Shown here piece after piece: positions 1 to 64,000 of a stretch of 64,000 bases of DNA. Made by a program: the position numbers and the translations under genes. This stretch comes from Micromonospora sp. NBC_01796. Lineage in GTDB: Bacteria > Actinomycetota > Actinomycetes > Mycobacteriales > Micromonosporaceae. Numbering within the stretch: position 1 is the stretch's first letter; each line of letters opens with the position of its first letter. Under the pieces are notes generated by a model that saw only the letters and a list, made by a program, of their open reading frames with translations, was not told the origin of the DNA and searched no databases. The stretch spans positions 2,666,001-2,730,000 of the forward strand of contig NZ_CP109078.1 of the NCBI RefSeq assembly GCF_035917455.1. Reading direction: 5' to 3'.

Positions 1-548
1 GGGACGGGCTCATTCCGCTGCTCCACCCCGACGACGACCCGCTCACCCGGCACATTGCCACCCTCACCGCCGGCCGCCCCGCCGCCCGCCTCCTCGTACG
101 CACCAGCCTCCCGGCCGCGCCCCCGCTGCCTGAGCTGATCCGACTCGTCCACGGGCTGCACCTCGCCCTGGCGGTGACCGTCGAGATGAACCAGCCCCAG
201 CCCGACACCTCACTCCGCGAGTACGCCGAAGCGTGGCAGGTCGACGTGCTCCGGCCCGACCAGGTCGAGCACTTCACACCCCAGCGCCCGTTTCATCCGA
301 GTGTGGAGTCGGCGGTTGCCACCTGTTGGGCGTACCTCGGAATGTCGATCTGTGCGGCCGTGCCCACCGACCCACGCCGGGCAATCCCGGAGCCGCAATC
401 CCCGGCGCTGGCGGCCGGAACCGGCGACGACCCGGAGGAGAGCATTCGCCAGCTCGGTCGTCGCCATCCCGGGCAACCGGTCGCCGCGCTCCTCACACCC
501 ACCGGGTGTCACATCCACCTGTGGTTACCCGACGGCAGCGGCACCTGA
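1..548 (+). CDS. Hypothetical protein, N-terminus outside window
   Basis: The frame is open from base 3 and ends at the TGA at 546-548, so the gene starts before the window; an internal GTG at 174 is not needed as a start. About 181 residues are visible. No known domain, signal peptide or membrane segment is recognised. The C-terminal part is rich in Pro, Ala and His and contains a HIHLWLP run near the end. The stop lies 7 bp from the end of the convergent acetyltransferase gene. Third-codon G+C is high, which supports real coding. Function unknown. Confidence 0.6.
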   Translation, partial: DGLIPLLHPDDDPLTRHIATLTAGRPAARLLVRTSLPAAPPLPELIRLVHGLHLALAVTVEMNQPQPDTSLREYAEAWQVDVLRPDQVEHFTPQRPFHPSVESAVATCWAYLGMSICAAVPTDPRRAIPEPQSPALAAGTGDDPEESIRQLGRRHPGQPVAALLTPTGCHIHLWLPDGSGT

Positions 549-555
549 AAGCCGG

Positions 556-1392
556 TCAGCCTGCGGTGGTGTTGCCTTCGGGGCGCCAGATCCAGCTCTG
601 GTTGTCGTACATCGGGGTGAGCCCCGAGCGGATCATGTTGTTCAGCGACGGGTTCGACTCGCCCTCGGCCGGCTTGCCGGTGTCGCTGAACAGCCAACGG
701 ACACCCGCCTCGGCGGCGGCCTGCGCCCTGGCCGTCAGCAGAGCCGACTGTGCGCCACGGTTGCGGTGACTTTCCCGGGTCGCCCCATTGTGCAGCGAGG
801 CGAACTCCCCGTACAGGAAGAGGCCGGCACCGGCGACCATCGTGTCCCCGTCCCAGGCCGCGAACGTGAGGAAGTCCGGGCGCCCGACGGCGGCGACGAG
901 CGACGAGTTGAACTGCTCGGGCAGGCCGAAGACCTCTTCGAGCATGCTCGCCCACTCCTCGGCGTCCTCCACCCCGACCCGACCCACCCGCAGGTCGGTG
1001 GTGCCGGGCTTGAAGTCGTCCACGTCGCCGACGAGCTTCACCGTGGCGTCCCCAGCGGTCAGCCCGTACGCGGCGCGGATGTCGTCCCAGTCCGGGGGCA
1101 GGACCTCCGGGGCGAGCTGGATCTGGGCCGACGGGCTGCCGTGCTCCCGGTGGAAGTCGACAACCTCGCCGATCAGTTTCGCGCTGACGGGTTCGGTGAA
1201 ACCGAGGCCGATCGTCTTGTTCCAGCCACCGTCGGTGGGGTCGTTCCGCATCGCCAGCGCGGCACCGCCGCCGATCCGGGCGCCGGTGAGACCGAGTTCG
1301 GTCCGGCCGCGCTCGGACATGATCTCGACGTACTGGAAGTTCAGCTCGGCGGTGATGAACTCGGTGGTCCTGGTCAGGTTCTCTGACGGCAC
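556..1392 (-). CDS. GNAT-family N-acetyltransferase
   Basis: Probable acetyl-CoA-dependent acyltransferase of unknown substrate, about 278 aa. The C-terminal half carries a GNAT motif A-like segment (GATRESHRNRGAQ, residues about 203-215) followed by the helix SALLTARAQAAAEAG, the usual acetyl-CoA pyrophosphate-binding region. The N-terminal half looks like a degenerate GNAT fold, as in many two-lobed actinobacterial proteins. The GTG at 1392 (VPSENLTRTTEF) is chosen because it precedes the conserved body; the frame extends upstream to 1512 through a poorly coding stretch. No strong Shine-Dalgarno is seen, so the start is uncertain. Confidence 0.75.
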   Translation of the reverse strand: MPSENLTRTTEFITAELNFQYVEIMSERGRTELGLTGARIGGGAALAMRNDPTDGGWNKTIGLGFTEPVSAKLIGEVVDFHREHGSPSAQIQLAPEVLPPDWDDIRAAYGLTAGDATVKLVGDVDDFKPGTTDLRVGRVGVEDAEEWASMLEEVFGLPEQFNSSLVAAVGRPDFLTFAAWDGDTMVAGAGLFLYGEFASLHNGATRESHRNRGAQSALLTARAQAAAEAGVRWLFSDTGKPAEGESNPSLNNMIRSGLTPMYDNQSWIWRPEGNTTAG

Positions 1393-1536
1393 GGGGCATC
1401 CCAATGAATATTCGCGGATTCGCGAGGCTTTCGCGGAGACGCCGCAATTCAACCGGCCGGTCCCGGTTACGGGTAGCCCCGGCGGATGATTGTGATGTGG
1501 ATCGCCGGACAAACGGGCAGTTCAGTCACGTCGGGG

Positions 1537-3042
1537 TTAGCAGCCCGAGGGGCGGCTCACCGTACCCGACTTGGAGATCCGGGTGCCGGTGATCATGTCC
1601 CCGTTGACCCAGACCTCCAGTTCCCAACCCGCCGTGGGCGACGTCAGCTCGTGGTCCAGGCCGTAGTACTTCGGCACGGTCCCGGAGAAGCTGGTCGAGC
1701 CGTCCCCGCTGATCGGATAGCCGTAGATGGTGCCGTTCTGGTGGTCGACGCCCCCGTGCGGGTCGTACCCGACCGACGCGTTGTGCAACGTCCCCGAGAT
1801 GGAGAAGCCCCAGCTCCCGCCGCCCCGACACTCGGTGCTCACGGAGGCGGTCAGGTACGGCGTGGCCGCCGGCTTGGGCTGTGGGGCCGGTGCCCCCACG
1901 GGCTCGTTCCCCCTGGCCGGGGTCGTCGGGGCGGTGGTTCCGGGCCGAGCCGTCGTAGGCCGTACGGCAGTCGGGCTGACCGGGGGTCGGGTGGAGGTGG
2001 CCGTGGCCGGGGTTGGCGTGACGGTCGACGCGGGCGCGTTCGGGGCGGGATCGGGCGTGCCGTCCTGCACCGGTACGTCGACGCCCTCCTCCTCCCCCGG
2101 CTCGTCGTCCAGGGCGTACGGGTCCTCGACGCCGGGCTGGTAGCCGTCGTCGGGTGCGGGACGGAGGTACCGCAGCACCCCACCGACGCCGATCAGCAGG
2201 AGGATCAGCACCAACGCCCCGGAGAGCACCCGTGCCGCCCAGCCGGTCCGGTACATGATCGGCGGGATCAGCCAGCGCAGTCCCGCCGGCCTCGGCACGT
2301 CGACCGCCGGGTCCCGCCGATGTACGCCCGTCCACCGGTAACGCTCCTGGAGAGCGGTCGCGGCAGCCAGCGGCCGTGACGCGGGCTGCGCTGTCGGCCA
2401 CCCGTCCCCGGCGTCGCCACTCTTCTCCCCTGCCGGCTCGTCCGTCGGCTCGTCGGTCGGTGGCTCTGTCGGCCGCTCGTCCGTCGACACCTCCGCGGGC
2501 ACATCCGCCCGCAGTTCCCCAGAGGGTTCCCCCTCTGCCGATGGCACGGGTTCACCGGCTGCCGATGGCACGAGTGGGGTGGGAGCGGCGTCGGCAGTGC
2601 GCTCCTCCGCAACCACGGTCCCCGGCTTCGCCACCGAGGAAAGCTCCTCCGCAACCACGGGCTTGTCCGCAGACGCCGGAGGCTCTGCCGCCGGCAAGGA
2701 CTCGGGTTGGTCGGCTGGGGGCTGCTCGGTTCGGGCGGCGATGCTCTTGCGGATCGCCACCCACTGCTCGACCACCGCCTCGGAACCGCCGCAGGCGCGT
2801 ACGAACGCGCGCAGCAGTTCCTCCCGAGGAAGGGTGCCCCGGCCGAGTACGGCCGCGAGGGTGCTGTGCGGGAGCACGTCCCCGGCCGTCTGGGCCCGGC
2901 CCTGCAACTGCCGGTACGTGAAGCCCGACCATTGGCGTAACGCGCGCATCGCCCTGACGAACGTCGCCGCGGATGCCGTCGCCTCCGGTGGCCCCGGCAG
3001 GGCGTCACCTTCTTCGCGCGCACCACTGTCGTGCGTCGACAC
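1537..3042 (-). CDS. Membrane-tethered HTH protein, extracytoplasmic C-terminus
   Basis: 501 aa. An N-terminal Xre-like helix-turn-helix region (residues about 28-100, with FTYRQLQGRAQ and LPHSTLAAVLGR) is followed by an acidic Pro/Glu-rich linker, a conserved juxtamembrane block (DPAVDVPRPAGLRWL), one membrane span (about 272-292), a Pro/Thr-rich stalk and a C-terminal domain of about 105 aa with two cysteines. This reads as a one-component sensor-regulator: cytoplasmic DNA-binding domain, outside sensor. The GTG start at 3042 has a good ribosome site (GGGGTGAGG) 5 bases upstream. It is a paralogue of the next gene upstream on the same strand. Ligand and target genes are unknown. Confidence 0.75.
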   Translation of the reverse strand: MSTHDSGAREEGDALPGPPEATASAATFVRAMRALRQWSGFTYRQLQGRAQTAGDVLPHSTLAAVLGRGTLPREELLRAFVRACGGSEAVVEQWVAIRKSIAARTEQPPADQPESLPAAEPPASADKPVVAEELSSVAKPGTVVAEERTADAAPTPLVPSAAGEPVPSAEGEPSGELRADVPAEVSTDERPTEPPTDEPTDEPAGEKSGDAGDGWPTAQPASRPLAAATALQERYRWTGVHRRDPAVDVPRPAGLRWLIPPIMYRTGWAARVLSGALVLILLLIGVGGVLRYLRPAPDDGYQPGVEDPYALDDEPGEEEGVDVPVQDGTPDPAPNAPASTVTPTPATATSTRPPVSPTAVRPTTARPGTTAPTTPARGNEPVGAPAPQPKPAATPYLTASVSTECRGGGSWGFSISGTLHNASVGYDPHGGVDHQNGTIYGYPISGDGSTSFSGTVPKYYGLDHELTSPTAGWELEVWVNGDMITGTRISKSGTVSRPSGC

Positions 3043-3197
3043 GATTACCTCACCCCCGTGATGGTCCCGATCACCTGCCGTTCGTACGGTCAGAGAGCGG
3101 GTTCGATGCCACGCAACAGTTCACCCTGCCCGGTCATCGCTGTAAAGGACCGATCGGCCGACGCCGCCCGACTGGAACGATGGCAATGCCTGCAGTT

Positions 3198-4754
3198 TCA
3201 CCGCGCCTCGATGGCAAAAACCTGGTGTTTACCGCCGTCGCAGCGGGTCTGGATCAGTTGCACTCCCACGTCGCCACTGCCCCGGTAGACCCCGATGCAA
3301 TAGCTGCTGCCGGCGACGGAACGTATCCGGTGACCGGCCGACGGGGTGCTGACCGGTTCCAGGGTGAACTGCTGGTCCTTCCGGCTCGCGCCGCAGTTGG
3401 CCCCGGCGAGCAGCACCTCGCTGCCGGTCCCTCCCTCGTCCACTGTGGCGCATCCGATGCCGTTCGTCGGATGGTCGAGTTTGATCCGGTAGACGCTGCC
3501 GCTGACCCGTTCGAGAATCGTCGGCGGTCCCGCCGATCCGCAGCTCTGCTGCCCGAGCACGGTCCGCCCGGACGACTTGTACAGCTCTGGCCCTTCACCG
3601 ACGCAGAGGCCGGTGTGCGCCGGACGGATCCGGTAGACACCGGCGAACGTACCCGGATTGCCGTTGGCCGGGGCTGGCGCGGCGGCCGTGGTGGGGGCGG
3701 GTTTCGGGGTGGTGGGCTTCGGGGTGGGCGGTTTGGCCGGTGGCTGGGCCGGTGCGCTACCGGGGGCCGGGGTCGGGGTGGGTCCCGTGGTCGGGGCCGG
3801 GGGCGTGACTCCACCGGCGCCGTCGTCGAGGGCGTCACCGGTCTCGGCGGGCTCGTCGCCCTCGGGTGCCTCGGCCAGGGTCGACGGGATCGCACCGGGG
3901 TCGTCGCCGCCTACCTCGCGGATGATCCGTACGGTGACCGCCGCGGCGACGAACACGAGGACGACCACGATCCCGGCGGAGAGGACGCGGGTCGCCCAAC
4001 CCGTCCGGTACATGATCGGCGGCACCAGCCAGCGCAGCCCGGCCGGGCGCGGCACGTCGACGGCGGGGTCGTACCGGTGGGTGCCGACCCACTCGTCCTT
4101 CTTCCGCCGGGCGACCGTCGACGCCAACGTCCCCGAGGCGAACGACGGAACGGCCGGTTCGGCGCCGGCCCGGTCCGGGGTCGACTCCTGCTCCGTCGCG
4201 TCCCCCGGTGGAGGCCCGTCGTCCGCCGCCGGCTCCTCCTCGGGTACGACCACAGCCGCCCCAACCTCCACCGGCCTCTCAGCCGGCGCAACCTCAACCG
4301 GCCTCTCAGCCGGCGCAACCTCAACCGGCCCAACCACAGCCGGTTCCACCTCGGCGGGCTCGGCGACGGCGGTGAGGGGCGGCGGTTCGTCCGTACCCGA
4401 ATCGGGGGTCGCCTCGACCGCGGCGGGCACGGGCAGACCTGCGGCGATCCGCTTCCGTACGGTGAGCCAGCCGGCGGCGGTCGCCTCGTCCTGGCCGCAG
4501 GCGCGGACGAAGCCGGTCACCAGGTCCTCGCGTGGCAACGTGTTCCGGCTCAGTGCGGCGGCGATCGTGCTGTGCGGCAGCAACTCGTCGACGGCCGCCG
4601 CCCGGCGCTGGAGCTGCCGGTAGGTCAGGCCCGACCACTCCTTCAACGCGCGCATCGCGTTGACGAACTCACCCGGAGAGGTGGCGCCGTACGGATCCGG
4701 AGCCCGCATCACGTCGCTCGCCGGGTTCACCTCCCGACTGTCAATCCCCCGCAT
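3198..4754 (-). CDS. Membrane-tethered HTH protein with ricin-type lectin domain
   Basis: 518 aa, same plan as the gene at 1537-3042: HTH region (residues about 30-105, LTYRQLQRRAAAVDELLPHS), Pro/Glu/Val-rich linker with two exact VEVAPAERP repeats, shared juxtamembrane block, membrane span about 258-278, Pro/Thr-rich stalk and a C-terminal beta-trefoil-like region (about 385-518; GLCVGEG, CIGVYRGSGDVGVQ, KHQVFAIE) typical of ricin B/carbohydrate-binding modules. The ATG at 4754 is preceded by AAAGAGGCGGTT; the open frame upstream to 4874 looks non-coding. Likely a cell-envelope-glycan or sugar sensor that acts directly on transcription; this role is inferred from architecture only. Confidence 0.75.
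   Translation of the reverse strand: MRGIDSREVNPASDVMRAPDPYGATSPGEFVNAMRALKEWSGLTYRQLQRRAAAVDELLPHSTIAAALSRNTLPREDLVTGFVRACGQDEATAAGWLTVRKRIAAGLPVPAAVEATPDSGTDEPPPLTAVAEPAEVEPAVVGPVEVAPAERPVEVAPAERPVEVGAAVVVPEEEPAADDGPPPGDATEQESTPDRAGAEPAVPSFASGTLASTVARRKKDEWVGTHRYDPAVDVPRPAGLRWLVPPIMYRTGWATRVLSAGIVVVLVFVAAAVTVRIIREVGGDDPGAIPSTLAEAPEGDEPAETGDALDDGAGGVTPPAPTTGPTPTPAPGSAPAQPPAKPPTPKPTTPKPAPTTAAAPAPANGNPGTFAGVYRIRPAHTGLCVGEGPELYKSSGRTVLGQQSCGSAGPPTILERVSGSVYRIKLDHPTNGIGCATVDEGGTGSEVLLAGANCGASRKDQQFTLEPVSTPSAGHRIRSVAGSSYCIGVYRGSGDVGVQLIQTRCDGGKHQVFAIEAR
4271..4324 (-). repeat. Two exact 27-bp tandem units inside HTH gene
   Basis: Two identical 27-bp units (4271-4297 and 4298-4324) encode RPVEVAPAE twice in the linker of the membrane-tethered HTH protein, and a partial third unit follows. 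The perfect identity points to recent slippage; only linker length is affected. Confidence 0.85.
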
Positions 4755-4962
4755 AACCGCCTCTTTTCCCCGTACCTGCCGGCTGTTTGCCTCCGCACAG
4801 GTTAGGGTCGCCGCTCCATTGTGGCTACCCGAGTCGGTCAAGGGCATTGCTCGATCACGCAAGACCACGATCACGGAGCCGGTGCGGAATAGGCCGGGGA
4901 CAAACGATTCCCGTACTCGCGGGAGCAGTTATTGAAACGCACTCTTCTCGTTCGGAGAAGCG

Positions 4963-6006
4963 TCAGGGGGTCGCGACGACCAGCAGCCCGCCGAGCGACG
5001 TGGCCGCCAGGACAACCGTGCCGACCGCTCCCGTCGCCAGGGCCCGTCCACTGCTCCGGGTGACCGTACGCAGGTCGACCGAGGTTCCGACGGCGAACAT
5101 CGCGGCGGCCAGGAGCAGTCCGGCGCCCGTCGACACCGAGGAGACCACCTGGTGCGGCAGCAGGCCGGTGGAGCGCAGTGCCATCGCCGCCAGGAACCCG
5201 ACCACGAACCAGGGCAGGACGGGTGGCCCGGAACGCTGCCCGTCCACCGTCGCCGTCGCGGTACGGCGGCCGATGGCGACCAGCGCCACCAGCGGTGCGA
5301 GCAGTACGACGCGGCAGAGTTTCACCACGACGGCGGTGGCGAGGGCGGCCGCTCCGATCGCACCGCCGACCGCCACGACCTGGCCGACCTCGTGGATGCT
5401 GGCACCGGCCCAGAGGCCGATCATCGTGTCGTCCAGGCCGAACAGCAGTCCCAGGGCGGGGATGAGCAGCATGCAGAGCGTGCCCAGGACGGTGACCACC
5501 CCGATGGCGGTGACCACGTCCTCCTCCTCGCCGTCGGCGACCTCGTTCATGCCGAGCACCGCGGACGCACCACAGATCGAAACACCCGTGGCGACCAGGA
5601 GCGACGTGGCGGGACGCAGCCCGAGTCGGCGCCCGACCCACCGGGTGGTGAGCCAGGCCGCCGCGACGCTGACCACCACCACGCCGATCGGCCCGAACCC
5701 GAGGTCGACGATGTCGGAGGCGACGAGTTGCAGGCCGAGCAGGACGATTCCCGCCCGCAGCAGCCCCTTGGCGGCGAAGGTCAGTCCGGGGCGCATCCAC
5801 TCCCGGTAGCCGCCGAGGCTGCGTACGAGGACGCCGAGCAGGATCGCCACGATCATCGGGCTGACCGGGGTGGCGAGCTGGTTGACGCCGTACCCGATCG
5901 AAGCGACGGCGGCGGCGAGGGCGAGACCGGGCAGGATGGCGGTGGGTCCGGGCGGGGTCGGGGCTGGTGCCCGCCCGCTGACTCGTACCCGTTCCGCTAC
6001 CGCCAC
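4963..6006 (-). CDS. YeiH-family putative sulfur-anion exporter
   Basis: 347 aa polytopic membrane protein with about ten hydrophobic segments and the family signatures GVSICGASAVLGMNEV and WAGASIHEVGQVVA. This is the YeiH/UPF0324 (putative sulfate exporter) family; in enterobacteria its gene sits divergent from a LysR-type sulfite-responsive regulator, exactly as here. The GTG at 6006 is chosen because GGGGGGTGA lies just upstream and the preceding 54 codons overlap the divergent regulator. Probable role: export of sulfite or related anions, consistent with the cysteine-dioxygenase-like gene at 7182. Confidence 0.82.
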   Translation of the reverse strand: MAVAERVRVSGRAPAPTPPGPTAILPGLALAAAVASIGYGVNQLATPVSPMIVAILLGVLVRSLGGYREWMRPGLTFAAKGLLRAGIVLLGLQLVASDIVDLGFGPIGVVVVSVAAAWLTTRWVGRRLGLRPATSLLVATGVSICGASAVLGMNEVADGEEEDVVTAIGVVTVLGTLCMLLIPALGLLFGLDDTMIGLWAGASIHEVGQVVAVGGAIGAAALATAVVVKLCRVVLLAPLVALVAIGRRTATATVDGQRSGPPVLPWFVVGFLAAMALRSTGLLPHQVVSSVSTGAGLLLAAAMFAVGTSVDLRTVTRSSGRALATGAVGTVVLAATSLGGLLVVATP

Positions 6007-6091
6007 CCTGTCACCCCCCGATACCGGTCCCACCGGCCCAGCCTGCGCCGACAGCTCGGCCGGCAGTAGTCCTCGATCACGAACGACGTCA

Positions 6092-6097
6092 TAGCCT
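6092..6097 (+). promoter_or_regulatory. -10 box TAGCCT, leaderless start of LysR gene
   Basis: TAGCCT ends 6 bases before the ATG at 6104, so transcription would begin at or next to the start codon. No Shine-Dalgarno is present, in line with a leaderless mRNA. Confidence 0.5.
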
Positions 6098-6103
6098 GGG
6101 GCT

Positions 6104-7033
6104 ATGAGTGGTCTTCCGGATCTCGAAACCCTGCGACTCCTGGTCGACGTGGCCGAACTCGGCAGCATCGGTCAGGCGGCGCGGGCGGCCGGCATCGCCC
6201 AGCCGTCGGCGACGAAGCGGCTCGCCGCCCTGGAGCGTTGGGCCGGAGTGCCGCTGCTGCTGCGCACCCACCGGGGTTCACCGCTCACCGACGACGGCAG
6301 GGTTGTCGTCGGCTGGGCCGTACGGCTGCTCGGTGCGGCGGACGAGTTCCAGCACAGCCTGGTCGCACTGCGTGAGGCGCGGGCCGCCCAACTCCGGGTC
6401 GCCGCGAGCATGACGGTCGCCGAGGCGTTGCTGCCCCGGTGGCTGCACCACCTGCGGTTGACGTACCCGGACATCCGGGTCGGGCTGACGGTGATCAACT
6501 CGACCGAGGTGGCCCGGTTGGTCCTCGCCGACGAGGGGATCGACGTCGGTTTCGTCGAGGGACCGACGGTGCCGGAGGGGCTCGACAGCCTGATCGTCGG
6601 GCACGACCAGTTGATCGTGGTGGTAGCGCCGGGGCACCCGTGGGCGCGACGGCGCCGGCCGCTGGAGCCGGCCGAGCTGGCCGGCACCCGGTTGGTGGTC
6701 CGCGAGGTCGGTTCCGGCACCCGGGAGACCCTGGAACTGGCGCTGGCCGACCTCGACCCGCTACCGCCCGAACTGGCCCTCGGTTCCAACGCCGCGGTCA
6801 AGGGCGCCGCCATGGCCGGTACCGCCCCGGCGGTGCTCAGCCGGAACGCGGTGGAGATGGAACTGTCCGCGAAACTCCTGGTCGAAGTGCCGGTACGGGA
6901 CCTTCGGCTGGCCCGTACCCTGCGGGCGGTCTGGCCGCGCGGACGGCGACTCACCGGCTCGGCCACGGCGCTGCTCCAGGCGATCGACCGGGCCGCCCGG
7001 ACGCCACCGCCCGAGCATCGTCCCGCCGGGTGA
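6104..7033 (+). CDS. LysR-type regulator, divergent from YeiH-family gene
   Basis: 309 aa. N-terminal winged HTH (residues 1-62; LRLLVDVAELGSIGQAARAAGIAQPSATKRLAALE) and a LysR substrate-binding domain (about 90-300). Divergent, 97 bp from the exporter gene at 4963-6006, so it very likely controls that gene. In enterobacteria the equivalent pair is YeiE/YeiH, where the regulator senses sulfite; transfer of that effector here is inference. The start codon lies 6 bases after a TAGCCT box. Confidence 0.85.
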   Translation: MSGLPDLETLRLLVDVAELGSIGQAARAAGIAQPSATKRLAALERWAGVPLLLRTHRGSPLTDDGRVVVGWAVRLLGAADEFQHSLVALREARAAQLRVAASMTVAEALLPRWLHHLRLTYPDIRVGLTVINSTEVARLVLADEGIDVGFVEGPTVPEGLDSLIVGHDQLIVVVAPGHPWARRRRPLEPAELAGTRLVVREVGSGTRETLELALADLDPLPPELALGSNAAVKGAAMAGTAPAVLSRNAVEMELSAKLLVEVPVRDLRLARTLRAVWPRGRRLTGSATALLQAIDRAARTPPPEHRPAG

Positions 7034-7034
7034 C

Positions 7035-7063
7035 CGGGCCGGGCGCGACCGGCTCCCGGCCCG
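7035..7063 (+). terminator. Hairpin after LysR gene
   Basis: A perfect 9-bp stem (CGGGCCGGG at 7035-7043 with CCCGGCCCG at 7055-7063) and an 11-base loop lies directly after the stop codon. There is no T-run, as is usual in high-G+C actinobacteria. Confidence 0.5.
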
Positions 7064-7181
7064 ACCCATAAGCCAGGCTTTGACCCGGCCAAGAAATCGC
7101 GATTGGTACGCCGACCGCCCGGTCCGCACACTGACCCTTGGGTGTCCGAGTCATCGCAGCTCGGGCCGGAAGGGGGCGAAG

Positions 7182-7715
7182 ATGTCAGCGGAGCAGCTCG
7201 GCAACCTGGTCGACAGCGTGCGGGCCGCCGCCAACCGGGTCTGTCCACCGGAGGAGACCGCCGCCCTGGTCAGCGCCGCCCTCCAAGCCCACCTGCCGAC
7301 CCGGGACATCCTCACCCCGGAGCAGTTGGCCGGCGACCCGGACGGCTACGTGCAGCACGTGTTGCACGTCGAGCCGGACGGTCTCTTCTCCATCGTCGCC
7401 CTCGTCTGGCGCCCCGGACAGGTCACCCCGATCCACGACCACCTCTGTTGGTGCGTGGTCGGCGTGGTCGACGGGGTCGAGTCCGAGGTCCGGTACGAGG
7501 TCACCGAGCGTGAGGGGGACGTGTTCCTGTCCCGGGCGGAGGTGACCGAGAACCCGACCGGGAGCGTCTGCGGCATCGCCCCACCCGGAGACATCCACGA
7601 GGTACGCAACGCCGGCACCGCCACCGCCGTCTCGATCCACATCTACGGCGCGGACATCTCCCGCGTCGGCAGCAGCATCCGCCGCCGCTACCACCTCCCG
7701 GTCCTGGTCGGTTAG
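7182..7715 (+). CDS. Cysteine dioxygenase-family cupin
   Basis: 177 aa single-domain cupin. The metal-binding motif PIHDHLCW (residues about 84-91) supplies two His ligands, and a third His lies in DIHEVRN or SIHIYG. These match the type I cysteine/thiol dioxygenase family, which oxidises cysteine or 3-mercaptopropionate to the sulfinate using Fe(II) and O2. The ATG at 7182 is preceded by GGAAGGGGGCGAAG, a good ribosome site. It lies between two LysR genes and next to a YeiH-type exporter, suggesting thiol catabolism coupled to sulfite disposal. The exact substrate cannot be told from sequence. Confidence 0.82.
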   Translation: MSAEQLGNLVDSVRAAANRVCPPEETAALVSAALQAHLPTRDILTPEQLAGDPDGYVQHVLHVEPDGLFSIVALVWRPGQVTPIHDHLCWCVVGVVDGVESEVRYEVTEREGDVFLSRAEVTENPTGSVCGIAPPGDIHEVRNAGTATAVSIHIYGADISRVGSSIRRRYHLPVLVG

Positions 7716-7814
7716 CCGTTCCCTGACGGATCGGGCGTCCCGTTTCGACCGGTGACGGCGTCGCGGCCGTCACAGCCCGTGTTCGGACCAACGGGAAGGT
7801 CGATAAGCAGTGGT

Positions 7815-7820
7815 TATGCT
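7815..7820 (+). promoter_or_regulatory. -10 box TATGCT, leaderless start of second LysR gene
   Basis: TATGCT is followed by 6 bases and then the GTG at 7827 that begins the conserved LysR N-terminus. No ribosome-binding site is seen. Confidence 0.5.
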
Positions 7821-7826
7821 TCCGCC

Positions 7827-8768
7827 GTGATCGACCTGCGCCAGCTTGTGATGTTCCGCCAGGTGGTGGAGAGCGGCTCGTTCTCCGCCGCCGCCCGCGC
7901 CATGCACTGCACCCAGCCGGCGGTGAGTCAGCAGATCAAGGCGCTGGAGCGTACGGTCGGCGGGCCGCTGTTCGCCCGGGTCGGGCGTACCCTGCGGTTG
8001 ACCGAGGCGGGCACCACGCTGGCCCGGCACGCCGTCGACATCCTCGACAACATGGCCGTCGCCCAGCAGCAGGTCAGGGCGGTCGCCACCCTCGAAACCG
8101 GGACCGTACGGGTCTGCGCCTTCCCGAGCGCCAACGCGACCCTGGTGCCGTACGCAGCCGCCGCGCTCAAGGAACGCCACCCGCAGGTACGGCTGGAGCT
8201 GCTGGAGGCCGAGCCACCCGAGTCGTACCAGGTCCTCCGGCGGGCCGAGTGTGACGTGGTGGTCGCCTTCACGTACGAGTCCGACGTGACCCGGCCGGCG
8301 GAGAACGGCCCGGCCGAGGCCGGGATGCTGGAGGTGCCGTTGCTGGTCGACTCCCTCGTCCTGCTGGTGCCGACCGGGCACCGGCTCGCCGGGCGGCGGT
8401 CCGTGCAGCTCTCCGACCTGGCCGAGGAGACCTGGATCGCCGGCTGTCCCCGGTGCCGGAGCAGCTTCGTCGACGCCTGTGCCGGGAGCGGGTTCACGCC
8501 CAGCATCGCCTGCGCCACCGACGACAATCTGGCGTTGCAGGGCCTGGTCGCGGCGGGTCTCGGGGTCGCCCTGCTGCCGAGTCTGGTGCTCGCCTTCCTC
8601 CAGCACCCCGAGGTCGTGGCCGTACGGGTCGAGCCGGTGCTGCGACGTACGGTCTCGGCGTACACCTGGCCGGACCTGGCGAGGACGAGCGCGATCACCG
8701 CGATGCTGGAGTCGCTGCGTTCCGCCGCCGACTCGATCGGCCCGACCGCCTTCGCAACCTCCCCGTAG
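7827..8768 (+). CDS. LysR-type transcriptional regulator
   Basis: 313 aa. Canonical LysR HTH at the N-terminus (LRQLVMFRQVVESGSFSAAARAMHCTQPAVSQQI from residue 3) and a periplasmic-binding-protein-like effector domain (about 88-300). The GTG at 7827 fits the family start and follows a -10 box at 6-base spacing; the upstream frame to 7752 is therefore rejected. It follows the cupin gene by 111 bp on the same strand. Target genes are not evident; the neighbouring dioxygenase is the obvious candidate. Confidence 0.83.
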   Translation: MIDLRQLVMFRQVVESGSFSAAARAMHCTQPAVSQQIKALERTVGGPLFARVGRTLRLTEAGTTLARHAVDILDNMAVAQQQVRAVATLETGTVRVCAFPSANATLVPYAAAALKERHPQVRLELLEAEPPESYQVLRRAECDVVVAFTYESDVTRPAENGPAEAGMLEVPLLVDSLVLLVPTGHRLAGRRSVQLSDLAEETWIAGCPRCRSSFVDACAGSGFTPSIACATDDNLALQGLVAAGLGVALLPSLVLAFLQHPEVVAVRVEPVLRRTVSAYTWPDLARTSAITAMLESLRSAADSIGPTAFATSP

Positions 8769-8799
8769 GGCAGTCCGTCGCCACGAACCCGCCCGATGG

Positions 8800-10077
8800 T
8801 CAGATGTTCAGCAGGCCACCGTTGCGGAGGTTGTCGTCCTTGATCGCGATGAGATTCGCGGAGACGTACGGAATGTTGTGCTTCTGGTGCCACTCACTCG
8901 GGAAGTACGTGACCAACCGCGACGCCTGGAATCGGCATTTTATTTCGGGCACGAACCGGGAATAGTTGGCGTCCGTGAAATACCAGAACGAGTTCTCGTT
9001 GTAGAACGCCACATGGGTCGGATCCTGGTAGGCACCCCGACCGTCGGTGCTGGGCGTCAGCGACAACAGCATCCCGTTCGGCGCGAGCAGGCGGTACAAC
9101 TCGTTGAACAGTGCGATCTTGTCCGGGACGTGTTCCAGGAAGTCCGCGGCCCGGATGACTCCGACGCTGTTGTCCGGAAGATCGACACCCTTCGTCACAT
9201 CGCAGACCATGTCGACACCCGACCCGTCATGGTAGTCCAGACCGAGATACCCTTCCGGCTTGTTGTGGGCCGCACCCAGGTCGAGCGCCAGAAGCCCCTG
9301 CCGCCGCGACCAGGTCAGCGCATTCTGTTGAATGTTCCGGTCATAGATCTCCACCGTACGCTGCTGGATGCGGGCGTTGACATCCGGAATGCGCTGCGTG
9401 TTCTTGGCATGCATGCGCTGCAGGTACAGGCATTTCTGAATGTGGTGGAACTCGCTCACCTGGTAGATCCGAGCCATGAGGTCGGCGTCGTCCGCGACGT
9501 CGAACGACTCGTTGTATCCGCCGACCTTCTCGTAGATGTCCCGCCGGAAGGCCCGCACGTGGTTCGGCGCGTACCAGATGTAGCTCACATTGTGCGGCGT
9601 CGGCGGCAACGCCCGGCAGACCAGCACCTCACGGCCGTCCACCTTCTCGTCGTAGTGCCGCCAGCCGAACGAGGTCGCGAAACGGTCTTCGCACCGACTG
9701 CCGTCCTCCTGGATCTGCGCGGTGTCGCTGTAGACGAACCCGACCTCCGGGTTGGAGTCGAAGGCGTCGACGATCTCCTGCAGACAGTCGCTGCTGAGCA
9801 GGTCGTCGTCGTCGAGCTCGACCAGGATGTCCCCGGCGGCCTCGGCGCAGGCGTACGCCTTCACGGCGCCGACGCCGTTGAGGTTGTCCTGGACGATGAG
9901 CCGGATCCGGTCGTCGTGGCTCTCGGGCCGCCAACGGGACCCCTGGTTGAGCACGACCACCCATTCCCAGTCGGTGAAGGTCTGCGCGACCAGCGATCGG
10001 AAACATTCGTCGATGAAACGGGTACGGTTGCTCCCCGTGAAAACCGTTACGCGCGGCGTACGCATTGAGCCGGTCAC
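8800..10077 (-). CDS. Glycosyltransferase family 2 / SAM-methyltransferase fusion
   Basis: 425 aa bifunctional enzyme. Residues about 8-230 form a GT-A glycosyltransferase of family 2 with the nucleotide-sugar/metal motif ELDDDDLLSS (about 87-97) and the acceptor-side NHVRAFRRDIYEKVGGYNE segment. Residues about 262-420 form a class I methyltransferase (LALDLGAA..., VIRAADFLEHVPDK, LLAPNGMLL). Third gene of the collagen-like operon: its GTG at 10077 overlaps the stop of the TPR lipoprotein gene by 4 bp (GTGA); an in-frame ATG lies at 10065. Context suggests it decorates the collagen-like protein or an attached glycan, but no acceptor is shown. No membrane span, so it acts in the cytoplasm. Confidence 0.85.
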   Translation of the reverse strand: MTGSMRTPRVTVFTGSNRTRFIDECFRSLVAQTFTDWEWVVVLNQGSRWRPESHDDRIRLIVQDNLNGVGAVKAYACAEAAGDILVELDDDDLLSSDCLQEIVDAFDSNPEVGFVYSDTAQIQEDGSRCEDRFATSFGWRHYDEKVDGREVLVCRALPPTPHNVSYIWYAPNHVRAFRRDIYEKVGGYNESFDVADDADLMARIYQVSEFHHIQKCLYLQRMHAKNTQRIPDVNARIQQRTVEIYDRNIQQNALTWSRRQGLLALDLGAAHNKPEGYLGLDYHDGSGVDMVCDVTKGVDLPDNSVGVIRAADFLEHVPDKIALFNELYRLLAPNGMLLSLTPSTDGRGAYQDPTHVAFYNENSFWYFTDANYSRFVPEIKCRFQASRLVTYFPSEWHQKHNIPYVSANLIAIKDDNLRNGGLLNI

Positions 10078-10691
10078 CTGTCCGCCGGGGACGGAGAGGT
10101 CGAGGCGCGGTACTTCGCCGGCACGGCTGAGGCGAGCCCCTTGTCGAGTCGGACCGCCGTGTTGAAGGCGTCGCGCGCTTCCGCCTCGTCGCCGGCCTGG
10201 GACAGCAGTATGCCCAGTCGGAGGTAGGCGGTTGACGACTTGTCGTCGATCGACACAACCTTGCGGTAAATGTCCATCGACGCCTTCGGGTCCTTGCCTT
10301 CCAGCGCAATGGCCTTGTTGTAAAGGGCCGGCTTGTAGTTGGCGTCGGTCTCCAACGCCTTGTCGTAGTTGGTGACCGCCTCGTCGGCCTGGTTACGCGA
10401 CTGGGCGATGAAACCCAGGTTGAACCAGGCAAACTTGTTGTTGGTCTCGGCTGCCAGCACCTTCTCGAAGGTGCCCTTCGCCTCGTCGAATTTACCGGCC
10501 TGGCCCTGCTCGACTCCGAGATTCAGCAGGTCCGCCGCAGCGGCTCCGGTATCGGTGCCGCCATTCGCCTTGTCACTGCTGCTGGAACTGCTCGCCTGCG
10601 GCTTCTCAGCAGGCTCGTCGCTGCATGCCGCGACTCCGGTCAGCAGGACCGCACCACAGGCGAGTGACCCGAATATCTGACGCATGCTCAT
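10074..10691 (-). CDS. TPR-repeat lipoprotein
   Basis: 205 aa. The N-terminus has a lipoprotein signal peptide with lipobox LTGVAAC (lipidated Cys at about residue 23), a Ser-rich spacer and at least four tetratricopeptide repeats (about 52-190; e.g. NNKFAWFNLGFIAQSRNQADEA and NYKPALYNKAIALEGKDPKA). It should sit on the outer face of the membrane as a protein-interaction scaffold. Its ATG at 10691 overlaps the stop of the collagen-like gene (ATGA), and its ribosome site AAGGAGG is formed by the last codons of that gene; a second ATG at 10685 is better spaced. Likely assembles or anchors the collagen-like protein (inference). Confidence 0.85.
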   Translation of the reverse strand: MSMRQIFGSLACGAVLLTGVAACSDEPAEKPQASSSSSSDKANGGTDTGAAAADLLNLGVEQGQAGKFDEAKGTFEKVLAAETNNKFAWFNLGFIAQSRNQADEAVTNYDKALETDANYKPALYNKAIALEGKDPKASMDIYRKVVSIDDKSSTAYLRLGILLSQAGDEAEARDAFNTAVRLDKGLASAVPAKYRASTSPSPADR

Positions 10692-13171
10692 TTCTCCTCC
10701 TTGACGATAACGGGGCGCTCCGGCTTGCTGGTCGGCCGGCTGGGCTTAGTACTGTTGGCCTTCGCCCGGCCGGACGTGTTGGCCGGAGCCCTCAACGCCA
10801 GCGGTGCGGCGAGCGAGATGCAGGACACCCAGATGTCGGCACCTCCGCCGGTGAAGGTGAACTGGTAGCCACTGGTCGAGAGCGGCTGGATCAGCACCGG
10901 GTTGACGCCCGCACCTGCGAGCTGATAGCCGGTCCCGACGGCAATGTCTCCGGCCTGGCACCCGAAATCAACGGGGGTGTCAGCAATAACAGTCAGCGGG
11001 CCCTGAATGTAGGCGGCATCAATTCCGTTGCCGGAAACTCCCTGCGGTCCCTGCGCGCCCGTGTCGCCCTGCGGTCCTTGTACGCCCTGCAAACCCAGCG
11101 CACCCTGGGCGCCCTGGGGACCTTGAGCACCGGTGTCGCCCTGGAAGCCCTGAGCACCTTGGATTCCCTGGGGTCCTATGTCGCCCTGAGCGCCCACGTC
11201 GCCCTGGGTGCCCTGGAATCCTTGAGCACCCACGTCGCCCTGGGCACCCTGGGCACCCTGGGCACCCTGGAAACCTTGAGCACCTTGAACGCCCGCGTCG
11301 CCTTGGGTGCCCTGAAGACCTTGAGTACCCTGCACCCCTTGAACGCCCTGGGCACCCACGTCGCCCTGAGCACCCTGAACCCCCTGGGCGCCCACGTCGC
11401 CTTGAGGACCCTGTACTCCTTGAGGACCTTGAACTCCCGCATCGCCCTGGAAACCCTGGGCGCCTTGAACGCCCTGAAAACCTTGGGCGCCCTGCGGACC
11501 TTGAGCACCCTGAGCACCCACGGCGCCTTGAGCACCCACATCGCCCTGGGGGCCTTGAGCTCCCACGGCGCCCTGAGCACCCACATCACCCTGGGGGCCC
11601 TGAACACCCGCGACGCCCTGAGGACCTTGAACCCCCGCATCGCCCTGGAAACCCTGAACACCCTGCGGACCTTGAGCACCCACGGCGCCCTGAGCACCCT
11701 GAGCACCGACGGCGCCCTGAGCACCCACATCACCCTGGGGGCCCTGAACACCCGCGACGCCCTGAGGACCTTGAACCCCCGCATCGCCCTGGAAACCCTG
11801 AACGCCCTGCGGACCTTGAGCACCCACGGCGCCCTGAGCACCCTGAGCACCCTGAGCACCGACGGCGCCCTGAGCACCCACATCACCCTGGGCGCCCTGA
11901 ACACCCGCAGCGCCCTGAGGACCCTGAACCCCCGCATCGCCCTGGAAACCCTGAACGCCCTGCGGACCTTGAGCACCCACGGCGCCCTGAGCACCTTGAG
12001 CACCGACGGCGCCCTGGGCGCCTACGTCGCCCTGAGGACCCTGAGCACCTACGTCACCCTGGACCCCCTGGGGACCTTGAACACCCGCACCGCCCTGGGC
12101 ACCCTGGAAACCCTGAGCGCCCTGCACGCCTACGGCGCCCTGAGGACCCTGAACGCCCGTACCGCCCTGGGCACCTTGAATCCCCTGGGGACCTTGAACA
12201 CCCGCACCGCCCTGCGTGCCTTGGAAACCCTGAGCCCCCTGGACGCCCACATCGCCCTGCGTACCCTGAGCACCCACGGCGCCCTGAGCGCCTTGAACGC
12301 CCACGTCCCCCTGGGCACCTTGAACCCCCTGGGGACCTTGAACACCCGCACCGCCTTGCGCGCCCTGGAAACCCTGAGCACCCTGAGCACCCTGAGCACC
12401 TGGAACGCCCTGGGCGCCCACATCGCCCTGGGGACCTTGAGCACCCACGTCCCCCTGCGGACCTTGAACGCCCGCACTGCCCTGGGGACCCTGGAAACCT
12501 TGAGCGCCCTGAACACCTTGAGCCCCCTGGGCACCCACGTCACCCTGGGCTCCTTGAACACCCTGGGCTCCTTGAACACCCTGAGGACCTTGAACACCCG
12601 CACCGCCCTGGGCACCCTGAAGACCTTGAGCGCCCTGGGCACCCACGTCACCCTGGGCACCTTGAACACCCTGAGGACCTTGAACACCCGCACCGCCCTG
12701 CGCGCCCTGCAGACCTTGAGCGCCCTGCAGACCTTGAGCGCCCGGAACACCTTGAGCGCCCTGGGCGCCCACATCGCCCCGAACGCCCTGAGGACCATGA
12801 ACGCCCATATCGCCTTGGAAACCTTGGAAACCTTGAGCACCTTGAACGCCCTGGGGGCCCTGAGTGCCCTTGGAGTCATGCGGGTATTTGCCCCCGTCGT
12901 GCCCACCCCAGGGGCCCTGCCAGCCCTGCGGGCCGTAGTCAGGTCCACCGCCGTCGTCGCGGACAGTCGCCCAGGACATCGGCCATCCGCCGTACTGGCC
13001 GAATGAACCGGGCGTACCGATGTGCACGTCCTGCGCAGACGATTTCGCTTCCACCGGTTCCGCTGCGACTGCGGGCCCACCGGTCATCCCGACTGCCAGC
13101 AGGACAGAACTCAGCCCTGAAGCGGCATGGCCATGCTTCGGCCCTCGCCGCAGCCGTCGCTTGTTGCTCAT
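10688..13171 (-). CDS. Secreted collagen-like protein (Gly-X-Gln repeats)
   Basis: 827 aa from the ATG at 13171, which has GGAGGGG 4 bases upstream (the frame extends to 13201). Residues 1-38 are an Arg/Lys-rich signal peptide ending AVA-AEP. A short Gly/Trp-rich region is followed by about 205 uninterrupted Gly-X-Y triplets (residues 102-716). Y is nearly always Gln ([15 protein letters not shown]), broken by GDV, GDA, GGA and AVG-type triplets. The last 111 aa form a two-Cys beta-type domain ([14 protein letters not shown] ... DIWVSCISL) of a kind seen in secreted actinobacterial proteins, then a basic Pro/Lys tail. There is no LPXTG or membrane anchor. First gene of a three-gene overlapping operon. 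Expected to form trimeric fibres on or outside the cell. Confidence 0.9.
11024..12868 (-). repeat. Collagen-like Gly-X-Y coding repeat array
   Basis: 1845 bp of 9-bp periodic DNA encoding 205 Gly-X-Y triplets. Higher-order copies are visible: a block beginning CCACATCACC recurs at 11581, 11725 and 11878, i.e. periods of 144 and 153 bp, which differ by exactly one triplet codon set (9 bp). Identity between the first two copies is nearly complete over more than 100 bp. The array produces long spurious open frames on the opposite strand. Confidence 0.9.
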
Positions 13172-13540
13172 GACCCCTCCAGAGAGTCGCCCCAGATACA
13201 CGCAGAGCTACTTGCCGGTGACATAACGTCACCTGGCAGGCGATTTGCAGCGTATCTGAACGATTCGTCGAACGAGAGAGGTTTTAGGACCAGCTAGGCG
13301 GATTACGACCAAAGTGGATTTTCTTCGCGATCAGCCGGATCCCACCCCCGACCGCAGCACGATCCCCAGGCACAGCGCCCAGCACCTCGTGCCCAACCGG
13401 GACCCGCACCAAGCGCACCCGCGTAGCCACCGAAACTCGGCGCGATCTTGCAGTTGTGGTGCCCGAACAGCGTTGATGATCCGCTTTTGCGTACCGCCAC
13501 AAGTGCAAGATCGACGCGCTGCTGGGGGCGGGAGGAGGGG
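13172..13540. other. Intergenic region: collagen-operon promoter and palindromic element
   Basis: This 369-bp gap separates the collagen-like gene start from the end of the GNAT gene on the same strand. The part next to 13171 must hold the collagen-operon promoter; no box is called with confidence, but it is more A+T-rich than its surroundings (13235-13330). The part next to 13540 holds the inverted repeat listed separately and a G-rich tract. Short open frames here have no coding support. Confidence 0.6.
13443..13513. repeat. Palindromic element, CGATCTTGCA(C/G)TTGTGG arms, copy 1
   Basis: Left arm 13443-13460 and right arm 13496-13513 are inverted copies matching at 16 of 18 positions around a 35-base centre. 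The right arm is the same sequence as the right arm of the element at 21761-21834. It lies at the 3' side of the GNAT gene and is followed by a G-rich tract. Confidence 0.8.
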
Positions 13541-14455
13541 TTACGGGTGGGGTGGGGATGGGCGGTGGTAGCCGTACGTCTGGTGGCGTCGGTGGAAGCC
13601 GAGGGATTCGTACAGGCGGGCGGCGGGCAGGTTCTCGGCGTCGTGGTTGATCGTTACGGTGGTCATTCCCACCGAGCGCATCAGGCGCATGGCGTGCAGC
13701 ATCACCGCCCGCGCTAACCCCCGCCGCTGGAATTCGGGGTGGGTGCCGACCGGCTCGAAGTGCCCGGTGCCGTTGCGTACGTCGACCCAGTAGACGGCGA
13801 ACGCGGCGATCCGCCCGTCCGGCGCCTCGACCACGATCTCCCGTTCGGGCTGGTAGCCGGGCTTCTCCATCACCGCCGTCCGGTACAGCTCCCCGGTCCA
13901 GTTGTCGTCGAACGAGTGGTTGCGAGCCGCCGCGAGCTGCTCGGCGTCGGCCATCCGCGCCGAGCGGACCACAAAACCGGCGGGCACCGGGGAGTCGCCG
14001 ACGGGGTCGGACAGGTCGCGTTCCCTGCTGTCGTCCCAGGTGCGGAAACGGGCGAAGCCGAGTTCACCGAGCAGCCCGATCCGGGTCGTGTCGCAGTCGA
14101 ACACGTCGGTCAGCACGTACCCGTCGCCGGATCCGCCGGTCAGCAGGCCGGCGGTGGTCTCGTACGCGTCGCGCAGCATGCGCAGCTCGGCGGGCGTACC
14201 GCGTAACGCGGGTGCGGTGAACACGTCGAACGCCGCACCGAAGCGGAGATTGATGGCTAGACCGACGACGGTGTCCCGGTCCTCCCACAGGTGCACGAGT
14301 TCGCCGACCGGACGCTGTCCACGGAGGTTCTCGTAGATCCGGTGCGGCAGCTCACCGACGTGGTCGTAACCGCATCTGCCGGCGGTGGCGATCCAGCCGG
14401 CGAAGGTTTCCTGGAGCCGTGGCAGGTCCTGGTCGGAGTAGGGGCGCCTGTTCAC
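13541..14455 (-). CDS. GNAT-family acetyltransferase (double domain)
   Basis: About 304 aa from the GTG at 14455. Two GNAT-like halves: a degenerate N-terminal one and a C-terminal one (about 155-300) with a clear acetyl-CoA motif (GTHPEFQRRGLARAVMLHAM) and the terminal NLPAARLYESLGFHRR signature. Typical of actinobacterial N-acetyltransferases whose substrates include small amines, antibiotics and mycothiol precursors; the substrate here is unknown. The GTG at 14455 avoids overlap with the kinase gene ending at 14470, only 14 bp upstream, so the two genes may be cotranscribed. Confidence 0.8.
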   Translation of the reverse strand: MNRRPYSDQDLPRLQETFAGWIATAGRCGYDHVGELPHRIYENLRGQRPVGELVHLWEDRDTVVGLAINLRFGAAFDVFTAPALRGTPAELRMLRDAYETTAGLLTGGSGDGYVLTDVFDCDTTRIGLLGELGFARFRTWDDSRERDLSDPVGDSPVPAGFVVRSARMADAEQLAAARNHSFDDNWTGELYRTAVMEKPGYQPEREIVVEAPDGRIAAFAVYWVDVRNGTGHFEPVGTHPEFQRRGLARAVMLHAMRLMRSVGMTTVTINHDAENLPAARLYESLGFHRRHQTYGYHRPSPPHP

Positions 14456-14469
14456 GTCGGTCGATCCGC

Positions 14470-16260
14470 TCAGCGGCCGAGGGTGGGACCGGTCAGGCCG
14501 TTGGTTCCCTTGCCTGCCAGGCACCGGAACAGGCGCTCACCCGGCGCCAGTTCGGCCCCGTTCGGCGGCAGCACCTGGAACTGCCAACCGCCGGTACTGC
14601 GCAACTGGGTGGCGACCCGGAAGGTGTTGTCGTTGCAGACCTTCTGCACGGTCGAGTCGCGCCAGATCGCCTGGTGGTCCGCGGCGTCGACCTCGGCCGG
14701 CAGGTCACCCACGGCGTACGCCTCCCAGGTGTGTCGGCCGGCGCAGGAGACGGAGGTGGCGGCTGCCTGGGTGCCGTCGATCCGCATCGGGCCGAAGCAC
14801 TCCAGTGCGTCGGTGCAGCGACCCCCGCCCGGCAGCGGGGCGCCGCATCCGGGCAGCGCCCCACCGACCGGCAGGTTGGCCGTGGACCCGGTCGGTGGCG
14901 CGGCCGGTTCGGTCGTACGGACGCCGCTGCTCGCCGACATCGGCGGGTCGGACCGGGCCACGTACCAGGAGCCCGTGGCGGCGGCCACCATCAGGGCGAG
15001 TACGCCGAACCCGCCGAAGAACCAGCGCAGCCGCCGACGGCGCGGGTTGGTCCGTACGGTCGGGTGGTCGTCGTCGTAGCGGGCGGCGGCCGGCGGACGC
15101 GGCGCGGGCGGCTCGTCACGGTGGCCGAAGCCGGCCGGGGGGCGCGGGCCGGGGACCGTTGCGCCGCCGGTGTCGTGCGGGTGCGGTGCGGTCGGACCGG
15201 TGAACGTGTTGCCGAACGCGGGTGCCCCGGAGACGGGTGAGCCGAAGCTGGGCGGGCCCGAGGCCGGTGGGCCGTAGCCGGGTGGCCCGGAGACCGGTGA
15301 GCCGGTGTCCGGCGGGCGTGGGGTGCCGGAGGTCGGCGACGCCGGGTACGGGGACGGGGTGAACGGGGACCCGGAGATCGGCGCGCCGGAGGTGGGGATG
15401 CCGGAGACCGGGGCGCCGGAGATCGGGGCGACCGGGCCGAGCGGGAGCGCGGCGAGCAGGTCCCGGAACTGTTCGGCGGACGGCCGTGCCTGCGGGTCGT
15501 TGGCCATGCCGAACCGGAGCACCTCGACCAGCTCGGGTGGGACGCCGGGGAGGTCGGGGATGGGTTCGCTGAAGAGTTCCATCAGCGTGATCAGGCTCGG
15601 GTTGCGGTCGGCCCGCCAGCGCGGGGGCTTGCCGTGCATGACCGCGTAGAGGGTGGCGGAGAGCGCGTAGACGTCGACCGCCGGGGAGGGCGGGCTGTGC
15701 CGGAACATCTCCGGCGGCGCGTACGCCGGGGTGAGCACCTCCAGGGTGACCGACGAGTCCCGGACCTCGGCCAGCACGGCCAGCCCGAAGTCGGCGAGGA
15801 CCGCCGGGTTGAAGTGGGAGTGCAGGATGTTCGCCGGTTTCACGTCGCGGTGCAGCACGCCCATGGCGTGCGAGTGGGCCAGGGCGTCGGCGATCTTCAC
15901 CCCGAGGTCGCGGGCCTCCGCCGGGCCGAGTGGCGAGTTGCGCATCCGTTCCGCGTACGAGCCGTCGCAGAGTTCCATGATCAGGTACGGGTGCTGGTCG
16001 GCGGTGACCCCGGCGTCGAAGAGGTCGACAACGTGCGGGTGCGAGGACATCCGCCCGGCGGCCCGCGCCTCGCGGAGGAACCGGCGCTGGTCGCGTTCGC
16101 TACCGAGGGTGCGGTTCTCCACCTTGACGGCGACCTCGCGCCCGACCGACCCCTGCGTGGCCCGGTAGACGGTGGCATATCCACCCCGGGCAAACACGTG
16201 CAAATCCGTCAGACCGGGCACCACTGGTTTCGGTAGCGCGCCTGGCGGGGTGTTGGTCAC
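14470..16260 (-). CDS. Membrane Ser/Thr kinase with septum-formation-like ectodomain
   Basis: About 596 aa from a GTG at 16260. Hanks-type kinase domain (about 15-275): glycine loop ARGGYATVY, catalytic Lys in VAVKVE, catalytic loop HRDVKPAN, DFG in ADFGLAV. Then a Pro/Gly/Ser-rich repeat linker (PVSG, PPSFGSP-type), one membrane span (about 425-446, WFFGGFGVLALMVAAATGSWYVA) and an outside domain with several Cys and the motif SCAGRHTWEAYAVGDLP, resembling the septum-formation/DUF4190-associated family. Likely senses an envelope or division cue. The start is uncertain: an ATG at 16305 would overlap the upstream gene by 14 bp. Confidence 0.85.
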   Translation of the reverse strand: MTNTPPGALPKPVVPGLTDLHVFARGGYATVYRATQGSVGREVAVKVENRTLGSERDQRRFLREARAAGRMSSHPHVVDLFDAGVTADQHPYLIMELCDGSYAERMRNSPLGPAEARDLGVKIADALAHSHAMGVLHRDVKPANILHSHFNPAVLADFGLAVLAEVRDSSVTLEVLTPAYAPPEMFRHSPPSPAVDVYALSATLYAVMHGKPPRWRADRNPSLITLMELFSEPIPDLPGVPPELVEVLRFGMANDPQARPSAEQFRDLLAALPLGPVAPISGAPVSGIPTSGAPISGSPFTPSPYPASPTSGTPRPPDTGSPVSGPPGYGPPASGPPSFGSPVSGAPAFGNTFTGPTAPHPHDTGGATVPGPRPPAGFGHRDEPPAPRPPAAARYDDDHPTVRTNPRRRRLRWFFGGFGVLALMVAAATGSWYVARSDPPMSASSGVRTTEPAAPPTGSTANLPVGGALPGCGAPLPGGGRCTDALECFGPMRIDGTQAAATSVSCAGRHTWEAYAVGDLPAEVDAADHQAIWRDSTVQKVCNDNTFRVATQLRSTGGWQFQVLPPNGAELAPGERLFRCLAGKGTNGLTGPTLGR

Positions 16261-16291
16261 GGTAACGAAAATACCGAAGACGGCGGACGCG

Positions 16292-16759
16292 TCAGCGGCC
16301 CGCATCGGTCGGCGACCGGACAACACCGGTCGCCGGGGAGGTCAGAGCCACATCGGACCGTCGCGAATCAATCCAGAGCCCGACCCCCGTGGCCACCGCG
16401 CCGAGCCCTTCCCAGGCGGCCACGCCGAAGAATTTTCCGGGCGCGGAGTCGGTCAGCACCAGAGTGGTGAAGACGCTGAACGTGACCAACCGGAAAAACA
16501 CCGTGAAACGGAAGAACGCTCGCCATTCAGTGTGCACGGCGACCAGGTAGTAGACCCCCATGTTCACCGCGGCCATGGACGACGCCGCGATGTACGTACG
16601 GGTGTAGTCACCACTCGCCCGATCGGCCGCGTCGATCACCTCGAAGCCCAGCAGACGCAGCAACGCCTCCGGCCGGATCAGCCCGACCAACCCCAGCACC
16701 AGGGCGAGTACGCCGAAAACGGCGATCGTCCAGCCCGCAGCCGAGCGCGGCAGCTTCAT
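16292..16759 (-). CDS. Small four-span membrane protein, unknown
   Basis: 155 aa with about four hydrophobic segments (TIAVFGVLALVLGLVGLI, YIAASSMAAVNMGVYYLVAV, FFRFTVFFRLVTFSVFTTLVL and a Gly/Ala-rich last one). The ATG at 16759 has a perfect GGAGG 5 bases upstream. It lies 31 bp before the kinase gene on the same strand and may be part of its transcription unit. No function is recognised. Confidence 0.75.
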   Translation of the reverse strand: MKLPRSAAGWTIAVFGVLALVLGLVGLIRPEALLRLLGFEVIDAADRASGDYTRTYIAASSMAAVNMGVYYLVAVHTEWRAFFRFTVFFRLVTFSVFTTLVLTDSAPGKFFGVAAWEGLGAVATGVGLWIDSRRSDVALTSPATGVVRSPTDAGR

Positions 16760-16868
16760 CGGTTCCTCCAGACACCCGGCGTACGCAGACGGCCCGACCT
16801 GCGCACCCGACCCGACAGCCGGACGCGCGGAGGTGTCCCGCGGGCGTCCGGTGTGGACCGTGGAAGAT

Positions 16869-19800
16869 CTACGCTAGCGGCTGAGCGGCCGACCCGGACT
16901 CGGCCAGACCGGCAGAGTCGGTCAAACCCGCCGCACCCGCCAGACCGGCGGCGTCGGCCAGACCGGCCGCGCGGGCCAGGGCGGCCGAATCCGACAGGGT
17001 GTCGCCGCCCGGAGACTCGTCGACCCTCGGGGCGGGCAGGCGCGACGCCAACTCGGCGCAGAGCGCGTCCACCCCGGCCCGCTCGCTCGTCTGCTGCGTC
17101 GAGTACGCCAACCGCACCGCCTCCGCGGCGGCCACCCCGGCCTCCGCGTACTCGCCCATCGCGGCCAGCGTCTCGGCCAACGTCCGGCGCGCCAGCACCA
17201 CGCTCCGTACGTCCTCGGCCGATGCCGCCACCGCCCGACGCGCCCAGTCCAGCGCCTGCACCGGCTGACCCTCGGCGAGCAGCGCCGAGGCGTACCGGGC
17301 CAGGGTCTGCTGGCGGGAGAAGAGCAGCGACGGGGTGCTCGCACTGGTCGCCAGCGGGGCCAGCAGCCCCACGGCGGTGCTCGGGTCACCGGCGGTCAAC
17401 CGGGCGGTGGCCAGCAGCACCCGGGGACCGACCTGCACCGGAGCCAGCGAGTTGTGCGGCTCGACCGCAGCCAGGACCGCCCGGGCGTCCCGCTCGGCCG
17501 TCTCCACGTCGCCCCGCTCCAACGCCACAAAACCGCGCAACGTCCCGGCCAGACCGGTCAGCAGCGGGTGCGCGGTCCGGTCGCCGTACGACAGGGCGTC
17601 GGTGAGCAGGTCGGCGGCGTGCTCCGGCTCGCCCAGCCCGCGCGCCACGACTCCGCGTACGACCAGGGCGAAGCCCCGGCCCCAGTCGTCGGAGACGGCC
17701 GCGAAGTCCCGGTACGCCCGGCGGGCCGCCCGGTCGGACTCGGTCAGCTCGCCCAGTTCGGCGGCGGCGAACGCCTCCACCGCGCGCAGGGTGCCGACCG
17801 CCCACGCCTCCCCGACCCGTTCACCGAACGGCAGGAAGACCCGGGCCAGCCGGCGGGCCTCGGCGAGTCGGCCGGCGAGCAGCCGGGCGAACGCGGTGGT
17901 GCCGCGCAACCAGGCCTGCCCGACCGGATCGTGGGTTTCGGCGAAGAGTCGGGCGGCCCGGCCGAGCACCGCGTCGGTGCCGGCGAAGTCGCCCCGGGTG
18001 GTGGTCACCCAGGCCAGGTTCTGCAACGACCAGGCCTGCCCGCGCCGGTCGTCCGCGGCGAGGTTGACCTGGTACGCCCCGGCGAACCGGCTGCTCGCCT
18101 GGCTCAACCGGCCGTTGAAGAAGTCGCTCATGCCGAGCCGGCGCATCGCCGAGGCCCGGGGCGCCGGCAGGTCGGCGGCGGTGGCCACCTGCAACGCGTC
18201 CTGCCAGGTGTCGACCGCCCGCCGGTGGTCACCGATGGCCTGGTACGCCTGCCCGGCGATGAGCAGTGCCCCGGCCCGTCGGATCGGGTCGTCGGCGGCG
18301 TTGGCGCCGATCTTCTCGGCGAAGGTGAGCGCGTCGGCGGGGCGCCCGATCTGCAACAGGGCGCGGGCGTGGACGAGCTGGTCGGAGCCGGGGACCTCGT
18401 CACCGGCGAGCGCGGCGGCGCGTTCGGCGTACTCGACCGCGAGGGACGGTTCCCCGGCGGCGATCGCTTTCCGGGCGGACCGGTTCAGCGCGCTCACGCC
18501 CAGCGGGGCAACCGTACGGGCCACCGAGTCGGTCCGCAGGCCGACCGCGTCGGCGAGCGCGACGGCCCGTTCGACGTGTTCGGCGACGAACGCGTCCCGG
18601 AGCCCCTCCGGCAGTCCGGACCGGTCCCGGACCACGCCCAGCGCACCATCGACGGCAACCGCACCGTCGGCCGGTCCGAGCCCGTCGGCCGTACGCAGGA
18701 GCCCGTCGGCGGGTTGGGGCAGTTCGCCTGGTGCGGCCCACCGGGCGAGCGCGGCGTGCCGTTCGGCGAGGTCGGCCTTGCCGATCCCGGCGTACGCGGC
18801 CTCGCGCATCAGCGGGGTGGCGAACGTGTAGCCGTCGCGGGTGCGGTGCAGCATCCGGCGTTGCAGGAGTTCCTCGACGGCGCGGTCCAGTTCGCCGGTG
18901 TCGACCGAGGCGGGGCCGCCGTCGCGTCCGGTCCGCCGCTCCCGGAGCGCCTCGAGTGCGCCGGCCGGGACGGTGTCGCCGACGACGGCGGCGTCACGCA
19001 GCACCGATCGGGCGTCGGCGGGCAGTGCGTCGATCCGGGCGGCGAGGACCGCGGCCAGGTCACGGGAGAGCAGCCGGCTGCCCAGCGATCCCGGCACCAG
19101 CCGCCAGGTGACACCGGTGCCGGCAACCGGCTGGGTCGCCTGTTCCCGCTCGCTCACCTCGACCAGGGCGCCGCGTTCGATCAGCAGGGTGACGAGTTCG
19201 GCGAGGTAGAACGGGTTGCCCTGGGCGGTGGCGAGCAGCCGGTCGGTGTCGGCCTGCGGCAGCCGGCCGCCGCCGAGGTACGTGGTGAGCAGCCGGGCCG
19301 CGTCGGCACCCCGCAGCGGTGGCAGGGCGTTGACCTCGGCGTCCGCGACCCCGGTCAGGGCTCCGGCCGTACGGACCAGTTCGGGGCGGCCGAGCAGCAG
19401 CGCCAGCACCGGTCCGGTCAGTCGGGACAGGGTCTGGCCGAGGGCGTCGACGGTTTCCGGGGTGGCGTCGTGCAGGTCGTCGACGATCACCACCATCGGT
19501 GTCTCGGCGGCGAGCGCGCTGAGCAGGTCGGAGACCGCTGCCGGTACGGCACCGGCGTCCGGGACCGGCCCGCTCGGCGCCCACTCGGCGGCACCCACCG
19601 GTACGCCGGCAGCCGGCGTCAGGTCGCCGTACCCGAGCAGGGCGAGGAGCAGGTCGGAGGGGATCGGTGGCTGGTCGGGGCGGAACCGGGCCAGTCGCTG
19701 GCCGAGCCGGCGCAGCCGTTCCTCGACCACCGGCCGGGTGAGCGCGGGGTTCCCCCCGCTGGGCAGGCCGACGGCGGCGCGTACGAGGTCGGCCAGCGGC

Positions 19801-20729
19801 GCCAGCCGGCGACGCTCGCCGAAGGCGGCACAGCGTACGGAAAGCACCCTGGCGCCGGTGTGCGCGGCGAACCGCCCGGCGCCGACGTCGTAGCCGGCGG
19901 CCAGCCGTTCGACCTCGGCCGCGAACCGGGACTTGCCGACCCCGGCCTCGGCCGTCATCAGCAGCACCCGGGACTCGCCCCGGTCGATCACCTCGGCGAG
20001 CCGGCCGGCGACCCGACCGATCTCGGTTTCCCGGCCGACGAAGGGTGCCTCGTCGCCGAGCCCGGACCGGGTGCCGGGGGCGTCGAGCAGACCGAGCAGT
20101 TCGTACGCCTCGACCGGCTGGCGCTTGCCCTTGAGCCGCAGCGGGCGCAGTTGCCGCCAGGAGGAGACGTGCCGGGTGACGGCGGCGGTGCTGGCACCGG
20201 CGTAGACCGCGCCGATCGCGGCGGCGTCGGCGAGCCGGGCGGCGGTGTTCACGGTGTCGCCGATGACGGTGTACTCGATCGCGGCCTGGATGCCGGCGAC
20301 CACGTCGCCGGTGTTGAGCCCGACCCGCAGGCCGAGCGGGGCACCGCCGCCACGTTCGTCGTCGAGCACCCGGCGGACGGCCCGCTGCATGGACAGGGCG
20401 GCCCGTACCGCCCGTTCGGCGTCGTCCTCGTGGGCGACGGGGGCACCGAAAACGGCCATGATCCCGTCACCGGTGAGCTTGTCGACGTGGCCGCCGAAGG
20501 TCTTGACCGCACCGGCCAGGGAGGCGAGGACCCGGTCGGTGACCGCGCCGACCCGCTCGGGGTCGAGGTCCTCCGACCAGGAGGTGAAATCGGACAGATC
20601 ACCGAAGAGGACGGTAACCACCCGGCGTTCGGCCGCCGGCAGGGTCGCGGCAGCCGGCAGCGCGGCACCACAGTTGTGGCAGAACCGCGCGCCGGGCACG
20701 GCGACGGTTCCACACACCGGGCAGGTCAC
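16869..20729 (-). CDS. Nucleotide-cyclase / AAA ATPase / TPR regulator
   Basis: 1286 aa from the GTG at 20729. N-terminal zinc ribbon (C3, C6, C17, C20), class III adenylate/guanylate cyclase domain (about 37-220) with both metal aspartates visible (LFGDLSDFT and LTGDGIMAVFG) and the YTVIGDTVNTAARL segment, then an AAA/STAND-type ATPase (P-loop AEAGVGKS; VVIVDDLHDAT as Walker B) and a long all-helical TPR-like C-terminal half. This cyclase-ATPase-TPR design is a known actinobacterial and cyanobacterial signalling type; no membrane span. The GTG overlaps the stop of the upstream hydrolase gene (GTGA), implying translational coupling. Ala-rich low-complexity tail. Confidence 0.87.
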   Translation of the reverse strand: MTCPVCGTVAVPGARFCHNCGAALPAAATLPAAERRVVTVLFGDLSDFTSWSEDLDPERVGAVTDRVLASLAGAVKTFGGHVDKLTGDGIMAVFGAPVAHEDDAERAVRAALSMQRAVRRVLDDERGGGAPLGLRVGLNTGDVVAGIQAAIEYTVIGDTVNTAARLADAAAIGAVYAGASTAAVTRHVSSWRQLRPLRLKGKRQPVEAYELLGLLDAPGTRSGLGDEAPFVGRETEIGRVAGRLAEVIDRGESRVLLMTAEAGVGKSRFAAEVERLAAGYDVGAGRFAAHTGARVLSVRCAAFGERRRLAPLADLVRAAVGLPSGGNPALTRPVVEERLRRLGQRLARFRPDQPPIPSDLLLALLGYGDLTPAAGVPVGAAEWAPSGPVPDAGAVPAAVSDLLSALAAETPMVVIVDDLHDATPETVDALGQTLSRLTGPVLALLLGRPELVRTAGALTGVADAEVNALPPLRGADAARLLTTYLGGGRLPQADTDRLLATAQGNPFYLAELVTLLIERGALVEVSEREQATQPVAGTGVTWRLVPGSLGSRLLSRDLAAVLAARIDALPADARSVLRDAAVVGDTVPAGALEALRERRTGRDGGPASVDTGELDRAVEELLQRRMLHRTRDGYTFATPLMREAAYAGIGKADLAERHAALARWAAPGELPQPADGLLRTADGLGPADGAVAVDGALGVVRDRSGLPEGLRDAFVAEHVERAVALADAVGLRTDSVARTVAPLGVSALNRSARKAIAAGEPSLAVEYAERAAALAGDEVPGSDQLVHARALLQIGRPADALTFAEKIGANAADDPIRRAGALLIAGQAYQAIGDHRRAVDTWQDALQVATAADLPAPRASAMRRLGMSDFFNGRLSQASSRFAGAYQVNLAADDRRGQAWSLQNLAWVTTTRGDFAGTDAVLGRAARLFAETHDPVGQAWLRGTTAFARLLAGRLAEARRLARVFLPFGERVGEAWAVGTLRAVEAFAAAELGELTESDRAARRAYRDFAAVSDDWGRGFALVVRGVVARGLGEPEHAADLLTDALSYGDRTAHPLLTGLAGTLRGFVALERGDVETAERDARAVLAAVEPHNSLAPVQVGPRVLLATARLTAGDPSTAVGLLAPLATSASTPSLLFSRQQTLARYASALLAEGQPVQALDWARRAVAASAEDVRSVVLARRTLAETLAAMGEYAEAGVAAAEAVRLAYSTQQTSERAGVDALCAELASRLPAPRVDESPGGDTLSDSAALARAAGLADAAGLAGAAGLTDSAGLAESGSAAQPLA

Positions 20730-21649
20730 GGGAGGTCCAACCCACCGGCCCCCGGCCCGTGTTCCCGAATTTCGGGATCGGGCCCGTTTTCCCGGGCGAG
20801 ATGGTCGACCGACCCGTTCTCCCGGGCGGGGACTGACCCGTCTTCCCGGGCGAGATAGTCGAGTTGGGCGCGGACGGACCATTCGGCGGCCCACCAGAGC
20901 GACCGGTCGACGTCGGCGTAGACGGCGGCCACGACCTCGGGCGCGGTGGTCGCACCGGCGGCGACCGCCTGGCGTACCTGGTCCAGCCGGGCCCGCCGGT
21001 GGGCCAGGTAGAACCGGGCCGCCACGGCGCAGTCGGCGAGCGCCGGGCCGTGTCCGGGCAGGGCCGGCAATCCGTCGTACGCGGTGAGCAGCTCCAGGCT
21101 GTCGAGGTACTGCCCGAGGTCCCCGTCCGGATGGGCGACCACGGTGGTGCCCCGACCGAGGATGGTGTCCCCGGTGAAGACCGCCGCCGGTGGTTCCGTC
21201 TCGATCAGGTCGGACGGTTCGACCAGGTAACAGACCGAGTCGGCGGTGTGTCCCGGCGTGTCCAGTGCGGCGAACTCCAACCCGTACGCGTCGAAGCTCT
21301 CGGTCGCCACGAGGGGGTCGGTGCCGACGCAGTGGGCCGCGTCCGCCGCGAGTACGCGGGTCCCGCCCAGCAGGTCGGAGAGGCGACGGGCGCCCTCGAC
21401 GTGGTCAGCGTGCCCGTGGGTGATCAGGATGAGCCCGATCGGCCCCTGGGCGGCGATCGCGGTGAGGTGTCCCTCGTCCAGCGGTCCCGGATCGATCACG
21501 ACCCCGGCGCGCTGGCCGGCCGCTCGCAGAAACCAGGTGTTGGTGCCGTCGAGGGTCATCGGACCCGGGTTCGGTGCCCGTACCAGCGTCACCCAGCTCG
21601 GTAGCTGGTCGGCGAGCGCCGCAGCCGGCGCGATCACGTGGCCAGTCAT
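20726..21649 (-). CDS. Metallo-beta-lactamase-fold hydrolase (Rv3677c-like)
   Basis: 307 aa from the ATG at 21649. The zinc motif HGHADHVEG, a downstream DTPGHTADS histidine, the GDTILGRG aspartate and the late PGHG histidine are all present, so the protein should be an active binuclear metallo-hydrolase of the LACTB2/glyoxalase II-like group; an RNase or thioester role is possible. Neighbours match M. tuberculosis Rv3677c-Rv3678c-Rv3678A. The last about 50 aa are a repetitive extension (ARENGS-type units) not typical of the family. It overlaps the cyclase gene by 4 bp. Confidence 0.85.
   Translation of the reverse strand: MTGHVIAPAAALADQLPSWVTLVRAPNPGPMTLDGTNTWFLRAAGQRAGVVIDPGPLDEGHLTAIAAQGPIGLILITHGHADHVEGARRLSDLLGGTRVLAADAAHCVGTDPLVATESFDAYGLEFAALDTPGHTADSVCYLVEPSDLIETEPPAAVFTGDTILGRGTTVVAHPDGDLGQYLDSLELLTAYDGLPALPGHGPALADCAVAARFYLAHRRARLDQVRQAVAAGATTAPEVVAAVYADVDRSLWWAAEWSVRAQLDYLAREDGSVPARENGSVDHLARENGPDPEIREHGPGAGGLDLP
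20765..20860 (-). repeat. Imperfect tandem units at 3' end of hydrolase gene
   Basis: Three copies of a unit containing CCCGT(T/C)(T/C)TCCCGGGCG, spaced about 24-33 bp, encode the repetitive C-terminal tail (AREDGS, ARENGS, ARENGP) of the metallo-hydrolase. Confidence 0.65.
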
Positions 21650-21760
21650 GGCAGGAATGGTACGACCCGGCGATGTCACCCCCGTGTCGCCTTTCCCCCA
21701 CCCCACCCTCTCCCCACCCTCCCCACCCCCTCCCCCGCCCTCCCCACCCCTCCCTCTCGC

Positions 21761-21834
21761 GCGATCTTGCACTTGTGGCGGTGGACGTACCCACGCATCG
21801 GGGACAATTCCCGGCACCACAAGTGCAAGATCGC
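21761..21834. repeat. Palindromic element, GCGATCTTGCACTTGTGG arms, copy 2
   Basis: A perfect 18-bp inverted repeat (21761-21778 and 21817-21834) around a 38-base centre, flanked on the left by C-rich and on the right by complementary G-rich tracts, which would lengthen the stem. Same arm sequence as the element at 13443-13513. It lies at the 3' side of the RidA gene and upstream of the hydrolase gene. Confidence 0.9.
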
Positions 21835-21873
21835 CGCAGAGGAAGGGGGCGGGGGAGGGAGGGGGTGGGAGGG

Positions 21874-22335
21874 TTAGGCGACCTCGACGATGACCTCGAC
21901 CTCGACGGGGGAGTCGAGGGGGAGTTCGGCCACACCTACGGCGCTGCGTACGTGGCGGCCGGCCTCGCCGAAGACGGCACCGAACAGGTCCGAGGCCCCG
22001 TTGAGTACGCCGGGCTGGCCGGTGAAGCCCTCCGCCGAGGCGACAAACCCGGTCACCTTGACGATCTTGACGACGTTCTCCAGCCCGACCAGCGAGTCGA
22101 CGGCCGCCAGGGCGTTGATGGCGCACCGCTCCGCGAGGTCCTTCGCCTGCTCGGCCGAGACCCCGTTACCGACCTTGCCGGTGGCGAGCAGCTTCCCGTC
22201 CACGACCGGGAGCTGCCCGGAGACGTAGACGTGGTGGCCCGACTGCACCGCCGGGACGTACGACCCGAGCGGCTGCACCACGTCGGGCAGGTTCAGCCCC
22301 AGCTCGGCGAGCTTGGCGTGTGGTCCGGTGCTCAC
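21874..22335 (-). CDS. RidA/YjgF-family protein
   Basis: 153 aa. RidA-family fold with the conserved SGHHVYVSGQLPVVDGKL strand, CAINALAAVDSLVG helix and the SAVGVAELPLDSPVEVE C-terminus (a variant subgroup lacking the canonical RidA deaminase Arg context, so imine-deaminase activity is uncertain). The GTG at 22335 overlaps the stop of the upstream DUF4177 gene (GTGA). Synteny with M. tuberculosis Rv3678c supports the call. Confidence 0.87.
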   Translation of the reverse strand: MSTGPHAKLAELGLNLPDVVQPLGSYVPAVQSGHHVYVSGQLPVVDGKLLATGKVGNGVSAEQAKDLAERCAINALAAVDSLVGLENVVKIVKVTGFVASAEGFTGQPGVLNGASDLFGAVFGEAGRHVRSAVGVAELPLDSPVEVEVIVEVA

Positions 22336-22487
22336 GACTTCGGCCGCTTGAGGTACGCGACGAGCTGCTCCGGGTTCGGGCCCGGCACCACGCCCACCAG
22401 CTCCCAGCCGTCCTCGCCCCAGTTGTCGAGAATCTGCTTGGTCGCGTGCGTGAGCAGCGGCACCGTGGCGTACTCCCACTTCTGCAT
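22332..22487 (-). CDS. DUF4177 small protein
   Basis: 51 aa (MQKWEYATVPLL...WELVGVVPGPN...AYLKRPKS), the usual length and motif set of DUF4177: a KWEY start and a WELV core. Function unknown; the equivalent of Rv3678A in M. tuberculosis, again directly before RidA. The ATG at 22487 has a GAGGGAG site about 9 bases upstream. The frame upstream to 22607 is non-coding promoter DNA. Confidence 0.85.
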   Translation of the reverse strand: MQKWEYATVPLLTHATKQILDNWGEDGWELVGVVPGPNPEQLVAYLKRPKS

Positions 22488-22759
22488 CGCTGGCTGGCTC
22501 CCTCGTTCTTGGCTGCTTCGCCGGACGGCGTACGGATGTGCCGGACAGCCTACGGGCAGCGTCCGGCCTCTCCCGGTGCCGCCACCCCGCAAGGGTGCAA
22601 CTGACACCTGACGGCTGGTGCACGACGGCTACCCTCAGCCGCGGGCGGGCACGTATGCTCTCTCGCCAAGCCTGATCACTGCGCCAGCTCTGGGCGGCCC
22701 TGCCGGTGAGCGGTAGGGCTGCCGTGGGACCGACGTACCGAGGCCCTACGGGGGAGACG

Positions 22760-24196
22760 ATGACTCAACCGCCCAACGGCGGCGTGGCCGAACCGCGGGG
22801 CGGTCAGCCGCCCCACGACGACGAGGCCGCGCGGCCGACCCCGGTGTCCCCGGACGCCGGACCCGCCGAGGCCGACGGCACGCCGACCCCGGCGGTCGAG
22901 CCGGAAACCACCCCGGCCGCCCCCGCAGCGGACCAGACACCTTCCCCGCAGCCGGTCGAGCAGGCACCCCGGTCGAAGACAGAGTCTGAGCCGGCAGCGG
23001 CAGCGGAGTCGACCGCATCGCCGAAGACGTCGGAGCCGACCGCAGCACCGCCAGCAACGTCGGAGCCGGCCGAGGCACCATCAGCGGCGCCGGAGCCGAC
23101 CGCATCGTCAGCGGCGTCGGAGCAGGCCGCGGCACCGCCAGCCCAGCCGGGGCCGGTTCCGCCCGCGCAGGCGCAGGCGGAACCTCCGGCCCCGTCGCAG
23201 GAAACCTCGGCGTCGTCGGAGGAGCCCTCAGCGCCTTCGGAGGAGCCCACGACGCGGCCGTTGGCGGAGCAGGCGCCGTCAACGGCGGAACAGGCGGCGG
23301 CTCCGTCGGAATGGGCCCCGCCCCAGCCCGGCACGCCCGCCGCCGGGGAGCAGGCGCCCCCGACCCAGCCGATCGCGGGTCAGACGCCAACCCAGCCAAT
23401 CTCGGCCCAGACGCCAACCCAGCCGATCCCCGGCCAGACGCCGACCCAGCCGATCCCCGGCCAGCCCTTGTCGGGACAGCCCGTGCCGGGGACGCCGTAC
23501 CCGGGGCAGCCGGTGTCCGGGGTGCCGTACCCGGGGCAGCCCGTGCCGGGACAGCCGTATCCGGGGCAGCCCGTGCCGGGACAGCCGTATCCGGGGCAGC
23601 CGGTGCCGGGGCAGCCGGTGCCGGGGCAGCCGGTGCCGGGGCAGCCGGTGCCGGGGCAGCCGGTGCCGGGGCAGCCGGTGCCGGGGGCGGCCGAGTTCGG
23701 GCAGCCGGGTTATCCGGTGCCGCCGGGCTATCCGCTGCCGGTGCAGCCGCCGAAGAAGAGGCGCGGCCTGCTGATCGCCTCGATCGTGCTGGCGGTGGCG
23801 GTGGTGCTCTGCGGTGGCGGTGGACTCGCGGCGTTCCTGGTGCTGCGCAACGCGGAGACCGGCCAGGGCGCACCCAACCCGGCCACGGCGGTGGACGGGT
23901 TCCTGAAGGCCGTCTACACCGACAAGGACGCGGACAAGGCCGCCTCGTTGGTCTGCGCACAGGCCAACGACAAGGCCGCGGTCGCGGACAAGGTCGACGA
24001 GGTGAAAAAGCTCTCAGAGACGTACAAGACGCCCCGGTTCAAGTGGAACCCACCGAAAGTTGACGATCAGGCCGGTGACCGGGCAATCGTCTCGGTGCAG
24101 CTCACGATGACGACCGGGGACGAGAAGACCGCGGAGCAGCAGCTCAAGTTCACGGTGATACAGAAAACCGGTTGGCGGGTCTGCGAGGTGGGCTAG
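22760..24196 (+). CDS. Pro-rich membrane protein with NTF2-like outside domain
   Basis: 478 aa. The first about 330 residues are cytoplasmic low-complexity (Pro/Ala/Glu/Thr, then Pro-Gly-Gln-Pro-Val repeats), followed by one membrane span (LLIASIVLAVAVVLCGGGGLAAF) and an outside domain of about 110 aa (PATAVDGFLKAVYTDKDADKA ... WRVCEVG) resembling DUF4878/NTF2-like lumazine-binding folds, with two Cys likely forming a disulfide. Such proteins are common in actinobacteria and of unknown role. The ATG at 22760 has GGGGGAGACG just upstream. Confidence 0.8.
   Translation: MTQPPNGGVAEPRGGQPPHDDEAARPTPVSPDAGPAEADGTPTPAVEPETTPAAPAADQTPSPQPVEQAPRSKTESEPAAAAESTASPKTSEPTAAPPATSEPAEAPSAAPEPTASSAASEQAAAPPAQPGPVPPAQAQAEPPAPSQETSASSEEPSAPSEEPTTRPLAEQAPSTAEQAAAPSEWAPPQPGTPAAGEQAPPTQPIAGQTPTQPISAQTPTQPIPGQTPTQPIPGQPLSGQPVPGTPYPGQPVSGVPYPGQPVPGQPYPGQPVPGQPYPGQPVPGQPVPGQPVPGQPVPGQPVPGQPVPGAAEFGQPGYPVPPGYPLPVQPPKKRRGLLIASIVLAVAVVLCGGGGLAAFLVLRNAETGQGAPNPATAVDGFLKAVYTDKDADKAASLVCAQANDKAAVADKVDEVKKLSETYKTPRFKWNPPKVDDQAGDRAIVSVQLTMTTGDEKTAEQQLKFTVIQKTGWRVCEVG
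23573..23690 (+). repeat. 15-bp tandem repeat encoding PGQPV
   Basis: About seven near-perfect 15-bp units (GGGCAGCCGGTGCCG) follow more diverged PGQPY/PGQPV units from about 23480. They encode the cytoplasmic Pro-Gly-Gln-Pro-Val tract. Confidence 0.9.
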
Positions 24197-24222
24197 CTCG
24201 TGGCGTAGCCACTACGGCTGGT

Positions 24223-24228
24223 TACGCT
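24223..24228 (+). promoter_or_regulatory. -10 box TACGCT before first ArsA-type gene
   Basis: TACGCT ends 7 bases before the GTG at 24236; there is no ribosome site. The same hexamer precedes the second ATPase gene at the same spacing, supporting leaderless starts. Confidence 0.55.
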
Positions 24229-24235
24229 CGTATAC

Positions 24236-25210
24236 GTGCGAGCAGGTGAGGGGTCGGTCGGTCAGCCCGGTAAGGGCTGGCCGTCCCGTCTGCATGTGGT
24301 GACCGGCAAGGGCGGGACCGGGAAGACCAGCGTCGCCGCGGCCCTGGCCCTCGCGCTGGCCAGCGAGGGGCGACGCACCCTGCTGGTGGAGGTCGAGGGC
24401 CGGCAGGGCATCGGCCAGCTCTTCGGCACCGGGCCGCTGCCGTACGAGGAGCGGCGCATCGTCGAGCTTCCCGGCGGCGGTGAGGTACGCGCACTCGCCG
24501 TCGACCCCGAAGAGGCGTTGCTGGAATACCTCGACATGTTCTACAAGCTCGGTGCCGCCGGCCGCGCGCTGCGCAAGCTCGGCGCGATCGACTTCGCCAC
24601 CACCATCGCCCCGGGCCTGCGGGACGTGCTCCTGACCGGCAAGGTCAAGGAGGCGACCACCCGGACCGCGGACAAGCGCCGGGTGTACGACTCCGTGGTG
24701 CTGGACGCCCCGCCCACCGGCCGGATCGGTCGTTTCCTCAACGTCACCGCCGAGGCGGCCCGGCTGGCGAAGGTCGGCCCGATCAAGACCCAGAGCGAGG
24801 GTGTGGCGGCCCTGTTGCGCTCACCGATCACCTCCGTACACGTGGTCACGCTGCTGGAGGAGATGCCGGTCCAGGAGACGATCGACGCGATCGGCGAGCT
24901 GAACAAGCTGCGCATCCCGGTCGGGAAGGTGATCGTCAACAGCACCCGGCCGGCGCTGCTGGCGGCCAAGGTGAGTCAGGCGGAGCTGCGCCGGGGACTC
25001 GCCGCGGCCGGACTGCCCGCCGACCGGGCCACCGTCGCCGGCCTGCACACCGAGGCCCGCGACCAGCTCACCCGCCGGGAGTTGGAGGAGTCGCTCCGGT
25101 CCGATCTGGTCGAGTTGGGGCTGCCGTTGGTCGAGTTGCCCCTGTTGCCGGATGGGGTGGACCGAACGGCTCTCGACCGGCTCGCAACGGTCTTGGCCAG
25201 CGCCGATTGA
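24236..25210 (+). CDS. ArsA/GET3-like ATPase, first of pair (Rv3679-like)
   Basis: 324 aa soluble P-loop ATPase of the anion-transporting ArsA class. Deviant Walker A VTGKGGTGKTSVAAALA (residues about 21-37), switch region VVLDAPPTGRIGRFLN. Actinobacteria carry two adjacent copies; in M. tuberculosis they are Rv3679-Rv3680, next to whiB4 and ponA2, as here. The leaderless GTG at 24236 fits the -10 box. A role in membrane-protein or envelope maintenance has been proposed for the mycobacterial pair; no arsenic genes are nearby. Confidence 0.88.
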   Translation: MRAGEGSVGQPGKGWPSRLHVVTGKGGTGKTSVAAALALALASEGRRTLLVEVEGRQGIGQLFGTGPLPYEERRIVELPGGGEVRALAVDPEEALLEYLDMFYKLGAAGRALRKLGAIDFATTIAPGLRDVLLTGKVKEATTRTADKRRVYDSVVLDAPPTGRIGRFLNVTAEAARLAKVGPIKTQSEGVAALLRSPITSVHVVTLLEEMPVQETIDAIGELNKLRIPVGKVIVNSTRPALLAAKVSQAELRRGLAAAGLPADRATVAGLHTEARDQLTRRELEESLRSDLVELGLPLVELPLLPDGVDRTALDRLATVLASAD

Positions 25211-25255
25211 CTCACACCTGAGCGCTGCCCTGGGCAGTGGGCGGCTCAATCCCGA

Positions 25256-25261
25256 TACGCT
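25256..25261 (+). promoter_or_regulatory. -10 box TACGCT before second ArsA-type gene
   Basis: TACGCT, 6 bases, then GTG at 25268; no ribosome site. It gives the second ATPase gene its own start in addition to any read-through. Confidence 0.55.
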
Positions 25262-25267
25262 CGGATC

Positions 25268-26416
25268 GTGCCTTCCGATCAACCAGCGCCGCAGCTGGAC
25301 GTCGACCAGATCCTCGCCGATTCGGGCGTACGGATCGTGGTCTGCTGTGGCTCGGGCGGTGTGGGTAAGACGACCACCGCGGCGGCGCTGGCGCTGCGCG
25401 CGGCCGAGGTCCACGGCCGGCGTACGGTCGTGCTCACCATCGACCCGGCCCGCCGGCTGGCCCAGTCGCTCGGCCTGACCGAGCTGGACAACACGCCCCG
25501 GCAGGTCAAGGGCATCGACGTGGAGGCCAGCGGCGGTGAGTTGCACGCCATGATGCTGGACATGAAGCGGACCTTCGACGACGTGGTGCTCGCGCACAGC
25601 GATCCCGCGAAGGCCGCGGAGATCTTCGCCAACCCGTTCTACCAGGCGATGAGTTCGACCTTCGCCGGTACGCAGGAGTACATGGCGATGGAGAAGCTGG
25701 GCCAGTTGCACGCCCGGGGCGAGTGGGACCTGATAGTGGTCGACACCCCGCCGTCCCGGTCGGCGCTGGACTTCCTGGACGCCCCGGCCCGGCTCTCCCG
25801 CTTCCTCGACGGACGGATGCTGCGGCTGTTGCTGGCTCCGGCCCGTTCCGGCGGTCGGAGCATGTTCAGCCTGGTCACGGCGTCGTTCGGGATGTTCTCG
25901 CGGGCGGTGCAGAAGGTGCTCGGCGCCCAGTTGCTCACTGATCTGTCCGGGTTCGTCGCGGCACTGGACTCGATGTTCGGCGGCTTCCGGCAGCGGGCGG
26001 AGCAGACGTACCGGATTCTGCAGGCCAGGGAGACGGCGTTCCTGCTGGTCGCGGCGCCGGAGCCGGACGCGGTCCGGGAGGCTGCCTATTTCGCGGGTCG
26101 GCTCGGCGAGGAGCGGATGCCGCTGGCCGGGCTGGTGATGAACCGGGTGCACCGTACGGCGGTGGACGAGCCGACGGCACCGGAGGCGTTGGCTGCCGCG
26201 GACCGGCTGGCCGAGTTGGGCGGTCACGAGACGACGGTGGAGACGCTGCGGGCGCATGCGGCGTTGGCCCAGCAGGCGGCCCGGGAGCAGCGGGTGGCGT
26301 CGGCGTTCACCGAGGCGTACCCGCAGGTGCCGACGGTGGCGGTCACGGCGCAGCCCGCCGACGTTCATGACGTCGACGGGCTGCGAACGATTGGCGCCGC
26401 GATCAGCCGGTCGTGA
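25268..26416 (+). CDS. ArsA/GET3-like ATPase, second of pair (Rv3680-like)
   Basis: 382 aa. Walker A CGSGGVGKTTTAAALALRAA (about 24-43), the TIDPARRLAQSLGL segment, the LIVVDTPPSRSALDFLDAP switch II motif. Paired with the gene ending at 25210 and probably forming a hetero-complex with it. Its last 14 bp overlap the 3' end of the convergent whiB4 gene. Confidence 0.88.
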   Translation: MPSDQPAPQLDVDQILADSGVRIVVCCGSGGVGKTTTAAALALRAAEVHGRRTVVLTIDPARRLAQSLGLTELDNTPRQVKGIDVEASGGELHAMMLDMKRTFDDVVLAHSDPAKAAEIFANPFYQAMSSTFAGTQEYMAMEKLGQLHARGEWDLIVVDTPPSRSALDFLDAPARLSRFLDGRMLRLLLAPARSGGRSMFSLVTASFGMFSRAVQKVLGAQLLTDLSGFVAALDSMFGGFRQRAEQTYRILQARETAFLLVAAPEPDAVREAAYFAGRLGEERMPLAGLVMNRVHRTAVDEPTAPEALAAADRLAELGGHETTVETLRAHAALAQQAAREQRVASAFTEAYPQVPTVAVTAQPADVHDVDGLRTIGAAISRS

Positions 26417-26699
26417 CCAGAGACTTGTCCTTGTTCTTCAGTGCGGCTTCGAACATCTTGCGCCAGCTGGCCACCTGCGGGTGCCGGCGCAACAGCGCCC
26501 GCCGTTCCCGCTCGGTCATGCCACCCCAGACGCCGAACTCGATACGGTTGTCGAGCGCGTCGGCCAGGCACTCGTAGCGCACCGGGCAACTTCGGCAGAT
26601 CCGCTTCGCCACGTTCTGTTCGGCGCCCTGTACGAACAGCGCGTCAGGGTCACCGTTCTGACACGCCGCCAAAGTGGGCCAGTCTGTGATCATGCCCAT
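26403..26699 (-). CDS. whiB4: WhiB-family iron-sulfur regulator, WhiB4 type
   Basis: 98 aa. Four cysteines (C13, C35, C38, C44: AACQNG and ICRSCPVRYEC) bind a [4Fe-4S] cluster, followed by the GVWGGMTERERRALL turn and a basic C-terminus. The DPDALFVQGAEQ and ADALDNRIEFGVWGG segments and the location between the ArsA pair and ponA2 match WhiB4 (Rv3681c), a redox-responsive DNA-binding regulator in mycobacteria. The ATG is at 26699 (an in-frame ATG lies at 26693). Converges on and overlaps the ATPase gene by 14 bp. Confidence 0.9.
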   Translation of the reverse strand: MGMITDWPTLAACQNGDPDALFVQGAEQNVAKRICRSCPVRYECLADALDNRIEFGVWGGMTERERRALLRRHPQVASWRKMFEAALKNKDKSLVTTG

Positions 26700-27087
26700 C
26701 TGTTCACGTCCCCCCTTGCTTTTCCCGCTACCGACTCGTGCCGATCAGCCGGCCACTAACCCCCCGGCCATCCGTCGCGCCTGCCCCCAGGCGGCACGGA
26801 CGACGTGCGATTTCCCTCGCCGGACCATCATGCTCTGTAGTCGACTGATTACGCAACGTTGTCGGCCAAATTCATTAATCCGGACACTCCGGGCTTCTTG
26901 CCCGGTCGTCTGTGCTGTCTACCCGGCTGCGATGTACGAAAACGCTGCGGAGATCCGTCGAATGGAGGAGACTCGGCAGCACGGTGCCCGCAACCGCATG
27001 CCTGGGTCCGTGCGTTTAGCACAACGAGACCAGCGCCCGCAGGAAATGGGGAAAGTACGCGGAGCGCGACCTCGATGCTGACTCACG
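26700..27087. other. Divergent promoter region whiB4 / ponA2
   Basis: A gap of about 390 bp with no supported gene; open frames across it lack coding character. It contains an A+T-rich island (26845-26885) that probably holds the whiB4-side or a further ponA2 promoter. No palindromic operator is recognised. Confidence 0.5.
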
Positions 27088-27093
27088 TACCCT
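27088..27093 (+). promoter_or_regulatory. -10 box TACCCT before ponA2
   Basis: TACCCT, then GACGAG, then the GTG at 27100: leaderless spacing of 6 bases. Confidence 0.5.
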
Positions 27094-27099
27094 GACGAG

Positions 27100-29544
27100 G
27101 TGACCCGGATGCGGAAACGCGACCACAATGTCTTTGCCAACGGCGCATCGCTACTGATCTGTGGCCTGCTGGCCGGGGTGGTGGTCGCCGCGGCCGCCTT
27201 CCCCGCGGTAGCGATGTCCGGCCTGGCCGCCAAGGCCGGCGCCGAGACCTTCGACAAGCTACCGACCGAGCTGACGGTCAAGATGGCGCCACAGATCAGC
27301 TACCTGTACGCGTCGGACGGCAAGACGGTGCTCGCCACCATGTACGACGAGAACCGGCGGGACGTCCCGCTCAAGGACATCGCCCCGATGATGCAGAAGG
27401 CCATCATCGCGGCCGAGGACCACGACTTTTACCAGCACAACGGCGTTGACATGAGGGGCATCGCACGAGCCTTCGTCGCCAACAACAGCGCCAACCAGAC
27501 CACCCAGGGTGCCTCCACCCTCACCATGCAGTACGTCCGGCAGGCGATCGCGTACTCGGCGACGCACCCGCAGGACGTGGTGGCGGCCACTGAGGACACC
27601 ACCGCGCGCAAGCTGCGCGAGATGCGCTACGCCCTCCAGATCGACAGCGAGCTCTCCAAAGAGGAGATCCTGGAGCGCTACCTGAACATCGCGCCCTTCG
27701 GCAACGGTGCGTACGGCATCTTCGCGGCCAGCCAGGTCTACTTCAACAAGCACCCGAAGGACCTGACGATCGACGAGGCGGCGATGCTCGCCGGCCTGGT
27801 CAAGGCTCCCTCGGAGTACAACCCGGCGACCGCCAGCGGTTACCCGCAGGCGGTGGAGCGGCGCAACTACGTCATCGAGAACATGTTCGACATCGGCGCG
27901 ATCACCCGCCAGGAGGCCGACACCGCCAAGACGGTCAAGCTGACCATCAGCGGCCAGCGGGCGCCGAACGGCTGCGTGGCCACCAGCAAGAACCACTGGG
28001 GCTTCTTCTGCGACTTCTTCTACCGCTGGTGGATGGACCAGGAGACCTTCGGCGCGACCACGTACGACCGGGAGCGGCGGCTGAAGTCCGGCGGCTACAG
28101 CATCGTCACCACGCTCGACGTGCAGGCGCAGGATTCGGCGAAGAAGGCGGTCGAGAAGCATCTCGCGACCGGCAAGAAGGAAGCGTTGATGGTGGCCGGG
28201 ATCGAGCCGGGCACCGGTCGGGTACGCGCCCTCGCGGTCAACCGGAACTACAAGCTCGACGACCCGAACAAGCCGGCGAACGGTGCCTCCACCAACCCGA
28301 AGGCCCGCAAGGGCGCCCGGGGCACCTACCCCAACACCACCAACCCGCTGCTCAGCGGCGGTGGTGACATCACCGGTTACCAGGCCGGGTCGACGTTCAA
28401 GATGTTCACCATGGTGGCGGCCCTGGAGAAGGGCCTGCCGCTGGCACACACGATCAACGCCCCGGAGGAGTACGTCTCCAAGTACCCGGTCGGGTTCAAC
28501 AGCGACGCGGCGTGCAAGGGCACGAGCAAGTACTGCCCGCGTAACGCCAGCAAGAGCATGGCCGGTCCGCACAACATGTGGAGTGCCTTCGGCATGTCGG
28601 TGAACACCTACTTCGTGCCGCTCGAGGAGCAGGCCGGCGCTCTCAACACGATCAAGGCGGCCCAGCGGCTCGGCATCAACTTCCGGTCGAGCAAGGACGC
28701 CACCATGGCCACCGAGGAAGGCGGCGGCGACCTCTGGGGTGCGTTCACCCTCGGTGTCTCCGCGACCACGCCGCTGGACCTGGCCAACTCGTACGCCACC
28801 CTCGCCGCCGACGGCAAGTACTGCGAGCCGATCCCGGTGCAGGAGATCCGCGACCTGAGCGGCAAGACGCTCGACATCGCGAACCCCCGCTGCGAGCAGC
28901 GGTTCAAGGCCGAGGTCGCCCGAGCGGCCGTCGACGCCGCCCGGTGCCCGGTCGGTGACAACTCGCCGACCACGCAGTGCAAGACCCGCACCGCGGGCAA
29001 CGTACGCGGCATCGTCGGCAAGCCGGTCGCCGGCAAGAGCGGCACCACCGACTCGGACCGGACCGCCAGCCTGGTCGTCATGACCAAGCAGCTCTCCGTG
29101 GCCGGCATCCTGGCCGACCCGGACTGGCCCGAGACCACCGAGAAGATGGACCACGACAAGGTCAACCCGGCGGTCTACGAGACGCTGCGGGACGCGATGA
29201 AGGGCAAGCCCAGCGTCCAGTTCACCCCGCCGAGCGGCAAGCTCGTGCAGGGCGACCAGCGCTCGATCCCGAACGTGGAGTGCCAGTCGATCGAGTCGGC
29301 GAAGTCCAGGATCAAGGGCGCCGGCTTCGAGGTCGAGGTGGCCCGGTCGCAGACCAACTCGAAGTGCCCGGCCGGCACCGCCGCCGGCACCAACCCGGAC
29401 GGTCGCACGATCAAGGGCGGCGTCGTGGTCATCGAGGTCAGCAACGGCAAGGGCGGGGGCGGCCCCACGCCGGGCGGAAACGGCCCCAGCCGCCCCGGTA
29501 CCGGCCCGGACGGCCCCAACCTGGGTCGACCCCCGGGCGAGTGA
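27100..29544 (+). CDS. ponA2: Bifunctional class A penicillin-binding protein with PASTA
   Basis: 814 aa. One N-terminal membrane span (about 17-40), glycosyltransferase 51 domain (catalytic-Glu motif EDHDFYQHNGVDMRG, then QGASTLTMQYVRQA), transpeptidase domain with all three motifs (AGSTFK, SVN, KSGTT) and a C-terminal PASTA domain (about 725-790) plus a Gly/Pro tail. It polymerises and cross-links peptidoglycan outside the membrane. The position next to whiB4 and a metallophosphoesterase matches M. tuberculosis ponA2 (Rv3682). Start GTG 27100 from the -10 box; an ATG at 27109 is the alternative. Confidence 0.92.
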   Translation: MTRMRKRDHNVFANGASLLICGLLAGVVVAAAAFPAVAMSGLAAKAGAETFDKLPTELTVKMAPQISYLYASDGKTVLATMYDENRRDVPLKDIAPMMQKAIIAAEDHDFYQHNGVDMRGIARAFVANNSANQTTQGASTLTMQYVRQAIAYSATHPQDVVAATEDTTARKLREMRYALQIDSELSKEEILERYLNIAPFGNGAYGIFAASQVYFNKHPKDLTIDEAAMLAGLVKAPSEYNPATASGYPQAVERRNYVIENMFDIGAITRQEADTAKTVKLTISGQRAPNGCVATSKNHWGFFCDFFYRWWMDQETFGATTYDRERRLKSGGYSIVTTLDVQAQDSAKKAVEKHLATGKKEALMVAGIEPGTGRVRALAVNRNYKLDDPNKPANGASTNPKARKGARGTYPNTTNPLLSGGGDITGYQAGSTFKMFTMVAALEKGLPLAHTINAPEEYVSKYPVGFNSDAACKGTSKYCPRNASKSMAGPHNMWSAFGMSVNTYFVPLEEQAGALNTIKAAQRLGINFRSSKDATMATEEGGGDLWGAFTLGVSATTPLDLANSYATLAADGKYCEPIPVQEIRDLSGKTLDIANPRCEQRFKAEVARAAVDAARCPVGDNSPTTQCKTRTAGNVRGIVGKPVAGKSGTTDSDRTASLVVMTKQLSVAGILADPDWPETTEKMDHDKVNPAVYETLRDAMKGKPSVQFTPPSGKLVQGDQRSIPNVECQSIESAKSRIKGAGFEVEVARSQTNSKCPAGTAAGTNPDGRTIKGGVVVIEVSNGKGGGGPTPGGNGPSRPGTGPDGPNLGRPPGE

Positions 29545-29565
29545 CGATCGGGTACGGCAGACAGT

Positions 29566-29595
29566 GATGGGCGGGCACTCAGGTGCCCGCCCATC
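29566..29595. terminator. Strong terminator after ponA2
   Basis: Perfect 13-bp stem (GATGGGCGGGCAC / GTGCCCGCCCATC) with a TCAG loop, 21 bp after the ponA2 stop. It can also serve the convergent GatB/YqeY gene. Confidence 0.85.
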
Positions 29596-29684
29596 GTCGT
29601 TGCGTACGTCGTCGTTGCTCCTGGCCGCCCCGCCGTCGGGCGGTCAGGAGCCGCAGGACCCCGTTGAGGAGCCGCAGGGACCGC

Positions 29685-30140
29685 TCAGGAGCCGAGCTGC
29701 CGGCGTACCTCGGCCGCGACCCTGCCGCCCTCGGCCCGGCCCGCCACCGCGGCCTGGCTCGCCTTCATCGCCGGGCCCAACTGGGCCTTGTTCTCGAAGC
29801 CGCCGACGGCGAGCGCCCCACGGACCAGCTCGGCCAACTCCTCGTCGCTGAGCTGCTTGGGCAGGTAGCGGTCCAGCACCTCGCCCTCGGCCCGCTCCTT
29901 GGCAGCCTGCTCGGTACGGCCCGCGTCACCGAACGCGGTCGCCGCCTCGCGGCGCTTCTTCGCCTCCTTGGTCAGCACCGACAGCACCTCTTCGTCGGAA
30001 AGCTCCCGCTTGGCCTTGCCGGCGACCTCGGCGTTGCCGATCGCGGCGAGTGCCATCCGCAGGGTCGACGTGGTCAGCTCGTCCCGCGCCTTGAGGGCGG
30101 TACGCATGTCAGCGGTGAGGAGGTCCTTCAGCGTGCTCAT
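29685..30140 (-). CDS. GatB/YqeY-domain protein
   Basis: 151 aa, full length for the family: N-terminal all-helical part (MSTLKDLLTADMRTALKARDELTTSTLRM) and C-terminal three-helix part (LSDEELAELV...FENKAQLGPAMKAS). The domain is shared with the tRNA-binding end of amidotransferase GatB, so a tRNA-related role is suspected but unproven. Divergent from the phosphoesterase gene with only 25 bp between starts. Confidence 0.9.
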   Translation of the reverse strand: MSTLKDLLTADMRTALKARDELTTSTLRMALAAIGNAEVAGKAKRELSDEEVLSVLTKEAKKRREAATAFGDAGRTEQAAKERAEGEVLDRYLPKQLSDEELAELVRGALAVGGFENKAQLGPAMKASQAAVAGRAEGGRVAAEVRRQLGS

Positions 30141-30152
30141 GACTCGTCAAAC

Positions 30153-30158
30153 TACCCT
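30153..30158 (+). promoter_or_regulatory. -10 box TACCCT before phosphoesterase gene
   Basis: TACCCT followed by 7 bases and the ATG at 30166; there is no room or sequence for a ribosome site in the 25-bp gap, so the transcript is probably leaderless. Confidence 0.55.
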
Positions 30159-30165
30159 GGTCGCC

Positions 30166-31059
30166 ATGCAGAAGCGCACCGTATTCCGACTGGCGGCCGG
30201 CACCGTGGCGGCCGGAGCGGCCACCCTCGCGTACGCCTCACTCGTCGAGCGCAACCTGTTCACCCTCCGCCGGTTCGACGTACCGGTGCTTGCCACGGAC
30301 GCGGAGCCGTTGCGCATCCTGCACCTCTCCGACCTGCACATGACCCCGGATCAGGGACGCAAGCAGCGCTGGGTCGCCTCCCTCGCGGCCACCGACCCGG
30401 ACCTGGTGGTGGTGACCGGCGACAACCTGGCCCACCCCGAGGGCGTGCCGGGGGTGCTGCGGGCGCTCCAGCCACTGCTGGACGTGCCGGGGGCGTTCGT
30501 CTTCGGCTCCAACGACTACAAGGGCCCGGTCTGGAAGAACCCGCTGAGCTACGTGCTGCCGGAACGGGACTACGTCCAGGGCGTCGACCTGCCGACCGAG
30601 GACCTTCGCGAGGTGCTGGTCGGAGCCGGCTGGGCCGACCTGAACAACGCCCGTACGACCATCAAGGCTGGCGGCCGTACGGTCGAACTGGTCGGGGTGG
30701 ACGACCCGCACGTCGAGCGGGACGACTACGCCTCCGTGTCCGGGCCGGCGTCCGAGCAGGCCGACCTCACGATCGGGCTGACCCACTCGCCCGAGCCGCC
30801 GTTGCTGGACGAGATGGCCGCCGACGGCTTCCAACTGCTGCTCGCCGGGCACACCCACGGGGGCCAGGTCTGCGTACCGTTCTACGGCGCCCTGACCACC
30901 AACTGCGACCTGCCCCTGTCGATGGCCAAGGGCCTGCACCGGTGGCCCGACTCGGACTCGTGGTTGCACGTCTCGGCCGGGGTCGGCACCCATCCGACCG
31001 CCCCGATCCGGTTCGCCTGCCGGCCGGAGGCGTCGCTGCTGACCCTGATTCCGCGCTGA
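30166..31059 (+). CDS. Calcineurin-like metallophosphoesterase (Rv3683-like)
   Basis: 297 aa. N-terminal signal or membrane segment (FRLAAGTVAAGAATLAYA), then metal motifs HLSDLHM, VVTGDNL, FGSND (in place of the usual GNH) and AGHTHGGQ. Members act on phosphoesters at the membrane face; related proteins cleave UDP-diacylglucosamine or unknown substrates. Conserved location downstream of ponA2 in actinobacteria. Replacement of the usual GN(H/Y) by GSND is a family variant, not a loss. Confidence 0.87.
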   Translation: MQKRTVFRLAAGTVAAGAATLAYASLVERNLFTLRRFDVPVLATDAEPLRILHLSDLHMTPDQGRKQRWVASLAATDPDLVVVTGDNLAHPEGVPGVLRALQPLLDVPGAFVFGSNDYKGPVWKNPLSYVLPERDYVQGVDLPTEDLREVLVGAGWADLNNARTTIKAGGRTVELVGVDDPHVERDDYASVSGPASEQADLTIGLTHSPEPPLLDEMAADGFQLLLAGHTHGGQVCVPFYGALTTNCDLPLSMAKGLHRWPDSDSWLHVSAGVGTHPTAPIRFACRPEASLLTLIPR

Positions 31060-31153
31060 CCTGCCCACCCGGGCCGGCAGCGGTCCAGGTCGGCGCCCCG
31101 CCGGGATACCGAATTTGACCACCGAGGCTGGTGGGCTACTATTTGTCGGCAGC

Positions 31154-31228
<75 letters not shown>

Positions 31229-31235
31229 CGAGTTG

Positions 31236-31267
31236 AGGGGCCATTCCCAGCGATGGGGGTGGCCCCT
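31236..31267 (+). terminator. Terminator after tRNA-Pro
   Basis: AGGGGCCA (31236-31243) pairs perfectly with TGGCCCCT (31260-31267), with CCC/GGG further inside the loop and a short T-run after it; 7 bp after the tRNA. Confidence 0.75.
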
Positions 31268-31408
31268 TCTGCTGTCCGGTCCCAACAGCCACCCCTCGCG
31301 TCCGAGACCAAGATCGCGCGCGATCCGGTGTCCCCCGCGCTGCTGGCCGCCGTCGTCCTGGTCGCCCTGCCGGCCGCGAACGCCTTCTACCAGCGCGACC
31401 GCCCGTGA
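31253..31408 (+). CDS. Possible 51-aa small membrane protein
   Basis: A short frame starting ATG GGG GTG (31253) and ending TGA at 31406-31408. The second half has strong G/C third positions and encodes a hydrophobic helix (SPALLAAVVLVALPAANAF) ending in a charged YQRDRP tail, as expected of a single-span small protein. The start overlaps the tRNA terminator, so translation could begin later, e.g. at the GTG of DPVSPALL. No homologue is recognised. Confidence 0.4.
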   Translation: MGVAPSAVRSQQPPLASETKIARDPVSPALLAAVVLVALPAANAFYQRDRP

Positions 31409-31535
31409 TCATGCTGTGAGAGGCACCACACGGGTGGTGGCCGTGGCGGATACCGAAGGTGATGAGCACTGCTCAGAGCCGTGTTCACAGCCACCTATGA
31501 TGATCGACTTAGGGCAGCGGTTCCGGACCCGTGGG

Positions 31536-31541
31536 TAATCT
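31536..31541 (+). promoter_or_regulatory. Possible -10 box (TAATCT) for GGDEF gene
   Basis: TAATCT lies 69 bp upstream of the GTG at 31610. It would give a 5' leader holding the hairpin at 31552-31574. No clear -35 box. Confidence 0.35.
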
Positions 31542-31551
31542 TGGTCGTACG

Positions 31552-31574
31552 CCGCCCGGTCTGCCACCGGGCGG
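31552..31574 (+). promoter_or_regulatory. Hairpin in leader of diguanylate cyclase gene
   Basis: Perfect 9-bp stem CCGCCCGGT/ACCGGGCGG with a CTGCC loop, 36 bp before the predicted start. It could be a leader structure or a terminator for the upstream small gene. Confidence 0.4.
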
Positions 31575-31609
31575 TCACCCCTCCCCAGCCCCTCCTGGAA
31601 CGACAAAAG

Positions 31610-33073
31610 GTGCCCCCGGAACCCGATCGAGTCATCCCCGCCCTGACGGCCCGCTTACCCATGGCGTCGACCGCTCTGGAGGCCTGCCAGCTCACCGTCA
31701 CCGCCCTCGGGCGGTACGCGCCGGCGCAGGTCTCCGTACTCCTGCCGCTGCACGACCGGCTCCGGCGGGTCGCCGCCACCGGCTCCTGGCAGATCTTCGC
31801 CACCGTCCCGATGAAGACCGGCATCGCCGGCAGGGTCTTCACCTCCGGGCAGGCCCTCACCACCGGGCAGGGCGCGACCGTCGAGGACGAGGGTCGCATC
31901 GAGGCGGACGAACCGCCGCTGCGCGCCGGGGTGGTCGCCCAGACCTGCGTACCGATCCTCGACCCGGCCGGCGGGCCGGTGGGCGTACTGGCGTTGGAGT
32001 GGACCGAGAAGGTCGATCTTGACGCCTGGCAGGCGGTCGCCGAGCAGGTCGGCGGCCGACTCGGTGCCCGGATCACCGCCCTCGGTGGCCCACCGGCGGA
32101 GAGCCGGGACGAGAAACTGCTCCGGCACGCCGCCGCGCTGACCGCTGCGTCCGACGAACCGGACCTGGTCGCCGCCGCGATCGACGCCGCCCGGGACGTG
32201 TCCGGTCTCACCTCGGCGATCCTGGTGCTCGCCCGTCCCGCCGGCCTGCGGCTGGTCGCACCCGACCCGCGCAGCGGCGACCCGGCCGAGCCCGAGTGCC
32301 GGATCCGCACCAGCCTGTCCGCCACCGAGCGGTACGCCGCCCTGGACCGGCTGATGAACCGGGTGCACCACTGCGGTTCCACGTACACGCTGGCCCAGGC
32401 CGGGGCGACGGTGGCCGACGACGAGTACGACCTGCCGCTGCCGGACGGGGTCGGCACGCTGATCGCCGTACCGCTGGGTCCGGCCGACACCGGCGGTCTG
32501 CTGTTGGTCGCCGACGAGCGGGTGCGGCGACCGGATCCGACCACGGTGAACCTGCTGGAACTGCTCGCCGCGCAGGCCTGGATCTGCCTGGACCGGCTGC
32601 GGAGCCTCGCCGGGCTGCGCGAGCGGGCCGGCTCCGACCCGTTGACCGGGCTGCGCCACTACGGTTCGTTCGGTGAGCGGATCACCGAGACCACTCCCGG
32701 CCGCACCGCGCTGCTCGCCATCGACGTGGACGACTTCAAAATCATCAACGACACGTACGGACACCAGGCGGGTGACCAGGTCCTGGTGGAGCTGGCCCGC
32801 GCCCTGGAGCTGGCGTTGCGTCAGGGCGACGAGCTGTACCGGGTCGGTGGTGACGAGTTCATCGCGGTGATCGAGGTCGGGCGACCCGAGGAGGCGGCCG
32901 GAATCGCCGAACGCCTGGTCACGGCAGCCCGCCGAATCGGTCGCACGATCAGCGTCGGCGTTGCCGTCCAACACGACGCCGAGTCACCCGAGCTGACCCT
33001 GCGCCGCGCCGACGCCGCCCTCTACGACGTCAAACGCGACGGCCGCGACGGCATCCGCCTAGCCGCCGCCTGA
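31610..33073 (+). CDS. GAF-GAF-GGDEF diguanylate cyclase
   Basis: About 487 aa from the GTG at 31610 (site AAAAGG overlapping; the frame is open from 31481). Two GAF-like sensor regions (about 20-150 and 160-300) precede a complete GGDEF domain (about 325-487): the active-site GGDEF is intact and an RQGD I-site sits five residues before it, so product inhibition by c-di-GMP is expected. No EAL domain and no membrane span: a soluble c-di-GMP synthase whose signal is a small molecule or redox state bound by GAF. Converges on asd. Confidence 0.88.
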   Translation: MPPEPDRVIPALTARLPMASTALEACQLTVTALGRYAPAQVSVLLPLHDRLRRVAATGSWQIFATVPMKTGIAGRVFTSGQALTTGQGATVEDEGRIEADEPPLRAGVVAQTCVPILDPAGGPVGVLALEWTEKVDLDAWQAVAEQVGGRLGARITALGGPPAESRDEKLLRHAAALTAASDEPDLVAAAIDAARDVSGLTSAILVLARPAGLRLVAPDPRSGDPAEPECRIRTSLSATERYAALDRLMNRVHHCGSTYTLAQAGATVADDEYDLPLPDGVGTLIAVPLGPADTGGLLLVADERVRRPDPTTVNLLELLAAQAWICLDRLRSLAGLRERAGSDPLTGLRHYGSFGERITETTPGRTALLAIDVDDFKIINDTYGHQAGDQVLVELARALELALRQGDELYRVGGDEFIAVIEVGRPEEAAGIAERLVTAARRIGRTISVGVAVQHDAESPELTLRRADAALYDVKRDGRDGIRLAAA

Positions 33074-33129
33074 CCCACTCCCCCGCTCCCCACTCCCGCT
33101 CCCCACCCCCGCTCCCCCCGCTTTCGTCG

Positions 33130-33189
33130 GCGATCTAGGGCAAATACGTGCTAGTTGATCTCCGATGACAACCATTTGCCCTAGATCGC
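33130..33189. repeat. Palindromic element, GCGATCTAGGGCAAAT arms
   Basis: A perfect 16-bp inverted repeat (33130-33145 and 33174-33189) with a 28-base centre, between the convergent GGDEF and asd genes. C-rich DNA on the left and G-rich DNA on the right extend the pairing. It has the same outer GCGATCT as the elements at 13443 and 21761 but a different inner arm. Confidence 0.88.
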
Positions 33190-33241
33190 GGGCGAGGGGT
33201 GGAGGCACAGGGGGGTGAGGGGGGGTGAGGGGAGGGGGTGG

Positions 33242-34309
33242 TTAGCGGGGGGTGGAGGAGTATTCGGCGGCGAGGAGTTCGGCGATCTGGGCGGTGTTGA
33301 GGGCGGCGCCCTTGCGCAGGTTGTCGCCGGTGATGAAGAGGTCGAGCGCGCGCGGGTCGTCCATCGAGCGGCGGATCCGGCCGACCCAGGACGGGTCGGT
33401 GCCGACGGCGTCGATCGGCATCGGGAACTCGCCCCGCTCGGGGTCGTCGACCAGGATCACCCCGGGTGCGTTGCGCAGTGCCTCGCGCGCCCCCTCAGCG
33501 TCCACCTCGGACCCGAAAACCGCGTGTACGGCCACCGAGTGCCCGGTCACCACCGGGACGCGTACGCAGGTCGCCGAGACCTTCAGATCGGGCAGGCCGA
33601 GGATCTTGCGGGACTCGTTGCGCATCTTGAGTTCCTCGGACGACCAGCCCCCGTCGGCGAGCGAACCGGCCCACGGCACCACGTTGAGCGCCAGCGGTGC
33701 GGGGAACGGGCCCAGCTCGTCCCCGACCGCCTGCCGTACGTTGCCGGACCGGGAGCCGAGCCCCCGGTCCCCGGCGATCTTCGTGAGCTGGTCGTGCAGG
33801 GTGTCCACGCCGGCCTGACCGGCACCGGAGACCGCCTGGTACGACGCGAGCACCAACTCCCGTAGTCCGTACTCGCGGTGCAGGGGCGCGATCGCGACGA
33901 TCATGCCGAGGGTGGTGCAGTTGGCGTTGGCGATGATGCCCCTGGGCCGGTTGCGTACCTGTTCCGGGTTGATCTCCGGCACCACCAGCGGAACGTCCCG
34001 GTCCATCCGGAAGGCCCCGGAGTTGTCGACCGTCACCGCGCCACGGGAGACCGCGATCGGCGCCCACTCGGCGGCGACCTCGTCCGGTACGTCGAACATC
34101 GCCACGTCGACGCCGTCGAACGCCTCGGGGGTCAGTGCCCGTACGGTGAGCTGCTCACCCCGGCAGAGCCGCTGCTGCCCGACCGACCGCGCGGACGCGA
34201 TCAGCCGGATCTCCCCCCACACGTTCTTCCGGGACGAGAGCAGATCGCACATCACGGTGCCGACGGCACCGGTCGCCCCGACGATCGCAAGGGTGGGCAG
34301 CTGGCCCAT
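33242..34309 (-). CDS. asd: Aspartate-semialdehyde dehydrogenase
   Basis: 355 aa. NADP-binding GATGAVG near the N-terminus, catalytic Cys in NANCTT, and the SGAGQAGVDTLHDQ and RVPVVTGHS segments of the family. Reduces aspartyl phosphate to the semialdehyde for lysine/DAP, threonine and methionine synthesis. It follows lysC by 6 bp on the same strand, the conserved actinobacterial ask-asd operon. Confidence 0.95.
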   Translation of the reverse strand: MGQLPTLAIVGATGAVGTVMCDLLSSRKNVWGEIRLIASARSVGQQRLCRGEQLTVRALTPEAFDGVDVAMFDVPDEVAAEWAPIAVSRGAVTVDNSGAFRMDRDVPLVVPEINPEQVRNRPRGIIANANCTTLGMIVAIAPLHREYGLRELVLASYQAVSGAGQAGVDTLHDQLTKIAGDRGLGSRSGNVRQAVGDELGPFPAPLALNVVPWAGSLADGGWSSEELKMRNESRKILGLPDLKVSATCVRVPVVTGHSVAVHAVFGSEVDAEGAREALRNAPGVILVDDPERGEFPMPIDAVGTDPSWVGRIRRSMDDPRALDLFITGDNLRKGAALNTAQIAELLAAEYSSTPR

Positions 34310-34315
34310 GAGGGG

Positions 34316-35581
<1,266 letters not shown>

Positions 35582-35894
35582 GACGGTCTGCTCCTTCCCA
35601 CGGCCGGTTCACTCAACCGGCCACCACGCTGCCGGGCCGGCCGGTTCGCACCGGTCGTGGGCAGCCTGCTCCATTCAACCCGGAGCGTGCCGACGCCGCC
35701 GGCCACTAACCGGCGGCGCCGTATGAACGACCCTCAGGGTACCGGCCCTGCCTGTACCGGGGGCAGCCACGATCCCACCATCCGGCCCACCTTCCGCCGC
35801 GCGGCGGCCGGGTCGTGGTGACGCCCGCGACACGCCGAACACCGCTGACCCGACTGACTGATCAGTACGCCCGGACACCCCCGACAATGACACG
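35582..35894. other. Divergent promoter region lysC / lipoprotein gene
   Basis: 313 bp without a supported gene. It must hold the ask-asd promoter on the left and that of the lipoprotein gene on the right. A possible hairpin GGTACCGGCCC ... GTACCGGGGGC is seen near 35737-35764. No riboswitch fold was recognised. Confidence 0.4.
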
Positions 35895-36866
35895 ATGCGT
35901 TCGGAAGCCACCCTTCCCGACACCGAACCGGTCGCCACCCGGCCCGACCGGCCCGACCCGTCGGCACCGGCCACCGGCACCGGGTTCGTCGACCGGATGC
36001 CGCCGCACCGGATCACCGGTCGGCACGGTGCACCGGATCGTCCACCGGCCCGCCGCGACAACGGTTCCCGGCTGTTCGCGTGTCTGCTGCTGGCCGGGGC
36101 GGTGCTGCTACTCGGCGGGTGCGGAGGCGGTGACGTACCTCCGGTGGAGACGCCGGCCGCCGACGGTTCCGCCACCCCCGGTGGATCGGCGTCCGCGACG
36201 GCCGGGGTGACCGACGCGAGGGCGCAGCTCGCCGGACTGGCGGCGGCGGCCGAGGACCGGCACCTGACCGCGCTCTACACCCTGTCCCGGTCCGGGCAGC
36301 CGAACCGGTCGGTGACCCTGGTCAGCGCCAACGACGGCACCTGGCGGGTCGACATCCCCGGTGGGGCACTCGGCGGCACCGTCGACGTCACGATCGCACA
36401 GACCCGCGACGGGATCTTCCAGTGCGCGCTGACCTCGACCCGGCGACCGGATCCGCCCACCTGCGTCAAGGTCGCCGCACCGGGCAAGGCCCTGCCCGCG
36501 AACATCGATCCTCGGGTGCAGCACGTGTTCACCGACTGGCGCAGGGTGCTCATCGACCGCCAGGCGTCACTGGCGATCTCGACGACCAAGGCGCTGCCGA
36601 ACTCGCGGGGCGCGTGTTTCTCGGTCGACTCCACCGCGGCCTCGCTCAGCGCCCCGCTGGACATCGGCATCTACTGCTTCGACACCGACGGCACGCTCAC
36701 CGCGGCCAAGGTGTCGTTCGGCACCCTCCTGCTGACCGGAAACCCGACCGCGGCGCCACCCACCGTGACCCTGCCCGGCCCGGTGGTCCCCGGCCAGGCG
36801 CTGCGTACGGCCGCACCGCCCACCCCGAGCGCCTCCCCCACGCCCGACATCACACCGAGCAGATGA
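35895..36866 (+). CDS. Lipoprotein, unknown function
   Basis: 323 aa. Unusually long N-terminus (about 55 aa) before the hydrophobic signal core FACLLLAGAVLLLGG and lipobox Cys; the true start may be a later codon. The mature part carries an SRSGQPNRSVTLVSANDGTWRVDIPGG beta-rich domain with Cys pairs and ends in a Pro/Thr/Ser tail. This resembles secreted actinobacterial LolA/LppX-like lipid-carrier folds only loosely. Anchored outside the membrane. Confidence 0.7.
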   Translation: MRSEATLPDTEPVATRPDRPDPSAPATGTGFVDRMPPHRITGRHGAPDRPPARRDNGSRLFACLLLAGAVLLLGGCGGGDVPPVETPAADGSATPGGSASATAGVTDARAQLAGLAAAAEDRHLTALYTLSRSGQPNRSVTLVSANDGTWRVDIPGGALGGTVDVTIAQTRDGIFQCALTSTRRPDPPTCVKVAAPGKALPANIDPRVQHVFTDWRRVLIDRQASLAISTTKALPNSRGACFSVDSTAASLSAPLDIGIYCFDTDGTLTAAKVSFGTLLLTGNPTAAPPTVTLPGPVVPGQALRTAAPPTPSASPTPDITPSR

Positions 36867-36951
36867 TCTCCGTTCACGTACCGGGTGCAGTCGAACACAA
36901 CAGGTGACCCCGGCGGTCGCACAGAAGGTGCGATACGGCACACTCGGGCGC

Positions 36952-37497
36952 ATGGTGGAGCTATCCCCGTTGCTCGCGGCCAGGTGGAGTCCGCACGCCT
37001 TCGACCCCGAAGCCACGGTCACCGACACCGACGTGCTCTCGCTGCTCGAAGCGGCCCGGTGGGCACCGTCCGCGGGCAACAGCCAACCGTGGCGGTTCAT
37101 CGTGGGCCAGCGCGACGACGAGACGTACAAGCGGATCCTCACCAACGTCGGTCCGGCCGACCAGCGCTGGGCCGGGAACGCGTCGCTGCTGCTGCTCGGC
37201 GCGCACACGGCGACCATCCCGGCCGGCTGCCCACCCACCCAGGCCGCGTACGACCTCGGTCAGGCGGTGGCGCACCTCACCATCCAGGCGACCGCCCTGC
37301 ACCTGTACGCCCACCAGCTCGCCGGCATCGACCTGGCCGGGCTCCGGATCGACCTGGACCTGCCGGTCGGCGTACGGCCGCACGTGGTGGTGGCCGTGGG
37401 TCGGCTCGGCGATCCGTCGGCGCTCCCGGACGACCTGCGCCGGTGGGAGACCGGGCTGCGTCAGCGCCGCCCGCTGGCCGACCTCCTGCTCGGCTGA
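36952..37497 (+). CDS. Nitroreductase-family flavoprotein
   Basis: 181 aa. FMN-binding RWSPHAFDP (early Arg) and EAARWAPSAGNSQPWRFI, the signature of the nitroreductase fold; the C-terminal VAVGRLGDP binds the flavin phosphate. NAD(P)H-dependent reduction of an unknown substrate. The ATG at 36952 is chosen because it directly precedes the conserved body. Confidence 0.85.
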   Translation: MVELSPLLAARWSPHAFDPEATVTDTDVLSLLEAARWAPSAGNSQPWRFIVGQRDDETYKRILTNVGPADQRWAGNASLLLLGAHTATIPAGCPPTQAAYDLGQAVAHLTIQATALHLYAHQLAGIDLAGLRIDLDLPVGVRPHVVVAVGRLGDPSALPDDLRRWETGLRQRRPLADLLLG

Positions 37498-37602
37498 CCC
37501 GGCCGACCAGACGCTGCCGGGACCTGCGGAAGTGCGATTCGCATCCCAGACTGCGGACGAAACTTCCCGAACCGGAAATGCTCACGTAGGGTGACCGATG
37601 TC

Positions 37603-37671
37603 ATGTGGCAGGCGCTCCTTCTTCGCTGCCGCGACGAGGCCCATCTGGCCGGCACCTCGTCGCGGAGTTGA
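37603..37671 (+). CDS. Candidate leuA leader peptide (Leu-Leu-Leu)
   Basis: A 22-codon frame, ATG at 37603 with AGGGTGA about 11 bases upstream, encoding MWQALLLRCRDEAHLAGTSSRS. Its three consecutive leucine codons (CTC CTT CTT, two of them rare here) and its location 139 bp before leuA fit classical transcription attenuation as described for leucine genes of actinobacteria. Downstream DNA can form at least two stems (37691-37720 region and GGCGC/GCGCC near 37744-37758). An alternative 62-codon frame from GTG 37605 overlaps it. Confidence 0.5.
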   Translation: MWQALLLRCRDEAHLAGTSSRS

Positions 37672-37783
37672 CGCGCGCCGTCCAACACCGCCGGTTGACC
37701 ATCGTCGACCAGCCGGTTTCCGCCCGACACCTCAGCTTTTTCTGGCGCGAGCAGCGCCTTCACGTCCGCTTCACGACGTCTGA

Positions 37784-39559
<1,776 letters not shown>

Positions 39560-39582
39560 TTCGGGAACGTACGACGATCGAG

Positions 39583-39611
39583 GGGCCGACCGGCGCGCTG
39601 CCGGTCGGCCC
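39583..39611. terminator. Bidirectional terminator leuA / MFS
   Basis: Perfect 12-bp stem GGGCCGACCGGC/GCCGGTCGGCCC with a GCGCT loop, between the convergent stops of leuA and the transporter gene. Confidence 0.85.
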
Positions 39612-39625
39612 GCTCGTTGCGCGGG

Positions 39626-41131
39626 TCAGTCGGACTTCGGCGAGTCCCGGTGTGGCCGTGGGCGGTGGATGAGCACCGCGGCCAGGACCGCGCCGACGAT
39701 CAGCAGCCCGGCGCACCAGAGCATCGCCGCCCGGAACGCGTTCGCCAGTTCGGCGGGCATCCGGTACGCGGCCCCGGAGAGGCCGACCAGCAGCGGCAGC
39801 GCCGCCACCGCGAGCACGCTCCCGACTCGGGAGGCGGCGTTGTTGAACCCGCTCGCCACCCCGGCGAACCGGTCGTCGACCGCGCCCAGGACCGACGTGG
39901 TCAGCGGGGCGACGACAAACGTGAGCCCGAGCCCGAAGAGGAAAACCCCCGGCACCACGTCGGCCCAGAAGGACGCGTGCGGTCCGATCCCGCGCAGCAG
40001 CAGTACGCCCCCGGCGGCGATCAGCGGCCCGACGGTCAGCGGCAGCCGGGGGCCGATCCTGGCGACCAGCGCACCGGCCCACGGTGAGCCGACGAGCAGC
40101 AGAACGGTCATCGGCAGGTTCGCCAGGCCGGTCTTCAGCGCCGAGTACCCGGCCACGTTCTGCAGGTGTACGGAGAGGAAGAAGCTGAACCCGCCGAGGC
40201 TGGCGTACACGACCACGGTGTAGATGTTCAGGACCGAGAAGAGGCGGCGACGGAACAGCGCCGGTGGCAGCATCGCGGCGTTGCCCTTGCGCCGTTCGAG
40301 CAGTACGAATCCCACCGCCGCGAGCACCCCGACCAGCGCACCGACCGCGACCAGGACCGTGGCGCCGCCGCTGCCGGGCTGGGCGGCCTCGATCAGGGCG
40401 AAGGTGATCCCGGCCAGCCCGAGCGCGCCGAGCAGGGCGCCGGTGAGGTCGAACCGCGGTGCGGCGCTGCCGGCCGCACCGATCACCGCCCCACCGGTGC
40501 CGGACGCCGCCTGGTTGGCCGCGCCGATGGCCCGGCTCTCCGGGGCCCAGCGCAGGGCGGCGAACACCACGACCACCGCGAGCGGCACGTTGATCAGGAA
40601 GATCCACCGCCAGGAGAGGGCGTCGATCAGCCAGCCGCCGAGCAGCGGCCCGACCGCGGTCGACACCCCGGAGAAGCCGGACCAGGCGCCGATCGCCTTG
40701 CCCCGGTCGTCGGGGTGGAAGCTGGCCTGGATCAGGGCGAGCGAGCCCGGGGTGAGCAGCGCACCGCCGGCCCCCTGGAGGAACCGGGCGGCGATGAGCC
40801 ACTCGATGTTCTGGGCGATGCCGGACAGGACCGAGGCGGCGGTGAAGCAGACCACGCCGAGGAGGAAGATCCGGCGGCGGCCGTACCGGTCTCCGAGTGC
40901 GCCGCCGAGCAGGACGAACGCGGCCAGGGTCAGGAGGTAGCCGTCGACCGTCCACTGCAGACCGGAGACGCCGGCGTCCAGGGAGCGGCCGAGGTGGGGC
41001 AGCGCCACGTTGACCACGGTGCCGTCGAGGAACACCATGCCGGAGGCGAGGACGGCCGCGAACAGCAGTCCCCGGCCGGCGGGGCTGGCGAGCCGGATCG
41101 GCGTTGACGGTGGGGCCACGATCTCCAACAT
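39626..41131 (-). CDS. MFS drug transporter, DHA2 (14-span) type
   Basis: 501 aa. About 14 hydrophobic segments; motif A GGALGDRYGRRR, motif C-like region around LLTPGSLALIQASF, and the family start GLLFAAVLASGMVFLDGTVVNVALP. Proton-driven efflux of unknown compounds. The ATG at 41131 has GGGCAGGG upstream; the 65 codons before it overlap the divergent nuclease gene leader. Confidence 0.88.
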   Translation of the reverse strand: MLEIVAPPSTPIRLASPAGRGLLFAAVLASGMVFLDGTVVNVALPHLGRSLDAGVSGLQWTVDGYLLTLAAFVLLGGALGDRYGRRRIFLLGVVCFTAASVLSGIAQNIEWLIAARFLQGAGGALLTPGSLALIQASFHPDDRGKAIGAWSGFSGVSTAVGPLLGGWLIDALSWRWIFLINVPLAVVVVFAALRWAPESRAIGAANQAASGTGGAVIGAAGSAAPRFDLTGALLGALGLAGITFALIEAAQPGSGGATVLVAVGALVGVLAAVGFVLLERRKGNAAMLPPALFRRRLFSVLNIYTVVVYASLGGFSFFLSVHLQNVAGYSALKTGLANLPMTVLLLVGSPWAGALVARIGPRLPLTVGPLIAAGGVLLLRGIGPHASFWADVVPGVFLFGLGLTFVVAPLTTSVLGAVDDRFAGVASGFNNAASRVGSVLAVAALPLLVGLSGAAYRMPAELANAFRAAMLWCAGLLIVGAVLAAVLIHRPRPHRDSPKSD

Positions 41132-41219
41132 GCCCTGCCCGATACGGCGAATGTCACGAAACGCCGAAACCTCCGGTGGATACTGTGCGGATATCCGGAT
41201 CAGCCCGCAAGCTTGGCTG

Positions 41220-41882
41220 GTGTCGTATTCGCGTACCAGATCAGCAGCCCGACGGGTCATCTCGGCCGCGCTCGTCGCGGCGCTCGCGCTCGGCGGCGCC
41301 GGCTGCGCACCCACCGCACAGTCCACGCCCGGGGCCGACCCGAGCGGCCCGGCCGGGGTGGACGGCGCAACCGCTCAGCTCGGCCAGTTGACGGTGGCCC
41401 AGGCCAGCTCGATGAAGGGCTACAGCCGGGAGCACTTCCCGCACTGGCGGGACGCGGGCAAGAACTGCGACGTCCGCGACACCGTCCTGCAGCGCGACGG
41501 TGAGGACATCAAGCTCGCCGGATGCAACGTGGTCGGCGGCCGTTGGACGAGTGTCTACGACAAGAAGACGCTGACCGACCCGGCGGACGTCGACATCGAC
41601 CACATGGTCCCGCTGGCGAACGCCTGGCGGTCCGGCGCGGACGAGTGGAGCGACGCCGAACGCGGCGACTTCGCCAACGACCTCACCCGGCCCCAGCTGC
41701 TCGCGGTGTCGGCGGGCAGCAACCGGGGCAAGGGCGACCAGGGCCCGGAGGAGTGGCAGCCACCGAACCGCGACTACTGGTGCACGTACGCCGAGAGCTG
41801 GATCACGGTGAAGCACCACTGGAAACTGACGGTCACCGCCGCCGAGAAGACCACGCTCACCGAGATGCTCGGCACCTGCTGA
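41220..41882 (+). CDS. Secreted HNH-type nuclease lipoprotein (DUF1524-like)
   Basis: About 220 aa. Signal peptide with lipobox ALGGAGC, then an HNH-like nuclease domain with DIDHMVPLANAW, FANDLTRPQLLAVSAGSNRGKGDQGPEEW and the CTYAESWITVKHHW C-terminus, the standard layout of the GmrSD-C/DUF1524 extracellular nuclease group in actinobacteria. Likely degrades extracellular nucleic acid. The GTG start at 41220 is the best-placed codon before the signal peptide; the upstream open frame is antisense to the transporter gene. Confidence 0.82.
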   Translation: MSYSRTRSAARRVISAALVAALALGGAGCAPTAQSTPGADPSGPAGVDGATAQLGQLTVAQASSMKGYSREHFPHWRDAGKNCDVRDTVLQRDGEDIKLAGCNVVGGRWTSVYDKKTLTDPADVDIDHMVPLANAWRSGADEWSDAERGDFANDLTRPQLLAVSAGSNRGKGDQGPEEWQPPNRDYWCTYAESWITVKHHWKLTVTAAEKTTLTEMLGTC

Positions 41883-41893
41883 CAGGTGCGGAA

Positions 41894-41924
41894 GGGCTCC
41901 TTCTCCCGGCGGGAGAAGGAGCCC
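41894..41924. terminator. Bidirectional terminator nuclease / ABC operon
   Basis: Perfect 14-bp stem GGGCTCCTTCTCCC/GGGAGAAGGAGCCC around GGC, with outer GACAG/CTGTC pairs, between convergent genes. Confidence 0.9.
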
Positions 41925-41945
41925 CTGTCGACGGTGACGCGTGAC

Positions 41946-43075
41946 CTAGACGGTGGGGATCAGGTCGCCGGTCTCGCCGGGGGTGGCCAGGTCGGTCGGC
42001 CGGACCAGCTCCGGCTCGACGTCGTGCATCCCGATCCGCCCGGCCGCGATGTCCTCGGCGAAGTGGCAGGCCACCCGGTGACCGGTCGACGTCTCCCGCA
42101 GCGCCGGCCGCTCGTCGCGGCAGCGGGTCGGCTGCGCCCACGGGCACCGGGTGTGGAACCGGCATCCGGACGGCGGGTTGGTCGGCGAGGGCAGGTCACC
42201 GGCGAGCAGGATCCGCTCGCGGCGGTCCTCGACCACCGGGTCCGGCACCGGCACCGCCGACATCAAAGCCTTGGTGTACGGGTGCATCGGCTCCCGGTAG
42301 AGGTCGTCGCTGGACGCCTCCTCCACCAGTCCACCGAGGTACATCACGCCCACCGTGTCGGCGATGTGCCGGACCACCGCCAGGTCGTGCGCGATGATCA
42401 GGTACGTCAGTCCCCGCTCGGCCTGGAGGTCCTCCAGGAGGTTGATCACCTGGGCCTGGATCGACACGTCGAGCGCGGAGACCGGCTCGTCGGCGACGAT
42501 CAGGTCCGGCCCGAGCACCAGCGCGCGGGCGATCCCGATCCGCTGGCGCTGGCCGCCGGAGAACTCGTGCGGGTACTTCCGCAGCGCCGAGGCGGGCAGA
42601 CCGACCGCGTCGAGGGTTTCCCGGAGCCGGCGCAGGGTGTCCGCCTTGTCGCCGGCCAACCCGTGTGCCTTGAGGCCTTCCACCAGCAACGACTGCACCG
42701 ACTGGCGCGGGTCGAGACTGGACAGCGGGTCCTGGAAGATCATCTGCATCCGGCGACGGGCGTGCCGCATCGCCTCGCCCTTGAGCGCGCGTACGTCGGT
42801 GCCGTCGAAGATGATCTCTCCGTCGGTCGGCTCGACCAGCCGCAGCAGGCCCCGACCGAGGGTCGACTTGCCGCACCCGGACTCACCGACCAGCCCGTAC
42901 GTCTCACCGGCCCGGATCGACAGGGAGACGCCGTCGACCGCGTAGACGTACCCGATGGTCCGGTCGACCAGCAGCCCGCTCTTGATCGGGAAGTGCACCT
43001 TCAGGTCACGCAGCTCGATCAGCGGCGCCTGCGTCTTCGACTCCTGCGCCTGCGGCGCCTCCGCGATGGACTCGG

Positions 43076-43079
<4 letters not shown>
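41946..43079 (-). CDS. Oligopeptide ABC transporter ATPase (OppF/DppF type)
   Basis: 377 aa. Walker [14 protein letters not shown]-loop [12 protein letters not shown], signature [15 protein letters not shown], Walker [14 protein letters not shown]-loop AHDL, and the C-terminal oligopeptide-ATPase extension with a Cys cluster ([15 protein letters not shown]) that in some homologues binds an iron-sulfur cluster. Last gene of the importer operon; its ATG overlaps the stop of the previous ATPase gene (ATGA). Confidence 0.92.
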
Positions 43080-44059
<980 letters not shown>

Positions 44060-44126
44060 GCCGGTTCCCCCTCTTGCCCGTGGTGCCCGGGCGAACCGAC
44101 CCGGTGTGCGTAGGTGAGCATCCCGG

Positions 44127-45143
44127 TCACCGCCGGTTCTTCGGGTCGATCGCCTCGCGCATGGCCTCGCCCAGCAGGGTGAAGCCGAGCGCGACGATGA
44201 TGATCGCGAGAGCGGGGAAGTACGCCAGTTCCGGGCGGATCTCGAAGTAGCGCTGGCCGTCGACGCCGAGCATCAGGCCCCACTCGGCCCGGTTGATGTC
44301 CGGGTCGCCGAGGCCGAGGAACGACAGTGCGGCGGCCTCCAGGATCGCGACCGCGAAGGTGAGCGTCGCCTGGGCGATGACCGGGGTCAGCGAGTTCGGC
44401 AGCATGTGCCGGAGCACGATCGCGCGTTCCTTCACCCCGAGTGCGCGGGCGGCGAGCACGTGGTCGCTCTCCCGTTGGGCGAGCATCGCACCGCGCAGCA
44501 GCCGGGCGAAGATCGGCACGCTGACGATCGAGACCGCGAAGATCACCGTCCACTGGCTGGACCGGCTGGCCAGGGCGACCAGGGTGATCGCCAGGAGCAG
44601 GCCGGGCAGGGCCAGCATGACGTCGGTCAGGCGCATCAGGACAACGTCGACCCAGCCGCCGAACGCACCGGCGATCGCACCGATCACCACACCGAGGGCG
44701 AGCCCGATCAGGGTGGCGAGCACACCGACCAGGAGCGTCTGCCGGGCGCCGTAGACGAGCCGGGAGGCGAAGTCGCGGCCGAGCGGGTCCGACCCCAGCA
44801 GGAACCCGTCCTGCGATCCCGGAATCGTGTCCGCGGTCAGGCCGTCGAGCAACTGGTCGAAGCGCTGGTTCGGATCGTGCGGGGCGATCAGCGGGGCGAA
44901 GATCGCCACCAGGACGAACAGGCCGACGATTACCGCCCCGGTCACCGCGACCGGGTTGCGGGACAGCCGCCGTACGATGTCGCGGAACATGCTGACGCCG
45001 CCGGGCTCGGCGCTCGCCCGCGCCAACTCGTCCAGCCGGGCCTTTTTCCGCTCGGCGAGCGCGGTGACCCCGCGCCCGCTCATTCCGCTGGTGCCGGTGT
45101 CCGGCTTGCTCGGCTCACTCACGTTCCCGCCTTGCTCGCTCAT
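44127..45143 (-). CDS. Oligopeptide ABC transporter permease (OppC/DppC type)
   Basis: 338 aa. A cytoplasmic N-terminal extension of about 70 aa, an OppC_N segment, then the BPD_transp_1 domain with five to six membrane spans and the EAA-loop LAARALGVKERAIVLRHMLPN. The start overlaps the OppB-type permease stop by 4 bp. Confidence 0.92.
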   Translation of the reverse strand: MSEQGGNVSEPSKPDTGTSGMSGRGVTALAERKKARLDELARASAEPGGVSMFRDIVRRLSRNPVAVTGAVIVGLFVLVAIFAPLIAPHDPNQRFDQLLDGLTADTIPGSQDGFLLGSDPLGRDFASRLVYGARQTLLVGVLATLIGLALGVVIGAIAGAFGGWVDVVLMRLTDVMLALPGLLLAITLVALASRSSQWTVIFAVSIVSVPIFARLLRGAMLAQRESDHVLAARALGVKERAIVLRHMLPNSLTPVIAQATLTFAVAILEAAALSFLGLGDPDINRAEWGLMLGVDGQRYFEIRPELAYFPALAIIIVALGFTLLGEAMREAIDPKNRR

Positions 45144-46147
45144 CGCACACGCACCCTGGGGTCGATGACCGCGTAGGAGAGGTCGACCAGGAGGTTGACC
45201 ACGATGAAGACCAGGGCGGCGACCAGGATCAGCGCCTGTAACACCGGATAGTCCCGACTGCCGGTGATGGAGTCGGTGATCAACGTACCGAGGCCGCCCC
45301 AGTTGTAGACCTTCTCGGTCAGTACGGCACCGGCCAGCAGCGCGCCGGTCTGCAGACCGATCGTGGTCACCACCGGCAGCAGGGCGTTACGCAGGACGTG
45401 CCGCCCCCGGATGGTCCGGTGCCGCAAACCCTTGGCCTCGGCCGTACGGATGAAGTCCTCGTTCAGCACGTCCAGCACGCTGGCCCGGGTGATCCGTACG
45501 ATCACCGCCAGCGGGATGGTGGCCAGGGTGACCGCCGGCAGGATCAGGTGCCAGAGCGCGTCGGCGCTGGCGTCGAACTCCCTGGTGAGCAACCCGTCGA
45601 GTACGAAGAAGCCGGTGACGTTGGTGTTGTCCAGTCCGGTGCTGATCCGCCCCGAGGGCGGGAACCAGTGGATGTTCTGGGTGAAGACGTCCTTGAGCAG
45701 GTAGCCCAGGAAGAAGATCGGGATCGAGATGCCGAGCAGCGTCCCGCCGACGGTGAGGTTGTCCAGGGTCCGACCCCGGTGCCGGGCCGCCAGGTAACCG
45801 AGCGGGATGCCGAGCCCGACCGCGATGATCATCGCGGCGAGGGCCAGCTCGACCGTTGCCGGAAAGGACCGCCCGAGCACGTCGACGACGGAGTCGCCGG
45901 TGCGGATCGAGTTGCCGAAGTCGCCGGTGAGCATCCGCTGCATGAACTTGCCGTACTGGACCAGGATCGGCTGGTCGTAACCGAGCGCCTTGGTCAGGAG
46001 TTCCCGCCGCTCGGGGGTGGCCCGCTCGCCGAGCAGTGCGTCGACAGGGCCACCGGGCAGGTTCCGGAGCCAGATGAAGATCAGCGCGGTCAGCGCGATC
46101 AGGGTCACCACCAGCTGTAGCAGGCGGCGAACTATGACTCGCAACAT
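45140..46147 (-). CDS. Oligopeptide ABC transporter permease (OppB/DppB type)
   Basis: 335 aa. MLRVIVRRLLQLVVTLIALTALIF start typical of DppB/OppB, six membrane spans, EAA loop RTAEAKGLRHRTIRGRHVLRNALLP. Forms the channel with the OppC-type protein. Confidence 0.92.
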   Translation of the reverse strand: MLRVIVRRLLQLVVTLIALTALIFIWLRNLPGGPVDALLGERATPERRELLTKALGYDQPILVQYGKFMQRMLTGDFGNSIRTGDSVVDVLGRSFPATVELALAAMIIAVGLGIPLGYLAARHRGRTLDNLTVGGTLLGISIPIFFLGYLLKDVFTQNIHWFPPSGRISTGLDNTNVTGFFVLDGLLTREFDASADALWHLILPAVTLATIPLAVIVRITRASVLDVLNEDFIRTAEAKGLRHRTIRGRHVLRNALLPVVTTIGLQTGALLAGAVLTEKVYNWGGLGTLITDSITGSRDYPVLQALILVAALVFIVVNLLVDLSYAVIDPRVRVR

Positions 46148-46181
46148 CTCTCACACACCATGTTCTCGATACCCGCAGGAG

Positions 46182-46218
46182 CGGCCCGGGCCGGACGATT
46201 CGCCCGGCCCGGGCCGCA
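46182..46218 (-). promoter_or_regulatory. Intercistronic hairpin between binding-protein and permease genes
   Basis: Perfect 14-bp stem GCGGCCCGGGCCGG/CCGGCCCGGGCCGC with a 9-base loop in the 95-bp gap. Such hairpins commonly stabilise or partly terminate the transcript so that binding protein is made in excess over the permease. Confidence 0.75.
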
Positions 46219-46242
46219 GCTGTACGCGGGGTGACCGCTGGG

Positions 46243-47922
46243 TCAGCTGGCCGAAACAGTCACCGTGTTGAACTCCTCGGCCGTCAGCGGGCTGGCAACC
46301 AGACCCTTGACGTCCTTGGTGACGACGATCGCCGGCGGGGCGTGCCAGACCGGGATGGCCGGCAGCCACTTGCTGGCGATGTCCCGGTTGACCTGCTCCC
46401 ACGCGGCCTTCTTGCCGGCCTCGTCGACGGTCGCGTCGGCGGCGGTGATGGCGGCGAACATGTCGGTCATCTTCTCGTCACCGAACTCCGGCTTGGCCCG
46501 CCCGAAGAACGTGCCGACGAAGTTGCCCGGGTCGTTGTAGTCGCCGGTCCAACCGAGGATGTGCAGGTCGTGCTTGCCGAACTGCTGCACGTCGTCCTTG
46601 AAGCCACCGTTCCACGGGCGAGGCACACCGTTGACCTTGATGCCGACGCCCTGGAGGTCGTTGGCGAGAACGGTGAAGATCTCCTGCGGGTTCGGCATGT
46701 ACGGCCGGGAGACGTCCGGCGGGTAGTAGAAGTTGAGCGTCATACCCTCGGCGCCAGCCTCCTTGAGGAGCTGCTTCGCCTTGTCCGGGTTGAACTCGTA
46801 CTTCTGGGCGTCCGGCGCGTAACCGAGCACGGTGTCCGGCAGGAACTGGCTGGCCACACTGGAGCCACCCGGCGCCTTGGTCTGGACCAGCTGCTCACGG
46901 TTGAGCGCGTAGGCGATCGCCTGACGCACCCGCAGGTCCGCGAGCTTCGGGTTGTTCTTCTGGTTGATGCCCAGGTAGAGGATGTTGAAGGCCGGGCGGT
47001 TGAGAACCTGGAAGCCCTCGGTCTCCAGCGCCTTGCGGTCGGCCGGCGCCGGGAAGTCGATGCCCTGGACGGTGCCCGCGCGCAGCTCCTGCTTACGGGT
47101 GGTCTCGTCCTTGATGACCTTGATGATCACCTTGTCGACCTTGGCCTTGTCACCCCAGTAGTCCGCGTAGCGGTTCAGGGTGATCTCGTTCTTCGCCTTG
47201 TCCCAGCCACCGAAGGTGAACGGGCCGGTGCCGACCGGGTTGGTGTTGGCGAAGGCGCTGTACTCGAACGAGTCACCGCTCTGCGTCACCTTGTCGGCGT
47301 CGTACTTCTTCAACGCCTCCGGGCTGGCGATGGAGAGCGAGGTGAGCGCGAACGCACCGGGGAAGGCCCCCTTGTACGTGTTCAGCGAGACGACCGCGGT
47401 GCCGTCGTCCTTCGCCTCGCACTTGTCGTAGATCGACTTGCCGGCCGTCTCGGCCTCGTTGGTCGCGAAACCACCGAAGACGTCCTGGTAGTAGAGCATC
47501 TGGCTCTGGGCCGCAGCGCCCTTCATGTTGTACCAGCGGTCGAAGTTGTAGCAGACCGCGGCAGCGTTGAAGGGGGTGCCGTCGTGGAACTTGACGTCCT
47601 TGCGCAGCTTGAACGTCCAGACCTTGCCGGACGCGTCGTGCTCCCAGCTCTCGGCCAGGCCACCGACCACGTCGGCGGTACCCGGCTTGTGGGTCACCAG
47701 CGTCTCGAACATCTGGCGGACCGGCCGGAACGACTCACCGTCATCGTTGAAGATCGGGTCGAAGTTCTTGGGGTCACCGGCACCGGCGAAGATGAAGGTA
47801 CCGCCCGATGCGGTGCCCTCTCCGCCCTCTTCCCGGTCACTTGCCGCACATCCCGCCGCGCCGGCGGCCATCACGGCAACGGCCGCGACGGCGATCGCCG
47901 ACCTGAGCCCTCTCGCCTGCAT
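46243..47922 (-). CDS. Peptide-binding lipoprotein of ABC importer (SBP_bac_5)
   Basis: 559 aa. Signal peptide with lipobox MAAGAAGC, then the family 5 extracellular solute-binding fold (TFIFAGAGDPKNFDPIFNDDGES; WEHDASGKVWTFKLRKDVKFHDGTPF, the family signature). Binds oligopeptides or similar ligands outside the membrane and hands them to the permease. The ATG at 47922 has GAGGTGAGAG just upstream. First gene of the operon. Confidence 0.92.
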   Translation of the reverse strand: MQARGLRSAIAVAAVAVMAAGAAGCAASDREEGGEGTASGGTFIFAGAGDPKNFDPIFNDDGESFRPVRQMFETLVTHKPGTADVVGGLAESWEHDASGKVWTFKLRKDVKFHDGTPFNAAAVCYNFDRWYNMKGAAAQSQMLYYQDVFGGFATNEAETAGKSIYDKCEAKDDGTAVVSLNTYKGAFPGAFALTSLSIASPEALKKYDADKVTQSGDSFEYSAFANTNPVGTGPFTFGGWDKAKNEITLNRYADYWGDKAKVDKVIIKVIKDETTRKQELRAGTVQGIDFPAPADRKALETEGFQVLNRPAFNILYLGINQKNNPKLADLRVRQAIAYALNREQLVQTKAPGGSSVASQFLPDTVLGYAPDAQKYEFNPDKAKQLLKEAGAEGMTLNFYYPPDVSRPYMPNPQEIFTVLANDLQGVGIKVNGVPRPWNGGFKDDVQQFGKHDLHILGWTGDYNDPGNFVGTFFGRAKPEFGDEKMTDMFAAITAADATVDEAGKKAAWEQVNRDIASKWLPAIPVWHAPPAIVVTKDVKGLVASPLTAEEFNTVTVSAS

Positions 47923-48344
47923 CTCTCACCTCTGTCATGCGCATGACCAACGCCGGGGTTTTGGCACGGTCCGTGTGCGGCAGGCTAATGGCCGTGAGAC
48001 CTCGAACGGAACGCCTGCTTTGGAATCTCTACCAAGCCGACACCTAGAAGAGGATCTATAACGGCAGACGGCGCACTTCAACCGCCCCTGTCACATCACT
48101 GGCCAGACCGGACGTTGGCCCGTGGCCGGCGGAACCGGGCCGAAACCCGGCCACCGGGGCGGGATCGGCGCTGAGCGGGTGATCAGCACCCGCCGCGGGT
48201 GGGCCGTCGCGACGGCGGGAACCGGCTCGGTCGAACCGGACCGCGCGACCGGTACGACACCGCCGACCGGCGAGCGGGTCGGCCGGTCGGCGGGCTTTCG
48301 GATCCGTGGGTCCGCGAGGGTGGTCGGACCGTACGGCGGGGTTG
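47923..48344. other. Promoter region of ABC operon; no gene
   Basis: 422 bp between recR (3' end) and the binding-protein gene (5' end). Next to the latter lies the palindrome at 47934-47947 and A+T-richer DNA (48020-48062) likely holding the promoter. The rest is very G+C-rich with short inverted and direct repeats (GACCGTACGGCGG at 48327 and 48348). No frame here looks coding. Confidence 0.5.
47934..47947. promoter_or_regulatory. 14-bp perfect palindrome upstream of ABC operon
   Basis: GTCATGCGCATGAC, fully self-complementary, 12 bp upstream of the binding-protein start codon. Suits a dimeric repressor operator. Confidence 0.5.
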
Positions 48345-48938
48345 TCAGACCGTACGGCGGCCGGCGAAGGCGCGGCCCAGGGTGATCTCGTCGGCGTACT
48401 CCAGGTCGCCACCGACCGGTAGGCCACTCGCCAGCCGGGTCACCGAGATGCCCATCGGCTTCACCAGCAGGGCCAGGTACGTCGCGGTCGCCTCGCCCTC
48501 GGTGTTCGGATCGGTCGCCAGGATCAGTTCCTTCGTCTCACCGTCGGCGAGACGGGCCATCAGCTCGCGGATCCGGAGGTTGTCCGGACCGATCCCCTCC
48601 AGCGGATTGATCGCCCCACCGAGCACGTGGTAGCGGCCCCGGAACTCACCGGTCCGCTCGATCGCGACCACGTCCTTGGGCTCCTCGACCACGCAGAGCA
48701 CCTCGGCACCGCGTCGCGGGTCGCGGCAGATCCGGCACTGTTCGGACTCCGCCACGTTGAAGCAGCTCGTGCAGAAACGCACCAGCTCCTTGACCTTCCG
48801 CAGGGCCGTGGCCAACCGGGTGACGTCGGCCGGGTCGGCCGACAGCACGTGGAACGCGATCCGCTGGGCGCTCTTCGGGCCCACGCCCGGCAGCCGCCCC
48901 AACTCGTCGATCAGATCCTGGATCGCACCCTCGTACAT
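48345..48938 (-). CDS. recR: Recombination mediator RecR
   Basis: 197 aa, standard length. N-terminal helix-hairpin-helix ([17 protein letters not shown]), four-Cys zinc finger ([17 protein letters not shown]), Toprim domain ([35 protein letters not shown]) and Walker-like C-terminus. Works with RecO/RecF in loading RecA on gaps. 10 bp after ebfC, in the conserved ebfC-recR order. Confidence 0.96.
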
Positions 48939-48948
48939 CTGGGGTGAC

Positions 48949-49281
48949 TCAGAAACCGGGCAGGCCGAGGCCGCCCATGCCGCCGGTGACCGGGCCCATC
49001 TTCTCCTCGGTCAGCTTCCGGACCGCCTCGCTGGCGTTGTGTACGGCCGCCAGCACCAGGTCCTCGAGCGTCTCGACGTCCTCCGGGTCGACCGCCTTCG
49101 GGTCGATCTTGATGGCGGTGATCTCGCCGGCGCCGGTGATCGTGACGGTGACCAGGCCGCCGCCGGCGGTGCCGGTCAGCTCCGCCTCGGCCAGCTCCGC
49201 CTGCGCCACCGCGAGCTGCTGCTGCATCTTCTGCGCCTGCTTCAACATCTGCTGCATATTGGGCTGTCCACCCGGACGCAC
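48949..49281 (-). CDS. YbaB/EbfC nucleoid-associated protein
   Basis: 110 aa. [27 protein letters not shown] coiled start, [38 protein letters not shown] core and Gly-rich tail. Small dimeric DNA-binding protein that normally lies between dnaX and recR. Confidence 0.94.
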
Positions 49282-49327
49282 GGCGACTCCTCGGTCAAGC
49301 GAATAGCGGTCGTCCCCAGCCTAGTGC

Positions 49328-49365
49328 GGCCGGTCGCGGGCGGTTGGACCCGCCCGCGACCGGCC
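49328..49365. terminator. Strong hairpin terminator after RDD gene
   Basis: Perfect 16-bp stem GGCCGGTCGCGGGCGG/CCGCCCGCGACCGGCC with a TTGGAC loop, 9 bp beyond the RDD gene stop (minus strand). Confidence 0.85.
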
Positions 49366-49373
49366 GGGGTGTT

Positions 49374-49769
49374 TCAGCCCTTCACGACCACCGTGCTCAG
49401 GATCTTGTCGGCGAGGGTCTGCCGCTTCTCGTCCCAGATCGGGAAGAGGTAGCCGATGTAGCAGGGCAGGCCGTCGACGATGTGCACGATGTCGCGCAGA
49501 AACGCCTTACCCACGCCGATCGGCTGCCCGGTGGCCTCGGCCACCAGCGAGATGCCCAGGGCCTTCTTGCCCCAGCTCCGGCCGGTCTTGCCGGTCAGAT
49601 ACCAGCGGTTGTAGACGGCCACCGCGAGCCCGATCAGGATGATGACGACGGAGATCGCGCTGGGATTCCCGTTGTCGTCCGCGAAGGGGAGGGAGAGCAG
49701 CAAGATCGCCCATAGGGCCACCATGTCGATGAGATACGCGCCGACGCGCGTGCCCCAGTTGGCGTACAT
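49374..49769 (-). CDS. RDD-family membrane protein
   Basis: 131 aa. RVGAYLIDMVALWAILLLSLP (RDD motif as R...D), second span SAISVVIILIGLAVAVYNRWYL, and TGKTGRSWGKKALGISLV. Function of the family is unclear (some members are ion exchangers). The ATG at 49769 has AAGGAG about 10 bases upstream. Follows the DUF2752 gene by 32 bp; the two probably form an operon. Confidence 0.88.
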   Translation of the reverse strand: MYANWGTRVGAYLIDMVALWAILLLSLPFADDNGNPSAISVVIILIGLAVAVYNRWYLTGKTGRSWGKKALGISLVAEATGQPIGVGKAFLRDIVHIVDGLPCYIGYLFPIWDEKRQTLADKILSTVVVKG

Positions 49770-49801
49770 CAAGGGGGTGCTCCTTAGGAAAGGGGGGTTG
49801 C

Positions 49802-50203
49802 TCAGCCGAGGCCGAGCCGAATCAGTTGGAAAACCCAGCTCGCCAGGGCGAGCAGGACCATCCCCCGACCCATCCACCGTCGGGCCCGAGCCGACCAGGC
49901 AACCGGTGCCGGAAGCACACCAATTGCCCGGAGCCCGAGCACCGGACCCACGGCCACCGCGAGTGCGGCAAGACCGAAGATCACCGGATTGGCGCGGAAC
50001 GCGCCGACAACATCGCCGTGAACCAGTGCGACCGCGGCCGTGGTGAGGCCGCAGCCGGGACAGGGCACACCGGTCAGCCAGCGCAGCGGACACGGCGTAC
50101 CCAACCCGGTGCTGCCGGTCAGCCACGGCCAGACCGCCGCCACCGGGGCTACCGACAGGCCGAAAAGGCCGAGTCGCTCCGGTACCGAGAGTTCTCGCCG
50201 CAC
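49802..50203 (-). CDS. DUF2752 membrane protein
   Basis: 133 aa. Diagnostic CPLRWLTGVPCPGCGLTTA with its CPGCG motif, followed by ALVHGDVVGAFRANP and two more spans. Function unknown. The two Cys could bind metal (inference). Confidence 0.88.
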   Translation of the reverse strand: MRRELSVPERLGLFGLSVAPVAAVWPWLTGSTGLGTPCPLRWLTGVPCPGCGLTTAAVALVHGDVVGAFRANPVIFGLAALAVAVGPVLGLRAIGVLPAPVAWSARARRWMGRGMVLLALASWVFQLIRLGLG

Positions 50204-50356
50204 TGGTCCTGACCATTTCGAGAGAGGGGGCGGCTGATCTTAAGAGATCCGTGCCGACTCCGCTGACCCGTTTTTGGTCAGTCGATGATGGACGGTCGTC
50301 GCATTGACCGCAGTCGCCTTACCGGCAACCGATCCACCGACTTCCGAACCGTGCGC

Positions 50357-52963
50357 CTACTTGGTGTTGTCGATGTCGCCGATCCGTTCGGCACCGAGCT
50401 GCTGACGCAGCAACTCCATCGCCTGCTGCTCGCTGGTCTGCCGAGCGGTCCGCTCGTCCACCACCTCGTCGAGCGGCTCGTCACCCGGATCGAAACCCTC
50501 GTAACCACCACCGGCCGCGCGGGGCGGGCCGTCGTAGTCCGGGTCGTAGGGCGGATCGCCGGCCCAGTCCCGGTCCGCCGTACGCACGGCCGCCTGGGGC
50601 TTGGGGCCACGGCCCGCCGCCGCCGCGCGCGCGGCCGCGAGACCGGCGCTCGGCTGCGCGTTCCCGACCGGACCACCGGGTACGGCACCGTTCGTCGGCG
50701 CTGGCGGCGCCGCCGGAGCACTGTCCACCCGAGCCCCCGGTACGGATTCCGCCCGGCCTCCGCTCGCAGGGGCCGCAACCGGGTTGGCGCCACCGGGACG
50801 GGCCGGCTCCGGCCAGTCGCTCCCACCGGCGGCCGGCGCCGGTACGGCTGCCGCCCCACCCGGACGAGCGGCCTCCGGCCAGTCGGTGTCACCCGCGCCG
50901 TTCACCGGAGCGGCCGTAGCCGTCCGTCCCGAACCACCACCGGAGCGCCCGGCCGACGCGCTCTCCCCGCCCGGCGCGCTGCCACTGGCGGCGCCGGACG
51001 TCGTGTCCCACGGGGGCGGGTCGCCGGGTGCCGTGCCCCGAGGCGCCGCACCCGCCGCCGCCTCCCGAGGTGCTGCCGCCTCCCGAGCCGGTACGTCGTG
51101 CGGCGCAGTGTCCCGAGCCGGAGCCGGAGCCGGAGCCGGAGCCGCCGGAGTCGCCGAAGCGGCTGGAGTCGCCTGAGCGGTCGAAGCCGCTGGGGCCGCT
51201 GGAGCAGGCGGAGCGGTCGAGGCCGCCGGAGCCGGGCGGGATGCGGCGGAGGCGCCCGCCGAGCGGTGGTCGCCGGCCACCTCGCACCGGATCTGCCAGC
51301 GCTCCCCGAACTCCTGGTAGATCGCCTCGGTGACCACCTCGACGTTGCTGGTCAGCATCTGGGCGAGCACCGGCGACTTGACCGTCAGCACCAGGGTGTT
51401 GCCGTCGAGGTCCCGGACCACCGCGTCGCGTACCAGGGCGGCGATGCGCTTGTGGGTCCGGTTGATCATGCCGACGACGTCGCCCCACTGGCGGCGGACG
51501 GCTGCGGCGTCCAGCACACCGGGGGCGGCCGAGCCTGGAGCCACCGGGTCGGGGGTGGCCGGATCGGGCATCACCGCCGACGGCTGCACCGACCGCCGGG
51601 CCGACGCCGAGGCGGGCTCGTTCGAACCGGTCGAACCCGTCGATCCGTACGCCGACGGGGGCGGCTCGGTCGGGGCGGCTTCGGGTGCCCGGCCCACCGG
51701 GGCGGCAACCGGTGCGGACGGTATGGCAGGCGCCGGTCGTACCGGGGCGGGATCGTGGACCGGTGCGGGACCGGCGGCGGCCGACGGACCGGGATCGCCG
51801 ACGTGCGTCAGCCGGCGTTCCATCCGCTCCAACCGCTGCAACAGCCCGCCGGTCGAATCCTCGGCCCCGGGCAGCAGCATCCGGGCGCAGACCAGCTCCA
51901 GCAGCAGCCGGGGGGCGGTGGTGCCGCGCATCTCGACCAGGCCGTTGTGCACGATGTCGGCGCACCGGGACAGGGTCGCCGGGCCGAGCTTCTGCGCCTG
52001 GGCGGTCATCCGCTCGATCTGGTCGGACGGGCCGTCGATCAGGCCCTTCGCCGCCGCGTCCGGCACCTGTTGCAGGACGATCAGGTCACGGAGCCGTTCC
52101 AGCAGGTCGGTGGCGAACCGGCGGGGGTCGTGACCCGCCTCGGCCACCCGGTCGACGGTCCCGTACGCGGCGGCACCGTCACCGGCGGCCAGCGCGTCGC
52201 ACATCTCGTCGATCAACGCGGCGTCGGTCACCCCGAGCAGGGCGACCGCGCGGGCGTAGCTGACCCCCTCCGGACCGGCCCCGGCGATGAGCTGGTCCAG
52301 TACGGAGAGCGAGTCCCGGGCGCTGCCACCACCGGCGCGGACGACCAGCGGGAAAACCGCCGGCTCGACCTTGACGCCCTCGGCCTCGGTCAACTGCTCC
52401 AGGTACGGCCGCAGCACACCCGGCGGGATCAGCCGGAACGGATAGTGGTGCGTACGCGACTTGATCGTGCCGAGGACCTTCTCCGGCTCGGTGGTCGCGA
52501 AGATGAACTTGACGAACTCCGGCGGCTCCTCGACCAGCTTGAGCAGGGCGTTGAAGCCGGCCGACGAGACCATGTGCGCCTCGTCGATGACGTAGATCTT
52601 GAATCGGCTGTTGGCCGGCGCGAAGAAGGCCCGCTCCCGCAGGTCACGCGCGTCGTCGACACCACCGTGGCTGGCCGCGTCGATCTCGATCACGTCGAGC
52701 GACCCGGCACCGTCCCCGGCCAGGGACCGGCACGAGTCACAGACGCCACAGGGCTCCGGGGTCGGCCCCTGCTCGCAGTTGAGCGAGCGGGCCAGGATCC
52801 GGGCGCTGGAGGTCTTGCCGCAGCCACGTGGCCCGGAGAAGAGGTACGCGTGGTTCAGCCGGCCCGTACGCAGTGCCTGCGACAGCGGCTCGGTGACGTG
52901 CTCCTGCCCGATCACCTCGGCGAAGGTGCGCGGCCGGTACTTGCGGTAGAGCGCGAGTGCCAC
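50357..52963 (-). CDS. dnaX: DNA polymerase III subunit gamma/tau
   Basis: 868 aa from the GTG at 52963 (site GAGGAGG; VALALYRKYRPRTFAEVIGQ). AAA+ clamp-loader core: Walker A SGPRGCGKTSSAR, zinc module (CEQGP...CGVCDSC), Walker B VIDEAHMV, sensor SGGSARDSLSVLDQL. The last about 480 aa are Ala/Pro/Gly-rich tau-like extension with a conserved helical patch (LDAAAVRRQWGDVVGMINRTHKRI). Loads the sliding clamp and, via tau, couples polymerase and helicase. No slippery frameshift heptamer was noticed. Confidence 0.95.
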   Translation of the reverse strand: MALALYRKYRPRTFAEVIGQEHVTEPLSQALRTGRLNHAYLFSGPRGCGKTSSARILARSLNCEQGPTPEPCGVCDSCRSLAGDGAGSLDVIEIDAASHGGVDDARDLRERAFFAPANSRFKIYVIDEAHMVSSAGFNALLKLVEEPPEFVKFIFATTEPEKVLGTIKSRTHHYPFRLIPPGVLRPYLEQLTEAEGVKVEPAVFPLVVRAGGGSARDSLSVLDQLIAGAGPEGVSYARAVALLGVTDAALIDEMCDALAAGDGAAAYGTVDRVAEAGHDPRRFATDLLERLRDLIVLQQVPDAAAKGLIDGPSDQIERMTAQAQKLGPATLSRCADIVHNGLVEMRGTTAPRLLLELVCARMLLPGAEDSTGGLLQRLERMERRLTHVGDPGPSAAAGPAPVHDPAPVRPAPAIPSAPVAAPVGRAPEAAPTEPPPSAYGSTGSTGSNEPASASARRSVQPSAVMPDPATPDPVAPGSAAPGVLDAAAVRRQWGDVVGMINRTHKRIAALVRDAVVRDLDGNTLVLTVKSPVLAQMLTSNVEVVTEAIYQEFGERWQIRCEVAGDHRSAGASAASRPAPAASTAPPAPAAPAASTAQATPAASATPAAPAPAPAPARDTAPHDVPAREAAAPREAAAGAAPRGTAPGDPPPWDTTSGAASGSAPGGESASAGRSGGGSGRTATAAPVNGAGDTDWPEAARPGGAAAVPAPAAGGSDWPEPARPGGANPVAAPASGGRAESVPGARVDSAPAAPPAPTNGAVPGGPVGNAQPSAGLAAARAAAAGRGPKPQAAVRTADRDWAGDPPYDPDYDGPPRAAGGGYEGFDPGDEPLDEVVDERTARQTSEQQAMELLRQQLGAERIGDIDNTK

Positions 52964-53151
52964 TCGTCCCGCCTCCTCTCGACCGAGCCATTCTCCGCTC
53001 CGCCGCCCCGTACGGCCACCTCGCCCCGCCCTCGACGGACAGGTTGGGCGATTGTTGGCGCTCCGGAGTGCTGGCCGGGGCCCGCTGGCGGCTCGGACCT
53101 GCGCGGTCGTGGACACGCTGGGTGGGCCGGAAAACCGGCACCAGGACGCAA

Positions 53152-53240
53152 AGGCCCCCCGTGCACCCGCCAGAGCCCGCTTATCCTTGCTGCCTTCCGG
53201 CCCTGGGGAGGTTCACAGGGTGACGCCACACGGGGGGTAT
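53152..53240 (-). ncRNA. ffs: Signal recognition particle RNA, small bacterial type
   Basis: The minus strand carries the conserved core CCAGGGCCGGAAGGCAGCAAGG, and its ends pair (CCCCCCGTG at 53237 side with CACGGGGGG at 53155 side). Position just upstream of dnaX and beside tRNA-Ser is typical of actinobacteria. Ends are approximate to a few bases. Confidence 0.92.
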
Positions 53241-53322
53241 CGCTGACTGTACCCGACCGGGCGTCGATCTTCAGGGGAGGTGCCGGGTGGGAGATTCCGC
53301 CGGAACCTGTACTCTGTCCGGC

Positions 53323-53410
53323 GGAGGATTCGCCTAGAGGCCTAGGGCGCACGCTTGGAAAGCGTGTTGGGTTTACACCCTCACGAGTTCGAATCTCGTA
53401 TCCTCCGCCA
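53323..53410 (+). tRNA. tRNA-Ser (anticodon GGA)
   Basis: Class II tRNA of 88 nt including an encoded CCA: acceptor GGAGGAT/ATCCTCC with G73, anticodon loop TTGGAAA in CACGC/GCGTG, long variable arm, T-loop GTTCGAATC. Confidence 0.95.
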
Positions 53411-53427
53411 GCACCACGAGCAGAACG

Positions 53428-53458
53428 ATCGGACCGGCCCCTCAGGGACCGGTCCGAT
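53428..53458 (+). terminator. Terminator after tRNA-Ser
   Basis: Perfect 10-bp stem ATCGGACCGG/CCGGTCCGAT with further CCC/GGG pairing inside, 18 bp after the tRNA. Confidence 0.8.
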
Positions 53459-53621
53459 GTCGTTCCGGGCCTTCTCGTCTCGCTCAAGGCAGATCGAGAG
53501 CGCGTCGACCATGCGATTCAAGATTCCGTCCAAGGTCTCGGCAAGCCGGCACCGCCAAGCTCTGGGCAATCGGCACCCACCCCAGGGGCCGGAGCAGGCG
53601 AAGCAGAGGAGTGCAACGGAC

Positions 53622-54071
53622 ATGCGACGAAACCTTGCGATGCGGGTACTGCTGCCGCTGGCGGCCGTACTGACCGCGATCCTGGCCAGCGCGAACCCCG
53701 CGGCTGCCGCGGGCAACGACGACTACACGGTCTACACCGGCGACTCCCGGCTCGGCGGCGCGGTCGACTTCGTCGACTACGGCCCCGGCGCGCCCGGCGG
53801 CGGTAACAACGACGACTACCTCGTGATCCGCGACCTCCGGGGGGACGGTCACGGCGTACAGGTCTGGGCCTGGCTGCACGGGAAGTACCTCGGCACGAGG
53901 TACAACGGTGGCGGCGCGGGCAGCCAGTTGATCTACGACCCGTACTCGATCTTCCCGAACAACGTCGCGGCGAACGAGGTCATCGGGCTCAAGATCTGCC
54001 TGGTCGACGGAGAGAACAACCTGATCCAGTCGAGCTGCTCGAACCTGGAGTGGCCCAGCATCGACGGCTGA
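53622..54071 (+). CDS. Small secreted protein, unknown function
   Basis: 149 aa. Sec signal peptide (RRNLAMRVLLPLAAVLTAILASANPAAAA, cleaved before GNDDY), then an acidic Gly/Asp/Tyr-rich mature domain of about 118 aa with two Cys near the end (KICLVDG and QSSCSNLEW) and no known motif. The ATG at 53622 has AGAGGAG about 13 bases upstream. Exported and probably disulfide-bonded. Confidence 0.75.
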   Translation: MRRNLAMRVLLPLAAVLTAILASANPAAAAGNDDYTVYTGDSRLGGAVDFVDYGPGAPGGGNNDDYLVIRDLRGDGHGVQVWAWLHGKYLGTRYNGGGAGSQLIYDPYSIFPNNVAANEVIGLKICLVDGENNLIQSSCSNLEWPSIDG

Positions 54072-54094
54072 CCGTGCCGTACCGGTGAGTGGAA

Positions 54095-54128
54095 CGCGAG
54101 GGTCGGCCTGCACGGGCCGGCCCTCGCG
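54095..54128. terminator. Bidirectional terminator
   Basis: 14-bp stem CGCGAGGGTCGGCC/GGCCGGCCCTCGCG (one wobble pair) with a TGCACG loop between convergent genes. Confidence 0.8.
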
Positions 54129-54142
54129 TCGTCGCGTGGCTG

Positions 54143-55051
54143 TCACGCCAGGGCAGGGGCGGCACTCGGTGTCAGGCCGCGCAGGCGTACGGCGTCCTGG
54201 CTGGGAGGCGCGCCGAACTGGCGGCGGTACTCACGGCTGAACTGGGACAGGCTGTCGTAGCCGACCCGGAGCCCGACACCGGAGACGTCGTTGGGGTGCG
54301 TCGCGAGGAGCAACCGGGCCTCCTGGAGCCGGATCTGCTTCTGGAACTGGATCGGGCTCATCGCGGTCACCGCCTGGAAGTTCCGGTAGAAGGCGGAGAC
54401 GCTCATGCCCGAGCGCTGCGCCACGTCCTCCACCCGGAAAGCCTGCGCGTAGTGCTCGCGGATCCACCGGACCGCACGGGCGACGTGGGTCAGGCTGCTG
54501 TCGGCGAGGCCGAGCTGACGTACGGCGGCACCCTGTTCCCCGGCGATGAGCCGCCAGAGGATCTCCCGTTTGATCATCGGTGCGAGCACCGCGATGTCGC
54601 GTGGCTGGTCGAGCAGGCGTACCAGCCTGATCGCCGCGTCGAGCAGCTCGCTGGGCGCGTCGCTGACGGCCATGCCGGACGGCGCGCCGCTGCCGGCCGG
54701 TGGAAGGTCCCCGGGGGCAGCCTGGAGCAGCAGCTCGGCGATGGTTGCCGGGTGCAGGGTCAGCCCGAGGCCGATTGCCGGCTGCTCGGGGGTGGCCTCG
54801 GTGAAGTGGCCGGTGATCGGCAGGTCGACCGAGGCGATGAGGTACTGCCCGGCGCGGTACTCGTACACGCGGTCGCCCAGCGCGATCCGCTTCGCGCCCT
54901 GGGTGATGAGGGCCATCACCGAGCCGGACATGGCCGGCGACGGCGGGTGCGGCCGCTCGACCTTCGAGATGAGCACGCCCTCGATGGCGGTGCTCATGTC
55001 GGGGCGGGCGTGGCGGGCCAGGAGGTCACGCAGCTCGTCGAGGTGGTCCAT
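54143..55051 (-). CDS. AraC-family transcriptional regulator
   Basis: 302 aa. N-terminal AraC_N (cupin-like) domain and C-terminal double HTH (about 195-290; EDVAQRSGMSVSAFYRNFQAVTAMSPIQFQKQIRLQEAR and VGYDSLSQFSREYRRQFG). This N-domain type (DUF/AraC_N 'P-type') is common in regulators of oxidoreductase or aldehyde genes. Divergent from the monooxygenase-esterase pair and likely controls it. Start ATG at 55051. Confidence 0.88.
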   Translation of the reverse strand: MDHLDELRDLLARHARPDMSTAIEGVLISKVERPHPPSPAMSGSVMALITQGAKRIALGDRVYEYRAGQYLIASVDLPITGHFTEATPEQPAIGLGLTLHPATIAELLLQAAPGDLPPAGSGAPSGMAVSDAPSELLDAAIRLVRLLDQPRDIAVLAPMIKREILWRLIAGEQGAAVRQLGLADSSLTHVARAVRWIREHYAQAFRVEDVAQRSGMSVSAFYRNFQAVTAMSPIQFQKQIRLQEARLLLATHPNDVSGVGLRVGYDSLSQFSREYRRQFGAPPSQDAVRLRGLTPSAAPALA

Positions 55052-55207
55052 GACCCGATTGAAGCACTATCCGATCCTCTCTGCAACAGTAGGATTAGGC
55101 AAGACGTCGGGAGTATCGCTCTAACGTTTCCCCTGGTGGCGCTGATTTGATTGGTGGGTCGACATCACCGGAGCACAACGGCTCCACGACCTGGAGGGAC
55201 AACCCCC

Positions 55208-55513
55208 ATGAGCGTCAACCACGGTTTCCACGCCACCATGACCGCCAAGCCCGGCAAGGGTGACGAACTGGTCGAGTTCCTGCTCAACGCGCCGTCCCTG
55301 CCGAACGAGGACTGCGTCGTCTTCCTGATCAGCCGCTCGGCCAGCAACCCCGACATCGTCTCGGTGACGGAGGGCTGGACCAGCCAGGAGGCCCACAGCC
55401 GGTTCTTCGCCACCGACCAGGCGAAGGAACTGGTCGCGAAGCTCCAGCCGCTGCTCGACGGCGAGTCCCGGTACTCCGACGAGGTCCCGGTCGGCGGCAA
55501 GGCCGCCTTCTGA
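55208..55513 (+). CDS. ABM-domain protein (quinol monooxygenase-like)
   Basis: 101 aa. Antibiotic-biosynthesis-monooxygenase ferredoxin-like fold: FHATMTAKPGKGDELVEFLL, then VTEGWTSQEAHSRFFATDQAKEL. Members oxidise quinols or polyketides without cofactor, or degrade haem; this one is unassigned. The ATG at 55208 has TGGAGGG 10 bases upstream. First gene of a two-gene unit with the esterase. Confidence 0.82.
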   Translation: MSVNHGFHATMTAKPGKGDELVEFLLNAPSLPNEDCVVFLISRSASNPDIVSVTEGWTSQEAHSRFFATDQAKELVAKLQPLLDGESRYSDEVPVGGKAAF

Positions 55514-55565
55514 TCTCCCAGCATTCCTCTCCCCCGAACACCCGACACCCCCAAAGGACAAGGCC

Positions 55566-56534
55566 ATGACCCTCGTACGCCCCGACTTCGACCCCGAACT
55601 GCGCGCCCTGCTCGCCGAGATGCAGCCCATGCCCCCGCTCAGCCCCGAGCTGTTGGCGCAGCTCCGCCAGTTCCCGCCGACGCCGGTCGACACCCTGCTC
55701 GACGGCCGGGCGGCCACCCACCGCGAGATCACCATCCCCGTCCAGGACGGCGCACAGATCCCGCTGTCGATCTTCAGCCCGTCCGGAGCCGATCGCCCCA
55801 CGGCCGCACCCTGCGTCTACTGGGTCCACGGCGGCGGCATGATCATGGGTGACCGGTTCTCGCAGGTCGACATCCCACTGGAGTGGCTCGACCGGTTCGG
55901 CGCCGTCGTGGTCTCCGTCGACTACCGGCTGGCACCCGACGTCACCGGCACGACCCTGGTCGACGACGCCTACGCCGGTCTGCTCTGGGTCGCCGAGCAC
56001 GCCGACGAACTGGGCATCGATCCTGCCCGCATCGTCGTCGCCGGCACCAGCGCCGGTGGTGGTCTCGCCGCCGGAGTCACCCTGATGGCGCGTGACCGGG
56101 CCACCCCGGCGATCGCCGCCCAGATGCTGATCTACCCCATGCTCGACCACCGCAACGACACCACCTCGAGCCAGCAGTACGAGGCCAAGCCCGGTGTCTG
56201 GACCCGCGAGATGAACGAGTACGGATGGCGCTCCGTCCTCGGCGACCTGGCCGACGAGGACGTGCCCGCCTACGTCTCCCCCGCCCTGGCCGACGACCTC
56301 TCGGGTCTGCCGACCACCTACATCGACGCCGGCACGGCCGAGGTCTTCCGCGACGAGGACGTCGACTACGCCACCCGGATCTGGGCGGCCGGTGGCCAGG
56401 CCGAACTGCACATCTGGGCTGGCGGCTTCCACGGCTTCGACGCCCTCTACCCGCAGGTCCCCGTCTCGGCCGCCGCACGCCGTACCCGCACCGACTGGCT
56501 CACCCGAGTCCTGAACCCTGTTCCTGCCGAATAG
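55566..56534 (+). CDS. Alpha/beta hydrolase, HSL-type esterase
   Basis: 322 aa. Oxyanion motif HGGGMIMG, nucleophile GTSAGG (Ser in GTSAGGG), acid and His (AGGFHGFD) of the catalytic triad all present: a hormone-sensitive-lipase-family carboxylesterase, cytoplasmic. 52 bp after the ABM gene, with AAAGGA before the ATG. Confidence 0.88.
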   Translation: MTLVRPDFDPELRALLAEMQPMPPLSPELLAQLRQFPPTPVDTLLDGRAATHREITIPVQDGAQIPLSIFSPSGADRPTAAPCVYWVHGGGMIMGDRFSQVDIPLEWLDRFGAVVVSVDYRLAPDVTGTTLVDDAYAGLLWVAEHADELGIDPARIVVAGTSAGGGLAAGVTLMARDRATPAIAAQMLIYPMLDHRNDTTSSQQYEAKPGVWTREMNEYGWRSVLGDLADEDVPAYVSPALADDLSGLPTTYIDAGTAEVFRDEDVDYATRIWAAGGQAELHIWAGGFHGFDALYPQVPVSAAARRTRTDWLTRVLNPVPAE

Positions 56535-56582
56535 GCGTCGACCCTGTCTCCAGTCCTGCGAGACCAGGCGCTCCAGACGGTT

Positions 56583-56622
56583 CGAGGGCCCCGATCCGGT
56601 GTTTCCGGATCGAGGGCCCTCG
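56583..56622. terminator. Bidirectional terminator esterase / MFS
   Basis: Stem CGATCCGG/CCGGATCG with loop TGTTT, extended by CGAGGGCCC/GGGCCCTCG past one bulged A; between convergent genes. Confidence 0.85.
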
Positions 56623-56668
56623 TCGTACGCGGTGATGCTGTTGCCGTACGCGGATCGTGGGCTTCTGC

Positions 56669-58189
56669 TCAACCGGCCGGGTGGCCGACGGGTTCGCGGA
56701 TCTGGTCGGGCGCGGGGGTTGCGGGGTTGGTGCTGCGGTCGCGCATGAGGACTAGGGCCAGTACGGCGGCGGCCAGCACCCCGGCCCCGCCCGCCACGAA
56801 GCTGGCCGACATGGCGGTGGTGAACGCCTCCCGGGCGGTCTCGGCGAGGCCGGTGTTTCCGGTGCCGGTGGCGAGGTTGAGGGCGTCCGAGATCGAGTGG
56901 CGGCTCGCCTCCGGTGCCGAGTCCGGCATGGAACCGGTGAAGGTCCTGGACAGGACCGCACCGAGGATGGCGACGCCGAGCGCGGCACCCGCCTGCTGGA
57001 CGGTGTCGTTGAGCGCCGACCCGACCCCGGCGTGCTCGGTGGGCACGGCCCCCATCAGCGCGGCGGTGGCGGCAGGCAGGGCCAGGCCGCCGCCGATCCC
57101 GATCAGGACCATGGCCGCGACCAGCATGCCGAAGCCGTTCTCCGCGGAGAGGGTGGCCAGCGCACCGAACCCGGCCGCGATCACCACGAGGCCGGCGGCG
57201 GTCATCCACCGGTTGCCGATCTTCTGGCCCAGGGTGGCGCCGACGGTGTTGGAGGCGAGGGTGGCGACCGCCATCGGGGCGAAGGCGAGGCCGGTCTGGG
57301 TGGGCGAGTAGCCGAGTACGAACTGGAGGTACTGGGTCAGGACCAGCATCAGCCCGCCGTTGGCGAAGGTCAGCAGGACGAGGGAGAAGCTGGCGCCACT
57401 GAAGATCCGGTTGCGGAACAGGCTCAGCGGAACCATCGGGTCGGGCGTACGCAGCTCCCAGACGACGAACCACACCAGGCTGACCACGGTCACCGCGAGC
57501 GAGATCAGGGTGCTCGGGTGGGCGAGGCCGTCCTTGGCCGACTCGATGATGGTCCAGACCAGCGCGGTCATGCCGACCAGGGAGAGGATCATGCCGAGCG
57601 GGTCGGCCTTGCGCCACGGTCCCTTGGACTCCGGCATCAGGACGATCGCCGCGATGATGGCGACGAGGGCGATCGGCACGTTCATCAGGAAGACCGCGCC
57701 CCACCAGAAGTGGGCGATCAGCACACCGCCGAGGACCGGGCCACCGACCAGGCCGACCATTGCCACCGCGCTCCAGGCGGCGATCGCCCTGGGCCGCTCC
57801 TCGTCGTCGAAGACGGTGATGAGGATCGACAGCGTGCTCGGCATGATCAGGGCGCCGCCGATGCCCATCAGGACGCGGCCGGCGATGAGCTGCTCGGGGT
57901 TCTGGGCGAAGGTGGCCACGAGTGACGCCGCCCCGAAGATCACCAATCCGATGATCATGACTCGGCGTCTGCCGAACCGGTCCGACAGGCTTCCCGAGGT
58001 GAGCAGCAGGCCGGCGAAGACCAGGATGTACGAGTCGATGATCCACTGGATGTCCTGGGCGCTGGCCCCCAGGTCCGCGGCGATCGGCGGGACCGACACG
58101 GTGAGCACCATGTTGTCGATGATCAGCACCAGGGTGCTGAGGCAGAGCACGATCAGGATGAGCCAGCGGCCCGGTTGACGGTCCATCAT
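56669..58189 (-). CDS. MFS drug transporter, DHA2 type
   Basis: 506 aa. About 14 spans; motif A GSLSDRFGRRR, motif C-like AWSAVAMVGLVGGPVLGG, start RWLILIVLCLSTLVLIIDNMVLTVSVP typical of this family. Efflux pump. ATG at 58189 (or 58186) with GAAGGGG upstream. Divergent from a TetR gene; the shared 154-bp gap holds four operator-like repeats, so expression is probably de-repressed by a pump substrate. Confidence 0.9.
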   Translation of the reverse strand: MMDRQPGRWLILIVLCLSTLVLIIDNMVLTVSVPPIAADLGASAQDIQWIIDSYILVFAGLLLTSGSLSDRFGRRRVMIIGLVIFGAASLVATFAQNPEQLIAGRVLMGIGGALIMPSTLSILITVFDDEERPRAIAAWSAVAMVGLVGGPVLGGVLIAHFWWGAVFLMNVPIALVAIIAAIVLMPESKGPWRKADPLGMILSLVGMTALVWTIIESAKDGLAHPSTLISLAVTVVSLVWFVVWELRTPDPMVPLSLFRNRIFSGASFSLVLLTFANGGLMLVLTQYLQFVLGYSPTQTGLAFAPMAVATLASNTVGATLGQKIGNRWMTAAGLVVIAAGFGALATLSAENGFGMLVAAMVLIGIGGGLALPAATAALMGAVPTEHAGVGSALNDTVQQAGAALGVAILGAVLSRTFTGSMPDSAPEASRHSISDALNLATGTGNTGLAETAREAFTTAMSASFVAGGAGVLAAAVLALVLMRDRSTNPATPAPDQIREPVGHPAG

Positions 58190-58210
58190 CAAACCCCTTC
58201 GGCGGTACGT

Positions 58211-58298
58211 CGCACGGCGTGCGTTGCTCCGCACACTGTTCGGTCGCCGCACACTGTACGGAGATGCGAACGGTGTGCGCAACCCCGTACAGTGTTCG
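58211..58298. promoter_or_regulatory. Operator array between MFS and TetR genes
   Basis: Four copies of a CGNACACTGTNCGG-like site: two forward (58230-58243, 58248-58261) and two inverted (58267-58279, 58285-58298), start-to-start spacing about 18 bp, plus a palindrome CGCACGGCGTGCG at 58211-58223. Arrangement suits cooperative TetR dimer binding over both promoters. Confidence 0.75.
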
Positions 58299-58343
58299 TA
58301 TCGGTCGGCTATCCTGAGCCGCGACTGACGCAGAGGAGACCGC

Positions 58344-59084
58344 ATGCCAGCCGAAAAGCAGCCGTTCCCATCGGTGTGGACCCGCCCGCAGCGACAGCGG
58401 CGCGACCAGCCGGCACTGAGCCGGGAACAGATCGTCTCCACGGCTCTGCAACTGCTCGACACCGAGGGAATCGACGCGCTGAGCATGCGGAAGCTCGGCG
58501 ACCGGCTGAACGCCGGCGCCACCTCCATGTACTCGCACGTCGCGAACAAGGACGAGCTGATCGAACTCGTCGTCGACGAGGTCTACGGCGAGATCGAGGT
58601 GCCGAAACCCGGCGACCCGGCGGACTGGCGGGCGGCGACGACCCACAGCGCACAGAGCCTGCGGTCGGCGTTCCTCCGACACCCCTGGATCGTCTCCGTG
58701 CTCGGCGGGGTCGGAGTCGCCTACCTGGGGCCGAACATGATGGGGCTCTCCGAGAACATGCTCACCGTGTTCGAGGAGGCGGGCTTCTCCCTGCCCGAGG
58801 CCGACCAGGCCGTGAACACCGTGACCGCGTACGTGATCGGGATGGCGACCAGCGAGGCAGCGTGGTTGACCGTGATCGCCCGCAGTGGACAGGACGAGCA
58901 GGAGTGGACCGAACGCCTGTGGACGGCGGTCGAACAGGCCGTGCAGCCGTACCCACGCCTGAGCAGGGTGTACGCCGCACAGCGGGGCCAGGAAGCGGAC
59001 AACGTACGCATCGACAGCTTCGAACACGGGCTCGAGTGCGTACTCGACGGCCTGGAGAGCCGGCTGCGCCGTACCGGCGGGTGA
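58344..59084 (+). CDS. TetR-family repressor with TetR_C domain
   Basis: 246 aa. HTH (about 28-72; REQIVSTALQLLDTEGIDALSMRKLGDRLNAGATSMYSHVANKDEL) and the C-terminal ligand domain of the tetracycline-repressor subgroup. The ATG at 58344 has AGAGGAG 6 bases upstream. Controls the divergent pump and itself (inference). Confidence 0.9.
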   Translation: MPAEKQPFPSVWTRPQRQRRDQPALSREQIVSTALQLLDTEGIDALSMRKLGDRLNAGATSMYSHVANKDELIELVVDEVYGEIEVPKPGDPADWRAATTHSAQSLRSAFLRHPWIVSVLGGVGVAYLGPNMMGLSENMLTVFEEAGFSLPEADQAVNTVTAYVIGMATSEAAWLTVIARSGQDEQEWTERLWTAVEQAVQPYPRLSRVYAAQRGQEADNVRIDSFEHGLECVLDGLESRLRRTGG

Positions 59085-59136
59085 GACGCGAGCTGCCGGA
59101 CGGTGGCGCTCAGCGACTAGGAGCAGACTGCCCGAC

Positions 59137-59877
59137 ATGGTGATCTACGACAGCATCGGCACGACGTACAGCAGCACCAGGCGACCGGACCCGAGGGTCG
59201 CCGCCCGGATCAACGCGGCCCTCGGCGACGCCCGTACGGTCATCAACGTCGGCGCCGGGACCGGTTCGTACGAGCCGCCGCAGACCGTGCTCGCGATCGA
59301 ACCCAGTCCGGTGATGATCGAGCAGCGCCCGGTCGGGGCCGCCCCGGTCCTGCGGGCGTTCGCCGAGAACATCCCGGTCGAGGACAACGCCGCCGACGCG
59401 GTGATGGCGCTGCTGACCGTGCACCACTGGACCGACCTCGAAGCCGGGATCGCCGAACTGCGGCGGATCGCCCGGCAACGGATCGTCATCCTGACCTGGG
59501 ATCAGACGGTCACCCGGGAGTTCTGGCTGCTCAGCGACTACCTGCCCGAGGCGGCGGCGTTCGACGACACCCGAGCCGTGCCGGTCGACCGGCTGGCCGC
59601 GCTGCTCGGCGACGCCCGGGTGGAGGTGGTACCCGTACCGCACGACTGTGTCGACGGGTTCGGGGCGGCGTACTGGCGTCGGCCGGAGGCGTACCTCGAC
59701 CCTGCCGTACGGGCCGGCATGTCGATGCTGGCCCAGACCGGTGAGGAGACGATCCGGCCCGGCCTGGAACGGCTCGCCGCCGACCTGGCCTCGGGACGGT
59801 GGCACGACCGCCACGCGGACCTGCTGGACCTGCCCGAGTTCGACGCCGGTTACCGACTGCTCGTCGCCGAGTTGTAG
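59137..59877 (+). CDS. Class I SAM-dependent methyltransferase
   Basis: 246 aa. SAM motif I VINVGAGTGSYE, acidic end LAIEPS, motif IV region AVMALLTVHHW and VILTWDQ: a Methyltransf_11-type small-molecule methyltransferase. Substrate unknown. 52 bp after the TetR gene on the same strand. Confidence 0.85.
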   Translation: MVIYDSIGTTYSSTRRPDPRVAARINAALGDARTVINVGAGTGSYEPPQTVLAIEPSPVMIEQRPVGAAPVLRAFAENIPVEDNAADAVMALLTVHHWTDLEAGIAELRRIARQRIVILTWDQTVTREFWLLSDYLPEAAAFDDTRAVPVDRLAALLGDARVEVVPVPHDCVDGFGAAYWRRPEAYLDPAVRAGMSMLAQTGEETIRPGLERLAADLASGRWHDRHADLLDLPEFDAGYRLLVAEL

Positions 59878-59905
59878 GAACAGGCGGTAGCTATCGACGG
59901 ATCGG

Positions 59906-60697
59906 GTGGGTCACGGAAGAATCCGGCCGGTGGGTTGGCAGAGTTTCATTGCGGAGATGACCGGACACCTGGCCTGGCCGACCGCGGTGGTGGTCGTACT
60001 CGTGATCTTCCGTCGGCCGCTGCGGGCCAGGGTGAGCCAGCTACGGTCGGTTTCCGCCGGCAGCTTCGGCGCCGAGTTCGGCGAGGCCGACCGCCAGGTC
60101 GGAGAGGCGGTGGCGGCCGAGGCCGCCCGGTCGACGGAGGCCCGGGTCGGCGCCCGATCGGGCCGGGCCATCCCGTGGCCCAGCATCGATCCGCTGCCGG
60201 AGGCGCTGCCCGAACCGACCGGTTCGCCGATCGCCGGCCCGCCCCGGCCCGGCACACCGGGACATCGCCGCCCGACCGGCAACGGGTCCGCGGCCGGGTC
60301 GCCCGGACAGCTCGACCGCGGCTTCCGGGACATCGCGCTGCGGGCCGAGCAGAACCCGGCGTACGCGGTGGACGCCGCCTGGTCCGCGCTGGAGGACGCG
60401 ATGTCCGGGGCCCTGGACGACGTACGGACCGGCGAGTTCGTGGACCGCGCCGGTGCGGCCGTACGGCGACAGGGGGCGGCACTGGCTCAGAAGCTGCTCG
60501 ACCACGGGGTGATCTCGCCGGTGACGTACCAGGCGATCACCAGCCTGGGGCGGCTGCGGGACCAGGTCGCCCACGGCAGCATGTCCCCGCAGCCCGGATC
60601 GGCGGTCGGATACGTACGCTCCGTCAACGACATCGCACGGGCAGTACGGACCGGCGTCACGACGGTCCAACAGGACCAGCACTGGGGCGTAACCTAA
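59906..60697 (+). CDS. Membrane-anchored protein with HEPN-like C-terminus
   Basis: 263 aa (a GTG at 59930 is an alternative start). One N-terminal membrane span (LAWPTAVVVVLVIF), a basic stretch, a Pro/Gly-rich linker (about 80-140) and an all-helical C-terminal domain (about 145-250) ending in LGRLRDQVAHGS. The RDQVAH segment fits the RxxxxH motif of HEPN/DUF4145-type proteins, many of which are RNases or toxin-system parts. Activity is not established; a non-catalytic helical domain is the alternative. Confidence 0.65.
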   Translation: MGHGRIRPVGWQSFIAEMTGHLAWPTAVVVVLVIFRRPLRARVSQLRSVSAGSFGAEFGEADRQVGEAVAAEAARSTEARVGARSGRAIPWPSIDPLPEALPEPTGSPIAGPPRPGTPGHRRPTGNGSAAGSPGQLDRGFRDIALRAEQNPAYAVDAAWSALEDAMSGALDDVRTGEFVDRAGAAVRRQGAALAQKLLDHGVISPVTYQAITSLGRLRDQVAHGSMSPQPGSAVGYVRSVNDIARAVRTGVTTVQQDQHWGVT

Positions 60698-60714
60698 TCC
60701 GTCGTACACATGTT

Positions 60715-60735
60715 CTATCCACAGGATGTGGATAG
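60715..60735. promoter_or_regulatory. Inverted DnaA-box-like pair CTATCCACA / TGTGGATAG
   Basis: Two perfect inverted 9-mers separated by GGA. CTATCCACA differs from the DnaA box TTATCCACA at one base. It could also act as a hairpin terminator for the upstream gene. Confidence 0.45.
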
Positions 60736-60784
60736 AGGCAGCAACCTTCTGCCGTCCGCTCCGTTGTGCTCCCGGAGGGGATAT

Positions 60785-61321
60785 ATGAAAGCCCGCAAAA
60801 CGGTACTGATCGGCTTCCTGTTGGCGACGCTCATCGCGTCGGCGAGCGGGAGCGCCCCGACCATGCCCGGCAAACCGGCCGTGGGGACATTCGGGCCGGA
60901 CGTGGTCCACCTGTCCGGGGTACGCAACATCGAGTTCGGCGACACCGAAGGGGAACTGACCGCCCGGGGCGTACTGGAACCCGAACCCGAGGCCACCGAG
61001 TGCGCCGCGCAGATCAACGGCCTCGACACGGTCGGACCGGTCTTCGACCACAACCGGCTCGTGCTGATGTGGGTGAGCCCGCCGATGCACACCCCGGAGG
61101 GCGTGACCGTCGGCACCTCGCTCAACACCGTGCACGCCCGCTACCCGGCGGCGACGGCGTTGACCGCTCCACAGGGGACGTACCGGTTCGACGGGCTGCT
61201 CGCCCGGCAGGGCGACCGCGCCTTCCTGTTCCTGCACGACGGCCGGATAGTACGCAAAACCGTCGCCGGGTACGCCAACTACGCCCAGAAACTCTTCGAC
61301 GAGGGCTTCGGCACCTGCTGA
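60785..61321 (+). CDS. Secreted protein, unknown function
   Basis: 178 aa from the ATG at 60785 (GGAGGGG 5 bases upstream). Signal peptide (KARKTVLIGFLLATLIASASGS), then a domain of about 150 aa with GVRNIEFGDTEGELTARGVL and GVTVGTSLNTVHARYPAATAL segments, reminiscent of secreted lipoprotein-like domains that read 'G(D/M)T..ev.alyG', and two Cys. Function unknown. Confidence 0.75.
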   Translation: MKARKTVLIGFLLATLIASASGSAPTMPGKPAVGTFGPDVVHLSGVRNIEFGDTEGELTARGVLEPEPEATECAAQINGLDTVGPVFDHNRLVLMWVSPPMHTPEGVTVGTSLNTVHARYPAATALTAPQGTYRFDGLLARQGDRAFLFLHDGRIVRKTVAGYANYAQKLFDEGFGTC

Positions 61322-61353
61322 GGCGTTTGAGCTGGGCGTAAGTCGTGACGGGG

Positions 61354-61920
61354 CTATAGCTCGCCTCGCGCCTGACGTGCGATCAGTTCCAGTACGGCGA
61401 TGATCGTGCCGGCACCCGCGATCTCGCCTCGGGCGATCATCTCGCGTGACTTGTCGAGTGGGATCCAATCGACCCGCTCTGCCTCGTTCACGTCCACGGG
61501 CGTACCGATGTGGTCGGCCTGCCGAGCCAGGAACAGCAGGTTCTCCGCATCGGCGGTGCCCACCCACGGTTGGAACGACAGCAACGGCTCGACCGACTTC
61601 GGCCGCCAGCCGGTTTCCTCCTCGACCTCGCGTACGGCACAGTCCGCCGGGTCCTCGTCGTCATCGACGTAACCGCCCGGCAGCTCCCACACCCACCGGT
61701 CGAGGACGAACCTGTGCCGGCGCATCAGCAACAGCCGGCCTTGCTCATCGAGTACGGCGACCATGGCAGCACGTGGCGCACGGATCACGTACTGCTCGAA
61801 CCGCACCCCGTCCGGCAACTCCACCTCGGCGATACTCAGCCGCGCCCGTCGGGTGTCGTCCACGACCCGCTCGCCATGAATCGTCCACAGGGTCAGCTCC
61901 GTCGCCTGCTCACCAGCCAC
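61354..61920 (-). CDS. NUDIX hydrolase, ADP-ribose pyrophosphatase-like
   Basis: 188 aa. Complete Nudix box GGYVDDDEDPADCAVREVEEETGW (G...5E...7REVEEETG) with the ELPGG lead-in; AVLDEQGRLLLMRRHRFVLDRWVWELP before it. Cleaves nucleoside diphosphate derivatives; an ADP-ribose- or sugar-nucleotide-type substrate is likely from the overall layout. Confidence 0.9.
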   Translation of the reverse strand: MAGEQATELTLWTIHGERVVDDTRRARLSIAEVELPDGVRFEQYVIRAPRAAMVAVLDEQGRLLLMRRHRFVLDRWVWELPGGYVDDDEDPADCAVREVEEETGWRPKSVEPLLSFQPWVGTADAENLLFLARQADHIGTPVDVNEAERVDWIPLDKSREMIARGEIAGAGTIIAVLELIARQARGEL

Positions 61921-62026
61921 TTCCCCAGTATTGGACGGGTGGCGGTTTAGCGAAACGGAGCCAGAAGCAAAAGCCCTGCGCGTTCATGATTCGGCAGCCA
62001 ATGAACTTCCGATCTTGGAACGGCGA

Positions 62027-62062
62027 AACGCCCGGTTCGTCCTTGCGGACTTGCCGGGCGTT
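62027..62062 (-). terminator. Terminator once serving tRNA-Ser(CGA)
   Basis: AACGCCCGG/CCGGGCGTT 9-bp stem with inner CGTCC/GGAC pairing, just beyond the 3' end of the tRNA fragment on the minus strand. Confidence 0.65.
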
Positions 62063-62074
62063 CTGCCTGCTTGC

Positions 62075-62134
62075 TGGCGGTGGCGGCGGGATTTGAACCC
62101 GCGGAGGGGTTACCCCCTCACACGCTTTCGAGGT
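62075..62134 (-). pseudogene. 3' fragment of tRNA-Ser(CGA): putative att site
   Basis: Read on the minus strand, from the anticodon loop (CTCGAAA) through GCGTG, the variable arm (GGGGGTAACCCC), the T arm (GCGGGTTCAAATCCCGC), the acceptor 3' strand CGCCACC, G73 and CCA, the sequence is a perfect tRNA-Ser 3' half. Upstream of the loop the anticodon stem does not pair (CAGAC against GCGTG) and the D arm is absent. Loss of identity exactly at the anticodon loop is the usual mark of a tyrosine-recombinase attachment site left at the far end of an integrated element. Confidence 0.8.
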
Positions 62135-62146
62135 CTGCCGGCCACC

Positions 62147-62512
62147 GTTCAACGATGATCGGCGCTGTCCGCGACCTCGGGCAATGCATGGCCGGTGAAC
62201 GCCACCGGCCGTCTTCACACGCCCGCGAATGAGACGACGTTTGAGACGAGGTCGCCGCTCCGAAGCGTCGCGCCGCTGCCCGGATCTGAGATGGGCAATT
62301 GGCCATCAATCCACCTGCATCGGCATGTATCCGGATGTCCTGGCGAATGATGTGACGTAAATATCATGCTTAGCTAGATGCGGCAGTCGGGATGCCGACT
62401 TAACGCATATTGACCGCCTGAGATCATCCCAACGGCCTCCCCTGTCTCCGCCGGGCAGCAACGACAGCAAGCGGTCGATCGATAGGTGGACGCCTGTGCA
62501 AGATATACCGTC
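62147..62512. other. Island-edge region without supported gene
   Basis: About 366 bp between the att fragment and the kinase gene. G+C falls below the chromosome average. Open frames on the minus strand (e.g. 62306-62548) lack start signals and coding character. No integrase, excisionase or repeat is recognised here. Confidence 0.5.
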
Positions 62513-63337
62513 ATGCGTATGTCGTTGCCTGAACCACGGCTCGCACAACAGATGGTTGCTCCCTACCTCGAACCCGATGCTGAACTTCTAGGCGTCGGGA
62601 CGTACGGCGACACCTGGAGGTCCGGCGATCGCGCCGTCAAGATCCTTTGCGGTGCACCGACCGATCCACGACGAGTTGCACGCGAAGTGGAAGCTCTTCA
62701 GAGGGTTGACAGCCCACATGTCGTGAAGCTGTACAACCTGAAGCAATTGTCGATTAGCGGAACCGACTACCTGGCCCTGGAATTTGAGTTCGTCAGGGGT
62801 GGCGACATATCAAATCGAATTGCCGCCGATGACTGGCCAACCGTTTCGGAGACGACAAGCCTGCTAATCAATTTACTTCTAGGACTCCAGGCCCTTCACG
62901 AAAGCGGGTCAATCCATCGCGACTTGAAGCCGGCAAATATCGCCTTACGTGACCGGAGTTGGCTCCACCCTGTCATCCTCGACCTCGGCCTGTCAAAGCA
63001 AGTCGACGCGAGCACCGTCACGGTATATCCGGGGCTTCTCGGTACACCAGCGTACATGTCCCCGGAACAACTGCGCGGCCAACCAGCACATAAAGCCAGT
63101 GACTTATTTGCCGTAGGCGTCATGATTCACCAACTGCTCACTAGACGCCACCCGCTGTACGAGCCGTCGGAATACTACGATCTTTCAGATATGCTCAAAC
63201 GCCTAGAAGATGGCATCGAGCCCTTGCCTGACGGCTATCCAGAACCCCTGCGCCGGGTTATTGAACGGATCACATCGATCCCCACACATCGTCGGGGTAG
63301 CACCAGAAGCAATCTTCGCATTCTTGGCATCGAGTAA
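62513..63337 (+). CDS. Compact Ser/Thr protein kinase on genomic island
   Basis: About 274 aa, a kinase domain with nothing added: glycine loop GVGTYGDTW (about 28-36), catalytic Lys in RAVKILCG, catalytic loop HRDLKPANI, DLG (for DFG) in VILDLGLSK, activation segment GTPAYMSPEQLRG. All catalytic residues are present. No membrane span or sensor domain. G+C is about 50 percent with TTA, CTA and ATA codons, unlike the chromosomal genes to its left, so it was acquired. ATG at 62513 or 62519; a GTG at 62486 is possible; no good ribosome site. 16 bp before the next gene, so the two are probably cotranscribed. Confidence 0.85.
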   Translation: MRMSLPEPRLAQQMVAPYLEPDAELLGVGTYGDTWRSGDRAVKILCGAPTDPRRVAREVEALQRVDSPHVVKLYNLKQLSISGTDYLALEFEFVRGGDISNRIAADDWPTVSETTSLLINLLLGLQALHESGSIHRDLKPANIALRDRSWLHPVILDLGLSKQVDASTVTVYPGLLGTPAYMSPEQLRGQPAHKASDLFAVGVMIHQLLTRRHPLYEPSEYYDLSDMLKRLEDGIEPLPDGYPEPLRRVIERITSIPTHRRGSTRSNLRILGIE

Positions 63338-63353
63338 GCCGAAGGGATAAGGA

Positions 63354-64000
63354 ATGGCTCACCAGCACGAAGAAGAACGGTCACCCTGGGATAGCGATGA
63401 CGACGAGTTCTACGTGGATGAGATGGAGGACATGCTAGAGGAACTCCGAGCAGAACGAACAGATGAGAGCGAGTTACATCCACCCGAGGAGGTGATGGCC
63501 TTGGCACATGAGCACGCATGGATGGTTTTACGAGGATCGAAGTCTGGAACGGTTGTAAGAAATCAGCCTCCCGGATCGATAACGAGAGCAGGAAATGTCC
63601 CACCGATACCAGCTAGGGATGAGGTCTTAGATAGCGGAAATCCGATCTTCCTTTACCATGCAGGCCAACCAGCATTCGCACAAGGCCGGGAACTGCTTAC
63701 CCGACTCCACGCCACCAATGGCGCGTCTCTTGGCATAGGAGTATCCGTCGGGATCCCACGCCACACGACCAAAAAGATCGCGGACGTTTTTGACTGCCCT
63801 GTCGCTGCACTTCGCATCGCAGACCCAGAAGGATTCTGGTTCGACTACAACGTATTGCAACTCGAAAACCCCGATCCGGCGAGCTACACCCACGAATCAA
63901 CCGGAATTACTGCCGCTCGACGAGCCAATAGACGTAAAACCTTCGCCCCCTACCTGGAACGCGCAGAAACCGAAGGGTTCATTGACGATATTGTAGGTGC
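63354..64000 (+). CDS. Unknown acidic protein downstream of kinase, truncated by window
   Basis: At least 215 aa, open at the window end. ATG at 63354 with AAGGGATAAGGA just upstream. The first about 50 residues are strongly acidic (EEERSPWDSDDDEFYVDEMEDMLEEL read in two parts), a plausible kinase-binding or phosphorylation tail. The rest (IFLYHAGQPAFAQGRELL, then GASLGIGVSVGIPRHTTKKIADVF, then CPVAALRIADPEGFW) looks like an enzyme fold with alternating strands and helices, possibly TIM-barrel-like, but no family is recognised. Codon use is island-like. Confidence 0.7.
   Translation, partial: MAHQHEEERSPWDSDDDEFYVDEMEDMLEELRAERTDESELHPPEEVMALAHEHAWMVLRGSKSGTVVRNQPPGSITRAGNVPPIPARDEVLDSGNPIFLYHAGQPAFAQGRELLTRLHATNGASLGIGVSVGIPRHTTKKIADVFDCPVAALRIADPEGFWFDYNVLQLENPDPASYTHESTGITAARRANRRKTFAPYLERAETEGFIDDIVG

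Follow-up and report, generated by a model that had tools for sequence, protein, structure and literature searches.

A glycosyltransferase-methyltransferase fusion (GT-MT) and a Gly-X-Gln-rich collagen-like protein are encoded side by side in Micromonospora sp. NBC_01796, and the genomic evidence indicates that the two are very probably functional partners. The cassette is interpreted here, with moderate confidence, as one that makes a secreted collagen fibre together with a dedicated modifying enzyme, for which the Gly-X-Gln collagen would be the acceptor. Because the pair recurs in actinobacteria and phages, it points to a dedicated and apparently undescribed form of collagen decoration outside animals; no description of this cluster was found in the open-access literature of one library.

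Architecture of the cassette and its products

The window, i.e., the whole 64-kb stretch of DNA that was analyzed, contains a three-gene unit in which the reading frames of the collagen-like protein, a TPR lipoprotein and GT-MT all lie on the minus strand (Table 1). The initial annotation had described these genes as joined by 4-bp ATGA/GTGA overlaps, with the ribosome-binding site of the second gene set within the final codons of the gene before it; the overlaps were confirmed at 10691-10688 (ATGA, collagen/TPR) and 10077-10074 (GTGA, TPR/GT-MT), as was the site AGGAGGAG at 10701-10694. Its estimate of about 205 Gly-X-Y triplets was reproduced by a recount of 205, and the signal peptide and two-Cys C-terminal domain of the collagen-like protein are both readable by eye. 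The second gene product carries, as proposed, a lipobox (LTGVAAC, by eye) and TPRs matched by several Pfam TPR models, and the third is the anticipated fusion of a GT2 glycosyltransferase (Glycos_transf_2, PF00535, 48.7 bits) to a methyltransferase (Methyltransf_11, PF08241, 29 bits; cut-off 21.2).

Table 1. Features of the collagen/TPR/GT-MT unit (positions are those of the window)
Feature	Position	Strand	Basis
Ribosome-binding site GGAGGGG of the collagen gene	13174..13180	-	sequence
Gene for the collagen-like protein (827 aa), with signal peptide, N-terminal linker, Gly-X-Gln-rich helix and two-Cys C-terminal domain	10688..13171	-	PF01391
Putative signal peptide of the collagen-like protein, residues 1-37, ...GGPAVAA	13061..13171	-	read by eye
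205 uninterrupted Gly-X-Y triplets of the collagen-like protein, residues 102-716	11024..12868	-	sequence count
Two-Cys C-terminal domain of the collagen-like protein, predicted six-stranded all-beta head	10814..11023	-	alignment and structure prediction
Ribosome-binding site of the TPR gene (AGGAGGAG), within the final codons of the collagen gene	10694..10701	-	sequence
Gene for the TPR lipoprotein (205 aa), with lipobox LTGVAAC; residue 23 = lipid Cys	10074..10691	-	sequence and Pfam
GT-MT gene (GT2 glycosyltransferase fused to methyltransferase), 425 aa, GTG start	8800..10077	-	sequence and Pfam
GT-A glycosyltransferase half of GT-MT	9394..10062	-	conserved motifs, Foldseek
Class I SAM methyltransferase half of GT-MT	8842..9300	-	Pfam, conserved motifs

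The collagen-like protein (P0003) matches the Pfam Collagen family (PF01391) at 289 bits. Gln fills 152 of the 205 Y positions of its helix, in which GAQ (63), GVQ (34), GPQ (28) and GFQ (14) are the prominent triplets, and Ser or Thr occupies 11 of the 410 X and Y positions. The repeats also lift the protein to 449.6 bits against NCBIfam NF038329 (Scl/SclB; cut-off 325); since the LPXTG sorting signal of the streptococcal adhesins is absent from the inspected sequence, identity with Scl/SclB is ruled out and the automatic name would mislead. The C-terminal domain is common to many GT-MT-linked collagens, with C22, G32, P47 and C68 invariant in 51 aligned domains, and is predicted to be an all-beta block (pLDDT 92-96 over residues 1-70). 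The window's own domain has no Pfam match, the 51 members together give weak matches to three families, and no Foldseek match was obtained at E 0.001; the weak, non-significant structural matches were resistin, PCSK9 and a pyocin fibre.

A TPR gene lies directly upstream in 52 of the best 80 of 149 GT-MT loci and was detected there in none of the other 28. A hydrophobic N-terminus is seen in 57 of 59 upstream TPR proteins examined and the strict lipobox pattern in 18, those of Streptomycetaceae mostly carrying a transmembrane-type helix instead. A lipid or an N-terminal helix would tether the TPR protein on the outside of the membrane, where it would probably hold or escort the fibre.

Association of GT-MT with Gln-rich collagens

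Analysis of the best 80 of 149 actinobacterial GT-MT relatives revealed a Gln-rich Gly-X-Y run flanking GT-MT at 72 loci, compared with none of 20 arbitrary 20-kb stretches set by hand at round coordinates in eight GT-MT genomes (Fisher 6e-15, shared ancestry ignored); a looser run test gave 74/80 and 1/20. With collagen at 72 and TPR at 52 of these 80 loci, the conserved neighbourhood expected by the initial annotation extends well beyond Micromonosporaceae. Three of the misses (L045, L089 and L091) have a short or low-Gln Gly-X-Y protein, and the Frankia locus L051, with no collagen run in flanks of 10 kb and 7.8 kb, is a real exception. At the genome level, and with shared ancestry ignored, collagen was found in 7/7 GT-MT genomes versus 27/144 others among 151 relatives, and in 6/6 versus 123/390 among 396 genomes of the phylum; all 30 GT-MT genomes that were searched individually contained it.

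A single event might have brought the two genes together on a mobile unit, after which they were co-inherited without any working link; we regard this as very unlikely. GT-MT is indeed patchy (7/151 relatives, 6/396 phylum genomes) and carried by phages, and its identity is 94-96% in five of the other six positive relatives, these five coming from more than one genus, and 77% in the sixth, suggesting transfer. The gene order nevertheless varies, the collagen gene being upstream at 34, convergent downstream at 30 and downstream on the same strand at 8 of the best 80 of 149 loci, yet proximity is kept; moreover, GT-MT proteins of about 50% identity (L089, L091 and L093) still lie near a Gly-X-Y protein, albeit a Gln-poorer one at L089 and L091. 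Of five neighbours of the window's unit that were compared, none recurs at 86 other GT-MT loci (E 1e-30, >45% identity), many of whose flanks are short. Some groups of four to five Micromonospora loci share a flank.

A search for plasmid-borne copies yielded only partial matches, to the GT half at about 35% identity, in four Bacillaceae records. The Peribacillus match adjoins collagen-like and BclB-related genes, and two of the three Priestia matches, which were inspected, lie amid other glycosyltransferase and methyltransferase genes with one short Gly-X-Y run.

The pair is also found in phages. Forty GT-MT phage records were chosen from the best 80 of 595, leaning to long, non-duplicate contigs. 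Collagen is present in 14 of them, including all 12 of at least 35 kb, versus 3 of 16 control contigs (shared ancestry ignored), and the 26 records without it are all shorter than 35 kb; the 35-kb line was drawn post hoc, and some of the 12 are near-copies of one another (e.g., L221 and L222). The family cut-off is passed by 10 of these 12 and by 1 of the 16 controls, which comprise all contigs of at least 35 kb among 160 loci found via nrdB/phoH of S-CRM01, with hosts unmatched. S-CRM01 itself (L413) was excluded because it carries GT-MT; the search for GT-MT in the 16 controls found none, an empty result that is in itself a weak indication, and the RecE-like gene of L209, used as another control query, matched only itself. 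In L209, a tail-fibre-like collagen gene overlaps GT-MT by 4 bp amid tail-fibre-like genes. No direction of transfer between phages and bacteria can be read from the tree, whose branches are long.

The partner helices bear a distinctive composition. The median Gln fraction at the Y position is 0.68 in 85 GT-MT-linked helices (L107 and L108, whose contigs have the same lengths as those behind L091 and L058, were left out), versus 0.08 in 34 helices from GT-MT-negative genomes (33 of 38 loci; some of the frames, e.g., those of L136, L146 and L149, are probably spurious). Within GT-MT genomes, the medians are 0.64 (21 linked) and 0.00 (25 unlinked, of which two are duplicates, with L294 lying within L331, and some are spurious frames), based on 48 stretches of 30 genomes that represent part of their collagen matches. 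GFQ or GYQ occurs in 61/85 linked helices and 0/34 of those from negative genomes. No linked helix lacks Gln, but some lack Ser/Thr, some Asn, some Lys/Arg and some Asp/Glu. Ser and Thr are the usual O-glycan sites; as both are absent from 8/85 linked helices, among them that of L072, the chemistry would be unusual if the helix is the target, and O-glycosylation of Thr is doubtful as the general chemistry.

Predicted chemistry of GT-MT and its sugar donor

In the GT half, E87, D89, D91, D92, D196, D197, Q220, R221 and H223 are invariant in 43 aligned sequences, and both the acidic metal-binding motif and the catalytic acid of GT-A enzymes are present (D89, D91, D92, D196, D197, H223). In view of this invariance, the GT half seems to be selected for catalysis. 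All 43 family members match PF08241, and the methyltransferase half contains a nearly invariant ALDLGAA (264-270) and D281 in addition to an invariant DGRGAxQDPxH; the predicted SAM-binding motif and the acidic residue after it place this half among the class I SAM-dependent methyltransferases. GT-MT fusions usually methylate the sugar, and we lean towards the sugar, rather than the protein, as the site of methylation. The converse arrangement, in which the methyltransferase half methylates protein (e.g., Gln side chains) and the GT half has another target or serves mainly for docking, would fit the presence of Gln in every linked helix, when the Ser/Thr, Asn, Lys/Arg and Asp/Glu classes are each absent from some, and the equally strong conservation of the methyltransferase motifs; it is improbable in the face of the invariant GT motifs and the usual behavior of such fusions.

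The structure of GT-MT was predicted confidently, with a pLDDT of 88.7. Foldseek neighbours of the GT half include chondroitin polymerase (2z86, E 1.7e-14) and SpsA (1h7q), and the fold neighbours of GT-MT are mostly polysaccharide or wall-polymer transferases (2z86, WrtF, TarS and TarP). GT-MT may accordingly build a lipid- or wall-linked surface glycan, with the collagen as a separate fibre in or binding that glycan and the genes travelling together; the eight linked helices without Ser or Thr are compatible with this, the two-Cys head, whose fold matches are weak and non-significant, could bind a glycan, and phages also encode enzymes altering the host surface. This arrangement is unlikely, however, since GT-MT tracks the helix type (Gly-X-Gln) and not simply whether a collagen, or one with this C-terminal domain, is encoded, and phages carry the pair, in L209 among tail-fibre-like genes. 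Direct modification of the collagen by GT-MT is the reading we favor, with moderate confidence.

As to the donor, gene order around the collagen gene was counted as a clue to rhamnose: rmlA, B, C and D for dTDP-L-rhamnose accompany collagen and GT-MT in 18 of the best 80 of 149 loci, making a methylated sugar a plausible product. One representative of each gene passes its NCBIfam cut-off, rmlC narrowly (158.2 versus 155.75). In the GT-MT tree, from which rows with stops and rows more than 90% alike were removed, the all-rml Streptomyces representatives fall within one clade, so the linkage may be one event. No rml gene was found in the 64-kb window, near GT-MT at the best 80 of 595 phage loci or at L284, and co-occurrence with rmlD is uninformative, as rmlD is too common (133/151 relatives). 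Rhamnose is a tentative and rather doubtful candidate for the sugar in the window's organism. The initial annotation had proposed a self-contained system making, anchoring and sugar-decorating a fibre; the conserved neighbourhood lends this proposal partial support, but "self-contained" is too strong, as the window lacks rml genes and the genome's rmlD is located elsewhere.

In the favored reading, GT-MT would act in the cytoplasm in two steps. The GT-A half would move a sugar from a nucleotide donor onto the Gly-X-Gln chain, dTDP-rhamnose yielding L-rhamnose being the best candidate where rmlABCD adjoins GT-MT, and the methyltransferase half would O-methylate the transferred sugar, so that the collagen would probably bear an O-methylated deoxysugar. 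Modification would precede export in bacteria or building into the tail fibre in phages, and the chain would then trimerise, perhaps via the two-Cys beta head. The most specific version, in which GT-MT is a collagen Gln glycosyltransferase placing an O-methylated sugar (rhamnose in Streptomyces) on the Gln side-chain amide with a preference for GFQ/GYQ, is speculative and unlikely.

Relationship to known collagen-modifying systems

To our knowledge, there are few known cases of an enzyme that decorates a bacterial or viral collagen. BclA of the Bacillus cereus group exosporium is reported to consist of a trimeric collagen stalk capped by a C-terminal beta head and to be densely glycosylated with GalNAc-Rha-Rha-Rha-anthrose (PMC10050317, PMC4750369). 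The present proteins resemble it in combining collagen with a (here predicted) beta head. BclA is synthesized in the mother cell and has no Sec signal, its glycans sit on a Thr-rich helix, and rhamnose genes are located near bclA. Here, rmlABCD accompanies the collagen gene at 18 of the best 80 loci, and the window contains no rml gene. In contrast to BclA, the present system features a Sec-type signal, a Gln-rich helix, a different head sequence and one GT-MT fusion, and is distributed in actinobacteria and phages; with its Gln-filled Y positions (152/205) and 11/410 Ser/Thr, the window helix falls outside the Thr-rich type.

In the SgtA-BclA3 system of Clostridioides difficile, one glycosyltransferase gene lies beside one collagen gene, a pairing similar to that described here; that system is not known to us to include a methyltransferase fusion, a TPR partner or a Gly-X-Gln signature. 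Mimivirus L230 is a virus-encoded lysyl hydroxylase-glucosyltransferase with two activities that modifies viral collagen (PMC9614988). GT-MT is likewise a predicted two-activity enzyme that occurs in phages paired with collagen. L230 adds glucose to hydroxylysine, whereas Lys and Arg are both absent from 34/85 linked helices here, and no hydroxylase was recognized among the recurrent neighbour clusters inspected by eye.

GT-MT is a family that can be recognized by sequence, comes with a corresponding putative substrate signature and occurs in cultured Streptomyces and Micromonospora as well as in phages; therefore, the question is directly testable. If the acceptor is indeed Gln, a further linkage type would be added, defining a new class of protein glycosylation common to actinobacteria and collagen-bearing phages. 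For biomaterials research, a small and portable enzyme acting on recombinant Gly-X-Gln collagen would be of interest, and some of the tail fibres of phages may prove to be glycoproteins.

Conserved linkage of GT-MT and collagen

Sequence reading confirmed the three genes, their overlaps and the internal ribosome site that the initial annotation had assigned to the unit. The claimed 205 Gly-X-Y triplets were all counted, without interruption (Table), in a collagen-like protein that also has the expected Sec-type signal (by eye), a linker and both cysteines of its C-terminal two-Cys domain. The second gene likewise encodes TPRs and a lipobox, and the third a GT2 glycosyltransferase joined to a class I methyltransferase (GT-MT). 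The genome, one 8.56-Mb contig, contains only one full-length GT-MT.

Table. Located features of the window and its proteins
Feature	Location	Strand	Description
Three-gene unit	8800–13171	minus	Collagen-like protein, TPR lipoprotein and GT-MT
Collagen helix	residues 102–716 of the collagen protein		205 Gly-X-Y triplets
GT-MT model, weak part	residues ~341–370		In the methyltransferase half
Cyclase-domain protein	16872–20894		1341 aa; adenylate/guanylate cyclase domain, AAA ATPase and TPR/MalT-like region

When named species genomes were searched with GT-MT, a procedure without any selection for collagen, 149 relatives emerged, of which 80 were kept. The nearest belong to Plantactinospora and Micromonospora, and the others are distributed over Streptomyces, Kitasatospora, Frankia, Saccharothrix, Saccharomonospora, Acidimicrobiaceae and further actinobacterial MAGs. 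Conservation of the neighborhood, the check named in the initial annotation, was borne out: a run of at least eight Gly-X-Y triplets with Gln at ≥30% of Y positions (Y-Gln) flanks 72 of the 80 GT-MT loci and none of 20 arbitrary 20-kb control stretches from eight GT-MT genomes. When the Gln condition was removed, the counts were 74/80 and 1/20. The Gly-X-Y repeat is the break point of several draft assemblies, and four of the eight misses (L034, L058, L068, L090) have a contig end within 1.1 kb on the expected collagen side; three others (L045, L089, L091) have a short or low-Gln Gly-X-Y protein, leaving Frankia locus L051 as the one real exception. Collagen lies upstream on the same strand (34 loci), downstream and convergent (30) or downstream on the same strand (8). 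GT-MT and collagen very probably constitute a dedicated enzyme-collagen pair, a reading that is well supported.

Counts by genome bear out the linkage, although collagen does not predict GT-MT. GT-MT occurs in 7 of 151 relatives' genomes and collagen in 34, including all seven; phylum-wide (396 genomes), the numbers are 6 and 129, including all six, so that 27/34 and 123/129 collagen genomes, respectively, are without GT-MT. Most relatives lack GT-MT, yet of the six others that have it, five carry a copy 94–96% identical and one a copy 77% identical, a pattern that suggests transfer. Five outside neighbors of the unit (a cysteine dioxygenase-like protein, a protein kinase, a GNAT protein and two LysR regulators) were compared with 86 other GT-MT loci, and none recurred (E 1e-30, >45% identity). 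Many of these loci come with little flanking sequence, and in a few small sets from Micromonospora a flank is common to the members.

One Micromonospora parva contig (NZ_JNZS01000013.1) carries two GT-MT loci ~34 kb apart (L019 and L066; 93% and 76% identical to that of the window), each with its own collagen. The GT-MT of Micromonospora tulbaghiae (L028), adjoined by collagen-like ORFs, has one in-frame stop, possibly a pseudogene or a sequencing error. L099 (G060) has an IS3-type-transposase-like ORF pair (by eye) between collagen and TPR gene, ~0.7–1.8 kb upstream of GT-MT, and a second collagen with 100% Y-Gln. On Peribacillus plasmid pB (L112), the genes flanking a GT-domain relative include collagen-like and BclB-related ones, an FkbM methyltransferase and nucleotide-sugar genes.

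Glutamine signature and TPR partner

The helix comparisons ignore shared ancestry, and the unlinked sets include some spurious frames. Median Y-Gln was 0.68 in 85 helices from GT-MT loci versus 0.08 in 34 from GT-MT-free genomes, and GFQ or GYQ triplets occur in 61/85 linked and 0/34 unlinked helices. Within 30 GT-MT genomes (48 stretches), median Y-Gln was 0.64 in 21 linked helices versus 0.00 in 25 others (maximum 0.43). All 85 linked helices contain Gln; 8 lack Ser and Thr, 32 lack Asn, 34 lack Lys and Arg, and 11 lack Asp and Glu. Gln is less abundant at the most divergent GT-MT loci: six linked helices fall below 0.4 Y-Gln (L029, L052, L054, L089, L091, L109). Because the unlinked collagens L137, L142 and L160 combine the same kind of two-Cys head with a Thr-rich helix, GT-MT tracks helix type rather than head. 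These three represent a second actinobacterial collagen class, in whose genomes the phylum-wide search found no GT-MT. A further Thr-rich collagen (L143) adjoins a different GT2. Streptomyces loci L322 and L331 encode small proteins in tandem that start with a hydrophobic stretch and carry 18–19 Gly-X-Y triplets apiece.

A TPR gene was detected directly upstream in 52/80 loci. The N-terminus is hydrophobic in 57 of 59 upstream TPR proteins examined, 18 of which (one doubtful) match the strict lipobox pattern; it is a lipobox or near-lipobox in Micromonosporaceae and mostly a transmembrane-type helix in Streptomycetaceae. Therefore, two unlike anchors seem to place the same TPR domain outside the membrane. 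Since no TPR match was found at eight Frankia loci checked (L033, L042, L044, L047, L051, L054, L057, L067) or at several Streptomyces loci, the TPR protein is an accessory.

Phage relatives and proposed site of modification

The family is frequent in phages, with relatives in at least 595 IMG/VR contigs, of which 80 (49–65% identical) were kept; some have Gly-X-Gln collagens resembling tail fibres alongside. At least 10 Gly-X-Y triplets lie near GT-MT in 17/80 phage loci, some of them near-copies (Y-Gln 44–80%); a laxer run test gave 20/80 versus 3/20 arbitrary actinobacterial stretches. Searching 40 phage records whole revealed collagen in 14: by a size line drawn post hoc, 12/12 at ≥35 kb (10 above the family cut-off) and 2/28 shorter ones. 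Sixteen control phage records of ≥35 kb, not host-matched, yielded collagen in three (one above the cut-off) and no GT-MT. On phage contig L209, GT-MT is preceded by two collagens with matches to PHROG tail-fibre families, the second of which it overlaps by 4 bp, and is followed by an endolysin-like gene. As neither L209 collagen has an evident signal peptide at its start (by eye), modification of the collagen in the cytoplasm is favored. Synechococcus phage S-CRM01 encodes a nearly full-length GT-MT (39% identical), with Gln-rich collagens ~50 kb away.

Enzyme, candidate sugar donor and proposed mechanism

Forty-three GT-MT proteins share the methyltransferase motifs and, in the GT half, the acidic motif of GT-A enzymes, another acidic pair and QRxH. 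AlphaFold gave a confident GT-MT model (mean pLDDT 88.7, pTM 0.88), and Foldseek neighbors of the GT half are chondroitin polymerase, WrtF, SpsA, TarS and TarP, the structure of SpsA having been solved with dTDP. The two-Cys domain is predicted to be all-beta; Foldseek gave no significant match among solved structures, weak ones including resistin and a pyocin fibre tip.

At least one of the genes for dTDP-L-rhamnose (rmlA, B, C, D) lies near GT-MT in 26/80 loci, all four in 18/80, and one representative of each scored above its NCBIfam cut-off, rmlC narrowly. The donor dTDP-L-rhamnose is indicated by many Streptomyces loci, in which rmlA-rmlC and rmlB-rmlD bracket a collagen gene converging on GT-MT. 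Against this, the rml-bearing Streptomyces representatives fall within one clade of the GT-MT tree, no rml gene was found in the window or the phage loci, and rmlD is widespread (133/151 relatives, including all seven GT-MT genomes). For the organism of the window, rhamnose is a tentative candidate, somewhat doubtful as the actual sugar.

The best mechanism, which we consider reasonably probable, is direct glycosylation of the collagen with a methylated sugar, and the GT-MT-collagen pair would work like BclA- and SgtA-type systems. A literature search of one open-access library found no description of such a pair. The BclA helix is Thr-rich, whereas in the window helix Gln occupies 152/205 Y positions, and Ser or Thr only 11/410 X and Y positions.
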